The notes below the pieces were generated by a model. It did no database searches and was not told the DNA's origin. It worked only from the letters and a program-made list of their open reading frames with translations. This document shows positions 1-64,000 of a stretch of 64,000 bases of DNA, one piece after another (position 1 is the stretch's first letter; every line of letters starts with the position of its first letter). Where the stretch lies: the NCBI RefSeq assembly GCF_002895005.1, contig NZ_POWF01000002.1, positions 248,001-312,000 of the forward strand, read 5' to 3'. The DNA is from Hanstruepera neustonica (GTDB lineage: Bacteria; Bacteroidota; Bacteroidia; Flavobacteriales; Flavobacteriaceae). The position numbers and the translations under genes were made by a program.

Positions 1-563
1 TTACCTGAAACAACTTCAATTATACTTATTGTACCATCTGGATCCACTGTATACTCATCATTTGGTTCTCCTTCATTGGCCGATACAATAAATTGTCCGT
101 TTGGTGAAAAGGTAACCATATCTGGTAAGGCTCCCACAGTATAAGACGCTATTAAAGCGCCAGAATCTGTATCAAATAACAATACAGAACCAGGATTTTG
201 CTTGGTGTCTGCTTCAACAGCAACAGCCAATTTACCGTTATGAACAGCCACACTATTTGGCGCTCCCGATGGCAACGAAATGGCTGGCTCTTCTATAATA
301 TTATCAAGGTCTGTTAAGTTGTAAACAGAAATTTGGGTGGATGCTACATTAACTACGAAAAGCTTGTTGTTTTTGGAATCAAATGCTGAAATCTCTGAAG
401 CACCCTCACCGCCAACATAAACAGTAGCCTTATGTTGAAAATTGACAGTTGACGATCGGAATTGATTTTCTTGATTGGTTTCAACCACGTTATCCTCTAC
501 ATTGGAACAAGAAACTATGGTTAATAAAAACGTTAAAATGGATAGATTAATTAATTTTTTCAT
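1..563 (-). CDS. Choice-of-anchor I domain lipoprotein, 3' part cut off by the window edge
   Basis: The minus-strand frame opens at the ATG at 563 and runs without a stop to the left edge, so 187 N-terminal residues are visible and the C-terminus is missing. It starts with a lipoprotein signal peptide with lipobox TIVSC (Cys19), which predicts an outer-membrane lipoprotein. After it come beta-propeller-like blades, including NANEGEPNDEY near the visible end. That motif is typical of the choice-of-anchor I family, often found with alkaline-phosphatase-like domains. The family's substrate is not known. It lies upstream of and codirectional with a gene beyond the edge that cannot be seen. The family call rests mainly on the NEGEPND motif; the lipoprotein call is firmer. 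Confidence 0.75.
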   Translation of the reverse strand, partial: MKKLINLSILTFLLTIVSCSNVEDNVVETNQENQFRSSTVNFQHKATVYVGGEGASEISAFDSKNNKLFVVNVASTQISVYNLTDLDNIIEEPAISLPSGAPNSVAVHNGKLAVAVEADTKQNPGSVLLFDTDSGALIASYTVGALPDMVTFSPNGQFIVSANEGEPNDEYTVDPDGTISIIEVVSG

Positions 564-647
564 TGGATGATTATTTAAATTCATCCAAATGTAAACTCCA
601 ATTGTAAAGTTAGCGTTACTTAAAAATAAAGGAATGTTTAGATATTG

Positions 648-1526
648 CTACTGATTGTAACCAAAACGTTTCAGCTGCTGTTGGTTGCTGCGCCAATTTT
701 TATTCACCTTAACATATAATTCCAAATGCACCTGCTTTCCAAAGAACTTTTCCAGATCTTTTCGAGCTTCTATCCCAACACGCTTTAAGGCACTTCCCTT
801 ATGTCCAATAATAATCCCTTTTTGTGTATCTCTTTCGACCATGATAACCGATCGCATTCTAATAATATCATCTTCTTCAAAAAATTCTTCGGTGTCTATT
901 TCAACAGCATAGGGAATTTCTTTCTTGTAGTGCAATAATATTTTCTCACGAATGGTTTCATTAACAAAAAAGCGTTCGGGCTTATCCGTTAGTTGATCTT
1001 TCGGATAAAAGGGTGGTGACTCTGGTAACAATTCAATAATGCGATTGAAAACTTCCTGAACCTGAAATCCTTCTAAAGCAGAAATGGCAAATATTTCAGC
1101 ATTGGGTACTTTTTCAGACCATAAGGCTACTTGTGTTTCTAATTGTTCCTGATTGGAGGTGTCAATCTTATTGAGTAATAGTAAAACAGGAATTTTGGAA
1201 TTGGTTATTTTTTTAAAAAAGGCTTCATCTTTTAATTCTTTTTCGCCGATTTCAACCATATAGATTAATACATCAGCATCGTCAAAAGCCGATTTCACAA
1301 AATCCATCATGGATTCTTGTAACTCATAAGCCGGTTTAATGATACCAGGTGTGTCCGAAAAAATCACCTGAAAATCGGCACCATTGACAATACCGAGAAT
1401 GCGGTGTCTTGTAGTTTGTGCCTTTGATGTAATAATGGAAAGTTTTTCACCAACAAAAGCATTCATTAATGTAGACTTACCCACATTGGGATTCCCTATA
1501 ATATTTACAAAACCAGCTTTGTGCAT
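648..1526 (-). CDS. era: GTPase Era
   Basis: Era is an essential GTPase that binds the 3' end of 16S rRNA and helps assemble the 30S ribosomal subunit. The 292 residues have the usual family length. The N-terminal G domain shows the P-loop GNPNVGKST (residues 11-19), the TTR switch I, DTPG (58-61) and NKID. The C-terminal half is a KH RNA-binding domain with the GxxG loop GHKG. The start ATG lies 18 bases after the stop of the upstream methylase gene, so the two RNA-modifying or ribosome-assembly genes are probably cotranscribed. Confidence 0.97.
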   Translation of the reverse strand: MHKAGFVNIIGNPNVGKSTLMNAFVGEKLSIITSKAQTTRHRILGIVNGADFQVIFSDTPGIIKPAYELQESMMDFVKSAFDDADVLIYMVEIGEKELKDEAFFKKITNSKIPVLLLLNKIDTSNQEQLETQVALWSEKVPNAEIFAISALEGFQVQEVFNRIIELLPESPPFYPKDQLTDKPERFFVNETIREKILLHYKKEIPYAVEIDTEEFFEEDDIIRMRSVIMVERDTQKGIIIGHKGSALKRVGIEARKDLEKFFGKQVHLELYVKVNKNWRSNQQQLKRFGYNQ

Positions 1527-1544
1527 GTCAAATTTTTTACAAAG

Positions 1545-2003
1545 TTACGACCTTGGTTTGTTTATTCCTCTATCATACATGACAATACTTCCAGCAACCG
1601 ATACATTTAAACTTAATTCCGAATTAAATTTTACTAAATGGTGGGATTTTTCTATGGCCTGTTTCGACAAACCATGATCTTCAGCACCGAGAAGATACAC
1701 GCAACGTCTGGGATGATGAAAAGTCTCTAAAGACACTGCATGATCACTCAACTCAACACCTACCAGCATAGCCCCTTTGGGTAAATGATTGTAGAAATCA
1801 TCAAAAGTCTCATAATGAAAATACGGCATGGCCTTAACCGCATTGTGGGTATCACAAGCTTGTTTGGCATAGCGATTTCCAATAGTAAAAATAAAACTTG
1901 CTCCAAGGTTTTGAGCTGAACGCCACAGCACACCTAAATTTTCTGGGGTTTTACCATTTTGAATACCAATACCAAAGAATTCGTTATGAAAATTGTCTAC
2001 CAT
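1545..2003 (-). CDS. TrmH/SpoU-family (SPOUT) RNA methyltransferase
   Basis: The 152-residue protein carries the three SPOUT motifs: ENLGVLWRSA near the N-terminus, the AdoMet-binding LGAEDHGLS in the middle, and LSLNVSVAGSIVMYD near the C-terminus, which form the trefoil-knot cofactor site. Its length matches the single-domain TrmL/TrmH class, which 2'-O-methylates tRNA, but the exact target base cannot be told from the sequence. It starts just downstream of the terminator of the initiator tRNA gene and precedes era by 18 bases. Confidence 0.85.
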   Translation of the reverse strand: MVDNFHNEFFGIGIQNGKTPENLGVLWRSAQNLGASFIFTIGNRYAKQACDTHNAVKAMPYFHYETFDDFYNHLPKGAMLVGVELSDHAVSLETFHHPRRCVYLLGAEDHGLSKQAIEKSHHLVKFNSELSLNVSVAGSIVMYDRGINKPRS

Positions 2004-2009
2004 ATGTTA

Positions 2010-2043
2010 AAAACAAAAAAGCTCCTAGAAAATTCTAGGAGCC
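2010..2043 (-). terminator. Terminator of the initiator tRNA gene
   Basis: On the minus strand a GGCTCCTAGAA / TTCTAGGAGC stem is followed by a T-rich tract (TTTTTTGTTTTT). It sits six bases past the tRNA and ends before the ATG of the methylase at 2003. Confidence 0.85.
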
Positions 2044-2048
2044 TTTAG

Positions 2049-2121
<73 letters not shown>

Positions 2122-2131
2122 ATGTGGACTG

Positions 2132-2161
2132 CAAATATACAATGCTTTTTAGATAAAACAA
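2132..2161 (-). promoter_or_regulatory. Bacteroidota-type -33/-7 promoter of the initiator tRNA
   Basis: On the minus strand TTG (2161-2159), 19 bases, then TATATTTG (2139-2132) match the Bacteroidota primary sigma consensus TTG-N19-TAnnTTTG without mismatch. The predicted start falls a few bases before the mature tRNA 5' end at 2121. Confidence 0.8.
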
Positions 2162-2178
2162 GGGTATTTTTAAGAAAT

Positions 2179-2361
2179 TTATTGTTCAATGCTAATTGCT
2201 GAAAAAGAATGGAGTTCGCCTGCTCTAAATTCAATTGCAAACTGAATAGGGTTACAGCACACCTCACAATCTTCAATATATTGTTGAGATGGAATCGAAC
2301 TATCCAACATTAGGGAAACCGTTTCCCAACAATATGGACAGGTATAAAAGTGTTCAAACAT
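2179..2361 (-). CDS. CPXCG-motif cysteine-rich zinc-ribbon protein
   Basis: A 60-residue protein with CPYC at residues 8-11 and CEVCC at 32-36 followed by NPI. These are the hallmarks of the small CPXCG family, a predicted zinc ribbon of unknown function. I use the ATG at 2361 and not the longer frame from 2415: the extra 18 codons would translate the terminator hairpin of the preceding LRR gene, and family members begin just before the first CPxC. It may bind metal or nucleic acid, but nothing here shows which. Confidence 0.8.
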   Translation of the reverse strand: MFEHFYTCPYCWETVSLMLDSSIPSQQYIEDCEVCCNPIQFAIEFRAGELHSFSAISIEQ

Positions 2362-2371
2362 GAACTTAAAA

Positions 2372-2405
2372 TACAAAAAAAAGAGACCATAAAATATGGC
2401 CTCTT
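2372..2405 (-). terminator. Terminator after the LRR protein gene
   Basis: Minus-strand stem AAAGAGGCCATA / TATGGTCTCTTT (one G-U pair) followed by eight T residues, 29 bases past the LRR gene stop. Confidence 0.8.
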
Positions 2406-2433
2406 TATTAAACAATTACTAAAAAACTTAAAA

Positions 2434-3249
2434 TCAATCATTGTCGGTGATTGTGGTATCTGCATTATTTAAATCCATAAAGTTAGGATTGTTACCATTC
2501 ACCATGCTAATGTACTCTTGGTTTAATTTGTTATCACTTACCATAAATGTAGATAATTTAGGAAAATAAGATAACTCAAAGGGCAAATCGCCTGTAAATT
2601 CATTACTCGCTAAAACCAATTCTTCCAGTTCTGTTAGTGCAGCAATTTCAACAGGAATCTCACCAGAAATCTTATTATCGATTAAACTTAATTTTTCTAA
2701 TTTGGTGAGGGATTTTATTTGAGTTGGAATCGTACCGGACAACATATTGCTACCAAGTAACATTTCCTTTAAACTTGCTAAACCTTCAATAGACTCTGGA
2801 ATATCACCAGTTAAACTATTGCTGTATAATTTTAATACTTCAAGATTATGAAGGTTTCCAATTTGAGCAGGAATCTCACCTTCAATACTATTCATAAATA
2901 ATTCCAACGAAACCAGATTTTCTAATTCACCAATGGAATTTGGTAAACTACCTGTAATTTTATTGAAACCTAAATTCATAGATCTTAAATGAACTAAATT
3001 TCCAAGCTCTTCAGGAAGACTTCCTTGAAGATTATTAAATTCTAAATTCAATGCAACAACTTGATCATTTTCGGTTGTAACACCATACCAAGTGTTGATT
3101 GATGCATTCAAATCCCAAGTGTTGACCCATTCGTCACCATTGGTTGAATTGTATAATGCTATTAGAGCTTCTTTCTCGCTATTTGAAACGTCTGCAAACG
3201 AAAATGCAGTCAAGAAAAGACACAGTAGTGTTAGTTTTAAGGTTTTCAT
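2434..3249 (-). CDS. Secreted leucine-rich-repeat protein
   Basis: A 271-residue exported protein with an N-terminal signal peptide (hydrophobic core ending at AFSFA) and an N-terminal LRR cap containing the motif NSTNGDEW. About seven repeats of roughly 24 residues follow, with the pattern LxxLxLxxNxLxGxIP, the plant-type LRR also common in Bacteroidota. LRR surfaces usually bind proteins, but the partner is unknown. The start is the ATG at 3249; an upstream in-frame TTG at 3255 adds only two codons. The C-terminus ends in a short acidic tail and I see no T9SS sorting domain, so it may stay in the periplasm or on the surface. Confidence 0.85.
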   Translation of the reverse strand: MKTLKLTLLCLFLTAFSFADVSNSEKEALIALYNSTNGDEWVNTWDLNASINTWYGVTTENDQVVALNLEFNNLQGSLPEELGNLVHLRSMNLGFNKITGSLPNSIGELENLVSLELFMNSIEGEIPAQIGNLHNLEVLKLYSNSLTGDIPESIEGLASLKEMLLGSNMLSGTIPTQIKSLTKLEKLSLIDNKISGEIPVEIAALTELEELVLASNEFTGDLPFELSYFPKLSTFMVSDNKLNQEYISMVNGNNPNFMDLNNADTTITDND

Positions 3250-3349
3250 ATTCAATAGATTTGGGATTAATCTGAATCAATATTAGAACAAAGAACGCTT
3301 AAAACCAAAAATATTCGTTGAAATACTATTTCATGTAAGAATTTACTTA

Positions 3350-5257
3350 TTAATTGTACGATTCGATAGCATCCTGAACGGATTCCCAATCTACCATCAA
3401 TGACTCCAAACGGTCTTTTTTAGCCTGATATTTATCGAAGAACGCTGGGTCAGAAACAACCTGATCATAATTAGTTGCCAATTCGACATCAATGGACTTA
3501 ATATCTTTTTCCAGCTGATTTATTTTAGCTTCTATATTACTTAACTTATTGGTAAGGGACTTCAATTTCTTTTGAGATTCATAAGAATCCTTATTACTCG
3601 ATTTTGGGGTCTGCTTGACTATATCGCGTTTTTCAACCTCACGAAGGTTTTCGACATTGCGTTGTTCCAAATAAAAATCTATATTTCCTAAATACTCCTT
3701 TATTTTTTGGTCTTTGAACTCATAAACCGTATCGGTTAAGCCTTGCAGGAAGTCCCGATCGTGAGACACTAAAATTAAAGTTCCTTCAAATTTCTTCAGC
3801 GCTTCTTTCAAAACATTTTTAGACTTTATATCCAAATGGTTTGTGGGCTCATCCATGACCAATACGTTAAATGGCTGTAACAGTAATTTGGCCAAAGCTA
3901 ATCTGTTTCGCTCGCCACCTGATAACACCCGAACATATTTTTCAACTTCATCACCACGAAATAAAAAGGCTCCCAAAATATCCCTGACACGGCTTCTATT
4001 GCTTTCATTGGCCGCATCAATCATGGTATCTAAAACTGTTTTACTACCATCTAAATATTCTGCCTGATTTTGGGCGAAGTAGGCAATTTGTACATTGTGT
4101 CCTAAATTTAAGTCACCTTGATGTTTTATTTCACCCACAATAATTTTGGCTAAAGTTGATTTACCTTGACCATTTTGCCCTACAAAAGCCGTCTTGGTAT
4201 CTCTAGCTATAGTGAGATTGATATTTTTTAAGACTTGTAAATCATCATAATTTTTAGACACGTTTAAAGCTTCAACCACAACTTTTCCAGGCGTAACAGA
4301 TACAGGAAAATTTAATGACATGACACTGTTGTCATCTTCATCAACCTCCACGCGTTCCATTCGATCCAATTTTTTGATCAATGACTGCGCCATAGTGGCC
4401 TTGGATGCCTTTGCTCGGAACTTTTCTATTAATCGTTCTGTTTGCTGGATTTGCTTCTCCTGATTTTTTTGAGTTGCTAATTGCTGCTCTTTAATCTCTT
4501 TTCGCAATACCAAAAATTTGGAATATGGTTTATTGTAATCATAAATACGACCCAACGAAATTTCTATTGTCCTATTAGTAACATTATCCAAGAACATTTT
4601 ATCGTGAGATACAATGACAACCGCACCAGGATAATTTTTAAGGAAGCCCTCCAGCCAGATAATAGATTCGATATCCAAATGGTTTGTAGGCTCATCCAAT
4701 AGCAATAAATCATTGTTTTGAAGTAACAGTTTTGCCAACTCAATACGCATGCGCCAACCTCCAGAAAAAGTATCAGTTAGATTATTAAAATCCTCACGTT
4801 TAAAACCCAATCCTTGTAGTATCTTTTCGGTTTCGCCCTGATAATTATAACCGCCTAAAATTTCATATTGATGCTGTAAATCATTTAAATCAACCATTAA
4901 CTGATGATATCCATCACTTTCATAATCGGTTCGTTCCGCTAATTGCGTATTGATATCTTCCAGTTTAGCTTCCAGTTCTTTTATTTCGGTAAAGGCTTCG
5001 TAGGACTCTTCTAATACTGTTCGACCAAACTCAAAATCAATATCTTGTTTTAGAAATCCAATCTTAAGATTTTTATCTGCAGCAATCTGTCCGGAATCAG
5101 GTTGCAATTCTTTTGATAGAATTTTAAGCATGGTAGATTTCCCAGCGCCATTTTTTCCAATTAACCCTATACGATCTCCTGAAGTTAGCTTAAAGGTGAT
5201 TTCTTCGAACAAATACTCACCTTGAAATGATATTGAAAGATTGTGGATGTTAAGCAT
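3350..5257 (-). CDS. ABC-F family ATPase (Uup/YheS-like)
   Basis: A 635-residue soluble protein with two ABC ATPase domains and no membrane segment. The first domain has the Walker A GKNGAGKST and a variant signature FSGGWRMR; the second has GQNGQGKST and LSGGERNR; both have LLLDEPTNHLD-type Walker B motifs. A charged linker joins them and the C-terminus is a Lys/Glu-rich coiled coil, as in Uup. ABC-F proteins act on the ribosome and relieve stalled translation; some give antibiotic resistance, but the housekeeping subtype looks more likely here. It is divergent from the DUF983 gene, with an 80-base gap between the two starts. Confidence 0.9.
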   Translation of the reverse strand: MLNIHNLSISFQGEYLFEEITFKLTSGDRIGLIGKNGAGKSTMLKILSKELQPDSGQIAADKNLKIGFLKQDIDFEFGRTVLEESYEAFTEIKELEAKLEDINTQLAERTDYESDGYHQLMVDLNDLQHQYEILGGYNYQGETEKILQGLGFKREDFNNLTDTFSGGWRMRIELAKLLLQNNDLLLLDEPTNHLDIESIIWLEGFLKNYPGAVVIVSHDKMFLDNVTNRTIEISLGRIYDYNKPYSKFLVLRKEIKEQQLATQKNQEKQIQQTERLIEKFRAKASKATMAQSLIKKLDRMERVEVDEDDNSVMSLNFPVSVTPGKVVVEALNVSKNYDDLQVLKNINLTIARDTKTAFVGQNGQGKSTLAKIIVGEIKHQGDLNLGHNVQIAYFAQNQAEYLDGSKTVLDTMIDAANESNRSRVRDILGAFLFRGDEVEKYVRVLSGGERNRLALAKLLLQPFNVLVMDEPTNHLDIKSKNVLKEALKKFEGTLILVSHDRDFLQGLTDTVYEFKDQKIKEYLGNIDFYLEQRNVENLREVEKRDIVKQTPKSSNKDSYESQKKLKSLTNKLSNIEAKINQLEKDIKSIDVELATNYDQVVSDPAFFDKYQAKKDRLESLMVDWESVQDAIESYN

Positions 5258-5337
5258 TATGTTACAAAAGTTACAAGTTAATGTTGTTTAAAAGGTTAAT
5301 TTTGTGTAATCCAAAATGCAAAAGTAAACTTTTAAAG

Positions 5338-5730
5338 ATGATTAAAAAAGGAACCAAGCTATATAGTATTTTAACTGGAGCATGCCCTAAATGCCACCAA
5401 GAATCCATGTATGAGAATAAAAATCCGTATGTACTTCCAGATGTCCTAAAAATCAACGAAAAATGTTCACATTGTGGAACCAAATATAGAATGGAACCCT
5501 CGTTCTTTTATGGTTCTATGTACGTAAGCTATGCTGTGGGTATAGCCTTTGCTGTGGCAGCATTTGTTATTAGTTATGTGTTTTTGGGAAGTAGTCGTAA
5601 TATAGCTTTTATCTCAATTATTGGAACGCTGATTGTTTTCATGCCTATTATCATGCGCTTATCTCGAAATATTTGGATTAACCTATTTATGAATTACGAT
5701 AAAAATTTGGTTAAGAAGAAAACCGATTAA
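5338..5730 (+). CDS. DUF983 family membrane protein
   Basis: A 130-residue protein with two CxxC knuckles (CPKC and CSHC) in its first 50 residues, likely one zinc ribbon, followed by two hydrophobic helices. This arrangement defines the DUF983 family, whose function is unknown. I place the start at the ATG at 5338 because MIKKGTKLYSIL fits family N-termini; an earlier ATG at 5281 adds 19 residues with no clear homology. Its last 20 bases overlap the convergent oxidoreductase gene. Confidence 0.8.
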   Translation: MIKKGTKLYSILTGACPKCHQESMYENKNPYVLPDVLKINEKCSHCGTKYRMEPSFFYGSMYVSYAVGIAFAVAAFVISYVFLGSSRNIAFISIIGTLIVFMPIIMRLSRNIWINLFMNYDKNLVKKKTD

Positions 5731-6757
5731 TATCAATTTCTGGATTTAGGGGTTTTCCAAACTCTACATAATTAAATAATTCCTCTGATATATAAGGAGC
5801 AATCATCACACCTCTTGTGCCCAAACCATTCATGACATGGATATTTCTGTAATTTGAATGCGTTCCGACCAGAGGTCTTCTATCCTTAACAGTCGGTCTG
5901 ATACCAGCCACTTGATCAACGACTTTAAAATCGCACTTTAGAAAGACCTTCAATTTATCAGTCATCTCAATTTTTGCTTCTTCTGTGACTGAATTAGTTT
6001 TATCTTCCCAATTATAAGTGGCTCCAACAGAATAGAGATTGTTGCCTTCAGGAATTATAAAAACCGAAGACTTTATGGCAAAATTAATCTTTAATTCTGG
6101 TGCTTCTATGGTCAACACTTCTCCTTTGGTCCCATTTAAGGGTAGTTGATTGAAATATGGATTTTTTTTCATTCCAAATCCTTCACAAAACACCATATTA
6201 GAAGCTTGAATATTTTCATATTCAACATAGCTTTCGTGAATTTTTAGACTGTCATGATTGAATGGTCGTGATTTCAAAAGTTTCTGGCCATCTAAATACT
6301 TCAAATAATTATCGATTAATGTATTGGTATCAATTCTACCAGCTTGTAAAACTTCTCCAAAACCAAATGGTGCGTCTATGACCGGACTGCTATTTTTGAC
6401 AATATTTCCAGATAAAAAAGGTTCTAATTTTGGCTTATCCATGGCCGAAAACCAAAGATTTTGCTCTTCTATAGAAGAAAACCGTCTTAATAGCCCAAAC
6501 TCATAATCTATTTTAGTGTGAAGTAGTTTTTCTAAATCCTTGTAAAATGGTTTGGCGAGTTGCAATTGCATCTCGGCCATCCAAACTTCTGAAAAACGTT
6601 TTAGGATGACTGGATTATACATACCAGCAGCAACCAAAGAGGACTGTTGCGAACGATCATCAAATACTAAAAATGATTTATTATGTTTTCGTAATTGTTC
6701 GCAAAATGCAATTCCTGCTAAACCACAACCAACAACTATATAATCAACTTTTTGCAA
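5711..6757 (-). CDS. FAD-dependent oxidoreductase (DAO family)
   Basis: A 348-residue enzyme of the D-amino-acid/glycine oxidase fold. The N-terminal Rossmann motif VVGCGLAG (GxGxxG) follows a short first beta-strand, and near the C-terminus the GIRPTVKDRRPLVG and NGLGTRGVMIAP segments match the second FAD contact seen in this family. There is no signal peptide, so it is cytoplasmic. The substrate, probably an amine or amino acid, cannot be assigned. It lies downstream of gldN behind a terminator, so it is probably transcribed separately. Confidence 0.85.
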   Translation of the reverse strand: MQKVDYIVVGCGLAGIAFCEQLRKHNKSFLVFDDRSQQSSLVAAGMYNPVILKRFSEVWMAEMQLQLAKPFYKDLEKLLHTKIDYEFGLLRRFSSIEEQNLWFSAMDKPKLEPFLSGNIVKNSSPVIDAPFGFGEVLQAGRIDTNTLIDNYLKYLDGQKLLKSRPFNHDSLKIHESYVEYENIQASNMVFCEGFGMKKNPYFNQLPLNGTKGEVLTIEAPELKINFAIKSSVFIIPEGNNLYSVGATYNWEDKTNSVTEEAKIEMTDKLKVFLKCDFKVVDQVAGIRPTVKDRRPLVGTHSNYRNIHVMNGLGTRGVMIAPYISEELFNYVEFGKPLNPEIDINRFSS

Positions 6758-6792
6758 TATTCAGTTTTTTAAAATCTTTCGCAAATATCGTA

Positions 6793-6823
6793 ATAAAAAA
6801 CGCTCACTGAAAAGTGAGCGTTT
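6793..6823 (-). terminator. Terminator of the gldKLMN operon
   Basis: Minus-strand stem AAACGCTCACT / AGTGAGCGTTT with a 4-base loop, followed by a T run. It sits 25 bases past the gldN stop. Confidence 0.9.
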
Positions 6824-6847
6824 AAACCTTTTATTGCAGGACCTAAA

Positions 6848-7747
6848 TTAATAAGCCCACATATCTAATTCGAAGTTTCTAATCTTCTCCTTAATTCTAT
6901 CTGACTCTAACAATTGCATCAAAGCATTTTCAGAAATATATTCGGTTACCTTTCGGTCTCCATAGACATTTTCCTCTTTGTAAACGTAGCCATTAAAGCG
7001 TCTTGAATTTAACAAATGATCAAAACTGAATGGAACGGCACTATTTTCATTATTAAATGCTTTGGCTTCATGCAAGATATCTCTGGCATCTGGGTAAAAT
7101 ACCCAAAATAATGGAATTGGCTCTTTGTTAGCTTCATCATCCGAATCTAAAAAGTTTACGTCTGGAGCAGCAGGTGCTATACCGATTAAACGATACTTCA
7201 TTTCTGCTTGTCGCTTATCAAAATACCATAAACCTTTCATTAAATAAGCACTAATGTGATAAGAAGTAATATCAGTTTTAATAATATATTCTGGGTCTAC
7301 ATAACCATCAGCATTATATTGTTCATAACCGATATCTAACGTATCTATTTTTGACATACTAGCTTGTAAATCCTTTATAGTACGTTTAGCAGTAAAATAA
7401 GAATCATCATAAATGTTCTCTAAATCACCTTTTTTTACACTATTCCAAAGTACATCAAACAACGAACGTCTGTTTTTACCAATATTATTGGTGTCTACAG
7501 GGTAGTATAATGGGAAATTAACACGCTCATCAAGAACAACACGTTCCCATGTCATTTTAGAGTACATGATATCTCTATCATCAACATAACCATATTCTAA
7601 CGGTTTGTCATTGTCTAATGCCTTTTGTGCTTCAGTTCGCACACCAATTTCTTCTGGTGATTTCGCACTCAACAAATTGGCTTGTGAGAACGCAGTAGTC
7701 ACAAAGGACACACTTATAACGGTTAATAATAAACTTCTTAATCTCAT
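6848..7747 (-). CDS. gldN: Gliding motility / T9SS protein GldN
   Basis: GldN is a periplasmic partner of the lipoprotein GldK in the ring of the type IX secretion system, which exports proteins with C-terminal sorting domains and powers gliding. The 299-residue protein begins with a clear signal peptide (cleavage near TTAFSQA) and has the family's usual length. It is the last gene of gldK-gldL-gldM-gldN, 52 bases after gldM, and is followed by a strong terminator. Its place and sequence leave little doubt. Confidence 0.95.
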   Translation of the reverse strand: MRLRSLLLTVISVSFVTTAFSQANLLSAKSPEEIGVRTEAQKALDNDKPLEYGYVDDRDIMYSKMTWERVVLDERVNFPLYYPVDTNNIGKNRRSLFDVLWNSVKKGDLENIYDDSYFTAKRTIKDLQASMSKIDTLDIGYEQYNADGYVDPEYIIKTDITSYHISAYLMKGLWYFDKRQAEMKYRLIGIAPAAPDVNFLDSDDEANKEPIPLFWVFYPDARDILHEAKAFNNENSAVPFSFDHLLNSRRFNGYVYKEENVYGDRKVTEYISENALMQLLESDRIKEKIRNFELDMWAY

Positions 7748-7799
7748 CTGTTTTAATTTTAGTTATTAGGGCTTATCATTCAGATGCTTAAACCTTGTT

Positions 7800-9350
7800 T
7801 TAATTCGTAATCTCAACAACTACAGGAGAAACACCTTTTAACTTATAAGATGAATTTCCTTGAATTTGAGCTTTAATATCAAATATCGACACTTGGTCTC
7901 CACGTCTAGCCTTACGTAATGCATTTTTTGCTTGACTGTTTAGCTTGGTTCCATTAACTGAAACTGATGGTTGACCAGGTACTTTAATTTTAAAAGACGT
8001 TACTTGTATTGGTAATTCAAAATCAAAATCTTCTAATTTTGCACCAATGGTTGAAATCTCAACACTATTTCTTGGTAAATTAACGATTCCATCTTGACCA
8101 CTTACTGTACCTGTTGGTTTTGGAATATCTTTAATTCTAAAGGTAGCCTTATCACTAACTTTTTGTCCATCAGGCAATGTACCAGATACATTAATTGTAA
8201 CTTCTCTACCAGAACCAGGATTCATGTTATATTTACCAACTCCAGAACCTTTACTTAAACCAGGTGCACTAGCAGATACATTGTTATCTGAAATACCTGC
8301 GAAAGAAATAGTCATTGGGTTTGTTACACCACGATAAACTACGTTCATCTTGTCAGCAGAAATTGTTGCTGAATTTGGCTTTGGTACAACGGCATAAGTT
8401 GACTTCACTGGTATAGAAATGATAGAGTCACCTTCCTTAAATTGGAATTCTCCTTCAATTTCACGTTCACCAACCGCTCCAGCAGGGAACTTTAATAAAG
8501 TCTGACCTGCTTGCATAGATGAATCTGGTAATTCTGTACCATTAATAATTACTTTATTAGCCTTTAATGTTTTATCATTCTTACCTAAAATGATACGACC
8601 AGTAAAGTTTTCTCCAGAAAAGAAAGCTGTTTTATCTGGTACCACAATAGCGTCAAAATTTGTTAGCGATGCCTCCACTTTTAACTTACCAGCTAGCATA
8701 GATGACAATACTTCCGACTCCGTAGTTTTAACATCAGCTTGCAATTGTGTCATTTTGGTTAATGAAGCCACCAAAGGGAAACCTTTATAATGGTAATCCA
8801 ACCAATCAATTTTGTTACCATCTCTATTGGTTACTGGATCGGTAGCAAATTTCTTTTTAACATCTTCGGCAATACTTGCCATATCAGGATTAGTAGCCAA
8901 TACAGCAACTACACCATCTCTAAATTTTGAAATCTCATCAATAAATTTTTGACCTTCTGGCTTTAATTTTTCACCAATGAAAAAATATTCATCCAAGAAA
9001 TCACCTTTATCCATGATTTCATAATCTTTAGGATCTTCAACAGTAGCTGTCATTTTACCTTTCAAATCTACAATGTAAGAATTGAAATCGTTAGCTAATG
9101 TCGATATTTGATCCGCTTGCATTTTCAAAGGTTGGTATTTAGCTGGTTGTTCCTCAACCTTTTCAGCCAATCCTTGCATAAATGCTTCATTTCTTTGAGT
9201 TGCCGCTTCATTTGATTCTGTTAACTTTTCGTTCATCAAACCAAATGCAGAAAGCACCTCTTTTGACATATTTAATGCAAGCATCGCAATGAACACTAAA
9301 TACATCAAGTTAATCATTTTCTGTCTTGCAGATAATTTTCCTCCTGCCAT
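7800..9350 (-). CDS. gldM: Gliding motility / T9SS protein GldM
   Basis: GldM forms, with GldL, the inner-membrane motor of the type IX secretion system; its large periplasmic part reaches the GldKN ring. The 516-residue protein has one transmembrane helix near residues 12-30 (LMYLVFIAMLALNM) after the typical N-terminus MAGGKLSARQKMINL. A long periplasmic region of helical then beta domains follows. Length and N-terminus match the family. It lies between gldL and gldN in the conserved order. Confidence 0.96.
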   Translation of the reverse strand: MAGGKLSARQKMINLMYLVFIAMLALNMSKEVLSAFGLMNEKLTESNEAATQRNEAFMQGLAEKVEEQPAKYQPLKMQADQISTLANDFNSYIVDLKGKMTATVEDPKDYEIMDKGDFLDEYFFIGEKLKPEGQKFIDEISKFRDGVVAVLATNPDMASIAEDVKKKFATDPVTNRDGNKIDWLDYHYKGFPLVASLTKMTQLQADVKTTESEVLSSMLAGKLKVEASLTNFDAIVVPDKTAFFSGENFTGRIILGKNDKTLKANKVIINGTELPDSSMQAGQTLLKFPAGAVGEREIEGEFQFKEGDSIISIPVKSTYAVVPKPNSATISADKMNVVYRGVTNPMTISFAGISDNNVSASAPGLSKGSGVGKYNMNPGSGREVTINVSGTLPDGQKVSDKATFRIKDIPKPTGTVSGQDGIVNLPRNSVEISTIGAKLEDFDFELPIQVTSFKIKVPGQPSVSVNGTKLNSQAKNALRKARRGDQVSIFDIKAQIQGNSSYKLKGVSPVVVEITN

Positions 9351-9412
9351 TTCTAATTAGTTTTTTAAGTTATAATTATTGTTTAAATAAATATTTAGTT
9401 TTTAAAAACTAA

Positions 9413-10060
9413 TTAGCGCTTGTTCATTGCAGAAAGCATTCCTCCATACACACCATTTAATGATGATAAGTTAGATGCCAATGATTGCATTTGTTCTTTT
9501 AATTTTGTAGCATTTTCTACAGCTTCTTCGTTAATGGCCGCTTGTCTGTTGGCAGCTTCCATTTGAACTTTATAAAGACTGTTTAAAGACTCCATTTGAG
9601 CAGCAGCTAATGACATTTCTTCACCGTACTTTTTAGTAGCAGCGATTGAATCAACTGTTGGGCTGATACCTTTAGCCGCACCTTCAAAGTTTTTGATGCT
9701 CTCTCCTAAACTTGACATTAATTCTGCGTCAATTTTAGCGTCTTTTAATAATTGATCTAATTTTTGAGATAATAAACCTTCAGCATCTTTAGGTTTCTCT
9801 TCTTTCTTTTTGGTACTCATTCCACCTGCTAATTCAGGGTAAACTAATGACCAATCTAAATCGTCATCAACAGGTTCAAAAGCTGAAAGCGCAAAAATAA
9901 TTGCTTCAGTTACAAGACCTATTGTCAACATAACATTACCTGTTAATGGTCCTATTTCAAAGTGAATGATTTTAAAAAGTGCTCCAACGATTACGATTGA
10001 TGCTCCTAATCCATAGGCCATTGCCATGAATTTCTTGAATGCTCTTGATTGTCCTGCCAT
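9413..10060 (-). CDS. gldL: Gliding motility / T9SS motor protein GldL
   Basis: GldL is the cytoplasmic-membrane subunit of the proton-driven T9SS motor. The 215-residue protein has two transmembrane helices in the first 65 residues (around FMAMAYGLGASIVIVGALF and VMLTIGLVTEAIIFAL), joined by a loop with the conserved KIIHFEIGPLTG segment. The conserved Glu lies in the second helix (TEAIIF). The C-terminal 130 residues are cytoplasmic and helical. It starts 67 bases after the gldK stop. Confidence 0.96.
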   Translation of the reverse strand: MAGQSRAFKKFMAMAYGLGASIVIVGALFKIIHFEIGPLTGNVMLTIGLVTEAIIFALSAFEPVDDDLDWSLVYPELAGGMSTKKKEEKPKDAEGLLSQKLDQLLKDAKIDAELMSSLGESIKNFEGAAKGISPTVDSIAATKKYGEEMSLAAAQMESLNSLYKVQMEAANRQAAINEEAVENATKLKEQMQSLASNLSSLNGVYGGMLSAMNKR

Positions 10061-10127
10061 AATTTCTGGTTTTTTAGTTAAGTATAATACTTAGGTAGTT
10101 TAATAAAATTTAGTTATAGTTTAATTT

Positions 10128-11504
10128 TTAGTTTTTTGCGTTTAAGGTTACATCCGTACCCATATAATCCTGAACAGTTCTGAAGCCAATATAACTTCTT
10201 GCCGAATCAGCATATTCGTAGTCTCTAGAACTCACCTGCATGTAATACGCCACATCCTTCCATGAACCTCCGCGAACAACTTTACGCTCATTGTTAACAT
10301 CGTTCACACTTGGGTTTACAGATGACACAAACTCATAAGAAGACGGATCATACGATGCATGCACCCACTCCGAAACATTACCAGCCATATTATATAGATT
10401 ATAATCGTTTGGCTCGTAAGATTTGGCTTCTACAGTGTATAGTGCCTGATCTGCAGCATAATCACCTCTTAAAGGTTTAAAGTTAGCCATAAAGCACCCT
10501 CTGTCATTTTTGGTGTAAGGACCACCCCAAGGATAGGTTGCTGCCTGAAGACCTCCTCTAGCCGCATACTCCCATTCAGCCTCTGATGGCAAACGGTATT
10601 TAGGTACAAAGTGTTGCTTTTTTTCTTTTCTGTAAGCATTATGGTATAACCATCTCCACTCACAAAATGCTTTAGCTTGTTTCCAAGACACTCCAACTAC
10701 TGGATACTCATCATAAGCAGCATGCCAGAAATAGTCATTGTGCATTGGCTCATTATATGAATAAGCAAAGTCACGAATCCAAGCTGTAGTATCAGGATAA
10801 ACTTCAACTTCTTCAGTAATAATAAATTCTGAACGCTTTTTACCCTTGTTTTTAGCTTTTGCAGCTTTTTCAATATCCATATATTTATATTGGAATTTGA
10901 ACTTGGTTACATCCCAAGTACGTTGCCCGTTATAAGACTCTTCCATTGGTAGGTACATGGTGTCCATAACTTCAGCATAATACTCATCAATATAATTTGC
11001 GGTATCAAACTCAATATCAATATCTTTATTTAATTTTCTGCCTTCGTATCCTGTAGGTCCTAATCCAGCATAATTGTCATACATATATTTTTCATATACA
11101 GACATATCATCTGGGTTTTGATCAACAAAAGCGTAATCACCAATAGTTCCTGCATCCGCTTGAGTCATTCCAACTTCATCAGCCAAAATAGCCAAACGTG
11201 TTCTAATAGTTGAGTCACGAACCCACTCGACGAACTGTTTATATTCACTATTGGTAATTTCGGTAGCATCCATATAAAATGAACGCACCGTAACGGTCTT
11301 TGCAGGCGCATCATGAATACCAGCCAGATCATCGTCTGCCTTACCCATAATAAACGCCCCACCTGGTACTAATTCCATACCATATGGCTTCTCGGGATGC
11401 CATTTTTTTCCTTTAACTCCTACTAACTGACCCCTGTCACCAGAGCCACAACTTGTCAGTATAGCTAAAACTGCGGTTAATAAAAATAATTTCTTCATAT
11501 CCAT
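10128..11504 (-). CDS. gldK: Gliding motility / T9SS lipoprotein GldK
   Basis: GldK (PorK) is an outer-membrane lipoprotein that forms the T9SS periplasmic ring with GldN. The 458-residue protein has a lipobox LTSC (Cys19, counted from the first ATG; a second ATG two codons later also works). It has the FGE-sulfatase (SUMF1) fold, with motifs such as YRLPSEAEWEYAARGG and GNVSEW. The segment GGSWKDVAYYMQVSSR lacks the two cysteines that formylglycine-generating enzymes carry there, in line with a structural role. It is the first gene of the operon, and a possible promoter lies at 11548-11578. Confidence 0.96.
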   Translation of the reverse strand: MDMKKLFLLTAVLAILTSCGSGDRGQLVGVKGKKWHPEKPYGMELVPGGAFIMGKADDDLAGIHDAPAKTVTVRSFYMDATEITNSEYKQFVEWVRDSTIRTRLAILADEVGMTQADAGTIGDYAFVDQNPDDMSVYEKYMYDNYAGLGPTGYEGRKLNKDIDIEFDTANYIDEYYAEVMDTMYLPMEESYNGQRTWDVTKFKFQYKYMDIEKAAKAKNKGKKRSEFIITEEVEVYPDTTAWIRDFAYSYNEPMHNDYFWHAAYDEYPVVGVSWKQAKAFCEWRWLYHNAYRKEKKQHFVPKYRLPSEAEWEYAARGGLQAATYPWGGPYTKNDRGCFMANFKPLRGDYAADQALYTVEAKSYEPNDYNLYNMAGNVSEWVHASYDPSSYEFVSSVNPSVNDVNNERKVVRGGSWKDVAYYMQVSSRDYEYADSARSYIGFRTVQDYMGTDVTLNAKN

Positions 11505-11547
11505 AGAAAACTCGAGGTTAATAATTGCCTTAAAAAATTTAAGAGCG

Positions 11548-11578
11548 TAAACATATTTATATATTTCGTAAAAAACAA
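11548..11578 (-). promoter_or_regulatory. Possible -33/-7 promoter of gldKLMN
   Basis: On the minus strand TTG (11578-11576) and TATGTTTA (11555-11548) are spaced 20 bases apart, one base off the TAnnTTTG consensus. A weak hairpin (TTACG/CGTAA) with a T run lies just upstream and could end the topA-arginase transcript. Confidence 0.4.
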
Positions 11579-11657
11579 CTTTTTATCAAAAAAAATTACG
11601 TTTCATCGTAAAAAAAGTGCATTTTACCGATGAAAACATCGACGAACGGTAATGCAT

Positions 11658-12824
11658 TTACACACAATTCTTTTGAAACGCTTTGTACCAGCGCTCTGGA
11701 ACCTTATTATTGCAGGCGTCAAGATAATCTTGATGCATGCATGGTAATAACGTATGCCTTTTTAATTTATTATTTACTTCTTCTAAAAAAGGTATTTCAA
11801 TCCACCAACGCTCGGTCTTCTTACTCTTATAAAACACCAATTCTTGTAAATCTGCTAAAGTAGTGAATTTTTGATAGTTATCATCATTTAAAAAATCATC
11901 ATCTTTAACCCTAAAATTCACACCTTCAATAAAATACCACAAAGCTTGCGAAATTAATCCAGCTGTAATTTCATCGTCTTGAGAAGGTTTGTATTCAAAA
12001 AGGCCGAATGAAGATACCTTATTACTGATACCTGCATAACGGGCAATAGCACAAATTTCCTTTCCATCTAATCCATTGGGAGATGACTTTTGCTTTAAAC
12101 TGACTTCCGAAGCTTTAATAGCATTCATATCTATGGTCACTATATTGGCATCTCTCATGACCGGCTCAACAATGGTAATGTTTTTGGAAACCTCGCCCAA
12201 ACGATATGATTCAAAATAGAGTTTATCCATGAGGTCTATTTCCTCTTGCGAATTATAATAGGTTTGATAGCCTATGGAAGCGTAGTTAAATAAATTGTAT
12301 GGCTGGTCCAATATAATCTTACCTACAAAACTGTTGTTTTTTATTGGTTTGTTGGAATCACCTAAATCAAACCTGGAATCAACATTAACAATATTGACCA
12401 TGGGCTGTATGGAATCATAAGCCCTATATATTGGATAAGTTAAATCTTGACTACCGCCTAATATTATAGGTATAATATTTTTTTGAACCAATAATGAAAC
12501 CGCAGTCTTTAGGGCAAAATAGGTATCCTCTACTGTTTCACCTTTATTTATATCACCCAAATCAACTATTCGGGTGTGCCAGTTCCCAGGGTAAAGCTCA
12601 TAAAGTGCTTTGCGAATTTCATTAAGACTAAATTCCTCACCTAAATAATTGACATCATTTCTGTTTTCCAAAACGCCTATGATTGCAATTTGCGCATCAT
12701 CAAGATCTGGGAAGCCATTATGTTTGGAGTGAATAGTAATTTTTTTACCGAGTGATTGCGACGACAACAATTCGTTATGTGCTACAACCGAATCTGATAC
12801 TGGGGATAAAAAATTAAAATTCAT
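11658..12824 (-). CDS. Arginase/ureohydrolase-fold protein with degenerate metal site
   Basis: A 388-residue protein with the ureohydrolase fold. True enzymes bind two Mn ions with the motifs GGxH, DAHxD and DxDxxDP. Here these read GGSQ (Q126 for His), VDSRFD (D149 and D153 kept, R151 for the middle His) and IDMNAI (D232 kept, N234 for Asp). Three of the six ligands are therefore replaced, so arginase or formiminoglutamase activity is unlikely; this is a judgement from motifs. It starts 6 bases after topA and lies just upstream of gldK, so it may be cotranscribed with topA and have a role linked to the gliding/T9SS neighbourhood. The N-terminus has no signal peptide. Confidence 0.8.
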   Translation of the reverse strand: MNFNFLSPVSDSVVAHNELLSSQSLGKKITIHSKHNGFPDLDDAQIAIIGVLENRNDVNYLGEEFSLNEIRKALYELYPGNWHTRIVDLGDINKGETVEDTYFALKTAVSLLVQKNIIPIILGGSQDLTYPIYRAYDSIQPMVNIVNVDSRFDLGDSNKPIKNNSFVGKIILDQPYNLFNYASIGYQTYYNSQEEIDLMDKLYFESYRLGEVSKNITIVEPVMRDANIVTIDMNAIKASEVSLKQKSSPNGLDGKEICAIARYAGISNKVSSFGLFEYKPSQDDEITAGLISQALWYFIEGVNFRVKDDDFLNDDNYQKFTTLADLQELVFYKSKKTERWWIEIPFLEEVNNKLKRHTLLPCMHQDYLDACNNKVPERWYKAFQKNCV

Positions 12825-12830
12825 GTGCCG

Positions 12831-15305
12831 CTATTTCTTTTTAGTAGTTTTTTTCTTTTTGGGTGCGTTCTTATCCAAGATGTCTTGAGCTTCCTCTAAA
12901 GTCATTTCGGAAACATCAACTGTCTTGGCCAATTCAACTTTGGTTTTACCTTTTATAATATGATGCCTTCCCCATCTTGCTTTTTCAACACGAATTCCAG
13001 CATCTTCCCAATTATGGATTAATTTATCCTTTTCTTTTTGAATTTTATCCTCAATCAATGTGATGATATCGTTATCAGATAAATTATCCCAATCATATTG
13101 CTTGTTCACATTAATGAACATGTTATTCCACTTAATGAATGGACCAAAACGCCCTTTACCTTTTTGGACAGGCAATCCTTGATACATATATATAGGAGCA
13201 TCAGCTTTTTGCTTTTCTTTAATCAAAATGATAGCATCATCCAACTCAACACTTAATGGATCAACACCTTGAGGTAAAGACACGAATGATTTCCCAAACT
13301 TCACATAAGGTCCAAAACGACCATTATTGACTTCAACCTCCTCACCTTCATAAGTCCCTAAGGCTTTAGGCAGCTTGAATAAATCCATAGCCTCTTCGTA
13401 GGTTATGGTGTTCAATTGTTGGTCTGGTGACAAACTAGCGAACATGGGTTTTTCTTCTTCGTCGGCTGTTCCAATTTGGACCATGGGACCAAACTTACCT
13501 AATCGAACACTGACTTGGCGACCAGTTTTCGGATCTGTTCCCAAAATGCGTTCCCCAGATTCTCTATCCGCATTTTCCTGAACATCTTCAACTTGAGGAT
13601 GAAAGTCTTTGTAAAAATCTTTCATCATTTTAGACCAATCTACTTTACCATCAGCAATATCATCAAAATCTTCTTCGACCTTGGCCGTGAAATTGTAATC
13701 TAATATTTGTTCAAAATGATTGACCAAGAAATCCGTTACAATCATGCCTATATCAGTTGGTACCAGCTTACCTTTATCGGACCCAACTTTTTCAGACAAT
13801 TGTTTCTCCTGAACCTGACCATTTTCAAGCGTTATTTGCGAATAATTTCTTTCTACACCATCAACCGAACCCTTCTCGACATAGTTCCTATTTTGAATAG
13901 TTGAGATTGTTGGCGCATAAGTAGATGGTCTACCAATACCCAATTCCTCCAATTTTTTAACTAATGATGCTTCGGTATATCTTGCTGGTGGTCTGGTGTA
14001 ACGCTCTGTTGCCGTAATATAATTGTTCAACAAGGTTTCATTAACTCGCATAGCAGGCAACATACCATCTTGTTCAACATCCTCATCATCTGTTCCTTCC
14101 AGATAGACTTTTAAAAAGCCATCAAAAGTGATAACCTCGCCATTTGCAGAAAACAACTCATCATGCTTACTTGCCGAAATCTTGACGTTTGTGCGCTCTA
14201 ATTTAGCATCGGTCATTTGTGATGCAATAGCACGTTTCCATATTAAATCGTATAGTCGGGCTTGATCTCTTTCAACATTTACGGATTGTCTTGAGAAATC
14301 CGTAGGTCTAATGGCCTCATGCGCTTCCTGAGCACCTTTAGCCTTACCTTTATAATTTCTAGGCTCACTATATTCAGAACCATAAGATGATTCTATAGCA
14401 GCTTTAGCGCCATTGCGGGCTTCGTCAGATAAATTCACACTATCTGTTCTCATGTAAGTAATCAAACCAGCCTCGTAAAGACGTTGCGCCATTGTCATGG
14501 TTTTACTCACGGAAAAATACAACTTACGAGAAGCCTCTTGTTGTAATGTTGACGTAGTAAACGGTGCAGCTGGTGATTTTTTAGCTGGTTTTTTATCTAA
14601 TTCCGCAACTTTGAAATCTGCAGAAATATTAGCCTTTAGAAAATCTTCCGCTTCTTTTTTAGTATTAAAGTTCTTTGGAAGTTTTGCCTTGAATGTCTGT
14701 CCTTCCTCATTTGAAAATTCAGCATCAATTCTAAAGGAGGCTTGTGGCTCAAAATCCTGAATTTCGCGTTCGCGCTCTACAATTAATCTTACGGATACTG
14801 ATTGTACGCGTCCAGCAGATAGGCCGCCTTTTACTTTTCTCCAAAGTACCGGAGACAACTCGTATCCAACTATTCTATCTAAAACCCGTCTTGCCTGCTG
14901 CGCATCGACCAAATCATAATCTATCCCTCTGGGATTTTGAATGGCTTTTTGGATGGCTGTTTTAGTAATCTCATGAAAAACAATACGTTTGGTCTTCGCT
15001 TTGTCCAAATTTAAAGATTCGGCCAAATGCCATGCAATAGCTTCTCCCTCACGATCCTCATCACTTGCTAACCAGACTATTTCAGCTTTTTTGGCAAGCT
15101 CTTTTAATTTTTTTACTACTGCTTTTTTGTCTTTAGAAACCTCATATTTCGGTTTGAAATCACCATCAACATCTACACCCAATTCTTTTGAAGGCAAATC
15201 GGCAATGTGACCAAAACTGGATTCCACTTTAAAGTCTTTCCCTAAAAATTTCTCGATTGTTTTTGCTTTTGCTGGCGACTCAACAATTACTAAATTCTTT
15301 GCCAT
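12831..15305 (-). CDS. topA: DNA topoisomerase I (type IA)
   Basis: The enzyme relaxes negative supercoils by passing one DNA strand through a break in the other. The 824-residue protein begins with the TOPRIM motif VIVESPAKAKTIEKFLG and keeps SDEDREGEAIAWH, the SAGRVQSV motif, and the active-site tyrosine in LITYMRTDS. The usual C-terminal zinc fingers are replaced by repeats of the form GRFGPYVKFG / GRFGPFIKW and a Lys-rich tail, the common layout in Bacteroidota. It is the first gene of a minus-strand run with the arginase-like gene. Confidence 0.97.
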   Translation of the reverse strand: MAKNLVIVESPAKAKTIEKFLGKDFKVESSFGHIADLPSKELGVDVDGDFKPKYEVSKDKKAVVKKLKELAKKAEIVWLASDEDREGEAIAWHLAESLNLDKAKTKRIVFHEITKTAIQKAIQNPRGIDYDLVDAQQARRVLDRIVGYELSPVLWRKVKGGLSAGRVQSVSVRLIVEREREIQDFEPQASFRIDAEFSNEEGQTFKAKLPKNFNTKKEAEDFLKANISADFKVAELDKKPAKKSPAAPFTTSTLQQEASRKLYFSVSKTMTMAQRLYEAGLITYMRTDSVNLSDEARNGAKAAIESSYGSEYSEPRNYKGKAKGAQEAHEAIRPTDFSRQSVNVERDQARLYDLIWKRAIASQMTDAKLERTNVKISASKHDELFSANGEVITFDGFLKVYLEGTDDEDVEQDGMLPAMRVNETLLNNYITATERYTRPPARYTEASLVKKLEELGIGRPSTYAPTISTIQNRNYVEKGSVDGVERNYSQITLENGQVQEKQLSEKVGSDKGKLVPTDIGMIVTDFLVNHFEQILDYNFTAKVEEDFDDIADGKVDWSKMMKDFYKDFHPQVEDVQENADRESGERILGTDPKTGRQVSVRLGKFGPMVQIGTADEEEKPMFASLSPDQQLNTITYEEAMDLFKLPKALGTYEGEEVEVNNGRFGPYVKFGKSFVSLPQGVDPLSVELDDAIILIKEKQKADAPIYMYQGLPVQKGKGRFGPFIKWNNMFINVNKQYDWDNLSDNDIITLIEDKIQKEKDKLIHNWEDAGIRVEKARWGRHHIIKGKTKVELAKTVDVSEMTLEEAQDILDKNAPKKKKTTKKK

Positions 15306-15395
15306 TTATCATTTTTTAAGGCTACAAATGTATATGAAAAAAAGTTTATGTACCTAATTTTCAGTTTTCATAACCTAAAAATTAACACCAGTTAT

Positions 15396-15436
15396 ATATA
15401 AAAAACCCACATTTTAAATGTATAAAATGTAGGTTT
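15396..15436 (-). terminator. Terminator after the 260-residue membrane protein gene
   Basis: Minus-strand stem AAACCTACATTTTA / TAAAATGTGGGTTT with one wobble pair and a following T run. It lies 20 bases past the membrane-protein stop and upstream of topA. Confidence 0.75.
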
Positions 15437-15455
15437 CAAAATATAATATTTATTA

Positions 15456-16238
15456 TTATTCAACAATATGATTCACGGGTTTGTCATCATTAAACCCTAT
15501 GACGTTTTTGTAAACCAAGTATGTTGGGTGATATACAAAGGCAGCTGTAAAGAACACACCTACTCCACAAAGTAAGAGACCTACTATTTCGGCCAATAAA
15601 GAAGAAACTATTATTAATCCAAATACCAATAACCACTTTTTATTCCCTAACGCAAAACTACCTTTTATGATATCACTAACTGAAAGTTCAGGATTGAACG
15701 CAAAAAACATGGTGAAAAACGACATAGGAACCATGACATATATAATAGGTATAAAACACAATAATGCTGCTATGGTAGAAATAACCAATGAGGCCAACAT
15801 CAAAACAAACAACTTGCTCAAATGATTCCCCTTAACAAAGTGGAAAAAATCCGCAGTTGTAACTTGCTCATCATGATCGAGCATTTTCATAATTCTATAA
15901 AACCCGGATTGAAGTGCGAGAGTAACAACACTCAAAACCAACATGCCAACAAAAATCAAAACAATAAACAACAAGGAGAAACCAGCAAAAACTGCATTAA
16001 AGGCTTCCATGGAATCTGGATTCCCACCATCTGTTTGTACTTGCGCAATCATAGCCATAACAAACGGTACATAAATTAATATTATAAATGGCAACATAAT
16101 TAGTACCGAGAATAATTGCAGTAAAAAGCCTTGTACCCAAGTTTTTTTGAAAAGCTCAATAGAATTGCTAAAAATTTCACCAAAATCCAGAGAAGGAGCG
16201 GTTTTGACGCGTTCTAAAATTGAAGTAATTGTGTTCAT
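15456..16238 (-). CDS. Multi-pass membrane protein, DUF975-like
   Basis: A 260-residue protein with five to six hydrophobic helices, a short amphipathic N-terminus containing FGEIFSNSIELFKKTW, and a central loop with the charged segment MLDHDEQVTTADFF. The pattern of an N-terminal helix 'I-F-x-x-S-x-x-x-F-K-x-x-W' before the first membrane segment resembles DUF975 and related predicted membrane proteins of unknown role. I cannot assign a function. It is transcribed alone, divergent from miaB, with a terminator downstream. Confidence 0.65.
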   Translation of the reverse strand: MNTITSILERVKTAPSLDFGEIFSNSIELFKKTWVQGFLLQLFSVLIMLPFIILIYVPFVMAMIAQVQTDGGNPDSMEAFNAVFAGFSLLFIVLIFVGMLVLSVVTLALQSGFYRIMKMLDHDEQVTTADFFHFVKGNHLSKLFVLMLASLVISTIAALLCFIPIIYVMVPMSFFTMFFAFNPELSVSDIIKGSFALGNKKWLLVFGLIIVSSLLAEIVGLLLCGVGVFFTAAFVYHPTYLVYKNVIGFNDDKPVNHIVE

Positions 16239-16314
16239 ACTTTTTGAAGTTTGTTAGTGTTTCATACCAAAGTAAGTATAATTTGGGAGCATTCATAAAT
16301 TAATTTTTATTGTC

Positions 16315-16353
16315 TGACACTTTGTCACTGTTTTGAAAATAATCGTAACTTTG
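16315..16353 (+). promoter_or_regulatory. Promoter with TGACA-N3-TGTCA palindrome before miaB
   Basis: A perfect palindrome TGACA-CTT-TGTCA (16315-16327) covers the TTTG (16321-16324) that forms the -33 element; TAACTTTG (16346-16353) follows after 21 bases and matches TAnnTTTG. A regulator bound to the palindrome would block or touch the polymerase site. A near copy lies before groES. The leader then holds a short GCCC...GGGC hairpin at about 16359-16375. Confidence 0.65.
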
Positions 16354-16435
16354 CAACCGCCCGTAATTTCTGGGCATAGAAATTGACAATCCAATATATC
16401 ATTATTATGGATTTCAGTAAATTTTGAAAATGACT

Positions 16436-17881
16436 ATGGAGAAGGTTATAGACGAATCAAAACAAGGACAAAGTCTACATTTAGAAGCTAAAAAAGAAAA
16501 CAGCAGAAAGCTATTTATTGAAAGTTATGGCTGTCAAATGAATTTTAGTGATAGTGAAATAGTAGCTTCTATTCTTTCAAATGAAGGGTTTAATACAACC
16601 CAAAATCTTGAAGATGCCGATTTGGTATTGGTAAATACCTGTTCAATTCGAGATAAGGCCGAACAAACTGTGCGCAAGCGTTTGGAAAAATACAATGCTG
16701 TAAAAAAGATTAACCCAAAAATGAAAGTTGGGGTTTTAGGCTGCATGGCTGAACGTTTAAAAAGCAAATTTTTAGAAGAAGAGAAAATTGTTGATTTAGT
16801 GGTTGGACCTGATGCCTACAAGGATTTACCCAATTTACTTTCGGAAGTTGAGGATGGCCGTGAAGCAATAAATGTCATTCTATCTAAAGAAGAAACCTAC
16901 GGAGATATTTCACCTGTGAGATTAGATTCCAATGGTGTTACGGCATTTGTTTCCATTACCAGAGGATGTGATAACATGTGTACCTTTTGTGTGGTACCAT
17001 TCACTAGAGGTCGTGAACGCAGTAGAGACCCTCAAAGTATTATTGAGGAAGTCAATGATTTATGGAATAAGGGTTACAAGGAAATCACGTTATTAGGTCA
17101 AAATGTAGATAGTTATTTATGGTACGGTGGTGGACTTAAAAAAGATTTTGAAAAAGCCAGCGATCTTCAAAAGGCGACGGCTGTTAATTTTGCCAAGCTA
17201 TTAGATATGTGCGCAACGGCTCAACCCAAAATGCGTATACGTTTTTCTACATCCAACCCACAAGATATGACCATGGATGTTATAGAAATTATGGCTAAAC
17301 ACAATAACATCTGTAAATACATTCATTTACCAGTACAAAGCGGTAGTAATCGTATTTTAAAGGAAATGAATCGTCAACATACGCGTGAGGAATACTTCAA
17401 ACTTATTGACGATATTAAAAACTTAATTCCTGATATTGCTTTTAGTCAGGATATGATTGCAGGTTTCCCCACTGAAACCGAAGCCGATCATCAGGATACG
17501 TTGAGTCTTATGGAATATGTAAAATATGATTTTGGATTTATGTTTGCCTATTCCGAAAGACCAGGCACATTGGCCGAACGCAAGATGGAAGATGATGTTC
17601 CCGAAGCTACAAAAAAACGTCGTTTACAGGAAATCATCGAATTGCAGCGCCAACATGGACATTACAGAACCCAGCAACACTTGGGCAAGATTGAAGAAGT
17701 CTTGATTGAAAAAGAATCCAAGCGTTCTGACGCTCATTGGTCTGGCAGAAATACCTATAATACGGTGGTGATTTTCCCAAAAGAACATTATCAAGTGGGC
17801 GATTTTGTAAATGTCCAAATAACTGATTGTACCACAGCCACGCTTTTAGGTGAAGCCGTTGGTTATTCTGAAAACAATTAA
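16436..17881 (+). CDS. miaB: tRNA-2-methylthio-N6-dimethylallyladenosine synthase MiaB
   Basis: MiaB is a radical-SAM enzyme that adds a methylthio group to i6A37 of tRNAs, which helps codon reading. The 481-residue protein shows the N-terminal UPF0004 domain (FIESYGCQMNFSDSE, with two further conserved cysteines) that holds the auxiliary iron-sulfur cluster. The radical-SAM triad is in RGCDNMCTFC, and a C-terminal TRAM domain follows. I chose the ATG at 16436 (MEKVIDES) because it fits family N-termini; an ATG at 16430 is also possible. It opens a plus-strand run with the sigma-54 activator, 2 bases apart. Confidence 0.95.
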   Translation: MEKVIDESKQGQSLHLEAKKENSRKLFIESYGCQMNFSDSEIVASILSNEGFNTTQNLEDADLVLVNTCSIRDKAEQTVRKRLEKYNAVKKINPKMKVGVLGCMAERLKSKFLEEEKIVDLVVGPDAYKDLPNLLSEVEDGREAINVILSKEETYGDISPVRLDSNGVTAFVSITRGCDNMCTFCVVPFTRGRERSRDPQSIIEEVNDLWNKGYKEITLLGQNVDSYLWYGGGLKKDFEKASDLQKATAVNFAKLLDMCATAQPKMRIRFSTSNPQDMTMDVIEIMAKHNNICKYIHLPVQSGSNRILKEMNRQHTREEYFKLIDDIKNLIPDIAFSQDMIAGFPTETEADHQDTLSLMEYVKYDFGFMFAYSERPGTLAERKMEDDVPEATKKRRLQEIIELQRQHGHYRTQQHLGKIEEVLIEKESKRSDAHWSGRNTYNTVVIFPKEHYQVGDFVNVQITDCTTATLLGEAVGYSENN

Positions 17882-17883
17882 TT

Positions 17884-19146
17884 ATGGAATCCGTTCAAGC
17901 TATAAAACAACGTTTTGGCATTATTGGTAACGACCCAAGTTTAAATCGTGCCATTGAAAAAGCTATACAGGTAGCTCCAACCGATATTTCGGTTTTAGTT
18001 ACCGGTGAATCTGGTGTTGGTAAAGAAAGTATTCCAAAAATTATCCATCAGCTTTCGCATAGAAAGCATGGCAAATACATTGCGGTAAACTGTGGAGCGA
18101 TTCCTGAAGGCACCATTGATAGTGAATTGTTTGGTCACGAAAAGGGGTCTTTTACAGGAGCCACGCAAACGCGTTCTGGCTATTTTGAAGTAGCCGATGG
18201 CGGAACCATTTTCCTGGATGAAGTTGGTGAATTACCATTAACAACTCAAGTACGTTTATTGCGTGTTCTCGAGAATGGTGAGTTTATAAAAGTTGGCTCC
18301 AGTAAAGTTCAAAAAACCAATGTACGCATTGTGGCTGCAACCAACGTCAATATGTTTGAGGCCATAAAAAAGGAAAAGTTCCGTGAAGATTTATATTATC
18401 GTTTAAGTACCGTTGAAATTCACTTGCCGCCATTACGCGACCGTAAAGAAGACATTCATTTACTTTTTAGAAAATTTGCCAGTGATTTCGCTCTTAAATA
18501 CAAAATGCCAACCATCAAATTAACGGATGATGCGGTCCATCTATTATTAAAACATCGTTGGAGCGGTAATATTCGTCAATTACGAAATGTTGCCGAGCAA
18601 ATTTCTGTTTTGGAACAAAATAGAAATATTAATGCTGCCACGCTTCAGGAATATTTACCAAGTGGTTCCAGCAACCTACCTGCTGTCATTAGCACGACCA
18701 AATCAGAAAGTGATTTCAGTAGTGAACGAGAAATTTTGTACAAGGTACTTTTCGATATGAAAAGTGACTTAAATGATTTAAAAAAGCTCACGATGGAACT
18801 CATGAAAAGTGGTAACGTTTCCGAAGTACAAAAACAAAATGAGGGACTGATTCAAAAAATTTATGGTGACGACGAAGAGGATGCTACTGTAGAAGACCTT
18901 GAAGTTCTTTCAATTCCTGAAAAGTCCTCTTCCGAACCCAATTATCAAGAAGCTGAAGAGATTCCAGACAAATACCATTTTGCTGAAGAAATAGAAGAAG
19001 AGGAAACTTTATCTTTACATGACAAAGAATTAGAACTCATTAAAAAATCTTTGGAACGCCACAATGGCAAGCGCAAATTGGCTGCTCAAGAATTGGGCAT
19101 TAGTGAACGTACACTGTATAGAAAGATTAAACAATTTGATTTGTAA
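17884..19146 (+). CDS. Sigma-54-dependent transcriptional activator without a sensor domain
   Basis: A 420-residue bacterial enhancer-binding protein. The AAA+ domain starts almost at the N-terminus: Walker A GESGVGKE (41-48), the sigma-54 contact loop GSFTGA (88-93, a variant of GAFTGA), Walker B TIFLDE. The C-terminal Fis-type helix-turn-helix contains AAQELGISERTLYRKI. There is no receiver, GAF or PAS domain before the AAA+ part, so control must come from another protein or from expression level. Between the AAA+ domain and the HTH lies an acidic insertion (about residues 270-385) rich in Glu and Asp. It sits in the miaB-to-secG run. A sigma-54-like site lies before groES (21061-21076), a possible target. 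Confidence 0.92.
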   Translation: MESVQAIKQRFGIIGNDPSLNRAIEKAIQVAPTDISVLVTGESGVGKESIPKIIHQLSHRKHGKYIAVNCGAIPEGTIDSELFGHEKGSFTGATQTRSGYFEVADGGTIFLDEVGELPLTTQVRLLRVLENGEFIKVGSSKVQKTNVRIVAATNVNMFEAIKKEKFREDLYYRLSTVEIHLPPLRDRKEDIHLLFRKFASDFALKYKMPTIKLTDDAVHLLLKHRWSGNIRQLRNVAEQISVLEQNRNINAATLQEYLPSGSSNLPAVISTTKSESDFSSEREILYKVLFDMKSDLNDLKKLTMELMKSGNVSEVQKQNEGLIQKIYGDDEEDATVEDLEVLSIPEKSSSEPNYQEAEEIPDKYHFAEEIEEEETLSLHDKELELIKKSLERHNGKRKLAAQELGISERTLYRKIKQFDL

Positions 19147-19149
19147 TAC

Positions 19150-19659
19150 ATGAAGACATTCTTAAAATATATATTTATTCCCATCATCAGTTTGACACTT
19201 TTTGGTTGTGGCATTTATTCATTTACTGGTGCTTCCATATCATCAGATGTCAAAACCTTTCAGGTGAATTATTTCCAAAATAGTTCTATGTTGATAGAAC
19301 CAGGTTTGGACCGAGATTTCACGTTGGCTCTGCAAGATTTACTGCTCAATCAAACAAATTTAGATTTGGTAAAATCCAACGGTGATTTAGTTTATGAAGG
19401 TGAAATAACCGAATATAGAATCGCACCAACAACGGCAACAGCCAACAATACAGCTGCTCAAAACCGATTGACCATGTCAGTAAGAGTACGGTTTTTCAAC
19501 AAAAAGAATGAAGAAGATGATTTTGAGCAAAACTTTTCATTTTTCTACGACTACACTGGAAGTAGTTTATTGACGGGAGCAACCAAAGACGCTGCACATG
19601 AAGAGCTTTTTACACGTATAACCCAAGATATTTTTAATGCCTCTTTAGCCAAATGGTAA
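19150..19659 (+). CDS. lptE: LPS-assembly lipoprotein LptE
   Basis: LptE plugs the LptD barrel and helps insert lipopolysaccharide into the outer membrane. The 169-residue protein has a lipobox LFGC (Cys20) followed by GIYSFTGAS, the typical start of Bacteroidota LptE, and a compact alpha/beta domain. It begins 3 bases after the activator gene, so it is in the same transcript. Similarity to proteobacterial LptE is low, and the call rests on the Bacteroidota-type N-terminus and context. Confidence 0.85.
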   Translation: MKTFLKYIFIPIISLTLFGCGIYSFTGASISSDVKTFQVNYFQNSSMLIEPGLDRDFTLALQDLLLNQTNLDLVKSNGDLVYEGEITEYRIAPTTATANNTAAQNRLTMSVRVRFFNKKNEEDDFEQNFSFFYDYTGSSLLTGATKDAAHEELFTRITQDIFNASLAKW

Positions 19660-19660
19660 T

Positions 19661-20614
19661 ATGAATCGTGCTGAATTTTCACATATTGTTCAAAATCCAC
19701 AAGCTGTTTCAAGTAATCATACCGGAACACTTGAGGCCATTATTGAAAAATACCCTTATTTCCAATCAGCTCGAGCAATCTATTTAAAAGCTCTAAAAAA
19801 TGCCGAAAGCTTTGAATATAATGATGCTTTAAAAACAGCTGCAGCCTATACAACAGATAGAAGCATCTTATTTGATTACATAACATCCGATAAATTTGTA
19901 CAAAACGAAATTTCAGAATACATCAAAAAACACACAGACCATATTAAGGATTTAGAAGTTTCAGCAGAAGATGTTTCAGTTGATAAAAGTGTGGTAATTG
20001 ATGCTGCTTTAAAACAACAGATCAAGGATACCGAGCAAATTTTGGATCCCGAATTATTTCAACCAAAGGTTAAAAAATCTAAAATTGTCAATTTTCAATT
20101 GGATGAAAGTGAACCCATTGAAGAGAATTTTGAGACTTCCAATATTAATGAAGATTCTCCTGAAGATATCCTAAAAATTGGCACACCCCTACAATTCGAC
20201 ATTAATGAAAGACATTCCTTTAACGAATGGCTTAAACTAACGCGATTTAAACCTATTGATCGTTCTGAAGAACAAGACAAAACTAACATTCCCAATACAG
20301 AAGAAAATACCATCCAAGCTGATGAGCGCAGCAAAAAGTTTGATCTTATTGACAATTTTTTAAGTAAAAACCCAAAGCTTAAACCAGAAAAAACACAGAC
20401 CAAAAATGTCAATTTAGCAGAGGAGCAAATGATACAACCCGAAGCTTTGATGACAGAAACTTTGGCGCGTATTTATGTTGAGCAAAAGAACTACAAAAAA
20501 GCTATTCAATCTTATAAAATTTTAAGTTTGAAATATCCAGAAAAAAGTGGTTTCTTTGCAGACCAAATTAAAGCAATAAAACAATTACAAGAACAAAATA
20601 ATAAAGAACAATGA
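19661..20614 (+). CDS. Cytoplasmic TPR-like protein of unknown function
   Basis: A 317-residue soluble protein. Its N-terminal region (MNRAEFSHIVQNPQ to about residue 90) is helical, with a recurrent 'YPYFQSARAIYLKAL' segment. The middle is acidic and low in complexity, and the last 50 residues form a tetratricopeptide-like helix pair (ETLARIYVEQKNYKKAIQSYKILSLKYP, in part). No enzymatic motif is visible. It starts 1 base after lptE and overlaps secG by 4 bases (ATGA), so its translation is coupled to both. The conserved place next to lptE and secG suggests an envelope-related role, but this is inference. Confidence 0.7.
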   Translation: MNRAEFSHIVQNPQAVSSNHTGTLEAIIEKYPYFQSARAIYLKALKNAESFEYNDALKTAAAYTTDRSILFDYITSDKFVQNEISEYIKKHTDHIKDLEVSAEDVSVDKSVVIDAALKQQIKDTEQILDPELFQPKVKKSKIVNFQLDESEPIEENFETSNINEDSPEDILKIGTPLQFDINERHSFNEWLKLTRFKPIDRSEEQDKTNIPNTEENTIQADERSKKFDLIDNFLSKNPKLKPEKTQTKNVNLAEEQMIQPEALMTETLARIYVEQKNYKKAIQSYKILSLKYPEKSGFFADQIKAIKQLQEQNNKEQ

Positions 20615-20967
20615 GTACGTTTACAATATTTTTAGCCTTAATAGTTGTTGTAGCATTTTTATTAGTGGTAGTAATCATGGTACAAAATCCTAAAGGTGGT
20701 GGTTTATCGTCATCTTTTGGTGGTGGTGGCACACAGCAACTAGGTGGTGTTAAAAAAACAACAGACTTTTTAGACAAAAGTACTTGGACATTAGCAACCT
20801 TAATGTTAGTATTGATTTTACTATCTAATGTTGCAATTAACAGAGGTTCAGGTAATGCCGAATCTAAAGCTATTGACAATATCAATACTACAGAGCAACC
20901 GGTTGTCCCTGCAACAACGCCAGCTCAAACTGAAAATACAGGTGCAGTTAATGATTCTGCGAAGTAA
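20611..20967 (+). CDS. secG: Preprotein translocase subunit SecG
   Basis: SecG is the small accessory subunit of the SecYEG channel. The 118-residue protein has two transmembrane helices flanking the conserved loop VQNPKGGGLSSSFGGGG, followed by a Gly/Ala/Thr-rich C-terminal tail typical of Bacteroidota SecG. It overlaps the upstream gene by 4 bases and is followed by a terminator, making it the last gene of the miaB run. Confidence 0.93.
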   Translation: MSTFTIFLALIVVVAFLLVVVIMVQNPKGGGLSSSFGGGGTQQLGGVKKTTDFLDKSTWTLATLMLVLILLSNVAINRGSGNAESKAIDNINTTEQPVVPATTPAQTENTGAVNDSAK

Positions 20968-20985
20968 TTTTATATTGAAAACACT

Positions 20986-21015
20986 AAAAAGCCGACAGTT
21001 TTGTTGGCTTTTTTT
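20986..21015 (+). terminator. Terminator after secG
   Basis: Stem AAAAAGCCGACA / TGTTGGCTTTTT with one G-U pair and a loop GTTT, ending in a T run. It separates secG from groES. Confidence 0.9.
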
Positions 21016-21035
21016 ATACCCCATTTTTAAGCAAG

Positions 21036-21076
21036 TGAAAATTTGTCAGTCTCTTTCTATTGGCACATTTTTAGCT
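21036..21076 (+). promoter_or_regulatory. Sigma-54-like promoter with upstream palindrome before groES
   Basis: TGGCAC-ATTTT-TAGCT (21061-21076) has the GG and GC pairs exactly 10 bases apart and differs from the -24/-12 consensus TGGCAC-N5-TTGCW by one base. Thirteen bases before it lies TGAAA-ATT-TGTCA (21036-21048), one mismatch from the TGACA-N3-TGTCA palindrome found before miaB. There is no CIRCE element. It is about 50 bases from the groES ATG. Confidence 0.55.
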
Positions 21077-21124
21077 TAACACCTATTCGTAAAACAAGTT
21101 TAATTAATCAAAACAATATAAAAA

Positions 21125-21400
21125 ATGGCATTAAACATTAAACCATTAGCAGATCGCGTTTTAATAGAGCCTGCTGCTGCTGAAACTAAAACAGCATCCG
21201 GAATTATCATTCCTGACAACGCCAAAGAAAAACCGCAACAAGGTAAAGTGATGGCCGTTGGAAAAGGAACCAAAGACGAACCAATGACAGTGAAAGTTGG
21301 TGATAATGTGCTTTATGGAAAATATGCTGGAACTGAGTTAAAGTTAGAAGGCAAAGACTATTTAATTATGCGAGAGAGTGACATTCTTGCAATTGTTTAA
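21125..21400 (+). CDS. groES: Co-chaperonin GroES
   Basis: GroES caps the GroEL folding chamber. The 91-residue protein has the family length and motifs: [11 protein letters not shown] at the N-terminus, the mobile loop [19 protein letters not shown], and the C-terminal [13 protein letters not shown]. It starts 110 bases past the secG terminator and is followed after 23 bases by groEL. The upstream region holds a sigma-54-like site. Confidence 0.97.
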
Positions 21401-21411
21401 TCATCATTTAA

Positions 21412-23052
<1,641 letters not shown>

Positions 23053-23074
23053 TAAACGCATTAATAGCAAACTT

Positions 23075-23113
23075 AAAAAGTGCTCGAAGAATTTCTTAGG
23101 GCACTTTTTTTTA
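23075..23113 (+). terminator. Terminator of groESL
   Basis: Outer stem AAAAAGTGC / GCACTTTTT with an inner AAGAA/TTCTT pairing and a run of T residues. Confidence 0.85.
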
Positions 23114-23160
23114 TGGACTAAAATAGTATCTTTATTTTTTATCTATTAATCAATCTAATT

Positions 23161-25545
23161 ATGTTTAAGACATTTGCCCTGCTGGCCTACTTCATTTTAT
23201 TTCATGCTACTTGTTTTGCGCAAAAACCCAACGACAGTCAAATAGAAGGTCGCTATGTAAAGTATTTTGAGTTAGAACCTGAAACCATTTATACACAAAC
23301 TAATAAATCAAAATATTTTGCCAATGAAACACTGTGGTTCAAGTCTTATATATATAATACTAAAACCCAGTTACCTTATTTAAGTACTACAAATGTTTAC
23401 GCCGCTATTTATGACGTAGACGGAAGGATGATTGACAAAAAATTACTGTATGCTATTGATGGGATAACAAATGGCGAATTCAAACTATCTGAATATGCTC
23501 CTGGCACCTATTTCTTGAAAGTTTTCACCAATTATATGCGTAATTTCAGCGAAAGCTATCATAGCTTACAGGAAATTGAAATTTTAGGAGATGATTTTGC
23601 TCAACAAGAAAATGAGTCTTTAGAAAATGAATACGACTTCCAGCTTTTGCCTGAAGGCGGACATCTATTAAACGATGTAAATAATACTATTGGATTTAAA
23701 ATCCTTAATGCTAATGGTGAAGGTGCAATAATAGAAAGTGGAAAAGTACTGGATTCTAAAGGTCAAGTAATTACAACGTTTAAGAGTAATGAACTAGGCA
23801 TGGGAAAATTTAGCCTAATGCTAAAAAATAATGACACCCATTTTGTTGAGGCTTTACTAGAAGATGGAACAAAAATAAACACGGAAATTCCTAAAGCACA
23901 ACCAAGAGGAATTGCGGTTAAAATCAATAATCTGAACGCTACAAATTTATTTATCAGTATTCAAACAAACAAGAGCACATTACCCGAATTACTTGACAAA
24001 ACCTATTCACTAGCAATACATCGTGATGGTTTAATGAAGAAAATCGACTTGAATTTTCAGGATGGAAAATATGATTATCTTATTAATGTTCCCAAACAAG
24101 ATTTATTATCTGGCATCAATATCATAACCGTTTTTAACGATGAAAATAAACCTTTGGTTGAAAGAGTTATTTTCAACAGCTCTAAAACCCCAATAGAAAA
24201 TGTGGAACTTGTCAACACCTATCCAAACAGTGATTCAACCAAAATAAGATTACGAACAAAACTTAAAGATACCATTCAAAAAAACATTAGTATATCGGTT
24301 CTTCCGTCATCCACCAAAGCATATACAGCTTCCGAAAATATTATTAGCAAATTTCTTCTTTCGCCTTACATTGAAGGAAATATTGAAAACGCTGATTATT
24401 ATTTTAGCAATAACGACAGACAAACCACTTATGATTTAGACTTGTTATTACTCACTCAAGGATGGAGCAAATATTCATGGAACAAGATTTTTAGTTCACC
24501 TCCAAAAGAACTTTTTCATTTTGAAAGTGGCATGCAAGTCAAAGGAAAAGTATCTGATAAAGACAAGAATACCGAAATAATCTTTTTGCACAAAGAAAGC
24601 AACACGATGCTTAATTCGGGCATTTCAGAGGATGGTTATTTCGGTTTTGAAAATTTATTATTATTGGATAGTACTAAAATATATTTTAGCTTAAAGAACA
24701 AAAAAGAGAACTTATCAAAGGCAAATGTTTATGTGAATATTTATCCTGCTTACCAAAAGGACAGTATTAATACTCATGGTTTAAAATCCAAAAAACCAAT
24801 AAATATTTTAGATAATAATGCATTCTATGAAAATTTTATTTTAGAGAATACAACTTCTTTAGACACGGTAATGCTTGAAGTGTCAAAAAAAAGACAATCA
24901 AAAAATCAAATTATTTATGGTGGGTTTAATACCAAGAAAATTGAACTTGAAAACATTTATGACGATGTAACCCTAGTAACAGACATTATTAGCGCCAATG
25001 GTTTTGATGTTTATAATTCTCCTAGAGGTATTGAAATTGCGGCCAGAAGAGGTGTTGGATATAGCTTTAGTGGCAAACCAGCGTCGCCCAATATCTACAT
25101 TGATAATCAGTTAATGGGTGAGGCACAAATGATCATTCTTATGAATTTGATGGTGAAAGACGTCGATGAGATATTTATATCCCGAACCCCTTCTCCAGGT
25201 ACAGTTGGTGTTGCGGGAGGATTAGGCGGAAATATTAATATATACACCAAAAAATCTTTCTCCGGTAAATATTTAGAAAAACAATCTTCATTTTCATCAA
25301 AAATTGTTGAATTTGGTTATTCATTACCTGAAAAGTACCAATCACCCTTTTACAATGCCAGCCAACAAGAATCTTTTTCCAAATATGGTGTTTTGAATTG
25401 GATTCCTAATTTATCTAATGATGAAAATGGTGAATTTGAATTTAAAATACCTAATTATAGATATGAAGATATCTTATTGTTTATTGAGGGCATGGGATCT
25501 GACGGCAGTCTTATTTCCAAAACAATCACAATAAATATTGATTAA
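23161..25545 (+). CDS. Large exported protein with macroglobulin-like N-terminus and TonB-plug-like C-terminus
   Basis: A 794-residue protein with a signal peptide ending near ATCFAQ. The N-terminal half has beta-sandwich segments with YTQTNKSKYFANETLWFKSYI, which resembles the MG2 domain of bacterial alpha-2-macroglobulin-like proteins. Around residues 620-690 it has features of a TonB-receptor plug (NIYIDNQLMG, then VDEIFISRTPSPGTVGVAGGLGGNINIYTKK). No beta-barrel follows, since only about 95 residues remain. Proteins of this layout are frequent in Bacteroidota and have no firm function. A TATCTTTA box lies 27 bases upstream of the ATG and a terminator follows, so it appears to be a single-gene unit. 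Confidence 0.75.
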   Translation: MFKTFALLAYFILFHATCFAQKPNDSQIEGRYVKYFELEPETIYTQTNKSKYFANETLWFKSYIYNTKTQLPYLSTTNVYAAIYDVDGRMIDKKLLYAIDGITNGEFKLSEYAPGTYFLKVFTNYMRNFSESYHSLQEIEILGDDFAQQENESLENEYDFQLLPEGGHLLNDVNNTIGFKILNANGEGAIIESGKVLDSKGQVITTFKSNELGMGKFSLMLKNNDTHFVEALLEDGTKINTEIPKAQPRGIAVKINNLNATNLFISIQTNKSTLPELLDKTYSLAIHRDGLMKKIDLNFQDGKYDYLINVPKQDLLSGINIITVFNDENKPLVERVIFNSSKTPIENVELVNTYPNSDSTKIRLRTKLKDTIQKNISISVLPSSTKAYTASENIISKFLLSPYIEGNIENADYYFSNNDRQTTYDLDLLLLTQGWSKYSWNKIFSSPPKELFHFESGMQVKGKVSDKDKNTEIIFLHKESNTMLNSGISEDGYFGFENLLLLDSTKIYFSLKNKKENLSKANVYVNIYPAYQKDSINTHGLKSKKPINILDNNAFYENFILENTTSLDTVMLEVSKKRQSKNQIIYGGFNTKKIELENIYDDVTLVTDIISANGFDVYNSPRGIEIAARRGVGYSFSGKPASPNIYIDNQLMGEAQMIILMNLMVKDVDEIFISRTPSPGTVGVAGGLGGNINIYTKKSFSGKYLEKQSSFSSKIVEFGYSLPEKYQSPFYNASQQESFSKYGVLNWIPNLSNDENGEFEFKIPNYRYEDILLFIEGMGSDGSLISKTITINID

Positions 25546-25568
25546 GTTTAGACCTTACCGAAAAATAT

Positions 25569-25604
25569 AATAGCCATCTCAAAAAGATGGCTATTTGCTT
25601 TTAT
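25569..25604 (+). terminator. Terminator after the plug-like protein gene
   Basis: Perfect 11-bp stem AATAGCCATCT / AGATGGCTATT with a 5-base loop, followed by TTGCTTTTATT. It is inside the only gap over 300 bases (25546-25852). The rest of that gap holds the small gene at 25647-25733; I see nothing in 25734-25852. Confidence 0.85.
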
Positions 25605-25646
25605 TATCCTTAACTAAAGGGTTATCCTTTGTAACCCAAAAACAGA

Positions 25647-25733
25647 CTACTTCTTTTTAGCAGGAGCCTGTGGAGTCTTTTTTACCGCTTGTTTTGGTAA
25701 AACAGACTTGCCTTTTGACTTTAATTGTCCCAT
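25647..25733 (-). CDS. Very small basic protein (28 residues)
   Basis: A minus-strand frame from the ATG at 25733 to the TAG at 25647 encodes 28 residues, beginning MGQLKSKGKS and ending in QAPAKKK. It has ten lysines, no acidic residue and no hydrophobic core, so it is not a membrane or signal peptide. It could be a nucleic-acid-binding or ribosome-associated peptide. I recall similar Lys-rich mini-proteins beginning MGQ in other flavobacteria, but have not checked. The ATG is the first in the frame, and no strong Shine-Dalgarno sequence is visible, as is usual in this group. Confidence is moderate because of the size. Confidence 0.5.
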   Translation of the reverse strand: MGQLKSKGKSVLPKQAVKKTPQAPAKKK

Positions 25734-25852
25734 AATTTTATAATTTAAAAGAACATATTAAATGTAGTGATAAGTTAAATTCATTATTATTCCGTTGGGA
25801 AAAATTTAACTAAAAGTCAAAATTTCTTTCAAACTTAAAAACTACAAAAATT

Positions 25853-26203
25853 TTATTCATGATCTTTCTTAACATCGTCATCACGATATCTACAGCAATC
25901 ATGAACACTATTGTAAGCCTCATCGGTTGCTTTCATATCTTTTAGATCATGTCCTACTGCCACGATATTCTTCTTAATATCGTCCAAAGTTGTTTTTTCT
26001 TCATTATAAATTAACTTGAGCTCGTGTGTTTCTACATTCCAATTGGCACTTTTAACCCCTTTGGTCTTTATACAAGCTTTCTCTATTCGGTCTTTGCACA
26101 TCATACACACGCCATCTACTTCTAATGAAGCTTTAGCATTTTTGTTCTGCGCGAAGGATATTGTTGCCATTAAAAACATGGCGAATACTACTATTTTTTT
26201 CAT
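25853..26203 (-). CDS. Secreted heavy-metal-associated (HMA) domain protein
   Basis: A 116-residue periplasmic protein: signal peptide to about ISFAQ, then a ferredoxin-like HMA domain with the metal site GVCMMCKDRIEKAC (Cys33 and Cys36). Its tail has a second Cys pair (HDCCRY), followed by acidic and His residues. HMA domains bind and transfer Cu, Zn or similar ions. It lies 21 bases after the TonB receptor gene in the same operon, so it probably receives or delivers a metal in the periplasm. The metal is not shown by the sequence; copper is a reasonable guess. Confidence 0.85.
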   Translation of the reverse strand: MKKIVVFAMFLMATISFAQNKNAKASLEVDGVCMMCKDRIEKACIKTKGVKSANWNVETHELKLIYNEEKTTLDDIKKNIVAVGHDLKDMKATDEAYNSVHDCCRYRDDDVKKDHE

Positions 26204-26224
26204 CTTTCAATTATTTAAAAATTG

Positions 26225-28465
26225 TTATTTTATTCTAAATCGTAATCCTGCATAATACATACTCCCAAAGATTGGACCATATACAAACGTGGTATCAAAA
26301 TTCGCTCCAAAAGGGTCATCAGCACCCAATATAGGATTATCCTGACGAACATTGGTAATATTCTCTCCTCCTAAATATACTTCAAATTTTGGAGAGAACA
26401 CTTTGGTTATTTGAACATTAAGGGTTCCTACTGTTGGAGAATTTTCAGGTAATTGATATTCGACTGGATTACTCAACGTTGAAGCGAAACGCTGTTCACC
26501 CAACCAATTAAAAGTTGCATCAAACTTCCATAAACCTCCTTTATCATTTAGATTGGTTTCATAACCCACATTGGCAAAAAATCGATGCTTTGGTGTTAAA
26601 GGCCGGATGTTTTCACCCGATTGATATCTAGTTTTGACATCATAAAATTTATACGCCAATCGCAAATCAAAACGCTCAAAGGCATTGTAGTTTAATTCCG
26701 TTTGAAAACTATTGGCATAACTTCCGTTTTTCAAATTATAGAAATTAATTTCTCTAGGGTTTTCCCAATCAACCACTACTTGGTTTTGGAAATCAGTTCT
26801 ATAAAAATCCACCGTTACATCTGCCTTTCTTCCAAAAAGATTGAATCCTTGCAAATAGGACACTCCATAGTTCCAGGCAATCTCTGGATCTAATCCATAA
26901 ATTTCACCGCCATTGGAATTAAAAATATTTATGTTTCTTGAAGTTGCAAATAGGCTTTGGTTTTCTGCAAATATATTTGCAGAACGTTTTCCGCGGCCAA
27001 ATGACGCTCGAAATGCCGATTTTTCCCAAGGTGTATAGCGAACGTGAAAACGTGGTGTTATAAAAAACCCGAGTTTATTATGGTTATCTACCCGAATTCC
27101 TGCAGTGAGATTTAATTTCTCTAAATTATCAAAATTATACTCAAAAAAAGCACCTACTGAATTCTCTGTACGTTCAAAGTCATTGGACACCACTAACTCA
27201 TCATAGTAGTCATAAGTAAAACTAACACCAGTCTTAATCTTGTGTCTTGAATCGCTTATTATGGAGTTGTATATAACGTTGGAATAAATACTGTTGTGCT
27301 CTATATTATATTCACGTAATCCAAAATAGGAATCCTGTTGGTGGTTACTTACTGCAAACTGTACGCCTAAACTTTGCCATGGTAACTCCGGATTTACATA
27401 ACCCATTTTGCCTGAAAAGTCAAATCGCTTGGTATCTATTTCGCTTCCCCAAGCATTGGCAGTCAACTTATCGGTTTCTGGATTAAAATCTAACTCACCC
27501 GTTTGCTTTTCATCAATCAAATACCTGACATTAAAAAAGCCTACAAACCCATTCTCTGCATCGGTATATTGCCATCTATTCATGACGTTGATTTGATTAT
27601 AAAGCGGTATATCCAAGAAACCATCATCATTGACGTCATGTTTTTTTTGATGGGTATTACCATGCAAGTATAGCCCTGTACTCCATCTATCACTAATTTT
27701 AGTATTTAAATGGGTATTCAGCTCTAGGCGCTCATTACTGGCTCCGTAAAGGTTTACAAAAAGCCTATCATCTTTAGTGGGTTTTTGAAGTTCAGCATTG
27801 ATTTGCCCTGCAATGCTCTCATAACCATTAACCACACTTCCCATACCTTTTGTTATTTGAATACTTTCCACCCATGTTCCTGGTGTAAAGGATAATCCAT
27901 AAGCCTGTGACGCTCCTCGAACCGTTGGAATATTCTCGGTAGCGATTAAGATATATGGACTTGTCAATCCCAACATCTTTATTTGACGTGTTCCTGTAAC
28001 AGCATCGGCAAAATTTACATCAATTGATGGATTGGTTTCAAAACTCTCTGACAGGTTGCAGCATGCTGCTTTTAACAATTCATCACTACTAACAGTCATG
28101 ATATTTTGAGCCTGTAAATAGGATTTTGCAGTAGCTTGTTTTCTAGAGGTAACAGTTACCTCATCAAGGGTGCTGGTACTTTGTAAAATATGACGAATTG
28201 GCTTTGGTTCTCTTATAGTCAAGGTATCCGTTTTATAACCCACATAACTTATTACCAGTTTATTGTAATCACTTTGGTATGGAATCGTAAATTTTCCATC
28301 AAAATCGGTTACATCACCTATCGTTGAGTTAAGCCAGTACACATTGGCTCCTGGCAAGGGCACTTCTTTATTTTCAGCATTAACTTCCACTATCTCACCA
28401 CTGATTTCAGTTTGTGAAAAAGAGAACAAAGGAAGCCATAACAGTATGATTAATATCCTTTTCAT
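26225..28465 (-). CDS. TonB-dependent receptor of the metal operon
   Basis: A 746-residue outer-membrane receptor: signal peptide, a carboxypeptidase-like beta-sandwich domain (GANVYWLNSTIGDVTDFDG), a plug domain (DELLKAACCNLSESFETNP, then the GMGSVVNGYESIAGQIN segment) and a C-terminal beta-barrel ending in the aromatic GLRFRIK strand. Such proteins import bound metals or other ligands using TonB energy. The AACCNLSESF box with two cysteines occurs in receptors found beside HMA proteins. Its start overlaps the stop of the HMA-MauE gene (ATGA), so the two are translationally coupled. Confidence 0.9.
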   Translation of the reverse strand: MKRILIILLWLPLFSFSQTEISGEIVEVNAENKEVPLPGANVYWLNSTIGDVTDFDGKFTIPYQSDYNKLVISYVGYKTDTLTIREPKPIRHILQSTSTLDEVTVTSRKQATAKSYLQAQNIMTVSSDELLKAACCNLSESFETNPSIDVNFADAVTGTRQIKMLGLTSPYILIATENIPTVRGASQAYGLSFTPGTWVESIQITKGMGSVVNGYESIAGQINAELQKPTKDDRLFVNLYGASNERLELNTHLNTKISDRWSTGLYLHGNTHQKKHDVNDDGFLDIPLYNQINVMNRWQYTDAENGFVGFFNVRYLIDEKQTGELDFNPETDKLTANAWGSEIDTKRFDFSGKMGYVNPELPWQSLGVQFAVSNHQQDSYFGLREYNIEHNSIYSNVIYNSIISDSRHKIKTGVSFTYDYYDELVVSNDFERTENSVGAFFEYNFDNLEKLNLTAGIRVDNHNKLGFFITPRFHVRYTPWEKSAFRASFGRGKRSANIFAENQSLFATSRNINIFNSNGGEIYGLDPEIAWNYGVSYLQGFNLFGRKADVTVDFYRTDFQNQVVVDWENPREINFYNLKNGSYANSFQTELNYNAFERFDLRLAYKFYDVKTRYQSGENIRPLTPKHRFFANVGYETNLNDKGGLWKFDATFNWLGEQRFASTLSNPVEYQLPENSPTVGTLNVQITKVFSPKFEVYLGGENITNVRQDNPILGADDPFGANFDTTFVYGPIFGSMYYAGLRFRIK

Positions 28466-29193
28466 GCGCTGTAGATTTTAAAAAGCATGATAATGGCCAT
28501 GACAATCATAATGCTATTCTCAATAAAGGTGGCTTTGGTCATTGGAAGTTTTAATGCTGTTCCTAAACAGGCGCACTGAATGACCTTTTTGTCCAACAAC
28601 GTTTTGGTCACTCCAAACGTGGTAATCCCTAAAATTACTAGAGTGATAATAAGCGCCAAAGTGATTTGAAAACGCATCAGAAACATGAGTCCCAAAACAA
28701 CTTCAATAAATGGATAAACCCAACCATAAGCAGGAACGACTTTAGCCAATGGGTCATACATTCTAAATGATTCTGGAAATCCTTTTAAATCCAATAGCTT
28801 AAAAAAGCTAAATACTATATAAAACAAGCCCATAAAATCAAGCATAAAATTACTCCAATCCATTGGGTTGTTATTTAGCAAGAAGGCTGTTATAATGATA
28901 TAACCAAAAATTAAAAACAAAGGAAACAATTGTTTTAAGTTTGATTTTTCCTCCATTTGTTGTGAGGTTGATGCAAAGACGTTTCGCTCCTTTTTTTCTG
29001 AAATCTGATATTTTTCCGATAAAGCATCTTGCAACGTTTTAGTTGCTATATGTTGTGACATCATGATTCGTGCTTCTTGAGCTTCTAAATCCACATGAAC
29101 TTCATCAACATAATATAAATTTTGTAAAGCACTTTCAACTTTTGCCTTACAATTATTACAGGTCATTCCTGTAACGGTATATGTATGTGTCAT
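28462..29193 (-). CDS. HMA domain fused to MauE/DoxX-like membrane domain
   Basis: A 243-residue fusion. Residues 1-65 are an HMA metal-binding domain with MTCNNC (Cys12, Cys15). The remainder has four to five transmembrane helices with a sequence like the MauE/methylamine-utilisation and DoxX-type membrane families, and a C-terminal CxC motif (QCACLG) near the membrane. The fusion suggests coupling of metal binding to a membrane thiol or redox step, which is inference. It sits between the HYC_CC_PP gene and the TonB receptor gene, and overlaps the latter by 4 bases. Confidence 0.85.
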   Translation of the reverse strand: MTHTYTVTGMTCNNCKAKVESALQNLYYVDEVHVDLEAQEARIMMSQHIATKTLQDALSEKYQISEKKERNVFASTSQQMEEKSNLKQLFPLFLIFGYIIITAFLLNNNPMDWSNFMLDFMGLFYIVFSFFKLLDLKGFPESFRMYDPLAKVVPAYGWVYPFIEVVLGLMFLMRFQITLALIITLVILGITTFGVTKTLLDKKVIQCACLGTALKLPMTKATFIENSIMIVMAIIMLFKIYSA

Positions 29194-29260
29194 TTTTATT
29201 TGATTTATTGATTGAACAATTAATTACCTATCCGTTTTAGCGGAGACTGTCCAAAAAAAA

Positions 29261-29674
29261 TCAAATTAAGAAAACTTGATCACGCACCTGAATGTCATAA
29301 ACCAAGTTGGGAGGAGAATAATCTTTATGAAGAATTTCTCTTTCAGTTAAATCTTCAAAAAGATCAAAATATGTATGTGAAAAGGCTACAAGAAAAACCT
29401 GTTGCTCAAACTCAATATCATCAAAAGTTTTGACTGTTAATTCGTCCTGACCTTTTATAACATCAGTGGTGTCTTTACAACAACTTTTTTTAGTCATCGA
29501 AGGCTGTTCTGCAGCGTCCATTTCCATACCACATTTTTGGACCTCGGAAAACACTGAAATGTCTACCAAAACATCACCACAAAAATGTTTTTCTACGGTA
29601 AATGATACTGTAGAGAATAGCACCAGTAATGCCATTAAAACAGAAAATACTTTATGTATGTATTGCTTTACCAC
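29261..29674 (-). CDS. HYC_CC_PP family protein
   Basis: A 137-residue exported protein of the Bacteroidota HYC_CC_PP family. It has a signal peptide or anchor and the family's cysteine pattern: an H-F-C motif (residues 30-32, standing for HYC), Cys48, a CC pair (65-66), and a PP pair near the C-terminus in DYSPPNLVYD. The family is usually found beside heavy-metal genes. The start codon is GTG at 29674. It is probably the first gene of the metal operon that ends at the HMA protein at 25853. Confidence 0.8.
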   Translation of the reverse strand: MVKQYIHKVFSVLMALLVLFSTVSFTVEKHFCGDVLVDISVFSEVQKCGMEMDAAEQPSMTKKSCCKDTTDVIKGQDELTVKTFDDIEFEQQVFLVAFSHTYFDLFEDLTEREILHKDYSPPNLVYDIQVRDQVFLI

Positions 29675-29731
29675 GATACAAATTTACAAAAAATAACAGC
29701 AACAGGTCTTACATTTAAAAAATGCTTAACA

Positions 29732-30160
29732 TTACTCGTGTTGCTTATAATAATAAAATGCCGGAATCAGCAATAGCAACAATAAGGGTTGGATTAAAAA
29801 ACGACGAATATTAAAAAACAAATAATAATCTTCTTGCCTAGGATTAATAACAAAGTAGAGATATAGAATTATCAATATTAAAAAGGCTATACCATAGAGT
29901 ATTGCTGAAAATCTAATAATACTCTTATCCTTGAATAGCACATAAAGTATACCCAAAGAAATAACCGTATTCATCACATAGCGTAAACTTGTGAAGGCCG
30001 TTAGCTTAAACACTTCACGCCTTGGCGAATCAATGTAGAGGTAATCATTTTTAAAAAACATTAAAAAGGGATCGTAGAACAAATGGTTTTCAAAAACGCG
30101 TATGAGTACTAATAATCCAAACAGCAGTAACAACCACACTATTTTTATGCTTGTTCTCAT
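29732..30160 (-). CDS. Exosortase F system-associated membrane protein
   Basis: A 142-residue membrane protein with about four transmembrane helices and a loop containing the motif RVFENHLFYDPF. It overlaps the xrtF gene by 4 bases (ATGA), and this pair with the same size and order is known as the exosortase F system in flavobacteria. No catalytic motif is visible. I infer that it assists XrtF. Confidence 0.8.
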   Translation of the reverse strand: MRTSIKIVWLLLLFGLLVLIRVFENHLFYDPFLMFFKNDYLYIDSPRREVFKLTAFTSLRYVMNTVISLGILYVLFKDKSIIRFSAILYGIAFLILIILYLYFVINPRQEDYYLFFNIRRFLIQPLLLLLLIPAFYYYKQHE

Positions 30161-30705
30161 TTGACTCGCTTAATATTTGAAAACCTATTGACCCATAACA
30201 CCCAAAGCAAACAAACCATCCCGTAAATAATACCCGGAAAAATAACCGTGTGCAAAATATCCTTTCGCCAGGGGTAGTGATAAAGACCTACTGCCAAAAT
30301 TACCACACGAAACAAATTGGCAATATAAATCAACACACTTCCAGCAAGAATGTATAAGAACGTTATTTTAAAATCTCCTGAAAACGCGATGATAAAGGAA
30401 ATGAACAAAATAATAACACTCGCGGAATTACAGCCTTCTATAATACGAGCAACGTATTTTTCATTAATTATTAATTTCAATGAAGCCTCGTCAGGATGCG
30501 GAATCACTTGAACCCTATAATCCAAATCATGAAGCAGGTCTGCACTTTGTTGTGCGACTATATAAGTGAAGTAATCCGGATAAAACCTTTCACCGGTAGA
30601 CCATTGTAAATAAAATTTGTAAGCAAAAGACAGTACAAAATAAACCAATAAAAATGTTAGGATAAATTTTATAACCGACTGATACTTCGCAAATAATTTC
30701 TTCAT
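30157..30705 (-). CDS. xrtF: Exosortase family protein XrtF
   Basis: Exosortases are membrane transpeptidase-like proteases that recognise a C-terminal sorting signal. The 182-residue protein has the family triad: Cys92 in EGCNSASV, Arg133 in NLFRVV and His152 in DILHTV, each close to a membrane helix. About six hydrophobic segments are predicted. Its size and its association with the small partner gene downstream fit the flavobacterial XrtF subtype. No obvious target protein with a matching sorting signal lies in the window. Confidence 0.9.
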   Translation of the reverse strand: MKKLFAKYQSVIKFILTFLLVYFVLSFAYKFYLQWSTGERFYPDYFTYIVAQQSADLLHDLDYRVQVIPHPDEASLKLIINEKYVARIIEGCNSASVIILFISFIIAFSGDFKITFLYILAGSVLIYIANLFRVVILAVGLYHYPWRKDILHTVIFPGIIYGMVCLLWVLWVNRFSNIKRVK

Positions 30706-30794
30706 TGAGCAATAAACTATTTGATGTTAAATTTATATAAAATGGCATATCAATATCATAGTATTTTAAATACTTTTACCAAAACTTTTGAACA

Positions 30795-31250
30795 ATGACG
30801 CTCCAAGAATTAAAACCTAAAATAACGCAAATAGTTTCCAGCAAAGGAACATCAGTAAATGATAAGTTATACGCCATATGCCAACTTTTGGAAAAAGAAG
30901 TTGCTTATTATAATTGGGTAGGATTCTACTTTAAAAATGGCGATAAAAATGAATTAAAATTAGGTCCATACGTTGGTGCACCGACTGACCATACTATTAT
31001 TCCTTTTGGGAAAGGTATTTGCGGTCAGGTAGCTGTCAGTAATAAAAATTTTGTAGTGCCAGATGTGTCGGCACAGGACAATTACATAGCATGTAGCATT
31101 ACTGTAAAAGCTGAAATTGTAATTCCCATTTTTGTAAATAGTGAAAACATTGGTCAAATAGATATTGACTCCAATACACCGGATCCATTCACTGAAGCTG
31201 ATGAGCGTTTTTTAGAGTTTGTTTGTAAAAAAGTAGCGTCTATTTTATAG
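30795..31250 (+). CDS. GAF domain protein, free-methionine-(R)-sulfoxide reductase-like
   Basis: A 151-residue single GAF domain. It aligns by motif with free-Met-R-sulfoxide reductase (MsrC): IPFGKGICGQVA, NYIACSITVKAEIVIP, and QIDIDSNTPDPFTEAD. In the E. coli enzyme three cysteines at 84, 94 and 118 work together. Here the last two are present at the same spacing (Cys76 and Cys100), while the first position is His66. Reductase activity is therefore uncertain. It is divergent from xrtF and lies 112 bases before purH. Confidence 0.8.
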   Translation: MTLQELKPKITQIVSSKGTSVNDKLYAICQLLEKEVAYYNWVGFYFKNGDKNELKLGPYVGAPTDHTIIPFGKGICGQVAVSNKNFVVPDVSAQDNYIACSITVKAEIVIPIFVNSENIGQIDIDSNTPDPFTEADERFLEFVCKKVASIL

Positions 31251-31309
31251 TTGTTAACAACTTTGCTCTTTAGTTAAAAAAACATGCGTTTTTGAAGCTT
31301 TTTTGGGTA

Positions 31310-31338
31310 TTGGTTTTTGATTGAATTAACTACTTTTG
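31310..31338 (+). promoter_or_regulatory. Promoter of purH
   Basis: TTG (31310-31312), 18 bases, then TACTTTTG (31331-31338) match the Bacteroidota -33/-7 consensus. The ATG of purH is at 31363. No purine riboswitch fold is evident. Confidence 0.6.
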
Positions 31339-31362
31339 CAGTCATATAACAACACTTCTATA

Positions 31363-32895
31363 ATGAGCAACAACAAAACCATTAAATCGGCACTGATTTC
31401 TGTATTTAGCAAAGAGGGTCTAGAGCCTATCGTTCGTGAATTAAACAATCTAAATGTTACTATTTATTCAACTGGTGGCACTGAAAAATTTATCAAGGAT
31501 TTAGGAATCAATGTGGTCCCTGTTGAGGAGGTCACTTCCTACCCTTCTATTTTGGGAGGCCGTGTTAAAACCTTACACCCAAAAGTATTTGGTGGCATTT
31601 TAAATAGGCAAAATAACGTTAGCGATGTAGCCGAATTGGTTGATTTTGATATTCCGCAGATTGACTTGGTCATTGTAGACCTTTATCCATTTGAGAAAAC
31701 TGTAGCTTCAGGTGCCAGCAATCAAGATATAATCGAAAAAATAGATATTGGTGGTATTTCATTAATTAGAGCAGCAGCCAAAAACTATGCTGATGTTGTT
31801 TGCGTTTCTTCAGTTGAAGATTATGCCGAATTTTTGGAGATTTTACAAATTAAAAAAGGAGAAACTTCAGAAGACGATAGAAAACGTTTTGCAGCAAAAG
31901 CATTTAATGTCTCCTCTCATTACGACTCTGCAATTTTCAATTATTTCAACTCCAATCTCGAAATTGCCAGCTTAAAAATCAGTGAAACCAATGGTCAAGT
32001 ATTGAGATATGGTGAAAACCCACATCAAAGAGGATTTTTCTTTGGAAACTTTGATGATATGTTCACCAAACTGCATGGAAAAGAGTTAAGTTATAACAAT
32101 CTTCTGGATGTCGATGCAGCCGTCACGCTCATGAATGAATTTAAAGGTGAAGAACCGGCCTTTGCTATATTAAAGCATAACAACGCCTGTGGTTTTGCTC
32201 AACGCGTAACTATTCACCAGGCTTATGTTGATGCCTTAGCTGGCGATCCTGTTTCGGCGTTTGGTGGTATTTTAATTGCCAATACCGAAATAGATGAAGC
32301 AACAGCCAATGAAATTCACTCTCTATTTTGCGAAGTAGTTATTGCGCCTTCTTTTTCGGATGATGCTCTAGAAATTTTAAAAGGTAAAAAGAACCGAATC
32401 ATTTTAGTTTTAAATGATATCGAACTTCCAAAAACCACTGTTAGAAGTTGTTTAAACGGCATATTGGTTCAAGATAGAGATAACGTTACGGACAGTATTG
32501 AAAATTTATCTCATGCCACAAACAATAAACCAACAAAAAGTGAGTTAGAGGATTTGATTTTTGCATCTAAAATTTGCAAACACACCAAATCTAATACCAT
32601 CGTTTTGGCAAAAAACAAACAATTATGCGCCAGCGGAACTGGACAAACTAGTCGTGTTGACGCACTGAACCAAGCTATTCACAAAGCGCAATCCTTTAAT
32701 TTTGATTTAAATGGAGCCGTAATGGCTAGTGATGCATTTTTTCCATTTCCAGATTGTGTAGAAATTGCCAATAACGCAGGAATTAAGGCTGTTATCCAAC
32801 CAGGAGGCTCTATTAAAGATCAATTAAGTATTGATTACTGTAACGATAATAATATTGCCATGGTATTTACTGGAACACGTCATTTTAAACATTAA
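31363..32895 (+). CDS. purH: Bifunctional AICAR formyltransferase / IMP cyclohydrolase
   Basis: PurH catalyses the last two steps of purine synthesis: formylation of AICAR and closure to IMP. The 510-residue protein has an N-terminal MGS-like cyclohydrolase domain (ALISVFSKEGLEPI, STGGTEKFI, GGRVKTLHPKV) and the C-terminal transformylase with RYGENPHQRG, LKHNNACGFA and the conserved VIQPGGSIKDQ. The start is the ATG at 31363; an earlier in-frame TTG lies inside the promoter box. It is transcribed toward mreB, 55 bases away. Confidence 0.97.
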   Translation: MSNNKTIKSALISVFSKEGLEPIVRELNNLNVTIYSTGGTEKFIKDLGINVVPVEEVTSYPSILGGRVKTLHPKVFGGILNRQNNVSDVAELVDFDIPQIDLVIVDLYPFEKTVASGASNQDIIEKIDIGGISLIRAAAKNYADVVCVSSVEDYAEFLEILQIKKGETSEDDRKRFAAKAFNVSSHYDSAIFNYFNSNLEIASLKISETNGQVLRYGENPHQRGFFFGNFDDMFTKLHGKELSYNNLLDVDAAVTLMNEFKGEEPAFAILKHNNACGFAQRVTIHQAYVDALAGDPVSAFGGILIANTEIDEATANEIHSLFCEVVIAPSFSDDALEILKGKKNRIILVLNDIELPKTTVRSCLNGILVQDRDNVTDSIENLSHATNNKPTKSELEDLIFASKICKHTKSNTIVLAKNKQLCASGTGQTSRVDALNQAIHKAQSFNFDLNGAVMASDAFFPFPDCVEIANNAGIKAVIQPGGSIKDQLSIDYCNDNNIAMVFTGTRHFKH

Positions 32896-32950
32896 TTTTA
32901 TTACATTTACGAGATAGACTTAATTAACCTCAAAAATTTACTTATAGCAC

Positions 32951-33979
32951 ATGGGATTTTTTGACTTCCTAACCGAGGAAATAGCAATAGATTTAGGAAC
33001 CGCCAACACATTGATAATTCATAATGATAAGGTTGTCGTAGATAGCCCTTCTATTGTTGCTCGTGATAGAGTTTCTGGTAAAATTATTGCAGCTGGTAAG
33101 GAAGCAAGTATGATGCAGGGAAAAACTCACGAAAACATCAAAACCATTAGACCATTGAAAGATGGTGTAATAGCCGATTTTGATGCTTCAGAGCAAATGA
33201 TCAGTATGTTCATTAAAAATATTCCTGCTCTCAAGAAGAAATTATTTCCACCATCACTTCGTATGGTTATTTGTATTCCTTCCGGTATCACTGAAGTAGA
33301 AATGCGTGCTGTTAAGGAAAGTGCTGAACGTGTTAATGGTAAGGAAGTCTATTTGATTCACGAACCTATGGCGGCGGCTATTGGTATTGGTGTTGACATT
33401 ATGCAACCAAAGGGAAACATGGTTGTTGATATTGGTGGTGGTACAACAGAAATCGCCGTAATTGCATTAGGTGGTATTGTTTGTGATAAATCCGTTAAGA
33501 TTGCCGGTGATGTGTTTACTAATGATATTATTTACTACATGCGAACACAGCACAATTTATATGTTGGTGAACGCACTGCCGAAAAAATAAAAATCCAAAT
33601 TGGGGCGGCAACTGAAGACTTGGAATTACCTCCTGAAGACATGAGCGTTCAAGGGCGTGACTTACTTACTGGAAAACCAAAACAAGTTTCCATTTCCTAT
33701 CGTGAAATTGCCAAGGCACTTGATAAATCCATACTTAGAATTGAAGATGCTGTTATGGAAACCTTATCGCAAACGCCTCCCGAATTAGCGGCTGACATTT
33801 ATAATACCGGTATTTATTTAGCCGGTGGAGGCTCCATGTTACGGGGATTGGATAAACGATTATCTCAAAAAACAGATTTACCAGTTTATATTGCTGAAGA
33901 CCCTTTACGAGCTGTTGTTCGAGGTACGGGAATTACACTAAAAAATCTATCTAAATACAAAAGCGTATTGATTAAATAG
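32951..33979 (+). CDS. mreB: Rod-shape determining protein MreB
   Basis: MreB is the actin-like filament that guides cell-wall growth along the cell side. The 342-residue protein shows the phosphate motif DLGTANTLI, the central GGGTTEIAVIA motif and the adenosine motif GGGSMLRGLD. The N-terminal FDFLTEEIAIDLG segment carries the usual membrane-facing region. It leads the compact cluster mreB-mreC-mreD-PBP2-rodA, a complete elongasome set. Confidence 0.98.
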   Translation: MGFFDFLTEEIAIDLGTANTLIIHNDKVVVDSPSIVARDRVSGKIIAAGKEASMMQGKTHENIKTIRPLKDGVIADFDASEQMISMFIKNIPALKKKLFPPSLRMVICIPSGITEVEMRAVKESAERVNGKEVYLIHEPMAAAIGIGVDIMQPKGNMVVDIGGGTTEIAVIALGGIVCDKSVKIAGDVFTNDIIYYMRTQHNLYVGERTAEKIKIQIGAATEDLELPPEDMSVQGRDLLTGKPKQVSISYREIAKALDKSILRIEDAVMETLSQTPPELAADIYNTGIYLAGGGSMLRGLDKRLSQKTDLPVYIAEDPLRAVVRGTGITLKNLSKYKSVLIK

Positions 33980-33989
33980 CTTTTAAATC

Positions 33990-34805
33990 ATGCAACAAAT
34001 AATCAACTTCTTTTTAAGAAACAAAACGTTTTTGTTGTATTTGTTTTTGCTCTTTTTATCAATAGTTTTTACCATACAATCCCATTCATATCATAGAAGT
34101 CGCTTTATTAATTCTGCCAATTTTTTAACTGGAGGAATTTATAATTCTGTCAACAATATTCAGTCCTTTTTCAATTTAAGAGAGCAAAACCAATTGCTTC
34201 AAGAAGAGAATAATTATCTGAAATCTATTTTATATAATGCTGATGGTAATCTTAAAAGTGCCTTTATTGATAGCACGAGATTTTATGGCAATTATAAATT
34301 TACCCCTGCTAGAATTATTAAAAACAGTTATGCATTAAACAACAATGTCTTAACCTTAAATAAAGGGGAAAAGGATAGCATAAAACAAGATTTTGGAGTT
34401 ATTACATCCAAGGGCATATTAGGAATTGTTGACAACACCAGCAACAAATATGCAACGGTACTTTCTATTCTAAACACCAATGTTAAAATTAGTGCCCAAT
34501 TAAAAAACACTAATCATTTTGGTTCGCTGGTTTGGGATACGAAGTCTCCAAATATGGTTCAATTGACCGAAATTCAAAAAATAGCACCTTTAAAAAAGGG
34601 TGACACCATAATAACTTCAGGACGTTCCATTATTTTTCCAAAGGGCATTCAAATTGGTACCATTGAAAGTTTTAAGCTTGATGATGCCGAAAATTTTTAC
34701 ACCATAAACGTGAAACTATTTAATGACATGACCGATATTGAATATGTTTATGTTATAGAAAATATCAACAGAGAAGAAATAAACGAGCTATTGAATAATG
34801 AATAA
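33990..34805 (+). CDS. mreC: Rod-shape determining protein MreC
   Basis: MreC links MreB to the periplasmic wall enzymes. The 271-residue protein has one N-terminal transmembrane helix (TFLLYLFLLFLSIVFTIQ), then a coiled coil (REQNQLLQEENNYLKSIL) and the C-terminal beta domain with DSIKQDFGVITSKGILGIVDN. The last 8 bases overlap mreD. Confidence 0.93.
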   Translation: MQQIINFFLRNKTFLLYLFLLFLSIVFTIQSHSYHRSRFINSANFLTGGIYNSVNNIQSFFNLREQNQLLQEENNYLKSILYNADGNLKSAFIDSTRFYGNYKFTPARIIKNSYALNNNVLTLNKGEKDSIKQDFGVITSKGILGIVDNTSNKYATVLSILNTNVKISAQLKNTNHFGSLVWDTKSPNMVQLTEIQKIAPLKKGDTIITSGRSIIFPKGIQIGTIESFKLDDAENFYTINVKLFNDMTDIEYVYVIENINREEINELLNNE

Positions 34806-35301
34806 TATAGTTTTTTCTTTTAGCATTCGGTTTATTGTACTCGTTTTGGTGCAGGTATTGATTTTAAACCATATTAATTTTTTAGGCAATATCAATCCAT
34901 ACCTCTACGTAATTTTCATTTGCCTGTTTCCAGTAAGCAATAACCGTTTGTTGTTTTTACTATTAAGTTTCTTATTAGGATTGACTGTTGATTTGTTTTC
35001 AGATTCGGGTGGTGTCCATGCAGCCGCTTCTGTCACAATAGCTTTTATAAGACCAGTTGTGTTGAAATTCTGTTTTGGATCGGTTTATGAACATCAAACC
35101 ATTAAGTTTAAAAATGTTGACTTTGGTGCTAAAACTATTTATTTTACCATTTTGGTTTTGGCGCACCATATTATCTTGTTCTCTCTGGAGATATTTAACT
35201 TATCGAAAATACTTTTGATACTTCAAAAAACGTTATTTTCAGGAATATTCACTATTTTATTGTGTCTGGTTACATCTATAATTTTTAGTAGAAAAACATA
35301 A
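34798..35301 (+). CDS. mreD: Rod-shape determining protein MreD
   Basis: A 167-residue protein with five to six transmembrane helices and an N-terminal segment LVQVLILNHINFLG typical of Bacteroidota MreD. It is poorly conserved in sequence, and the call rests on size, topology and its place between mreC and the PBP2 gene, overlapping both (8 bases and 1 base). MreD supports MreC and RodA in the elongation complex. Confidence 0.85.
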   Translation: MNNIVFSFSIRFIVLVLVQVLILNHINFLGNINPYLYVIFICLFPVSNNRLLFLLLSFLLGLTVDLFSDSGGVHAAASVTIAFIRPVVLKFCFGSVYEHQTIKFKNVDFGAKTIYFTILVLAHHIILFSLEIFNLSKILLILQKTLFSGIFTILLCLVTSIIFSRKT

Positions 35302-37235
35302 TGCGTCAATTTTTACTGTTTATCTTAATAATAATAGTCGGCTTTACATTCCTCGGGCGTTTGTTTTATCTTCAAATCTACTCCTTCAATACCCAAAGTT
35401 TGTATGAAGATAACGCCATTAGAAAAGTATACGATTACCCAAAGCGTGGATTCGTTTACGACAGAAATGGCACCTTGTTGGTTGGAAACCAGCCCTCCTA
35501 TGATGTCATGGTCATTCCAAGAGAGGTAAAACCATTGGACACTCTTGAATTTTGTTCATTATTAAAAATCAGTAAAGAACAATTCATTAAAACCTTTAAT
35601 AAAGCTTATCATTATTCACCAAGATTACCCTATGTATTTATTCCACATCTTTCTAAAGAAGATTATGCCGTTTTGCAGGAAAAAATGCGAAAATATGAGG
35701 GTTTTTATATTCAAAAACGTTTGTTGAGAGATTACCAAACAGATGTAGGTGCCAATGTTTTAGGTTTTATTGCAGAAGTTACACCGAGTCAAATTGATAG
35801 ATCTCCTTATTACAAAATGGGCGATTTGATTGGAAAACAAGGAGTAGAATTGTCTTATGAAGAAGAGTTAAGAGGTGTAAAGGGCATAAAATTTATTCAA
35901 AAAGACCGCTTTAATAGGGATATTGGGCCTTACAAAGAGGGTAAATTTGATACTCTTCCGAAACAAGGAAAAGACATTACCATTTCCATTGATTCCAAAT
36001 TGCAAGAGTATGGCGAATTACTCATGCAGCACAAACGTGGAGGAATTGTTGCCATTGAGCCTAGTTCAGGTGAAATATTAGCCTTGGTTTCTGCTCCTTC
36101 GTACAATCCCAATCTATTAGTTGGTAGAAAACGTTCGCGCAATTACACCAAATTGTACAATGATTCTATAAATCTACCTTTAATTGATAAGAGTTTACTT
36201 CGGGTTCATGAACCAGGTTCACCGTTTAAATCATTGGTGGCATTAACAGCATTACAAGAAGGCGTATTAAATACCCAGACTTCCATAAGTTGTTCAGGTG
36301 TTTATCGTTATGGACGACGCGGTACCATGGGTTGTCACTGTGGTGGTGGCACTCGAAGTTTAAATTTAGGTATTGCTAAATCTTGCAACTCTTATTTTGC
36401 TAATGCCTTTAGAAAAACTATAGATAAATATGATAATGCCAGCCATGCTATGGATATATGGAGTGGCCATATAAAGAGTTTTGGACTTGGTCAATACCTG
36501 GGAACCGATCTACCTATTGGTAAAAAAGGAAATATTCCTGATGGCGCTTATTACGATAAGTGGTATCCCGATTTTAATTGGGGTGCTACTACCATAATTT
36601 CCAATGCTATTGGTCAAGGTGAAGTACAAGTAACACCAATGCATCTGGCTAATATGACTGCCGCAATTGCTAACAGAGGATACTATTACACCCCACATAT
36701 TATAAAAAATATCGAAGGTCAAGAAATTGATAAAAAATTCACCACTAAACATGAAACCAGCATTGACCAAATTCATTTTGAACCTGTTGTGCAAGGTTTG
36801 TTTGATGTTTACAATAAAGGAACAGCCCATTTTTTACAAGTTCCAGGAATCGAAATTTGTGGAAAAACAGGAACAGCCGAAAACTTTACCATTATTGATA
36901 GTGTTAGAACCCAATTAACTGACCATTCTATATTTATCGCTTTTGCACCAAAAGACAACCCTAAAATAGCATTGGCCGTGTTTGTTGAAAATGGGTATTT
37001 TGGAGCAAGGTTCGCGGGTAGAATTGCCAGTTTAATGATTGAAAAATATTTAAAAGATGAAATTAGTCGAAAAGATCTGGAACATTGGATATTAACACAT
37101 AGTCTTGAAAATGAATATGCCAAACCCTATTCCGGTCAACCATTTAAAATCAATGCGCAATCACAGTACCAAATAATCGACTTACCCAAAAATTCAGAAA
37201 CAGAAAGTCAGTCAATAACTATTCCCCCCAAATGA
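35301..37235 (+). CDS. mrdA: Penicillin-binding protein 2 (peptidoglycan transpeptidase)
   Basis: PBP2 crosslinks new peptidoglycan in the rod-elongation complex. The 644-residue protein has one N-terminal membrane anchor (FLLFILIIIVGFTFLGRLF), a dimerisation domain with DNAIRKVYDYPKRGFVYDRNG, and a transpeptidase domain. The catalytic serine is Ser307 in the SPFK motif, with SCN as the second motif and KTGTAEN as the third. It overlaps rodA by 4 bases, so the transpeptidase and its partner glycosyltransferase are coupled. Confidence 0.96.
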   Translation: MRQFLLFILIIIVGFTFLGRLFYLQIYSFNTQSLYEDNAIRKVYDYPKRGFVYDRNGTLLVGNQPSYDVMVIPREVKPLDTLEFCSLLKISKEQFIKTFNKAYHYSPRLPYVFIPHLSKEDYAVLQEKMRKYEGFYIQKRLLRDYQTDVGANVLGFIAEVTPSQIDRSPYYKMGDLIGKQGVELSYEEELRGVKGIKFIQKDRFNRDIGPYKEGKFDTLPKQGKDITISIDSKLQEYGELLMQHKRGGIVAIEPSSGEILALVSAPSYNPNLLVGRKRSRNYTKLYNDSINLPLIDKSLLRVHEPGSPFKSLVALTALQEGVLNTQTSISCSGVYRYGRRGTMGCHCGGGTRSLNLGIAKSCNSYFANAFRKTIDKYDNASHAMDIWSGHIKSFGLGQYLGTDLPIGKKGNIPDGAYYDKWYPDFNWGATTIISNAIGQGEVQVTPMHLANMTAAIANRGYYYTPHIIKNIEGQEIDKKFTTKHETSIDQIHFEPVVQGLFDVYNKGTAHFLQVPGIEICGKTGTAENFTIIDSVRTQLTDHSIFIAFAPKDNPKIALAVFVENGYFGARFAGRIASLMIEKYLKDEISRKDLEHWILTHSLENEYAKPYSGQPFKINAQSQYQIIDLPKNSETESQSITIPPK

Positions 37236-38506
37236 GACAAACCGATAGATATTTTAAATTTGATTGGATAACGATTGTTCTTTTCCTGTTACTAGTTGGT
37301 TTTGGCTGGATGAACATTTTATCGGCTTCCCATATTGGTGAAAGTATAGACTACTTTGATTTTTCGCAACCTTACGGTAAGCAACTTATTTTTATACTAC
37401 TCACCTTTTTGCTAATAATTTTATTGTTGTCCATAGAAGCCAAGTTTTATGAGCGATTTTCAAGTATTATTTACCTGATTGGCTTGTTGTCTTTGGTTGG
37501 ACTGTTTCTTTTTGGGAAGAATGTCAATGGTGCAACCTCATGGTATGGTATAGGCGGTATGACCATACAACCTAGCGAGTTTGCTAAGGCCGCAACAGCC
37601 TTGGCAGTTGCAAAATACATTAGTGATATGAATACGGATATCAAATCCTTCAAAGATCAAATAAGACTTTGTATCATTATTGCGCTACCTGCCATCTTGG
37701 TTTTACTTCAAAATGACGCAGGAAGCACCTTGGTTTACGGATCTTTCTTCTTTGTTCTTTACAGAGAAGGTTTACCCAGAATTTATTTATCAATTATCGT
37801 TATCCTTGGTCTTATTTCCATGGCAGCTCTTAAATTTGGCTCATTAATTACCATTGCTTCAACAAGTGTCTTGATTTTTACTTTTCATTTTTTACGAAAA
37901 AAAAGACCTTCCATTATTCAACCTATTGCCATGCTATTAGCGGCTATGATAATTACATTCGGAGTCAATTTTTTCTATCAAAAAATACTGCAACCTCATC
38001 AACAGGATCGTATAAGTTTATGGTTACGTCTTGAAAAAGACCCTGAAAAAATAGAGCAAATGCGTCGCGATATTTTGTACAATCTTTATGAATCGGAAAA
38101 AGCCATTAGCGCAGGTGGTTTTAAGGGTAAAGGGTTTTTAGAAGGCACTCGAACAACTGGGAAATTTGTACCTGAACAACACACCGATTATATATTTAGT
38201 ACTGTAGGTGAAGAATGGGGCTTTTTGGGCAGTGCTTTGGTAGTTATTGTATTTGTATTACTTCTTTTAAGAATATTGCGATTAGCTGAATTACAAAAGT
38301 CACAATTTAGTCGTGTTTACGGCTACAGCGTTGCTTCCATTTTGTTTTTTCATTTTATGATTAACATTGGCATGGTCATGGGTTTAATACCAACTATTGG
38401 TATTCCCCTTCCCTTTTTTAGTTATGGTGGTTCAGGTTTATGGGGCTTTACAATCTTATTGTTCATTTTCATAAAACTTGATTCGAACAGAATCAACGAA
38501 TGGTAA
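37232..38506 (+). CDS. rodA: Rod-shape SEDS glycosyltransferase RodA
   Basis: RodA polymerises lipid II into glycan strands together with PBP2. The 424-residue protein has about ten transmembrane helices and the SEDS motifs, including QPSEFAKAATALA, the catalytic-loop Asp in LVLLQNDAGSTLVYG, FVPEQHTDYIFSTVGEEWGF and the C-terminal PFFSYGGSGLW. It is the last of the five-gene rod cluster. Confidence 0.96.
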   Translation: MRQTDRYFKFDWITIVLFLLLVGFGWMNILSASHIGESIDYFDFSQPYGKQLIFILLTFLLIILLLSIEAKFYERFSSIIYLIGLLSLVGLFLFGKNVNGATSWYGIGGMTIQPSEFAKAATALAVAKYISDMNTDIKSFKDQIRLCIIIALPAILVLLQNDAGSTLVYGSFFFVLYREGLPRIYLSIIVILGLISMAALKFGSLITIASTSVLIFTFHFLRKKRPSIIQPIAMLLAAMIITFGVNFFYQKILQPHQQDRISLWLRLEKDPEKIEQMRRDILYNLYESEKAISAGGFKGKGFLEGTRTTGKFVPEQHTDYIFSTVGEEWGFLGSALVVIVFVLLLLRILRLAELQKSQFSRVYGYSVASILFFHFMINIGMVMGLIPTIGIPLPFFSYGGSGLWGFTILLFIFIKLDSNRINEW

Positions 38507-38574
38507 TTAAATGAATTTACTGCTAGAATTTTAAGCAAACTTTTATAATATTGCTAAAATAACCCAATGGAATA

Positions 38575-40017
38575 ATGCTATTCAATTCAATAGATTTTGT
38601 AATATTCTTACCTATTGTTTTCCTACTCTATTGGTTTGTTACAAATCGTAACTTAAAACTTCAGAACTTATTTTTACTCATAGCTAGTTACGTTTTTTAC
38701 GGATGGTGGGATTGGCGTTTTTTATCATTAATTATTTTCAGCTCCCTTGTAGATTACACCATTGGAAATTTAATGGGTCAATCAAAATCAGGTCTGAAAA
38801 GAAAATCACTGCTCATTTTAAGCTTATGCGTCAATTTGGGATTGTTAGGCGTATTTAAATACTATAATTTTTTCGCCGAGAGTTTTGAACAAGCGTTTAC
38901 CTTTATGGGATCAACATTTCATGCGAATCGATTGAACATTGTTCTTCCAGTCGGCATCAGTTTCTATACATTTCAAACGTTGAGTTACACCATTGATGTT
39001 TACAGAAACAAGTTGGAACCAACAAAAAACATCATTTCCTTTTTCGCGTTTGTCAGCTTTTTTCCACAATTAGTGGCTGGCCCGATTGAGAGGGCTTCCA
39101 ACTTGTTACCTCAATTCAGTAAAAAAAGAGTTTTCAATTACCATATAGCAACGGATGGTATGCGTCAAATTTTATGGGGATTATTCAAAAAAATTGTGAT
39201 TGCCGATAATTGTGCCGTGTATGTTAATGAGATTTTTGATAATTACCAAGACTATAACGGAAGCACTTTGTTATTAGGAGGGATTTTGTTTGCATTCCAG
39301 ATTTATTGCGATTTTTCTGGATACTCGGATATAGCCATAGGTGTTTCACGGTTATTTGGTTTTAATCTCATGAAAAACTTTGCATTCCCCTATTTTTCAA
39401 GAGATATAGCCGAATTTTGGAGAAGATGGCACATTTCATTATCCACTTGGTTTCGTGATTATCTTTATATTCCATTGGGAGGAAGTAAAGGCTCTACATC
39501 AAAAAAAATCAGAAATATATTTATCATTTTTTTAGTCAGCGGTTTTTGGCATGGAGCAAATTGGACATTTATTGTATGGGGATTTTTAAATGCTTTGTAT
39601 TTTTTACCTCTGATGCTATTAAACAAAAATAGAATTAACACGAATACCGTTGCAGAAGGAAACCTATTTGCCAATATGAAAGAAATATCCCAAATTGGCA
39701 TCACCTTTTTTATAACGGTTATAGCTTGGATTTTCTTTAGAGCCGAAAATGTCAGTCATGCATTCAGCTATTTGGGAAGTCTATTCTCAAGATCCTTTTT
39801 TGAATTACCTAATTATCAAGGACTCAATTTTATTTATTTAGGTTTAATAATAGCTTTGGTTGTTGTTGAGTGGTTACAACGCAACAAAGAACATGGTCTG
39901 GAATTGAATACGACATGGATTTCTAAACCAGTAAGATGGAGTTTATATATTGTTATTATTTTGGTAATAGTTGTATTTGGAAATTCGCAACAGGAGTTTA
40001 TTTATTTTCAGTTCTAA
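38575..40017 (+). CDS. MBOAT family O-acyltransferase (AlgI-like)
   Basis: A 480-residue membrane protein with ten or more hydrophobic helices. Motifs of the MBOAT family are clear: VGISFYTFQTLSYTIDVYR, FFPQLVAGPIERA, DFSGYSDIAIG, WRRWHISLSTWFRDYLYIPLGG, and the catalytic His326 in SGFWHGANWTF. Such proteins move acetyl groups across the inner membrane to decorate alginate, teichoic acids, peptidoglycan or other polymers. It is directly followed by an SGNH-like gene with no gap, the usual two-part acylation module. The polymer is unknown; adjacency to rodA makes peptidoglycan possible. Confidence 0.92.
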   Translation: MLFNSIDFVIFLPIVFLLYWFVTNRNLKLQNLFLLIASYVFYGWWDWRFLSLIIFSSLVDYTIGNLMGQSKSGLKRKSLLILSLCVNLGLLGVFKYYNFFAESFEQAFTFMGSTFHANRLNIVLPVGISFYTFQTLSYTIDVYRNKLEPTKNIISFFAFVSFFPQLVAGPIERASNLLPQFSKKRVFNYHIATDGMRQILWGLFKKIVIADNCAVYVNEIFDNYQDYNGSTLLLGGILFAFQIYCDFSGYSDIAIGVSRLFGFNLMKNFAFPYFSRDIAEFWRRWHISLSTWFRDYLYIPLGGSKGSTSKKIRNIFIIFLVSGFWHGANWTFIVWGFLNALYFLPLMLLNKNRINTNTVAEGNLFANMKEISQIGITFFITVIAWIFFRAENVSHAFSYLGSLFSRSFFELPNYQGLNFIYLGLIIALVVVEWLQRNKEHGLELNTTWISKPVRWSLYIVIILVIVVFGNSQQEFIYFQF

Positions 40018-40914
40018 ATGAAAAAATTCATTAAAAATAGTGTGATTTTATTTGGCATCGTCATGCTGCTAGTTGTTAGCCTAGTCCTAATTACTCATTT
40101 CGTTACTCGACAGTTTTTTGATTACACCATTGATCAAAACAAAAACATCCTAGTTGTAGGAAATTCTCATTTAGAATATGCCATTGATGATGATATCATA
40201 CCTCAAGCTTTTAATATTGCCCAAAGTGGTTCTGGTTATTTTTACAGTTATTTAAAAGTCAGAGAAATTGCCAATAGAAATAAACAAATTGACACTGTTG
40301 TTTTGGGCTATTCTTATGAAGATTTTTCTGAATATCGTGTCAACTGGTTTGCGGGTGAAGACAAAATAAAATTTAAAATGCGTGATCATTTCTTTTTATT
40401 TACCTCCAATGATTATTGGGAACTATTAAAATCGAATCCACGTTCTGTAATTACTAATACACCACAAGTCATTGTCCATAGCTTGAAAGTTTTATATAAA
40501 GGATATCCTTATTTAGGTGGCCATGTCCATTCTGACAGAAGTAAATTAGAGGAATCTTTGAAACGATATGACCCCAACTACTATATTAATACAACAGCTA
40601 AACCTCCTAAATATCAAGACACGTATCTCCTGAAGATATACGATTATTGTAATAGGAATAACATCAAATTGATTTTACTAAATTCACCTATTCATCCAAA
40701 AATGGATGAGGATCTTCAAACTAATAAGGAATTGTATTGTGATTTTGCTTCACAAAATATGCCTGAAGCTACCTTAATAAATTACTCCAATTATTTTCAA
40801 GATGAAACCTATTTTAGCGACATTAGTCACTTAAACGATAATGGAGCCCAGATTTTTTCTACTCATTTAAAACAGGTTGGCTTTTATTCTGGTACTGCTG
40901 AGTGTTTAAAATAA
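40018..40914 (+). CDS. SGNH-like periplasmic acyltransferase partner
   Basis: A 298-residue protein with an N-terminal membrane anchor (ILFGIVMLLVVSLVLITHF) and a periplasmic domain. The likely catalytic serine is Ser50 in VVGNSHLEYAID, and the partner Asp and His are D268 and H271 in SDISHLNDNG. This is the layout of DltD/AlgJ/AlgX-type proteins that pass the acyl group from the MBOAT partner to a polymer. The start codon follows immediately on the MBOAT stop. Substrate is unknown. No terminator is evident after it. Confidence 0.8.
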   Translation: MKKFIKNSVILFGIVMLLVVSLVLITHFVTRQFFDYTIDQNKNILVVGNSHLEYAIDDDIIPQAFNIAQSGSGYFYSYLKVREIANRNKQIDTVVLGYSYEDFSEYRVNWFAGEDKIKFKMRDHFFLFTSNDYWELLKSNPRSVITNTPQVIVHSLKVLYKGYPYLGGHVHSDRSKLEESLKRYDPNYYINTTAKPPKYQDTYLLKIYDYCNRNNIKLILLNSPIHPKMDEDLQTNKELYCDFASQNMPEATLINYSNYFQDETYFSDISHLNDNGAQIFSTHLKQVGFYSGTAECLK

Positions 40915-41024
40915 TCGTTAATTTTTTATAGTTGCCTGTATTTAGAAGTTTCTAATTTCAAAGAAATTAACTATCTTTATTTTCTTACAAAGAAAAAAAT
41001 TGTCACTTTTCAACCAACCAAATT

Positions 41025-41753
41025 ATGAAAAACTATTTTTTATTATTCTGTTTTCTTTTTTTTACAATTTTCACCTTTTCACAGGTCACAAAAGATCATG
41101 ACTCCACAGCCATTTTTATTTTAGATAAAATGGCAGATGTTATAGGTGATTTAGAATCCGTTTCTTTTGATCTAAACAGTTCAACTGACAAAATGAGTAG
41201 TAACAATGAAATTGAAAAGCATTATTCAAAATCTACAGTTTCGTTTTCTGGACCCAATAAACTAATGGCCAAAATAGATGGTTCAAAAGGAAGCAAAGGA
41301 TTGTGGTATGACGGCGAATATCTTTCCTATTACAACTTTGATGAAAATAATTATGTCATCCTAGAAGCTCCAGAGACCACACTCGAAATGATTGATGAGA
41401 TGCACATCAATTATGATTTTCAGTTTCCAGCAGCCGATTTCTTTTACCCTAATTTTACAGATGACATGATGGAGCAGTTTGACACGATTAAGTTTCTTGG
41501 AAAAAAGATGATAGGTGATGAAGCATGTTATCATATCATGGCAACCAATTCAGATTTGAATGTCCAGCTTTGGATTTCCAATAAAACTTACGTATTGCCA
41601 AAACATTTTGTAATGATTTACAAGAAAAAGTCCAATCTGCAATACGAAGCTACCTTTAGTAACTGGAGTTTAAACCCCAATATTCCGGATTCTGTGTTTG
41701 ACTTTTTGCCCCCTCCAAATGCGAGCCTAATCAGTATTTTAAAAAAATCCTAA
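41025..41753 (+). CDS. DUF2092 family exported protein
   Basis: A 242-residue protein with a signal peptide ending near FTFSQ. The mature part is a beta-rich domain with motifs such as SVSFDLNSSTDKM and LWYDGEYLSYYNFDENNYVILEAP (in part), typical of DUF2092, which resembles the lipoprotein-binding LolA/LolB fold. The function is unknown. It is 28 bases before the DUF6515 gene, so both are likely cotranscribed. Confidence 0.7.
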   Translation: MKNYFLLFCFLFFTIFTFSQVTKDHDSTAIFILDKMADVIGDLESVSFDLNSSTDKMSSNNEIEKHYSKSTVSFSGPNKLMAKIDGSKGSKGLWYDGEYLSYYNFDENNYVILEAPETTLEMIDEMHINYDFQFPAADFFYPNFTDDMMEQFDTIKFLGKKMIGDEACYHIMATNSDLNVQLWISNKTYVLPKHFVMIYKKKSNLQYEATFSNWSLNPNIPDSVFDFLPPPNASLISILKKS

Positions 41754-41780
41754 TTTTAAATTTTTGCTAAACCAACTAAA

Positions 41781-42860
41781 ATGAAAACAAAAAGCATAAA
41801 ACAAATTCTCGGTATCAGCTTAATATTTTTCGCACTGATTATGCCATCTGAATTATTGGCGCAGCGAATGGGACATGGCATGTCCAGAGGTGGTGGTCAC
41901 ACTATGTCACGTGGCTCCAGTCACTCAATATCTCGACCGTCAAATAACAGGGCTGCTACTATGAATAGAAGTACCAGTAGAAATAGAGCTACAACGCCAA
42001 CTACCAATAGAACACCATCTCGATCCATTAATGGGGGTCATAGTAAAGCGAGTAGTCGTGATTTTTCTAAAAATCGCACCACAAACAGAAGTACTAACCG
42101 CCCTTCCACTGGAAATTCAAAAATAGCCGATAGAAAGAATGACAATGCTGCACCCAAGCTAAATTCGCGAGATAAAAAAACCTCCAATATTAAAGATAGA
42201 AGTGGAAATAGAGGGAATGGAAATAATATTAATAGTGGAAATAGAAGAAATAATATAAATATAGACAATAGTAAAAACATTAATATTAACCGACGCAATA
42301 CCGTAGTGAGACCTAGTCCTCGAGCCTATGTTAGGCCTCCTTATGCCTATGGTGGTTTCCATTACTATTGCCATAGGCCATATTTTTATCATCCGTTTGT
42401 GCCTTTTTATTGGGGTCCTTATTACCATCCTTGGGGTTATTTTGTGACTTCCCTGGCAACAACTGCAATTATTGTGAGTATTGTTAATAATAATGATGAT
42501 GACGATGATGAAGAATATCACTATGAAAACGGTAACTATTATCTAAAAACCGAAGATGGCTTTGTTGCTGTGCAGGCTCCTGTTGGCGCGCAAGTACCCG
42601 ATATTCCTGACGAAGCTGAAAAAGTTGAAGTCAACAATACCACCAATTATTACTATGGTGGCGCCTTTTACGAGCAAAACAAGGATGGCTATATTGTTGT
42701 TCCTGCAACTGCTGGCACCATTGTACCTGGTTTACCTGAAGGTGGTGAGGAAGTGAAAATAGGCGATGTCACCTACGTGCAATTTGGCGAAACCTACTAC
42801 CAACCCATTCAGGTTGATGGAAAAAACATGTATGAAATTGTAGAAGTAAAAAAAGAATAA
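41781..42860 (+). CDS. DUF6515 family exported protein with Arg/Asn/Ser-rich region
   Basis: A 359-residue exported protein: signal peptide to about ELLAQ, then a 130-residue low-complexity segment rich in Arg, Ser, Asn and Thr (about residues 30-175), with the short repeat NINSGN/NINIDNSKNINI. A Tyr/Pro/His-rich stretch (HRPYFYHPF) and one hydrophobic helix come next, and then two copies of a small domain of the form YYxxDGY/FxVVxAPxGxxVPxLPxxA. This double repeat is the DUF6515 hallmark. The basic segment is probably disordered and might bind anionic polymers, which is inference. A strong terminator follows. Confidence 0.8.
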   Translation: MKTKSIKQILGISLIFFALIMPSELLAQRMGHGMSRGGGHTMSRGSSHSISRPSNNRAATMNRSTSRNRATTPTTNRTPSRSINGGHSKASSRDFSKNRTTNRSTNRPSTGNSKIADRKNDNAAPKLNSRDKKTSNIKDRSGNRGNGNNINSGNRRNNINIDNSKNININRRNTVVRPSPRAYVRPPYAYGGFHYYCHRPYFYHPFVPFYWGPYYHPWGYFVTSLATTAIIVSIVNNNDDDDDEEYHYENGNYYLKTEDGFVAVQAPVGAQVPDIPDEAEKVEVNNTTNYYYGGAFYEQNKDGYIVVPATAGTIVPGLPEGGEEVKIGDVTYVQFGETYYQPIQVDGKNMYEIVEVKKE

Positions 42861-42872
42861 AATGAATCACTC

Positions 42873-42914
42873 CCAAAAAAAGGCATAATCCAAAAAGATC
42901 ATGCCTTTTTTTGG
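42873..42914 (+). terminator. Terminator after the DUF6515 gene
   Basis: Perfect 14-bp stem CCAAAAAAAGGCAT / ATGCCTTTTTTTGG with a 14-base loop and an internal T run. It could work on either strand. Confidence 0.85.
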
Positions 42915-42954
42915 CAATAAAAATTCTTAATAACAGAGTTCAACCAACCAACCG

Positions 42955-45135
42955 ATGAGCCGAAGAAAGAAAATATTAATCATATTGTTTCTTACAATTG
43001 TTGTGCTACTTTTTTTCTTACCAACAATCATAAAAGGTTATATCATTAAGAACAGTAAAGAGTTAGTGGGTAGACAAGTCGCTATTGAGAAATTAAAATA
43101 TAATTACTTCACCAGCACAATTAAAGTTTACGACTTTCAAATGTTTGAGCAAAATGACAAAGACATTTTCACATCATTTGACACACTCATTATAAATCTT
43201 GAGCCTTACAAATTAATTAGTAACACCAAGGCTTTAGAACAGTTTTACCTTCAAGGGCTGATGGTAAGAACTGTCATGAAAGACTCCACTTTCAACTTTG
43301 ACGATTTGATTGCATACCATAATACACCTAAAGACTCGGTTTCAACTGAAAATGAAGAAACTTTCAAATATATGCTTTCAAATCTCGAGCTAAAAGATGC
43401 TAATTTCTTCTTTGACAATCAAGATATCAATCACATCACACATATCGAAGATTTTTCATTTTTTATTCCATTTATTGGTTGGGATCAAGAAGAAAAAAGT
43501 AATGCCGATCTTAAGTTTAATTTTAAAAATGGTGGTTATCTTGAATCTAAATTAAATATAGATCCGGTTTCTGGTGACTATGATTCCGATATTACAATAA
43601 ATAATTTGAATTTAGAACCATTCTATGAATACGCGGCACAATATGCTGAAATAAATACTTTAAGAGGAAACCTGAACTCGAAAATCAAAATAGTTGGCAA
43701 TACCAATGAAGCTGTTAAATCTATAGTTTCAGGGCATGTCGATGTTCATCATTTTAGTATGACCGATAATCAAGATAAAGAGTTTTTAAAGGCTAACCGG
43801 GTTGATTGTAGCTTAAAAAAGATTGACTATACAAACAGTTCCTATGAATTGGATTCACTCAATGTATATCAACCTTATGTATATTTTGAAATGGACTCCA
43901 TCACTAATAACTTTTTTCAAATATTCAAAATAGATCAAACCGAGGAACCAACACCACAAGGGTATCAAATAACAGAAGCAGATTCGACCTCAACCATTAA
44001 TGAAGACTCAAACCTATACTACGCAATCAATAACATTAATATTGAAGAGGGTGTCATGGACTACAGTGACAACTTGACTGGAGAGCGCTTTGATTATCAT
44101 TTAAGTAAAATAAAAATGGATTCAGATGGCTTTTCAAGCAATGCTGAATGGGTGAATATGTATTCAGATATGTTACTTAACGAAAGAGGAACGCTTAATG
44201 CTAAATTAGGCTTTAATCCATTAGACTACAACAACCTCAAATTAGACCTAGTCATAGAAAACTTTCTGCTTTCAGACATTAATATATACTCTCAATATTA
44301 TACTGGTCACAGTATATTAGTTGGTGATTTTTATTATTATTCAAGCTCTGTTATCACAAACGGAAATATAGAAAGTGAAAATAATTTATTGGTAAAAAAT
44401 GTTGAAGTTAAAAATAATAAGAACGGCTTGTTTAGCCTTCCACTTAAATTTGCCCTATTCATTCTAAAGGATAAAAATGGCGATGTGAATCTAGAAATTC
44501 CAGTACGTGGAAATTTAAACGACCCTGAAATTAGCATTGGCAAAATAGTTTGGACTACCTTCAAAAGAAAAATAACAGGAGCTGCCACTAACCCAGTCAA
44601 TTCTCTCGCGATGTTAGTTGATGTTGACCCTAAAGACTATCAGGAATTGGTTTTTAATTACAGGGATACCATTCCGAGTGAAGAACAATTTTTAAAACTA
44701 GATAAGCTACTTGAAATAGAGTCGAAAAAAGAAGGTCTAAAAATAGAATTAGAACATTATGTAGATAAAGATCTACAAAAAGAAGCCATTGCTTTGGATC
44801 AATTAGGTAATATGTTCTATCAGGAAACTCAAAAAGATTACATAAAAGATGAAAAAGATTTTGCAAAATATTTAAAAGAGAAAACACAAACAGATTCATT
44901 GGACATTAAAAAAGCGGTCAAACAGCTGCTGGCACCTTCAACAATAGATTCTTTGTCAATTATAATTAACAAAAAACTTTTAGAAAATACGTCTAATTAT
45001 TTACAAACTAAAAATCCTGAAACACATATATCCGTCTTTCAATCAGATGGGAAAGAACCAGATAATAAAGGATCTCAATCAAAGTTTAAAATAAAATTTG
45101 ACATGTTAAATGAAGAAATGACTAATGAAAACTAA
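42955..45135 (+). CDS. DUF748 (AsmA-like) envelope protein
   Basis: A 726-residue protein with one N-terminal transmembrane helix (KILIILFLTIVVLLFFLPTII) and a long periplasmic part with DUF748-type motifs: the segment ATNPVNSLAML and the PVRGNLNDPEISIGKIVW signature. DUF748 proteins belong to the AsmA/TamB-like group thought to act in envelope lipid or protein transport. The last 180 residues are charged and helical. It lies between the DUF6515 gene and the first sulfatase, with no strong terminator before the sulfatase. Confidence 0.8.
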   Translation: MSRRKKILIILFLTIVVLLFFLPTIIKGYIIKNSKELVGRQVAIEKLKYNYFTSTIKVYDFQMFEQNDKDIFTSFDTLIINLEPYKLISNTKALEQFYLQGLMVRTVMKDSTFNFDDLIAYHNTPKDSVSTENEETFKYMLSNLELKDANFFFDNQDINHITHIEDFSFFIPFIGWDQEEKSNADLKFNFKNGGYLESKLNIDPVSGDYDSDITINNLNLEPFYEYAAQYAEINTLRGNLNSKIKIVGNTNEAVKSIVSGHVDVHHFSMTDNQDKEFLKANRVDCSLKKIDYTNSSYELDSLNVYQPYVYFEMDSITNNFFQIFKIDQTEEPTPQGYQITEADSTSTINEDSNLYYAINNINIEEGVMDYSDNLTGERFDYHLSKIKMDSDGFSSNAEWVNMYSDMLLNERGTLNAKLGFNPLDYNNLKLDLVIENFLLSDINIYSQYYTGHSILVGDFYYYSSSVITNGNIESENNLLVKNVEVKNNKNGLFSLPLKFALFILKDKNGDVNLEIPVRGNLNDPEISIGKIVWTTFKRKITGAATNPVNSLAMLVDVDPKDYQELVFNYRDTIPSEEQFLKLDKLLEIESKKEGLKIELEHYVDKDLQKEAIALDQLGNMFYQETQKDYIKDEKDFAKYLKEKTQTDSLDIKKAVKQLLAPSTIDSLSIIINKKLLENTSNYLQTKNPETHISVFQSDGKEPDNKGSQSKFKIKFDMLNEEMTNEN

Positions 45136-45270
45136 TAAAATAACAGCGTATCATTTGACAATAAGAAATTTTCAGATAGAACTTAAAAAAGTAAATAAAT
45201 CCTTAAATTAGATTGCTATTTAACTTTAAATTAAGCTATTAATTAACTATTAATCGATAAACTAAACCTT

Positions 45271-46830
45271 ATGAAAAAATTAAACATGCTTTTTTTGCTA
45301 GCATTAGTTCCTTTGCTGGCAGTTTCGCAAAACAACAAAAAACCCAATATTCTAGTGATTTGGGGAGATGATATTGGCACATGGAATATTAGCCATAATA
45401 ACAGAGGTATGATGGGTTATAGGACACCCAATATTGATCGTATAGCCAAAGAAGGTGTTGGCTTTACAGATTATTATGCACAGCAATCTTGTACAGCGGG
45501 CCGTGCCGCTTTTATTGGTGGTGTAGTACCTGTTAGAACAGGAATGACCAAAGTTGGTATGCCTGGTGCTCAAGAAGGCTGGCAAAAAACGGATGTCACT
45601 ATGGCAACCGTTCTTAAAAGTCAAGGCTATGCTACTGGTCAATTTGGAAAAAACCATCAAGGCGATCGTGACGAGCACTTGCCTACCATGCATGGTTTTG
45701 ATGAGTTCTTTGGAAATTTATATCATTTAAACGCTGAAGAAGAACCAGAAAACTTTGATTATCCTGGTGATATGGTCTTAAAAGACGGACAAACCTTCAG
45801 AGAAAAGTTCGGGCCACGTGGTGTTATTCATAGCTGGGCAGATGGTAAAGGCGGACAACGTATTGAAGATACAGGTCCATTGACCAAAAAACGTATGGAG
45901 AATGTAGATTATGAAACTCTCGAAGCTGCTAAAGCATTTATTAAAAAACAGGTAGAGTCAGGAAAGCCTTTTTTCACTTGGTGGAATGCTACTAGAATGC
46001 ACTTTCGCACACACGTAAAAGACGACATGCGTAACCCTGGACATGATGAATATACCGATGGGATGATTGAACACGATATGCATGTGGGGCAACTATTGGA
46101 CTTACTGGATGAATTAGGCATAGCCGATAATACGGTGGTTATGTATTCTACCGATAATGGACCACATTACAATACATGGCCAGATGCAGGAACAACACCT
46201 TTTCACGGTGAGAAAAATAGCAGTTGGGAAGGAGCCTTTAGAGTGCCTGCATTTGTAAAATGGCCAGGACATTTCCCAGAAAATGTAACCTTAAATGGTA
46301 TTGTGGCTCATGAAGATTGGTTGCCAACCTTTGCAGCCATTGCTGGAAATTCAAACATCAAAGATCAATTAGCTAAAGGCACTACCTTAAATGGCAGAAG
46401 CTATAAAAATCATATTGACGGATACAATCAATTAGATTACCTGACTGGCAAAGCAAAAGAATCACCACGAGAGGGTTTTATTTATGTAGATGATGGTGGG
46501 TCTATTGCAGCCTTACGTTATGGAGATTGGAAAGCCATGTTTTTAGAAAATAGAGCAAGACAACTGCAGATTTGGCTGGAGCCTTTTGTGGAGTTAAGAG
46601 CACCATTATTATTCAATCTGCGCCGTGACCCATTTGAAAAAGCTTATGAAGGATCCAACACATATTATGATTGGTATATTGATAGAGCTTATATCTTAAT
46701 AGCCATACAAAGTTATGCTTTTAATTTCTTGTCTACTTTCAAAGATTACCCACCCAGTCAAACTGCTGGAGATTGGAGTTTAGGCAAAGTTGAAAAGCAA
46801 ATTGAAGAAATGGTCACAAAAAGTAATTAA
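45271..46830 (+). CDS. Exported sulfatase with CTAGR maturation motif
   Basis: A 519-residue sulfatase with a signal peptide ending at about LAVSQ. The formylglycine motif CTAGR (Cys74) fits the type I consensus C-x-P/A-x-R, and the metal-binding Asp33-Asp34 are in IWGDDIGTW. Further motifs FGKNHQGDRDEHLPT and YSTDNGPHYNTWPDAG are those of the alkaline-phosphatase superfamily sulfatases. The Cys must be oxidised to formylglycine, which the FGE at 51194 could do. The natural substrate is unknown. A terminator follows. Confidence 0.92.
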   Translation: MKKLNMLFLLALVPLLAVSQNNKKPNILVIWGDDIGTWNISHNNRGMMGYRTPNIDRIAKEGVGFTDYYAQQSCTAGRAAFIGGVVPVRTGMTKVGMPGAQEGWQKTDVTMATVLKSQGYATGQFGKNHQGDRDEHLPTMHGFDEFFGNLYHLNAEEEPENFDYPGDMVLKDGQTFREKFGPRGVIHSWADGKGGQRIEDTGPLTKKRMENVDYETLEAAKAFIKKQVESGKPFFTWWNATRMHFRTHVKDDMRNPGHDEYTDGMIEHDMHVGQLLDLLDELGIADNTVVMYSTDNGPHYNTWPDAGTTPFHGEKNSSWEGAFRVPAFVKWPGHFPENVTLNGIVAHEDWLPTFAAIAGNSNIKDQLAKGTTLNGRSYKNHIDGYNQLDYLTGKAKESPREGFIYVDDGGSIAALRYGDWKAMFLENRARQLQIWLEPFVELRAPLLFNLRRDPFEKAYEGSNTYYDWYIDRAYILIAIQSYAFNFLSTFKDYPPSQTAGDWSLGKVEKQIEEMVTKSN

Positions 46831-46845
46831 CTAAAACTTTAGAAG

Positions 46846-46876
46846 AGCTGTGTCATTAAATGGCACAGCTTTTTTA
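46846..46876 (+). terminator. Terminator after the first sulfatase gene
   Basis: Stem AGCTGTGTCA / TGGCACAGCT with one wobble pair, followed by TTTTTTATTT. The long frame of the next gene begins inside it, which argues for its later start at 46893. Confidence 0.85.
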
Positions 46877-46892
46877 TTTAAAACCATTTGTT

Positions 46893-47939
46893 ATGAAAAT
46901 TAAAAATCTCGTTTCAATATTATTGATAACAATAATAGCTTTTGGATGTAAAAATAATACTACGAATGGTATTGTTGTTTCTGGTGATAATATTGAAGTT
47001 TATAAAGAAGAAGTTTCAGACCCTCTACCCTCTTGGAATGAAAGCAATAGCAAATCTGCAATAATAGCATTTGTTGAGGATGTTACTAATTCTAACAGCG
47101 CAAATTTTATCCCTATCCCAGACCGAATAGCCACCTTTGATAACGACGGTAACCTATGGAGTGAGCAACCAGCTTATTTTCAGTTGTTTTTTGCCATTGA
47201 CAGAGTCAAAGCATTGGCTCCCGAACATCCAGAATGGAAAGACCAACAACCCTATAAAGCCATTTTAGAAGATGATATGAAAGCCTTAATGGAGTCTGGA
47301 ATGAAAGGTATTGTTGAAATCATTATGGCTACTCATGCTGGAGTTACCGTAGAGGAGTTTGATTCCATTGTGAAAGATTGGGTTAAAAATGCTAAACACC
47401 CAACAAAAAACGTAGGCTATAATGAATTAGTTTATCAACCTATGTTAGAATTACTTCAATATTTAAGAGCTAATGATTTCAAAACGTATATTGTTTCTGG
47501 CGGTGGTGTAGACTTTATGAGAGCCATAGTCACAGAGGTATATGGTATCCCAAATGAACAAATTTTAGGCAGTCGCGTAAAAACCGAGTATGATTATAAT
47601 AATGGAAACCCAATCATTAAAAGATTACCTGGTTTAGATTATAATGATGACAAGGAAGGCAAACCCTTAAACATTCAAAAAATTATTGGTAAAAAACCGG
47701 TTTTTGCTTCAGGCAATTCTGATGGTGACTTACAAATGATGCAATGGACAGATTCCAATTCATATAAGTCATTTCAATTGTACTTGCACCATACCGATGC
47801 CGAACGCGAATGGGCTTACGACAGAGAATCCCACATTGGACAATTAAACAAAGGGCTTGATGAAGCTCTAGAAAAAGGTTGGACAATAATTGACATGAAA
47901 AATGATTGGAAGGTAATTTATCCTTTCGAATTAAAATAA
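46893..47939 (+). CDS. HAD-superfamily hydrolase, lipoprotein
   Basis: A 348-residue protein with a lipobox AFGC (Cys19), so it is predicted to be anchored in the outer membrane or on the periplasmic side. The HAD nucleophile motif is ATFDNDGN (Asp83, Asp85), with Asn in place of the usual Thr after Gly. The later motifs are SGGG in YIVSGGGVDFM and GNSDGDLQMM for the Mg site. HAD enzymes are phosphatases or related, but the substrate is not evident. I start at 46893: the upstream ATG at 46860 would translate the terminator. It precedes the Crp-type gene by 10 bases. Confidence 0.85.
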   Translation: MKIKNLVSILLITIIAFGCKNNTTNGIVVSGDNIEVYKEEVSDPLPSWNESNSKSAIIAFVEDVTNSNSANFIPIPDRIATFDNDGNLWSEQPAYFQLFFAIDRVKALAPEHPEWKDQQPYKAILEDDMKALMESGMKGIVEIIMATHAGVTVEEFDSIVKDWVKNAKHPTKNVGYNELVYQPMLELLQYLRANDFKTYIVSGGGVDFMRAIVTEVYGIPNEQILGSRVKTEYDYNNGNPIIKRLPGLDYNDDKEGKPLNIQKIIGKKPVFASGNSDGDLQMMQWTDSNSYKSFQLYLHHTDAEREWAYDRESHIGQLNKGLDEALEKGWTIIDMKNDWKVIYPFELK

Positions 47940-47949
47940 ACACTTAATT

Positions 47950-48540
47950 ATGACGCTTTCAAAATCAGAGATAAAACATCTGGTTAAAACATTTTACCCC
48001 TATTTAAAAAACAAAGAAGTTGATATCTTTCTTAAAATGTCCAAATATGACATTTATAAAAACAAGGAAATAATTCAAAAAAGTGGACGAACTGATAAAA
48101 ATGTTTTTTTAATACTTGAAGGTTCCTCCCGAGCATACAGCATTGATGAAAATGGTCAAGAACGTATTTACCATATTAGATCAAAAGGATACATTTTTGG
48201 AGACCCTAGGGTATTTAGTAATCAAGTTCAAATATTAAACACGGAAGCTATTGGAGAAACTCATGTTTTGAAATTTGACATTGAAAGATTGGAGTCTATT
48301 GGATATGATAACCCGGAAATCATGAACATGTATTTGAATATTCTAAAAGAAATCATTCAAGCATTTTCACACAGAATCCACACATTTGTTTCCATGAACT
48401 CTGAAGAGCGTTATTTAGATTTAGTGGATATGAACCCACTGTATCTTGAATCAACATTTGATAAACACATTGCCAGTTTTCTAGGTATTAAACCTTTAAC
48501 ATTACATCGTATCAAAAAAAAACTAAAAGTTATCAAATGA
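47950..48540 (+). CDS. Crp/Fnr-family transcriptional regulator
   Basis: A 196-residue regulator with an N-terminal cyclic-nucleotide-type beta-roll (ILEGSSRAYSIDENGQERIYHIRSKGYIFGD, in part) and a C-terminal helical part that ends with a helix-turn-helix (IASFLGIKPLTLHRIKKKL). It has no Fnr-type iron-sulfur cysteines, so it is not an oxygen sensor of that kind. It is placed 10 bases after the HAD gene and 66 before the second sulfatase, and may control them. A TGACATC-N11-GGTGTCA site before the aquaporin gene is a possible target. Confidence 0.85.
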   Translation: MTLSKSEIKHLVKTFYPYLKNKEVDIFLKMSKYDIYKNKEIIQKSGRTDKNVFLILEGSSRAYSIDENGQERIYHIRSKGYIFGDPRVFSNQVQILNTEAIGETHVLKFDIERLESIGYDNPEIMNMYLNILKEIIQAFSHRIHTFVSMNSEERYLDLVDMNPLYLESTFDKHIASFLGIKPLTLHRIKKKLKVIK

Positions 48541-48606
48541 TATTTTTTTAAATAGGGCTTTACACTAATTTTACACAGCTTAAATTAATCACATTAATAA
48601 CCAAAA

Positions 48607-51057
48607 ATGAAAAATCAAAAACAAACAAAGTTTAATGTTTTCCATACATTAATTTTGACATTTTGCTTAACAATTATCGTTTCTTGTAACACAAAGCAAG
48701 AAACAGCAGAAACCAAAACCACCACAACAGATGATGGTTTTAAAGGAAAAATAGCTCTAGACATTCGTGATTCAGAATCCGATTGGTCAGCATACACACC
48801 AAAATCAGCACCAGAAGGCGCACCTAATATTCTATTCATACTTTATGATGATACGGGATTAGGAGCTTGGTCTCCTTATGGCGGACGCATCAATATGCCA
48901 ACCATGGATCGTTTGGCAGCCAACGGATTAACGTACACCCAATGGCACACCACAGCATTGTGTTCACCAACCCGTTCAACCATTTTAACAGGTAGAAACC
49001 ACCATTTAAACGGTATGGCTTCCATCACAGAAACTGCTGATGGATTCCCAGGATCAAATGGTCGTGTTCCAGATGATTGTGCACCATTTGCGCAAATTTT
49101 GAGAGATAACGGTTGGAGTACGTTTTGGATAGGTAAAAACCATAATGTTCCAGAACAGGATGTTGCACCTGGTGGTAGCCGTGCAGAATGGCCAACCCAA
49201 ATTGGGTTTGACCGTTTTTATGGTTTCCTAGGAGGCGAAACCAACAACTGGTATCCAGATTTAGTTGAAGACAATCATTTTATAGAAGCTCCTGCTACTC
49301 CAGAAGAAGGTTATCATTTATCTAAAGATTTGGCTGATCAAGCTATCAGAATGTTACGTGATAAAAATGCAACCAATCCATCAAAACCATTCTATATGTG
49401 GTTTAATCCAGGTGCCAACCATGCACCTCACCACTCGCCTGCTGAATATACGGCCAAGTACAAAGGCATGTTTGATGATGGTTACGATGCTTATCGTGAT
49501 TGGGTAGTAAAACGTATGAAAGAGAAAGGCATTCTTCCTGAAAATACTGGTATGGCAGATTTTAATCCAATGCCTGAAGATATGGCTAATCCAGGAGATT
49601 ATGTGCGCCCTTGGGATGAATTAAATGCTGACGAGAAAAAACTATTCTCAAGAATGGCTGAAGTATATGCTGGTTTTTCAGAGTATACAGATGCCCAAGT
49701 TGGCAGAGTCATTGATTATTTAGAAGAAACCGGACAATTGGAAAACACCATTGTACTTTATGCAGCTGACAATGGTGCATCTGGAGAAGGAAGTCCAAAC
49801 GGTTCTGTAAACGAAAATAAATTTTTTAATGGTTACCCTGATGAACTATCAGAAAACATGAAGTATTTAGATGTTCTCGGAGGGCCAGATACTTATAATC
49901 ACTTCCCTACTGGTTGGGCTGCAGCATTTTCGGCACCTTTTAAAATGTTTAAGCGTTATTCGCAATATGCTGGTGGTACCAATGACCCATTAGTAATTTC
50001 TTGGCCAAAAGGTATAAAAGCCAAAGGTGAAATTCGTCATCAATATCATCATTCAACTGATATTGTACCAACATTATTGGAAGCCTGCGGTATTGAAATG
50101 CCAAAGGTATACAATGGTGTAGAGCAAACGCCACTTTCTGGTGTTTCCATGGTTTATTCTTTTGATGCAGAACCAGATGCTCCAACTCAAAAAGAAGTGC
50201 AGTACTATTGCATGCTTGGAACCAGAGGTATTTGGAAAGATGGCTGGAAGGCAGCAGCAGTTCACGCACCAATATCTGGAAAAGGAAATTTTGATAAAGA
50301 TGTTTGGGAATTATACCATGTGGCTGAAGATCGTTCAGAAACTAACAATCTAGCAGAAGAAAACCCTGAAAAATTACAAGAATTGATTGATGAATGGTTT
50401 AAACAAGCTGAAATTAACAAAGTATTGCCTTTAGATGATAGAGGTGCAGCCGAACTATTAACTGTTGAGAGACCATCTCAAGAGGCTAAAAAAGATAGAT
50501 ATATCTACTATCCTAATACAGCTCCGGTTCCTGAAGGTGTGGCAGTAAATATAAGAGGTCGAAACTACAAAATCTTGGCCAATGTTGAAATAACCGATCC
50601 TAATGCTTCAGGTGTTATTTTTGCTCATGGTTCTCGCTTTGGAGGTCATGCGCTTTTCATCAAAGACAAAAAATTGCATTATGTATATAATTTCTTGGGC
50701 ATTAAACCAGAACAGGTATTTGTTTCCAATACAACCTTAAAACCTGGAAAATATACTTTAGGAATGGAATTCGTAAAGGAAAACCGAGGTGAATATGGTG
50801 AGTCATTGGGGAATACCAAATTATACATTAATGAAGAAGTTGTTGCCGAAGGTCCAATGCGCACACAACCTGCTAAATTCACCTTATCTGGTGATGGCTT
50901 GTGTGTAGGATATGATAGTGGTGATAATGTGAGTAATTTATATAAATCTCCAGGAGAGTTTGAAGGCGGAATCATACAAGCAGTTGGAGTTACAGTTGAA
51001 GGAACTCCTTATATGGATCTAGAAGCTGAAGCCAAACGCTTAATGATGAGTCAGTAG
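48607..51057 (+). CDS. Large arylsulfatase lipoprotein with CSPTR motif
   Basis: An 816-residue sulfatase, much longer than the first, with a lipobox IVSC (Cys27). The metal-binding Asp81-Asp82 are in LYDDTGLG, and the formylglycine motif is CSPTR (Cys119) followed by STILTGRNHH. The catalytic domain ends near residue 620; the extra C-terminal 190 residues look like a beta-sandwich that might bind a ligand. Size and motifs resemble the long bacterial arylsulfatases of the AtsA/AtsD type, but the substrate is unknown. Its Cys needs the FGE encoded 137 bases downstream. Confidence 0.92.
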   Translation: MKNQKQTKFNVFHTLILTFCLTIIVSCNTKQETAETKTTTTDDGFKGKIALDIRDSESDWSAYTPKSAPEGAPNILFILYDDTGLGAWSPYGGRINMPTMDRLAANGLTYTQWHTTALCSPTRSTILTGRNHHLNGMASITETADGFPGSNGRVPDDCAPFAQILRDNGWSTFWIGKNHNVPEQDVAPGGSRAEWPTQIGFDRFYGFLGGETNNWYPDLVEDNHFIEAPATPEEGYHLSKDLADQAIRMLRDKNATNPSKPFYMWFNPGANHAPHHSPAEYTAKYKGMFDDGYDAYRDWVVKRMKEKGILPENTGMADFNPMPEDMANPGDYVRPWDELNADEKKLFSRMAEVYAGFSEYTDAQVGRVIDYLEETGQLENTIVLYAADNGASGEGSPNGSVNENKFFNGYPDELSENMKYLDVLGGPDTYNHFPTGWAAAFSAPFKMFKRYSQYAGGTNDPLVISWPKGIKAKGEIRHQYHHSTDIVPTLLEACGIEMPKVYNGVEQTPLSGVSMVYSFDAEPDAPTQKEVQYYCMLGTRGIWKDGWKAAAVHAPISGKGNFDKDVWELYHVAEDRSETNNLAEENPEKLQELIDEWFKQAEINKVLPLDDRGAAELLTVERPSQEAKKDRYIYYPNTAPVPEGVAVNIRGRNYKILANVEITDPNASGVIFAHGSRFGGHALFIKDKKLHYVYNFLGIKPEQVFVSNTTLKPGKYTLGMEFVKENRGEYGESLGNTKLYINEEVVAEGPMRTQPAKFTLSGDGLCVGYDSGDNVSNLYKSPGEFEGGIIQAVGVTVEGTPYMDLEAEAKRLMMSQ

Positions 51058-51081
51058 TTTGTGTTAATTAATAGCAGTTTT

Positions 51082-51119
51082 AAAGGGAATAATACCATAG
51101 TGTTTATTCCCTTTTTTAT
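51082..51119 (+). terminator. Terminator after the large arylsulfatase gene
   Basis: Perfect 11-bp stem AAAGGGAATAA / TTATTCCCTTT with an 11-base loop, followed by a T run. The FGE gene lies beyond it, so it may have its own promoter (TATCTTTA at 51169-51176). Confidence 0.9.
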
Positions 51120-51193
51120 TTAACGTGACTTTTTCATTAAATTATTTTTAAGCCTTACAGTTAGATAGTATCTTTAATCACTTATTTTATTTT

Positions 51194-52261
51194 ATGAGAC
51201 CTTATCTTTATTTTATTGTGGTATATGCAATGTTGGTATTTAGTTGCAAAAATGATTCTTCAAAAACCAATCCGATTTCCGAAACTTCTCCACAGGTTAA
51301 AACCGTCAGTGCTCCAAAAGGGATGGTTTATATTCCCGGAGGTACATTTACTATGGGTAGTAGTGAAGCCTATGCTGAAAAAGACGAAGGTCCCGAAGTA
51401 TTGGTAAAAGTAGATCCATTTTTTATGGATGAAACCGAAGTAACCAATGCTCAATTTACAAAATTTGTTAATGAAACAGGTTACGTGACTGTTTCAGAAA
51501 GACCTGTGGATTGGGAGCAAATAAAAAAAGACCTGCCTTCTGGCACACCAAAACCACATGACTCGTTATTGCAACCTGGATCACTGGTTTTTTCCCCACC
51601 TTCAGATGCTGTTAATTTAAACGATTACAGTCAATGGTGGCGATGGGTGAATGGTGCCGACTGGAAACACCCTCAAGGTCCTAATAGCTCCATTGAAGGC
51701 AAAGACAATCATCCTGTGGTTCACATTGCCTATGAAGATGCCCAAGCCTTTGCAAAATGGGCTGGAAAACGTTTACCAACAGAGGCTGAATGGGAATTCG
51801 CATCCAGAGGTTCAGACAATAACAATCAATTTGTTTGGGGCAAGGAATTAACGCCTCAAGGAACCTATTTAGCAAATTTTTTTCAAGGAGATTTCCCTCA
51901 TAATAACACACAGAAAGATGGTTTTGAAACTTCTGCTCCTGTTAAATCCTTTCCTGCCAATATTTTTGGACTTTATGATATGATTGGAAATGTTTGGGAA
52001 TGGACTAGTGATTGGTATCGTCCTGATACTAAAAAACTGTACTTATCTAACGGTACAAAATTATGTTATAATCCAACAGGTCCGGAAAGTAGCTTTGACC
52101 CTAATGATCCCTATGTGACTCAAAAACGCGTAATTAAAGGTGGGTCCTTTTTGTGTAGTGAACAATATTGTTCCAATTACCGTTCAACATCCCGAATGGC
52201 TACCTCTACCGATTCTGGCCAAAACCACTTGGGTTTTAGATGCGTTCAAGATATTAAATAA
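51194..52261 (+). CDS. Formylglycine-generating enzyme, exported lipoprotein
   Basis: FGE oxidises the active-site Cys of sulfatases to formylglycine, using oxygen and copper. The 355-residue protein has the SUMF1 fold with KRLPTEAEWEFASRG, NVWEWTSDWY and the active-site segment GGSFLCSEQYCSNYR. The two cysteines (Cys321 and Cys326) sit where the reactive pair is in FGE, which GldK lacks. A lipobox VFSC (Cys18) marks it as a lipoprotein, so it would act after export. It follows the large arylsulfatase with only a terminator between. This is a real FGE candidate, not merely an FGE-fold protein. Confidence 0.9.
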   Translation: MRPYLYFIVVYAMLVFSCKNDSSKTNPISETSPQVKTVSAPKGMVYIPGGTFTMGSSEAYAEKDEGPEVLVKVDPFFMDETEVTNAQFTKFVNETGYVTVSERPVDWEQIKKDLPSGTPKPHDSLLQPGSLVFSPPSDAVNLNDYSQWWRWVNGADWKHPQGPNSSIEGKDNHPVVHIAYEDAQAFAKWAGKRLPTEAEWEFASRGSDNNNQFVWGKELTPQGTYLANFFQGDFPHNNTQKDGFETSAPVKSFPANIFGLYDMIGNVWEWTSDWYRPDTKKLYLSNGTKLCYNPTGPESSFDPNDPYVTQKRVIKGGSFLCSEQYCSNYRSTSRMATSTDSGQNHLGFRCVQDIK

Positions 52262-52309
52262 GCCTCTCATTTTTAGTTGTTTAATAATTAAAAATAAACT
52301 AATTTTAAG

Positions 52310-52342
52310 TGACATCAATACCATATCGGTGTCATAACTTTA
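52310..52342 (+). promoter_or_regulatory. Possible operator and -7 box before aqpZ
   Basis: An inverted repeat TGACATC (52310-52316) N11 GGTGTCA (52328-52334), 6 of 7 bases matching, lies directly before a TAACTTTA box (52335-52342) that could be a -7 element. A bound regulator would cover the polymerase site. The regulator is not identified. Confidence 0.45.
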
Positions 52343-52363
52343 TACTAATTAAACAATTAACTT

Positions 52364-53053
52364 ATGAAAAAACTTTTAGCAGAATTTATTGGAACCCTAT
52401 GGCTTGTCCTTGGTGGATGTGGCAGTGCTGTATTAGCTGCTGGCATACCTGATTTAGGTATTGGATTTGCCGGTGTAGCACTGGCTTTTGGTTTAACTGT
52501 CTTAACTGGTGCATATGCTTTAGGGCATATTTCAGGAGCCCATTTTAACCCAGCCGTTTCTATAGGATTATGGATGGGTGGCAGATTTGATGGGAAAGAA
52601 TTACCAGGTTACATTGTGTCACAAGTACTAGGCGGGCTAGCTGGTGCTGGTCTTTTGTATTTAATGGCTACTGGTATTGATTCATTTAGTCTATCTGATG
52701 GCTTTGCAGCTAATGGCTTCGGAGAGCACTCTCCTATGGGCTATGATATGACATCCGCTTTAGTTACGGAAATTGTCATGACATTCATGTTCTTGATTGT
52801 CATTTTAGGGGCAACCCATAAAAATGCCTCTCCTGGTTTTGCTGGATTAGCCATTGGTTTAGCATTGACTTTAATACATCTTATCAGTATTCCGGTTACC
52901 AATACATCCGTGAACCCTGCTAGAAGTACCAGTCAGGCATTGTTTGTAGGCGATTGGGCAACAGGTCAGTTATGGTTATTCTGGGTAGCACCTATCGTTG
53001 GAGCTATTCTCGCTGGAATCGTTTATAAATATTTGGCTCCAAATCAAGACTAA
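52364..53053 (+). CDS. aqpZ: Aquaporin Z
   Basis: AqpZ is a water channel of the inner membrane. The 229-residue protein has six helices and the two NPA boxes: HFNPAVS (Asn62) and SVNPARS near residue 186. The first box is preceded by GHISGAH, which is typical of the AqpZ group. It is separated from the FGE gene by 102 bases with its own putative operator and -7 box, so it may be controlled independently. It may help cells cope with osmotic change, but the reason for its place near the sulfatases is not clear. Confidence 0.95.
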
Positions 53054-53069
53054 CAAATTTTTTCTCAAT

Positions 53070-53102
53070 AAAAAAGGCTGGAAATATCCAGCCTTTTTTT
53101 AT
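53070..53102. terminator. Bidirectional terminator between aqpZ and gldC
   Basis: Perfect 12-bp stem AAAAAAGGCTGG / CCAGCCTTTTTT with A and T runs on both sides, placed between two convergent genes. Confidence 0.9.
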
Positions 53103-53431
53103 TTTTTGAGTTCTAACTTTTCAGCAAAATAATCGCAAAAGTCCTTCATGGTTGCCGTCATTTTTTCGTCTTGTGTAGCTCTGTTAAATGTATCACTCAT
53201 AGCCACAAGCGTCTGATGAAAAAACACCTTCATTTCATCAACAGGCATATCTTTTGTCCATAGGTCTATTCGCAGTGTTTCTTGAGATTTGTGATCCCAA
53301 ACAGACAACAGCATCGCTTTGGCTTCTTCATTATTGATACCGCCATCTTCTGCAGTCCAACTTAAATTTTCAGGAATACGATTCTCATCCAATTCTACCG
53401 TTAGTTCTATAGTCGATTTTATATTTGCCAT
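53099..53431 (-). CDS. gldC: Gliding motility protein GldC
   Basis: GldC is a small soluble protein that supports gliding in flavobacteria, probably by stabilising GldB. The 110-residue protein has the expected length, starts with the IKSTIELTVELDENRIPENLSW segment (in part) and contains DLWTKDMPVDEMKVFFHQTL (in part), which I recognise as GldC-like. Its ATG shares a base with the gldB stop (TAATG), so translation is coupled. It ends at the bidirectional terminator. Confidence 0.93.
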   Translation of the reverse strand: MANIKSTIELTVELDENRIPENLSWTAEDGGINNEEAKAMLLSVWDHKSQETLRIDLWTKDMPVDEMKVFFHQTLVAMSDTFNRATQDEKMTATMKDFCDYFAEKLELKK

Positions 53432-54390
53432 TATTTTTGTGGTTTGTATTTTGAATTATTAAAAATTTCTACGGGTTCTTTTGTCATCATATCCTTTAAG
53501 CCAACATCGTTATTAGCCATATAGGACTTTACAATCTGCCAACCAATAAATTGCCCTATTCTACCGGGAGATTCTCTGTCAATCACCTCCAAATAAAACT
53601 TTGAAAAAGGTGCTGGGTTTATAAATCGAGATGGTAATTTGGAATCAGTGCTATACAATAATTCCTTGTCAATAAAATGATTCCAAATAAAAAACTCATT
53701 AGATTTTGCCCACTCCATTTGCTCATCAGTATAACCTATTTTTTGAGCATCTGACTTAAATGGAATCATGATATCCTTAAAATAAAGGAGTTTCCCAAAA
53801 TAAACCATCTCATCTAACAATGTTTTTCGATTAACCTGAAAAGCATATTTTTCAGCATAGGCATTTGCCATATCAACAACCATTTGTTCCCTTTCAAAAT
53901 TTTGTCGTAAATAATGCTGAATACCCTGATAAAACTCATGATCTTTTCCAAGATACGTGTCAATAGAAATTAATACTATCGTATCGGTAGCAATGACTTT
54001 ATTTCTGTAATCAACAGATGATGTTGTGGTGATTACTCTAGGGGTACTAAATTCTGGAAAATAGTACTTCAAGTGCTGAAACAATTTCGTAATATCATCT
54101 TCTTCATCAATAAAATCATCAAAGGCTTTTGTTGATTCTGTTATCAATTCTTGTTGCAAGGTGTCTTGCATTCTCGCAATCCAAAAGGCATCGTCATAGC
54201 GATCTGGAAACATGAAAGGATAAGCCTCTTTTAGCATTGGCAAATCTTTGGCTTCGGCTTCATGCATTGCCATATCAAATCGTTCAACAACGAAATCAAT
54301 ATCAATCTTGGATATTTCAGCCTCAACTTTAGATTCTTGATTACAGGAAAGCAGCATTCCGAAAGAAAATAGTATAATTATAAACCTCAT
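53431..54390 (-). CDS. gldB: Gliding motility lipoprotein GldB
   Basis: GldB is a lipoprotein needed for gliding and for T9SS function in Flavobacterium. The 319-residue protein has a lipobox LLSC in the first 16 residues and a large helical domain with HYLRQNFEREQMVVDMANAY (in part). I use the ATG at 54390; the longer frame from 54489 lacks a signal peptide and reads through the divergent intergenic region. It is the upstream partner of gldC, and is divergent from nadE, an arrangement known in flavobacteria. Confidence 0.93.
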   Translation of the reverse strand: MRFIIILFSFGMLLSCNQESKVEAEISKIDIDFVVERFDMAMHEAEAKDLPMLKEAYPFMFPDRYDDAFWIARMQDTLQQELITESTKAFDDFIDEEDDITKLFQHLKYYFPEFSTPRVITTTSSVDYRNKVIATDTIVLISIDTYLGKDHEFYQGIQHYLRQNFEREQMVVDMANAYAEKYAFQVNRKTLLDEMVYFGKLLYFKDIMIPFKSDAQKIGYTDEQMEWAKSNEFFIWNHFIDKELLYSTDSKLPSRFINPAPFSKFYLEVIDRESPGRIGQFIGWQIVKSYMANNDVGLKDMMTKEPVEIFNNSKYKPQK

Positions 54391-54483
54391 GTTATTGTTC
54401 AAACTATTAATTTTTATAACTAATCTTATTGATTTACTTTTGTGAAGCAAAGGTACATTACTTTGCTTAAAAACCTCTACAAA

Positions 54484-55272
54484 ATGCACACAGAAAAAGT
54501 CATAGACTATATTGTAAATTGGCTCAAAGATTATGCTAATAACGCAAAAGTTAACGGATTTGTTATAGGGATATCAGGTGGAATCGATTCAGCTGTTACA
54601 TCAACCCTTTGTGCTAAAACGGGACTACAACTACTATGTGTGGAAATGCCTATTCATCAAGCAAAATCGCAAGTTACCAGAGCCGTGAACCACATTGATT
54701 GGTTGCAATCAAATTTTGATACTGTCAAAAAAGTTGAAGTTAATTTAACGCCTGTTTTTGACAATCTTATTGATGTATTACCAAGTGTTGAGAAAGAAGA
54801 AGATCGTTTTATGTCTTTGGCTAATACACGAGCCAGACTTCGTATGACGACCTTATATTATTTTGCTGCCTTAAACAAACTATTGGTTGCAGGCACTGGC
54901 AATAAAGTGGAAGATTTCGGTGTAGGCTTTTACACAAAATATGGTGATGGCGGTGTTGATTTAAGCCCTATTGCCGACTTGATGAAGTCTGAAGTTTATG
55001 AAATTGGTAAGTTTTTAAACATTAATCAAGAAATTATTGACGCCGCACCTACAGATGGATTGTGGGGAGATGATAGAACGGACGAGGACCAAATAGGCGC
55101 CTCTTACCCAGAGCTTGAGTGGGCCATGCTCATGGACGACCAAGGCAAAACGGTTGATGATTTTACTGGACGCAGTAAAGATGTGTTTAAAATTTATAAG
55201 CGTTTTAATACGGCCAACAAGCACAAAATGATTCCGATACCCATTTGCGAAATTCCAAAGAATTTAAAATAA
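54484..55272 (+). CDS. nadE: Ammonia-dependent NAD+ synthetase
   Basis: NadE converts nicotinic acid adenine dinucleotide to NAD+ with ATP and ammonia. The 262-residue protein has the ATP-pyrophosphatase P-loop GISGGIDSA, the NARxR-type segment LANTRARLRM, GTGNKVEDFGVGFYTKYGDG and a C-terminal region with DGLWGDDRTDE. There is no glutaminase domain, so ammonia is the donor. I start at the ATG at 54484 (MHTEKVIDYIVNW); an upstream GTG at 54442 overlaps promoter-like sequence. Confidence 0.95.
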   Translation: MHTEKVIDYIVNWLKDYANNAKVNGFVIGISGGIDSAVTSTLCAKTGLQLLCVEMPIHQAKSQVTRAVNHIDWLQSNFDTVKKVEVNLTPVFDNLIDVLPSVEKEEDRFMSLANTRARLRMTTLYYFAALNKLLVAGTGNKVEDFGVGFYTKYGDGGVDLSPIADLMKSEVYEIGKFLNINQEIIDAAPTDGLWGDDRTDEDQIGASYPELEWAMLMDDQGKTVDDFTGRSKDVFKIYKRFNTANKHKMIPIPICEIPKNLK

Positions 55273-55367
55273 ATTCTACAAATCGCTACGAATTTCATAT
55301 CTTTACTGTAGTGTATATGCTAATACATCATTGCCTCAACAGTGTTAATGTCTAAAACTTTTAAGTA

Positions 55368-55994
55368 ATGATTAAACTGTTGGTTGCTGATAGCCACCCA
55401 ATTATTAGGAAAGGTCTTGAACTACTTTTCGTCACGTCACCACAAATACAAGTTGTTGGTGGTGTAGAAAATGGTGAGGCCATTTTTGACTTTTTAAAGG
55501 AACATCGTGTAGATATCATTTTAAGTGAAATTGATCTTCCCAAACTCAATGGTATTACAGCATTGAGACGTTTAAAACGAGAATATCCCGAAGTTAAAAC
55601 CATTATGTTTTCTTCACAACCTGAAGAAATTTATGCCATTAATACCATAAAGGCTGGTGCTGAAGGCTATCTCAATAAAACGGCTAATATTATTACGTTG
55701 AAAGAAGCCATCATCAAAGTTTATGAGGGAGGTACTTATTTGAGTAATGATATCGCGCAACAGATGACTATGGGTCGACGGGTTACCAGATCTGGATCCG
55801 TTTATAAAAAGCTTTCAACCAGAGAGATTGAAGTTTTAAAATTGTTGTCTTCCGGAAGAAAAAACAAAGAAGTTGCCAACGAACTCAACATTAATGAGAA
55901 AACCGTAAGTACTTATAAAGCACGATTGATGAAAAAATTGAACGTGAACAATATTGTTGACTTAATTAGTCGTGCAAAACTTCTGGAACTATAA
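55368..55994 (+). CDS. NarL/LuxR-type response regulator with Glu at the phospho-acceptor site
   Basis: A 208-residue response regulator: receiver domain (1-120) and a LuxR-type HTH (LSTREIEVLKLLSSGRKNKEVA, in part). The residue that is normally the phosphorylated Asp reads Glu54 in ILSEIDLP. The acidic pocket keeps Asp8 but has Ser at the next position. The conserved Ser82 and Lys104 remain. Glu often mimics phospho-Asp, so the protein may be constitutively active or controlled otherwise. No histidine kinase lies nearby. Its last 6 bases overlap the convergent dnaG. Confidence 0.88.
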   Translation: MIKLLVADSHPIIRKGLELLFVTSPQIQVVGGVENGEAIFDFLKEHRVDIILSEIDLPKLNGITALRRLKREYPEVKTIMFSSQPEEIYAINTIKAGAEGYLNKTANIITLKEAIIKVYEGGTYLSNDIAQQMTMGRRVTRSGSVYKKLSTREIEVLKLLSSGRKNKEVANELNINEKTVSTYKARLMKKLNVNNIVDLISRAKLLEL

Positions 55995-57947
55995 AACCCT
56001 ATTTAATTTCCGAGATAACAACATTTTAAGGCTGGAATAGTCTTTAACTTCTTCTAGAATATTTTTATTCACTTGATTTTTAGTATCTAATGTTTCTTGT
56101 TTAAATTCGGTGACTTTTTGTTCAATTAAATAACACCGTAAACTCAAAATCGTTTCGCTAACAAGCTGTGAAACAGTATGTTGTTTTTCCTTTGGAAATA
56201 TGTTTTTGCGTTCCCAATTAGACAGCACATAACGTTCATCTTCCATTAAAATAGTTGTAATTTCATTGGCCATTTCAGGAGTAACCGTATTAACAAAACT
56301 TTCAATAGCAAAATCTGGATTTTGATTCAACGTATCAATAATGGTATAGTATAACTCCCTGAAATTTTCATTTGAGAATTGCATCTCATCATCCTGTAAA
56401 TCCAGGTATATCTTTTCAAATACTTTAGCCTCATGTTTAACGGGCTCCAAAACCAACTCATTGTGGTCATTTTCTTTTAAAATCAGATCTTCAAATTCCT
56501 CTTTTTCATTACCATATAACAACAATATTTGAATGATTTTTCGCTCCAATTCATACTGGATATCAACCTTTTTTACAGGCTGTTTATGTTTTATCACTTC
56601 AAATGCCTTTTGTTCTTGCTGATATTGTTTATTGGTATCTTGAAATTGTTTTTTATTTATTTGTGCCAGTGTGCTAAATAAGACTTCTTCACTGATATCC
56701 ATTATTCGGGCACATTCCTGAATGTAAATCTCTTTTTTTATACGATCGGGAATTTTGGATATACTATTGACAATATCACGAACCGTTTCCGCTTTTTTTA
56801 TAGGATCGTTTTTTGATACTTCAAACAATAAAGAAGCTTTAAATTGGATAAAATCTTGAGCATGTTCCGACAGATATAAGGTGATTTCTTCCAATGTATT
56901 GTTTTTAGCAAAACTATCCGGATCATCACCTTCAGGAAAGGTGCATACTTTCACATTCATGCCCTGTTCCAAAATCAAATCAATGCCACGCAAAGATGCT
57001 CGTAATCCAGCTGCATCACCATCAAATAAAACCGTGATGTTTTTGGTCAATCGGTTAATAAGCCTGATCTGTTCTGGCGTTAATGCCGTACCCGAGGATG
57101 ACACCACATTTTTTATTCCCGATTGGTGTAATTGTATGACGTCCGTATACCCTTCAACCAAATAACAATTATCTTCTTTGGCAATACTTTGCTTTGCATG
57201 ATAAATGCCATAAAGTACTTTACTTTTATGATAGATATCGCTTTCGGGGGAGTTTAAGTATTTAGCGGCTTTTTTGTCGTTGGTTAAAATTCGGCCTCCA
57301 AAACCTAAAACCCTTCCGCTCATACTTTGAATAGGAAACATCACGCGTCCTTTAAATCTATCGAAACGCTTCTCCTCCTTAACAATAGTTAATCCCGTTC
57401 TTTCAAGATATTCTAGCTTATAACCTTTTTTAATAGCCTCGTTGGTAAAGGCCTCCCATTCATCAAGCGAATATCCAAGATTAAATTTCTTAATGGTCTC
57501 CTCTGTAAAACCTCTTTCTTTGAAATAGCTTAAGCCAATGGCTTTGCCAGGATCTGTTTTATGAAGGGTTTTCTGAAAATAGGTATTGGCAAACTCGTTT
57601 ACCAAATAGAGGCTTTCTCGCTCATTGGCTTTTTCCTTATCTTCATTGGTTTGTTCGGTTTCTTCAATTTCAATATTGTATTTTTTTGCTAAATACTTTA
57701 TAGCTTCAGGGTAGGTAAAATGCTCGTGCTCCATTAAAAAAGCTACGACATTGCCACCTTTACCACTTGAAAAATCTTTCCAGATTTGCTTAACTGGTGA
57801 CACCATAAAACTTGGTGTACGTTCATCACTAAAAGGACTCAATCCTTTATAATTGCTTCCAGACTTCTTTAATTGAACAAAATCACCAATAACCTCCTCT
57901 ACTCGGGCGGTTTCAAACACTTGGTCTATGGTGGTTTTGGCTATCAA
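55989..57947 (-). CDS. dnaG: DNA primase DnaG without zinc-ligand residues
   Basis: DnaG makes RNA primers at the replication fork. The 652-residue protein keeps the TOPRIM core (VEGYTDVIQLHQSG, DGDAAGLRASLRG) and the C-terminal helicase-binding region. The N-terminal domain has the fold of the zinc-binding domain, but all four ligands (Cys, His, Cys, Cys) are replaced: GLSPFS (Ser37, Ser40) and KDFSSGKGG (Asp58, Ser61). It therefore cannot bind zinc in the usual way. The start is TTG at 57947; I see no in-frame ATG upstream. It overlaps the response regulator gene by 6 bases. Confidence 0.95.
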   Translation of the reverse strand: MIAKTTIDQVFETARVEEVIGDFVQLKKSGSNYKGLSPFSDERTPSFMVSPVKQIWKDFSSGKGGNVVAFLMEHEHFTYPEAIKYLAKKYNIEIEETEQTNEDKEKANERESLYLVNEFANTYFQKTLHKTDPGKAIGLSYFKERGFTEETIKKFNLGYSLDEWEAFTNEAIKKGYKLEYLERTGLTIVKEEKRFDRFKGRVMFPIQSMSGRVLGFGGRILTNDKKAAKYLNSPESDIYHKSKVLYGIYHAKQSIAKEDNCYLVEGYTDVIQLHQSGIKNVVSSSGTALTPEQIRLINRLTKNITVLFDGDAAGLRASLRGIDLILEQGMNVKVCTFPEGDDPDSFAKNNTLEEITLYLSEHAQDFIQFKASLLFEVSKNDPIKKAETVRDIVNSISKIPDRIKKEIYIQECARIMDISEEVLFSTLAQINKKQFQDTNKQYQQEQKAFEVIKHKQPVKKVDIQYELERKIIQILLLYGNEKEEFEDLILKENDHNELVLEPVKHEAKVFEKIYLDLQDDEMQFSNENFRELYYTIIDTLNQNPDFAIESFVNTVTPEMANEITTILMEDERYVLSNWERKNIFPKEKQHTVSQLVSETILSLRCYLIEQKVTEFKQETLDTKNQVNKNILEEVKDYSSLKMLLSRKLNRVL

Positions 57948-58014
57948 TTTCAGTTGAATTCTTGTTACCGTAAAAGTAACATAATCTTCTTGTTTTTAAA
58001 ATTAATAGTTACAT

Positions 58015-58050
58015 GAAAAAAGGCTCCAAGAAAAACTTGCAGCCTTTTTT
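58015..58050 (-). terminator. Terminator of the ECF sigma operon
   Basis: Minus-strand stem AAAAAAGGCT-G-CAAG / CTTG-G-AGCCTTTTTT with one mismatch, 23 bases past the stop of the outer-membrane protein gene. Confidence 0.85.
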
Positions 58051-58072
58051 AACCAATTCAATATAATTAACA

Positions 58073-59152
58073 CTAGTCCATATCAAAACGAATACCTAAT
58101 GATATGTTATTTTGATCAATTGCCTGATCCTTGAATATAGTAGACAAATCATATTTAGCATAAATTCCAACATTTCCCCAAGAAATATAACCACTAACGC
58201 CATAGACAAAATTATTGGTGTTGTAATCCTTGAATTTATCCTTTTGTTTTTGACCATCTTCAGTATATTTCAATTTTTGAAGTGATTGGATTACAAATCC
58301 ACCATAGCCTCCAACACCAACTTTAAATTTTCGATATGTTGAATACCTGAAGTAGTCCTCACGCTCAATCTTTTTAGAAGGTCCAAACTCAAAATGGATT
58401 GGCACCACCAAATTAGTTGTCCTGAATTTGGATTTTTTTAGATTTAAAGGATATTCTTCCAATGTAACCACATCATTGGTTTCCGTGAAATAGAGATTGT
58501 CTTTAATATCCAGTTTATTCCACTGGAATGACAAACCATATTTTATCCGCATGGCATTGGTATTTTTAAATACACGTGTTTTCCATGCCCAACCTAATTC
58601 CACGAAACCAGAACCGCCTATTTTATACGGTGAATCATTTAAGGATTGTCCTTCAATTATGGCATTGTTGAAACCTATGGCAAAAACCAAATCGCTGGTC
58701 GTTCTACGGTCATAAACTCGTGGTTTACGTTTTTTGTGAGGACCTATGTATATACTACCAATATCATATTCGTCCGAATCTTCATTTTTTCCAATCTCGA
58801 GGATATAACCTTCTAGATTGGCTCCCGTATCATAATCCACATGCTCATTGCGTTCTAATAAAGCAATACGGTTATCAATAATTGCCAATCTGTTTTCAAT
58901 GTTTAAGGCATGTTTTTCAGCGAGTTCTTTTTTAAGCTCCGTTGCTTCTTCAAGCGATATTTCGTCATTATCCAATCGTTCATTGATTGCTTCAACTTCG
59001 CGTTTCAAGGCATCTTTTTCACTATTTTGAACATACTCCCGTTGTGCCTTTAGACGTTCAATTTCATCTCCATTATCTGTTTCTTGTGCAGCCATTTTTT
59101 GAACTGCAAATACTAGTGCGATGACTACTAGAAATTTTGTAAAATTTTGCAT
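58073..59152 (-). CDS. Outer-membrane beta-barrel protein with coiled coil
   Basis: A 359-residue protein with a signal peptide (ending near KMAAQE) and a charged coiled-coil segment at about residues 27-105 (EIERLKAQREYVQNSEKD, then EISLEEATELKKELAEKHAL in part). The second half is a likely outer-membrane beta-barrel with alternating strands rich in aromatic residues, ending in ISLGIRFDMD. No enzymatic motif is visible. It is the third gene of the ECF sigma operon and probably its envelope output or signal source. Confidence 0.7.
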   Translation of the reverse strand: MQNFTKFLVVIALVFAVQKMAAQETDNGDEIERLKAQREYVQNSEKDALKREVEAINERLDNDEISLEEATELKKELAEKHALNIENRLAIIDNRIALLERNEHVDYDTGANLEGYILEIGKNEDSDEYDIGSIYIGPHKKRKPRVYDRRTTSDLVFAIGFNNAIIEGQSLNDSPYKIGGSGFVELGWAWKTRVFKNTNAMRIKYGLSFQWNKLDIKDNLYFTETNDVVTLEEYPLNLKKSKFRTTNLVVPIHFEFGPSKKIEREDYFRYSTYRKFKVGVGGYGGFVIQSLQKLKYTEDGQKQKDKFKDYNTNNFVYGVSGYISWGNVGIYAKYDLSTIFKDQAIDQNNISLGIRFDMD

Positions 59153-59178
59153 AACTGTTTGTTTTTTAATTGATAATT

Positions 59179-59961
59179 TTAATTATTACGGTCTGCAACA
59201 GCCGTTTTTACTTTCTTGAAATTTGTTTTTATAGTTTCAAATACTTTATCTCTAAAGGATTGTTCCAAATCGTCCTCAACATCCTGTAATAAACTATTGG
59301 CATCAACCGATCGTTTGACACTCTCTGCATCTATCTGCAATTGCGCCTCACTTAATAACGTTTCGATTTCAGAATCCAAAATTGTCGCGTCAATGATATC
59401 CTGTTGATCATTAATAGCCATGCGCCCTTCTATAGCTTCTTCTTCTAAGCCATTACTTTCAATATCATTTATTGGTTTCTTGTGGTCATTTTTTAAAGCC
59501 GCCACTTTGTTATTTTGATTAATTGTTTGATTACTTTTTACACTAACAGCAGGATCCTGCTGTCTATTAGACGTTGCTGTATGTTGCGAAACAAGTTCTC
59601 CGTTAGATTCTATTGCAGATTTAAAATTCTCAACTCCAACAGCTTTTTGTTGCTCCTGTAAATTTTCATCAGATTCACCAACTGCTATATCAACTGTATT
59701 TTTGGAGTCTAATTCATCTGAATTGACAACATTGGGAGTGTTTTCAATTGGAATTGTGGGATTAAAAAACAATCCATTCATTAAAAACAAAATCCCCACA
59801 ATACTCGCCGCAACACCTAGATACCAAATAATATTGTTGTTCTTTTTATTTTCATGGCTATCCAATCTATTTGAAAGGCTCTCCCATGATTTTGAAGATG
59901 GTGTGATGGTACGCTTCTCCAATGTTTCTTTTATGTTGTTTTCCAACTTAATTGGTGCCAT
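59179..59961 (-). CDS. Single-pass membrane protein, probable anti-sigma factor
   Basis: A 260-residue protein with a soluble N-terminal part of about 43 residues (NIKETLEKRTITPSSKSWESL, in part), one transmembrane helix (about 44-66, IIWYLGVAASIVGILFLMNG) and a long acidic periplasmic region rich in Glu, Asp, Asn and Gln. The topology, with a short cytoplasmic domain next to an ECF sigma gene, fits an anti-sigma factor. The sequence has no clear zinc (ZAS) motif, so this is inferred from context. Its start overlaps the sigma gene's end by 14 bases. Confidence 0.6.
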   Translation of the reverse strand: MAPIKLENNIKETLEKRTITPSSKSWESLSNRLDSHENKKNNNIIWYLGVAASIVGILFLMNGLFFNPTIPIENTPNVVNSDELDSKNTVDIAVGESDENLQEQQKAVGVENFKSAIESNGELVSQHTATSNRQQDPAVSVKSNQTINQNNKVAALKNDHKKPINDIESNGLEEEAIEGRMAINDQQDIIDATILDSEIETLLSEAQLQIDAESVKRSVDANSLLQDVEDDLEQSFRDKVFETIKTNFKKVKTAVADRNN

Positions 59962-60523
59962 AATTTTGATTGTTTAATTCTTTAACTTGTTGTTGTAGGA
60001 TTTGTCGTGCCTTAAACAACTGTGATTTTGAAGTTCCTTCGGAAATATCCAGTAGATCAGCGATTTCATGATGTTTATACCCTTCTACGGCATACATCAC
60101 AAATACCATTCTATAACCTGAAGGCAAATTGTCTATGAGTTGTTGAATTGCCGCTACTTCAAGATTACTTTGAATGTTGTTTTCATAACTATTTTGGGTG
60201 GCCATATCTTCTTCAAAAAACTCAACATTTTTTTGACTTCTTAAAAATGAGATAGACTCTCTGACCATAATTTTTCGTAACCAACCTTCAAAACTCCCTT
60301 TATCTTCAAACTTTTTGAGATTTATAAACGCTTTGTAAAATCCGTTGAGCATAGCCTCTTCAGCATGTTGCACATCACTGATGTAATAGCGGCAAACGCT
60401 CAACATTTTGGGAGCATGGATATTGTAAAGTCTGTTTTGGGCTTCGCGATTGCCTTTGGCAGCTTTATTGATTAGCTCGTTATTATTTTTATAGAGTTGA
60501 ATAACCTTCAAAATAGCTTTCAT
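59948..60523 (-). CDS. ECF-type RNA polymerase sigma factor
   Basis: A 191-residue extracytoplasmic-function sigma factor with region 2 (NRLYNIHAPKMLSVCRYY, then the AEEAMLNGFYKAFINL segment that binds the -10 box) and region 4 (YKHHEIADLLDISEGTSKSQ, with HTH) that binds the -35 box. It heads an operon with the membrane protein and the outer-membrane barrel gene. A GCAACC-N16-CGTC site upstream suggests that it controls its own operon, as such factors often do. Confidence 0.93.
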   Translation of the reverse strand: MKAILKVIQLYKNNNELINKAAKGNREAQNRLYNIHAPKMLSVCRYYISDVQHAEEAMLNGFYKAFINLKKFEDKGSFEGWLRKIMVRESISFLRSQKNVEFFEEDMATQNSYENNIQSNLEVAAIQQLIDNLPSGYRMVFVMYAVEGYKHHEIADLLDISEGTSKSQLFKARQILQQQVKELNNQNYGTN

Positions 60524-60542
60524 TGAAACTTCTATTTATAAA

Positions 60543-60568
60543 GACGCAATTATGATGCAAATGGTTGC
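60543..60568 (-). promoter_or_regulatory. ECF-type promoter of the sigma operon
   Basis: On the minus strand GCAACC (60568-60563), 16 bases, CGTC (60546-60543) fits the general ECF pattern of an AAC-containing -35 and a CGT-containing -10 element. It lies 20 bases before the sigma-factor ATG. Confidence 0.55.
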
Positions 60569-60585
60569 CTGACTATGAAAAAAAA

Positions 60586-61563
60586 TTATTTTTTACGTTC
60601 GATCACGTAATTGACCATTAATTCTAAAGATGACCTGTAAGTAGATTCTGGGTAGGTCTTGAGTATATTTAATGCTTCAGCCTGAAACGCTTTCATCTTG
60701 TTGATGGCATACTCTAGTCCATTATTTTGCTTAACAAATGCAATAACTTCCTTGACCCTTTTTTTATCTTTATTATGATTTTTGATTGAATTTATAAGCC
60801 AGCTTTTATCTTTTTTTGGCACATTATTCAAAACATAAATTAAAGGCAATGTCATTTTCTGCTCCTTAATATCAATCCCTGTAGGCTTTCCAATCTTTTC
60901 CTCACCGTAATCAAATAGGTCATCCTTAATCTGAAAGGCCATCCCTATGAGCTCACCAAAGCACCTCATTTTTTCAATATCCTGCGAATCTGGTTTCACA
61001 GAAGCCGCACCCAGACTACAGCAAGCAGCAATTAAGGTAGCCGTTTTTTGACGAATAATTTCGTAATAGACTTCTTCAGTAATGTCTAGCTTTCTGGCTT
61101 TTTCTATTTGTAGCAACTCGCCTTCGCTCATTTCCCGAACTGCGATGGAAATAATCTTCAATAAGTCAAAATCATTATTGTCGATTGAGAGCAATAGTCC
61201 TTTTGATAGTAAATAGTCCCCAACCAAAACGGCAATCTTATTCTTCCATAAGGCATTAATGGAAAAAAATCCACGACGTCTGTTACTATCGTCAACCACA
61301 TCGTCATGAACTAATGTAGCAGTGTGAATAAGCTCTATAACCGATGCGCCTCGATATGTGCGCTCGCTAATTTCACCATTAGCAACCATTTTGGCCACCA
61401 AAAAAACAAACATGGGTCGCATTTGTTTGCCTTTTCTATTGACTATGTAATGCGTAATTCGATTGAGTAAGGCAACTTTTGAAGACATTGACAGTTGAAA
61501 TTTCTGCTCGAAGAGCTCCATCTCAAATGCAACTGGTTGCTTTATTTGTTCTACAATTTTCAA
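60586..61563 (-). CDS. Polyprenyl diphosphate synthase
   Basis: The enzyme extends isoprenoid chains used for quinones or wall lipids, and fits the octaprenyl/solanesyl class. The 325-residue protein has the two Asp-rich motifs: DDVVDDSNRRRG in the first (FARM) and KDDLFDYGE in the second (SARM), plus GKQMRPMFVFL near the N-terminus. The start codon is TTG at 61563 (KIVEQIKQ follows, as in family members); no in-frame ATG lies nearby. It is separated by 62 bases from the ECF operon. Confidence 0.93.
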   Translation of the reverse strand: MKIVEQIKQPVAFEMELFEQKFQLSMSSKVALLNRITHYIVNRKGKQMRPMFVFLVAKMVANGEISERTYRGASVIELIHTATLVHDDVVDDSNRRRGFFSINALWKNKIAVLVGDYLLSKGLLLSIDNNDFDLLKIISIAVREMSEGELLQIEKARKLDITEEVYYEIIRQKTATLIAACCSLGAASVKPDSQDIEKMRCFGELIGMAFQIKDDLFDYGEEKIGKPTGIDIKEQKMTLPLIYVLNNVPKKDKSWLINSIKNHNKDKKRVKEVIAFVKQNNGLEYAINKMKAFQAEALNILKTYPESTYRSSLELMVNYVIERKK

Positions 61564-61634
61564 AAAAAATGAAAGACTATAATTGGTTTAACAAACCTAC
61601 TAAAAAAGCTTATTAAATGCTATATTATTATAAA

Positions 61635-64000
61635 CTAAACCTTGGTTCGATACAATGTTTTGTCAACACAGTTAATCATTGCATCTGTATTCAATTGGGT
61701 TCCAACAAAGGCTTCAATTTTAGTGACAGTTTCTTTGGTGTTATTTAAAACATCTTGATAGTCGATATAAATAAGTTCGACTCCAGGTTCTTTCTCTTTC
61801 CAAACCTCAACTTGTTGTAAATGATTTAAATAACTTTCAAAAAGCTTTGTTGGCAAAGTCTCAGGATCCTTACCAATCATCTTTTGTTGTGATTTCAATA
61901 CCTCAGATAAATCCCTATTCATAAAGATTATTTTATAACGGTATTTTGGATTGAGAAATTTTAAAAGTGGTGCAACTACTTTTAAAACTTTATTTTGTGC
62001 CAATTCAAGCCAGGTATTATCCTTGTGTAAAGACATAACAGGTTCATATTCATAATATCCTTTGGGGTTTGAAATATCTGATACTCTTTTTGAATCCGTT
62101 AAAGGCTCAATTCCTCCAGCTTTCATCATTTGCATCATAAGCGATGTTCCAGAGCGTGGCAGTCCTGAAACAATTGTAATTTGATTTTTGATTGGCCTAT
62201 TTTTTAACTTATCTTTTTGTTCCAATTTACCTTGAATGTTTTCAATCGCCAATTCAGCTCTATCATGCGCTTTAGGTTTAAGTTTTGACGCCATGTTATA
62301 AGCAATTTTTGCATTTTCCAAATCACCTAATTTCTCCAGTGCCTCACCCAAAGTATAATGTGCTTCAGGATAATATTTGACTAATTCAATACTTGTTAAC
62401 GCATGTTCAGCAGCCTCTTCATATTCTCCCAATCTAATAAGAGTTTCAGCCAGTGCTTGATGTAATTTGGCTTTATCTACTTCAATTTCCAATGCTTTTA
62501 CAAAGGAGTCTCTGGCCTCTTCAAAACGACTTAACCCTCTGTAAATCTTACCTATTTGATACCAAATTTCGGAACTTGGTTTATTCTTCTTTTTATTCAG
62601 CAAAATATTCAAAGCCTCAAAAGGCTTGTTCTCACCATATAAAATTTTAGATTCCGCAAGATCCAAACCTATTTCATTTTTCTTATCCCGTCGCTTTAAT
62701 TCATTAAAATACAGTCTTGCTTTGTCAAATTCCTTTTCGGCTAAACTTATATTGAGAAGGTCCATATAATATGGTATTATATTTACAACCGAATCACCAA
62801 CTTTATAACCTTGCTTTTTAAGTGATTCCTTATTTTTTCCTTGAAAAGCATCTTCATCATAAACAGGATATTTGGCACTAATAAGTTCGAATAAAAGTTG
62901 TTTTGCTTGATCATAATTCTTTTTACCAAGATGTACCCTTGCTAAATTATGCTTCAAATCACTTTTTGTTTTTAAAACTGCTATTTCAATATTCTCATCT
63001 GGTCTCTCAATATATCCCAAATCAACCAATTGCTCAATCGTTTCTTCTTCGTCAAAAATATCTTGATTGTTAGTTTTTGGATGTTCTCCAAAATCTCCAT
63101 CAACACTTTCCCAACTATCAATAAAGCTAGGTTCTTTTGGATTTTCAAAAATATCCAAAGCTGGTTTTCCATCCATATCTTTTCCAATGGGCAAATCAAA
63201 CATGTGAAGAATTGTTGGAGCAACATCAATCAATCCTAATCCAAATACTTTTTCGTTTTTCTTAATATTGGGACCCGCTGCTACAAAAATTCCAAATTGC
63301 CGATGTTCCAAAGCAGGTGCAGCCGGATATTTAGGCATTTTAAGAATACGTTTATGACCTGATTCATATCCGTGATCAGACATGACAATAATGGTTGTTT
63401 CCTCATCAACTAATTCCATCATACGTCCTAACATCATATCTTGAAAACGATAAGCGCCTTCAACAGCGCCTTTATATATTTCAAAAATCTTTTGAGGAAT
63501 TTCTGGCTGCTTTGGTGGGTGAAACTTCATAAAAGCATGACAAAAATGATCAATCAAATCAAAATAAACACCCATGAAGTTCCAATCAGAATTTCTAGCG
63601 ATGTAGGTAGCCGCTGCATGTATAGATGTATTTTCTGCCATTATTTTGGCAAAAGATTGTAATCCCTTGTCTACTTCTTGGTTTATTTCATTGGCTTTTG
63701 GAATAAAGGGTAAAATATGTGCTTCGGTTATTTCATAAGGAAACATGCGAAGGTCTCGAATCGTTTTTGTAAACTCTGATGGATGAATAGTACCTTCTAT
63801 GATTGGATTTCTTTCTTTAGGGTCAGATTTAACTTTTTGAAAACGGTCAGAAACAACTGTACCGTTAATTGGTTCTGCAGGAAAACTTGGCCACCATCCA
63901 ACCAAATTACTCTTATAACCTTGGTTATGCAAAATATTCCATAGTGCTCTACATTTTCTTGAATTTACGGTAACTGGACGAATACTTTTTTTGTTTGGAT
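61635..64000 (-). CDS. Alkaline-phosphatase-superfamily / TPR / sulfotransferase fusion, 5' end beyond the window
   Basis: The frame is open to the right edge, so the visible 787 residues are a C-terminal part. Residues about 1-290 belong to the type I phosphodiesterase/alkaline-phosphatase superfamily, with metal-site motifs IDHFCHAF and VMSDHGYESGHKR and the RQFGIFVAAG segment; the nucleophile lies beyond the edge. About 330-560 hold TPR-type repeats (ARVHLGKKNYDQAKQL, KIYRGLSRFEEARDSF). The last 200 residues form a sulfotransferase domain with the PAPS-binding loop SGLPRSGTS at about 62141-62167 and IIFMNRDLSEVLKSQ. The three-part fusion is unusual. It might cleave one ester and transfer sulfate, but that is only inference. 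Confidence 0.8.
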   Translation of the reverse strand, partial: PNKKSIRPVTVNSRKCRALWNILHNQGYKSNLVGWWPSFPAEPINGTVVSDRFQKVKSDPKERNPIIEGTIHPSEFTKTIRDLRMFPYEITEAHILPFIPKANEINQEVDKGLQSFAKIMAENTSIHAAATYIARNSDWNFMGVYFDLIDHFCHAFMKFHPPKQPEIPQKIFEIYKGAVEGAYRFQDMMLGRMMELVDEETTIIVMSDHGYESGHKRILKMPKYPAAPALEHRQFGIFVAAGPNIKKNEKVFGLGLIDVAPTILHMFDLPIGKDMDGKPALDIFENPKEPSFIDSWESVDGDFGEHPKTNNQDIFDEEETIEQLVDLGYIERPDENIEIAVLKTKSDLKHNLARVHLGKKNYDQAKQLLFELISAKYPVYDEDAFQGKNKESLKKQGYKVGDSVVNIIPYYMDLLNISLAEKEFDKARLYFNELKRRDKKNEIGLDLAESKILYGENKPFEALNILLNKKKNKPSSEIWYQIGKIYRGLSRFEEARDSFVKALEIEVDKAKLHQALAETLIRLGEYEEAAEHALTSIELVKYYPEAHYTLGEALEKLGDLENAKIAYNMASKLKPKAHDRAELAIENIQGKLEQKDKLKNRPIKNQITIVSGLPRSGTSLMMQMMKAGGIEPLTDSKRVSDISNPKGYYEYEPVMSLHKDNTWLELAQNKVLKVVAPLLKFLNPKYRYKIIFMNRDLSEVLKSQQKMIGKDPETLPTKLFESYLNHLQQVEVWKEKEPGVELIYIDYQDVLNNTKETVTKIEAFVGTQLNTDAMINCVDKTLYRTKV

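Follow-up and report, generated by a model that had tools for sequence, protein, structure and literature searches.

The groESL locus

The window, by which we mean the whole stretch of 64,000 nucleotides analysed, comes from contig C9 of a 3.05 Mb Flavobacteriaceae assembly whose closest named relative, judged by the activator described below, is Hanstruepera ponticola (best segment 94% identical). The genes for miaB, a sigma-54 activator, lptE, an unnamed protein and secG are followed by a terminator-like hairpin and then by groES and groEL. The features on which the argument draws are these:

16315..16327, strand not assigned: palindrome TGACA-CTT-TGTCA, proposed autorepression operator of the miaB-activator operon (family and class conservation)
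16321..16353, forward strand: sigma-A-type miaB promoter, with TTTG at 16321-16324 and TAACTTTG at 16346-16353, 21 apart
16430..17881, forward strand: miaB, first in the proposed operon (PF00919, PF04055, PF01938)
17884..19146, forward strand: sensor-less sigma-54 activator (AAA+ at residues 13-180, lid 185-263, insert 264-380, Fis-type HTH 381-418)
19150..19659, forward strand: lptE (PF04390)
19661..20614, forward strand: 317-residue protein, function not known, without Pfam match
20611..20967, forward strand: secG (PF03840)
20990..21016, forward strand: hairpin and T run 3' of secG, terminator-like (read from the sequence)
21036..21048, strand not assigned: proposed activator site TGAAA-ATT-TGTCA, 12 bases 5' of the -24 box (conservation, phasing)
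21061..21076, forward strand: predicted sigma-54 promoter of groESL, TGGCAC-ATTTT-TAGCT (sequence, conservation, class-wide scores)
21125..21400, forward strand: groES (PF00166, E 1.2e-34)
21424..23052, forward strand: groEL (named from a reading of the translation)

A sensor-less sigma-54 activator upstream of groESL

The protein encoded at 17884-19146 combines the AAA+ domain of sigma-54 activators (PF00158, E 2.1e-67) with a DNA-binding HTH (PF02954, E 5.2e-12, residues 381-418). Across 53 activator sequences, the motifs of the ATPase and of sigma-54 contact (GESGxGKE, GSFTGA, GTIFLDE, and FREDLYYRL), which cover Walker A, the GAFTGA-like loop, Walker B, and the arginine fingers, show little or no variation; a further conserved stretch lies past the lid, around SEREILYKVLFDM. 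An AlphaFold2 model (mean pLDDT 75.8) is confident for the AAA+ core and the HTH, places helices at 278-327 with moderate confidence, and leaves 329-376 disordered. Besides seven weak PF00158 matches, the genome encodes three clear sigma-54 activators with a strong match, of which this is the only one with a DNA-binding domain and no receiver; both others join a receiver to AAA+, one lacking an HTH and the other (at L003) possessing one and adjoining a histidine kinase. At L002:1258-2421 (contig C10 of the same genome) a receiver and an AAA+ domain occur with no DNA-binding domain, so that this activator has no site of its own to use and may act from solution.

Of 99 genomes drawn from the class, 95 match the C-terminal part of the neighbouring activator (residues 265-420); no match was found in G036, G050, G052, and G059, the last of which has the groES promoter. 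A Cpn10 match is present in 97 of these genomes and a full-strength groES in 96; in 53 of the 96 the activator lies 1.8-3.9 kb 5' of groES on the same strand. Within the family, a scan for the activator yielded 80 loci, 79 of them with groES downstream (L063, on a contig without groES, was left out), and these 79 Flavobacteriaceae loci together with the window make up the family set of 80 sequences used below for groES.

One palindrome at two promoters

An earlier note on this DNA had reported a perfect TGACA-N3-TGTCA before miaB, in the same run of genes as the activator, and the element is present at 16315-16327. It overlays the -33 TTTG of a sigma-A-type promoter, with no sigma-54 promoter there; the TTTG at 16321-16324 is what we take to be the -33 box. 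The -7 consensus given for such promoters in PMC9723704 is TAnnTTTG. Exact copies of the palindrome occur at four places in the 3.05 Mb (one for the reversed-pattern control); one of the four precedes the activator operon and another precedes dnaK. After removal of one spurious row from an alignment of 81 (L091, whose contig begins past miaB), all 80 usable family sequences have TGNCA-N3-TGNCA before miaB, most commonly as TGACA-CTT-TGTCA (19), TGCCA-CTT-TGTCA (19), or TGTCA-CTT-TGTCA (13). In the family, too, the palindrome overlaps the -33 TTTG, and a -7 box similar to TATCTTTGC comes after it, an arrangement that resembles an operator on a sigma-A promoter.

At class level, 37 of 52 linked loci could be used (miaB adjoining the activator, at least 150 bases upstream), and TGNCA-N3-TGTCA or its complement precedes miaB in 27 of them, against a mean of 0.02 and a maximum of 1 in shuffles. 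The strict palindrome is missing at the remaining 10 of the 37, about half of which have near matches (TGTCATTTTGACA in G004, TGCCAAACTGACA in G009, TGACATATTGTCC in G056, and TGCCAATTTGACA in G072). This conservation and placement suggest that the miaB-activator operon is probably autorepressed through the palindrome. In F. psychrophilum the activator-lptE pair carries an SM5 promoter of its own (PMC9723704), so the miaB operator may govern just part of activator expression.

Upstream of the -24 box of groES, the related TGAAA-N3-TGTCA is found at 21036-21048, as claimed earlier; the gap between the two, put at about 20 bases, actually comes to 12 bases, counted up to the TGG. TG[TG]CA stands 11-13 bases 5' of the -24 box in 79 of the 80 family sequences, joined at N3 to a left half TGxxA in 49 of 80. 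Across the 37 class loci there are 46 copies of the palindrome, 27 before miaB, 17 before groES, and 2 elsewhere, which strongly supports the proposal of a palindrome common to groES and the activator operon.

As to what binds this palindrome, it seems improbable that the groESL promoter is sigma-54 dependent while the site is occupied by some other protein, be it the receiver-type activator at L003 or a regulator unrelated to it, and the neighbouring activator controls other genes. The genome does encode this second activator with a Fis-type HTH; against this, the palindrome lies on the activator's own operon promoter, 44 of its 46 copies in the class loci lie before miaB or groES, and the activator is retained in 95 of 99 class genomes. 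Still harder to credit is the idea that the conservation is real and the palindromes unrelated, the miaB one being a conserved sigma-A -33 region: the -33 TTTG overlaps the right half-site, but the left TGNCA, at a fixed N3 and outside the -33 box, persists throughout the 80 usable sequences of the family and in 27 of 37 class loci (0.02 in shuffles). A chance likeness of the two palindromes was rejected.

The promoter of groESL

Before groES, the TGGCAC-N5-TAGCT with exact -24/-12 spacing that the earlier note had described is present at 21061-21076. A GG at 21062-21063 and a GC at 21074-21075, with 10 bases separating them, form a GG-N10-GC core within a TGGCAY context, and by rule transcription is predicted to start near 21087. 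The element reads TAGC instead of TTGC, and many relatives have GA instead of GC. TTGGCAC-N5-TNGCWT occurs twice in the genome with zero mismatches (the copy not at groES is intragenic) and 43 times with one mismatch versus 12 in the reversed control; 25 of the 30 one-mismatch matches with loci are inside ORFs, and the census is uninformative. The composite TTGTCAG-N11-TGGCAYA-N-TTT-NN-G has a single perfect match in the genome, that at groES.

While TGG[CT]A[CT]A, found in 80 of 80 family sequences, was imposed as the search string, the G 13 bases on was not, and it is likewise found in all 80; positions +8 to +10 are T in 79-80 of 80. All 79 readable Flavobacteriaceae relatives thus have the -24/-12 element, whose absence from relatives would have spoken against the earlier reading. 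For the class, we scored the 300 bases upstream of the 96 groES genes (the window among the sources) with sigma-54 scores and motif weights of our own, built on the sigma-54 consensus. Of the 96, 92 score at least 16.5 (dinucleotide shuffles: 4%), and all 96 pass a laxer limit of 15 (shuffles: 21%); among control regions of the same loci, 2 of 41 before miaB and 1 of 51 before the activator score at least 16.5.

A sigma-A promoter with TTTG of TTTGTCAG at -33, TAATTTCTG (in some relatives) at -7, and an incidental TGG was rejected and is barely conceivable, for although relatives with TGGCATAATTTCTG (e.g. L073) space TTTG and TAATTTCTG about 20 bases apart, 42 of the 80 sequences in the family have C in place of T at the start of the TA, whereas all 80 retain both TGG and the G 13 bases on, the sigma-54 scores hold class-wide though the TTTG distance varies, and an SM4 transcription start site (TSS) is mapped at groESL of F. 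psychrophilum (PMC9723704). The earlier note had allowed for a start at a sigma-A-type box; that published map instead places a sigma-54 promoter at groESL of this relative. The conserved -24/-12 element is almost certainly a sigma-54 promoter.

Helical phasing of the upstream sites

Outside Flavobacteriaceae, the distance between the site and the promoter shifts by whole helical turns, so the site lies outside the core promoter, and TGTCA-N12 was ruled out as part of it. In the class, TGTC is found about 13, 23-24, 34, 44, 54, 65, 75, and 84 bases upstream of the -24 anchor. With the anchor picked from the sigma-54 score alone and one genome taken per genus (73 genera, leaving out the CIRCE-bearing G039 and G079), 134 TGTC sites were observed near the groES -24 box against 28.9 expected, and their phasing with the box has a Rayleigh power of 55.5 at 10.3 bp, compared with maxima of 6.4 in 200 shuffles and 8.9 in 200 anchor jitters. 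AAAA and TTTT are also periodic upstream of class groES, so part of this signal may come from DNA curvature or from the palindrome's A/T centre. Whole-turn shifts are the trace to be expected of a regulator that would be obliged to face the polymerase.

The nearest TGTC lies at 11-14 bases in 15 of the 73 genera and at 19-24 in 18; it is at least 66 bases away in 17, and 4 have none within about 105 bases. The Flavobacteriaceae site abuts the promoter, so action there is probably without a long loop, and the distant nearest TGTC of other genera weakens the case for loop-free action in those. Overall, we give action without looping about an even chance, and a better one in Flavobacteriaceae.

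Two observations may be added. In several relatives (e.g. L073 and L081), the terminator hairpin that precedes groES has TTGTCA or TGACA in its loop, in the same helical phase and some 41-44 bases away from the -24 box. The strongly reduced genome G025 (0.49 Mb, a single contig) has kept a relative of the activator (E 7.7e-18), and its groES (upstream L210) retains a sigma-54-like promoter with no TGTC nearby.

A chaperone regulon

TTGTCA-N12-TGGYAY-N5-TTG, with at most two mismatches, has 59 matches in the genome versus 44 for the reversed control. All 59 were placed, and 11 lie between genes when ORFs are called from 80-90 residues upwards. With gene names taken from translations, they precede htpG (no mismatch), groES, dnaK, and trxA (one each), and grpE and clpB (two each); the five others concern a malic-enzyme-like protein, a lipoprotein-like protein, a secreted protein, a 93-residue membrane protein, and one place without an ORF. 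No such match was found at lon in this genome within two mismatches. Among the best-scoring 30 loci, a non-random choice from the 74 (htpG) and 98 (dnaK) class genomes with a match, an upstream score of at least 16.5 is found in 28 of 30 for htpG and 27 of 30 for dnaK, and TGNCA is phased at both (power 21.1, shuffle maximum 5.4, at htpG; 20.4, maximum 4.4, at dnaK; 200 shuffles). A PF00183 search finds htpG in just 74 of 99 class genomes.

This regulon matches what is known of SM4 promoters in F. psychrophilum, where TSSs with -24/-12 boxes have been mapped at groESL, lon, dnaK, grpE-dnaJ, htpG, and clpB; all but clpB, which belongs to another, form one co-expression cluster (PMC9723704).

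At trxA (L127:1501-1532), TTGTCAG is followed after N12 by TCGCAT-N5-TTTGAC, a -24 box minus one G, and a sigma-A-like TAATTTTG adjoins this box; the promoter is perhaps dual or decayed.

Contrast with HrcA/CIRCE

With at least 14 of 18 letters as the threshold, no CIRCE element stands before groES in the window (best upstream match 10 of 18), which upholds the absence claimed earlier. In the class, CIRCE is absent before groES in 94 of 96 genomes and present, with 17 of 18 letters, in G039 and G079, whose best sigma-54 matches run into it; in these two (L223 and L261, family f40), control by HrcA may have been retained or regained. Outside the class, in 40 of 119 genomes picked to span 24 families and read at their best groES copy only, CIRCE is present in 32. 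Five of the eight without it (G099, G103, G119, G151, and G165) have a strong sigma-54-like promoter, and G135 has such a promoter plus CIRCE. The C-terminal part of the activator matches weakly outside the class (best E 6.4e-14); the best of these weak matches include those in the CIRCE-less G119, G112, and G151 and also in the CIRCE-bearing G123 and G101, and all of the matches listed are more than 30 kb away from the groES copy that was read.

Bacteroidia thus appear, by this comparison, to have a sigma-54 activator circuit where neighbouring classes have HrcA/CIRCE. CIRCE-less groES genes with a strong sigma-54-like promoter occur at L311, L312, and L332-L334 (families f58 and f69, outside the class), possibly reflecting a second origin or a broader spread of sigma-54 control.

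Proposed mechanism

The promoter, the phased sites, the shared palindrome, the regulon, and the CIRCE contrast come out of comparing genomes; binding of the palindrome by the activator, and heat as the signal, we infer. The main proposals of the earlier note, namely sigma-54 control of groESL, the shared palindrome, and the activator as the likely driver, gain strong support from conservation, phasing, the palindrome on the promoter of the activator's own operon, the regulon, synteny (53 of 96), and the lack of CIRCE. That the neighbouring activator drives groESL via the palindrome is, on this sequence evidence, very likely.

In the scheme we suggest, sigma-54 RNA polymerase would transcribe groESL from 21061-21076, and the activator (17884-19146) would bind the TGNCA-N3-TGTCA-family palindrome on the same face of the helix as the polymerase, its HTH tethered through the helical stretch and the disordered acidic stretch, so that its AAA+ ring could open the promoter. 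In Flavobacteriaceae it would probably do so without a long DNA loop. The same activator would also drive dnaK, htpG, grpE, and probably clpB, and would cap its own level by occupying this palindrome where it covers the -33 box of the sigma-A promoter that serves the miaB-activator operon. How stress is sensed is a guess, namely that the chaperones titrate the activator and keep it in check. More tentatively still than the drive on groESL or the autorepression, we entertain a class-wide master chaperone activator that replaces HrcA/CIRCE in Bacteroidia, acts from in-register sites (in some lineages abutting and loop-free), represses itself, and is checked by chaperones, perhaps via the conserved helix from residue 278 between AAA+ and HTH.

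Comparison with known systems

A sigma-54 promoter at these chaperones is already known; the activator assignment, the palindrome, and the phasing are new. In PMC9723704, the F. psychrophilum SM4 promoters are those of the same chaperones, and the part available mentions neither a palindrome nor phasing nor autoregulation. It leaves the SM4 activator open among three PF00158 proteins, lists THC0290_0733 as a sigma-54 regulator adjoining lptE and four locus tags from groES, and reports induction on blood agar and by osmotic stress, plasma, and freshwater, heat not being among them. Sigma-54 promoters are also reported as enriched at groES, groEL, dnaK, dnaJ, grpE, and ibpA in Bacteroidota (PMC12316311); the part of that study available is promoter prediction only, naming no activator or activator site and drawing no CIRCE contrast. 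The main text of BtModulome (PMC12596196) lacks the terms chaperon, RpoN, and GroE. A search of open-licence papers found none in which the activator is assigned or the palindrome described. Our reading names one protein and one DNA site, testable jointly, where the flavobacterial TSS map left the activator open, and it concerns a class that includes major gut, soil, and marine bacteria.

There is also a likeness to PspF of the phage-shock response, which also consists of AAA+ and HTH without an N-terminal sensor, serves a stress response, and is negatively autoregulated at its own promoter. The activator scores below the cut-off of the NCBIfam PspF equivalog TIGR02974 (273.7 bits against 443.55), and it differs in an insert of about 117 residues before the HTH, in having chaperones as its targets, and in sites much closer to the promoter. 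HrcA/CIRCE, a repressor system, shares the control of groE and a feedback loop; HrcA represses, whereas an activator is proposed here. Finally, textbook sigma-54 enhancers are distant and looped, unlike the layout described here, which is phase-locked to the promoter and in some lineages abuts it.
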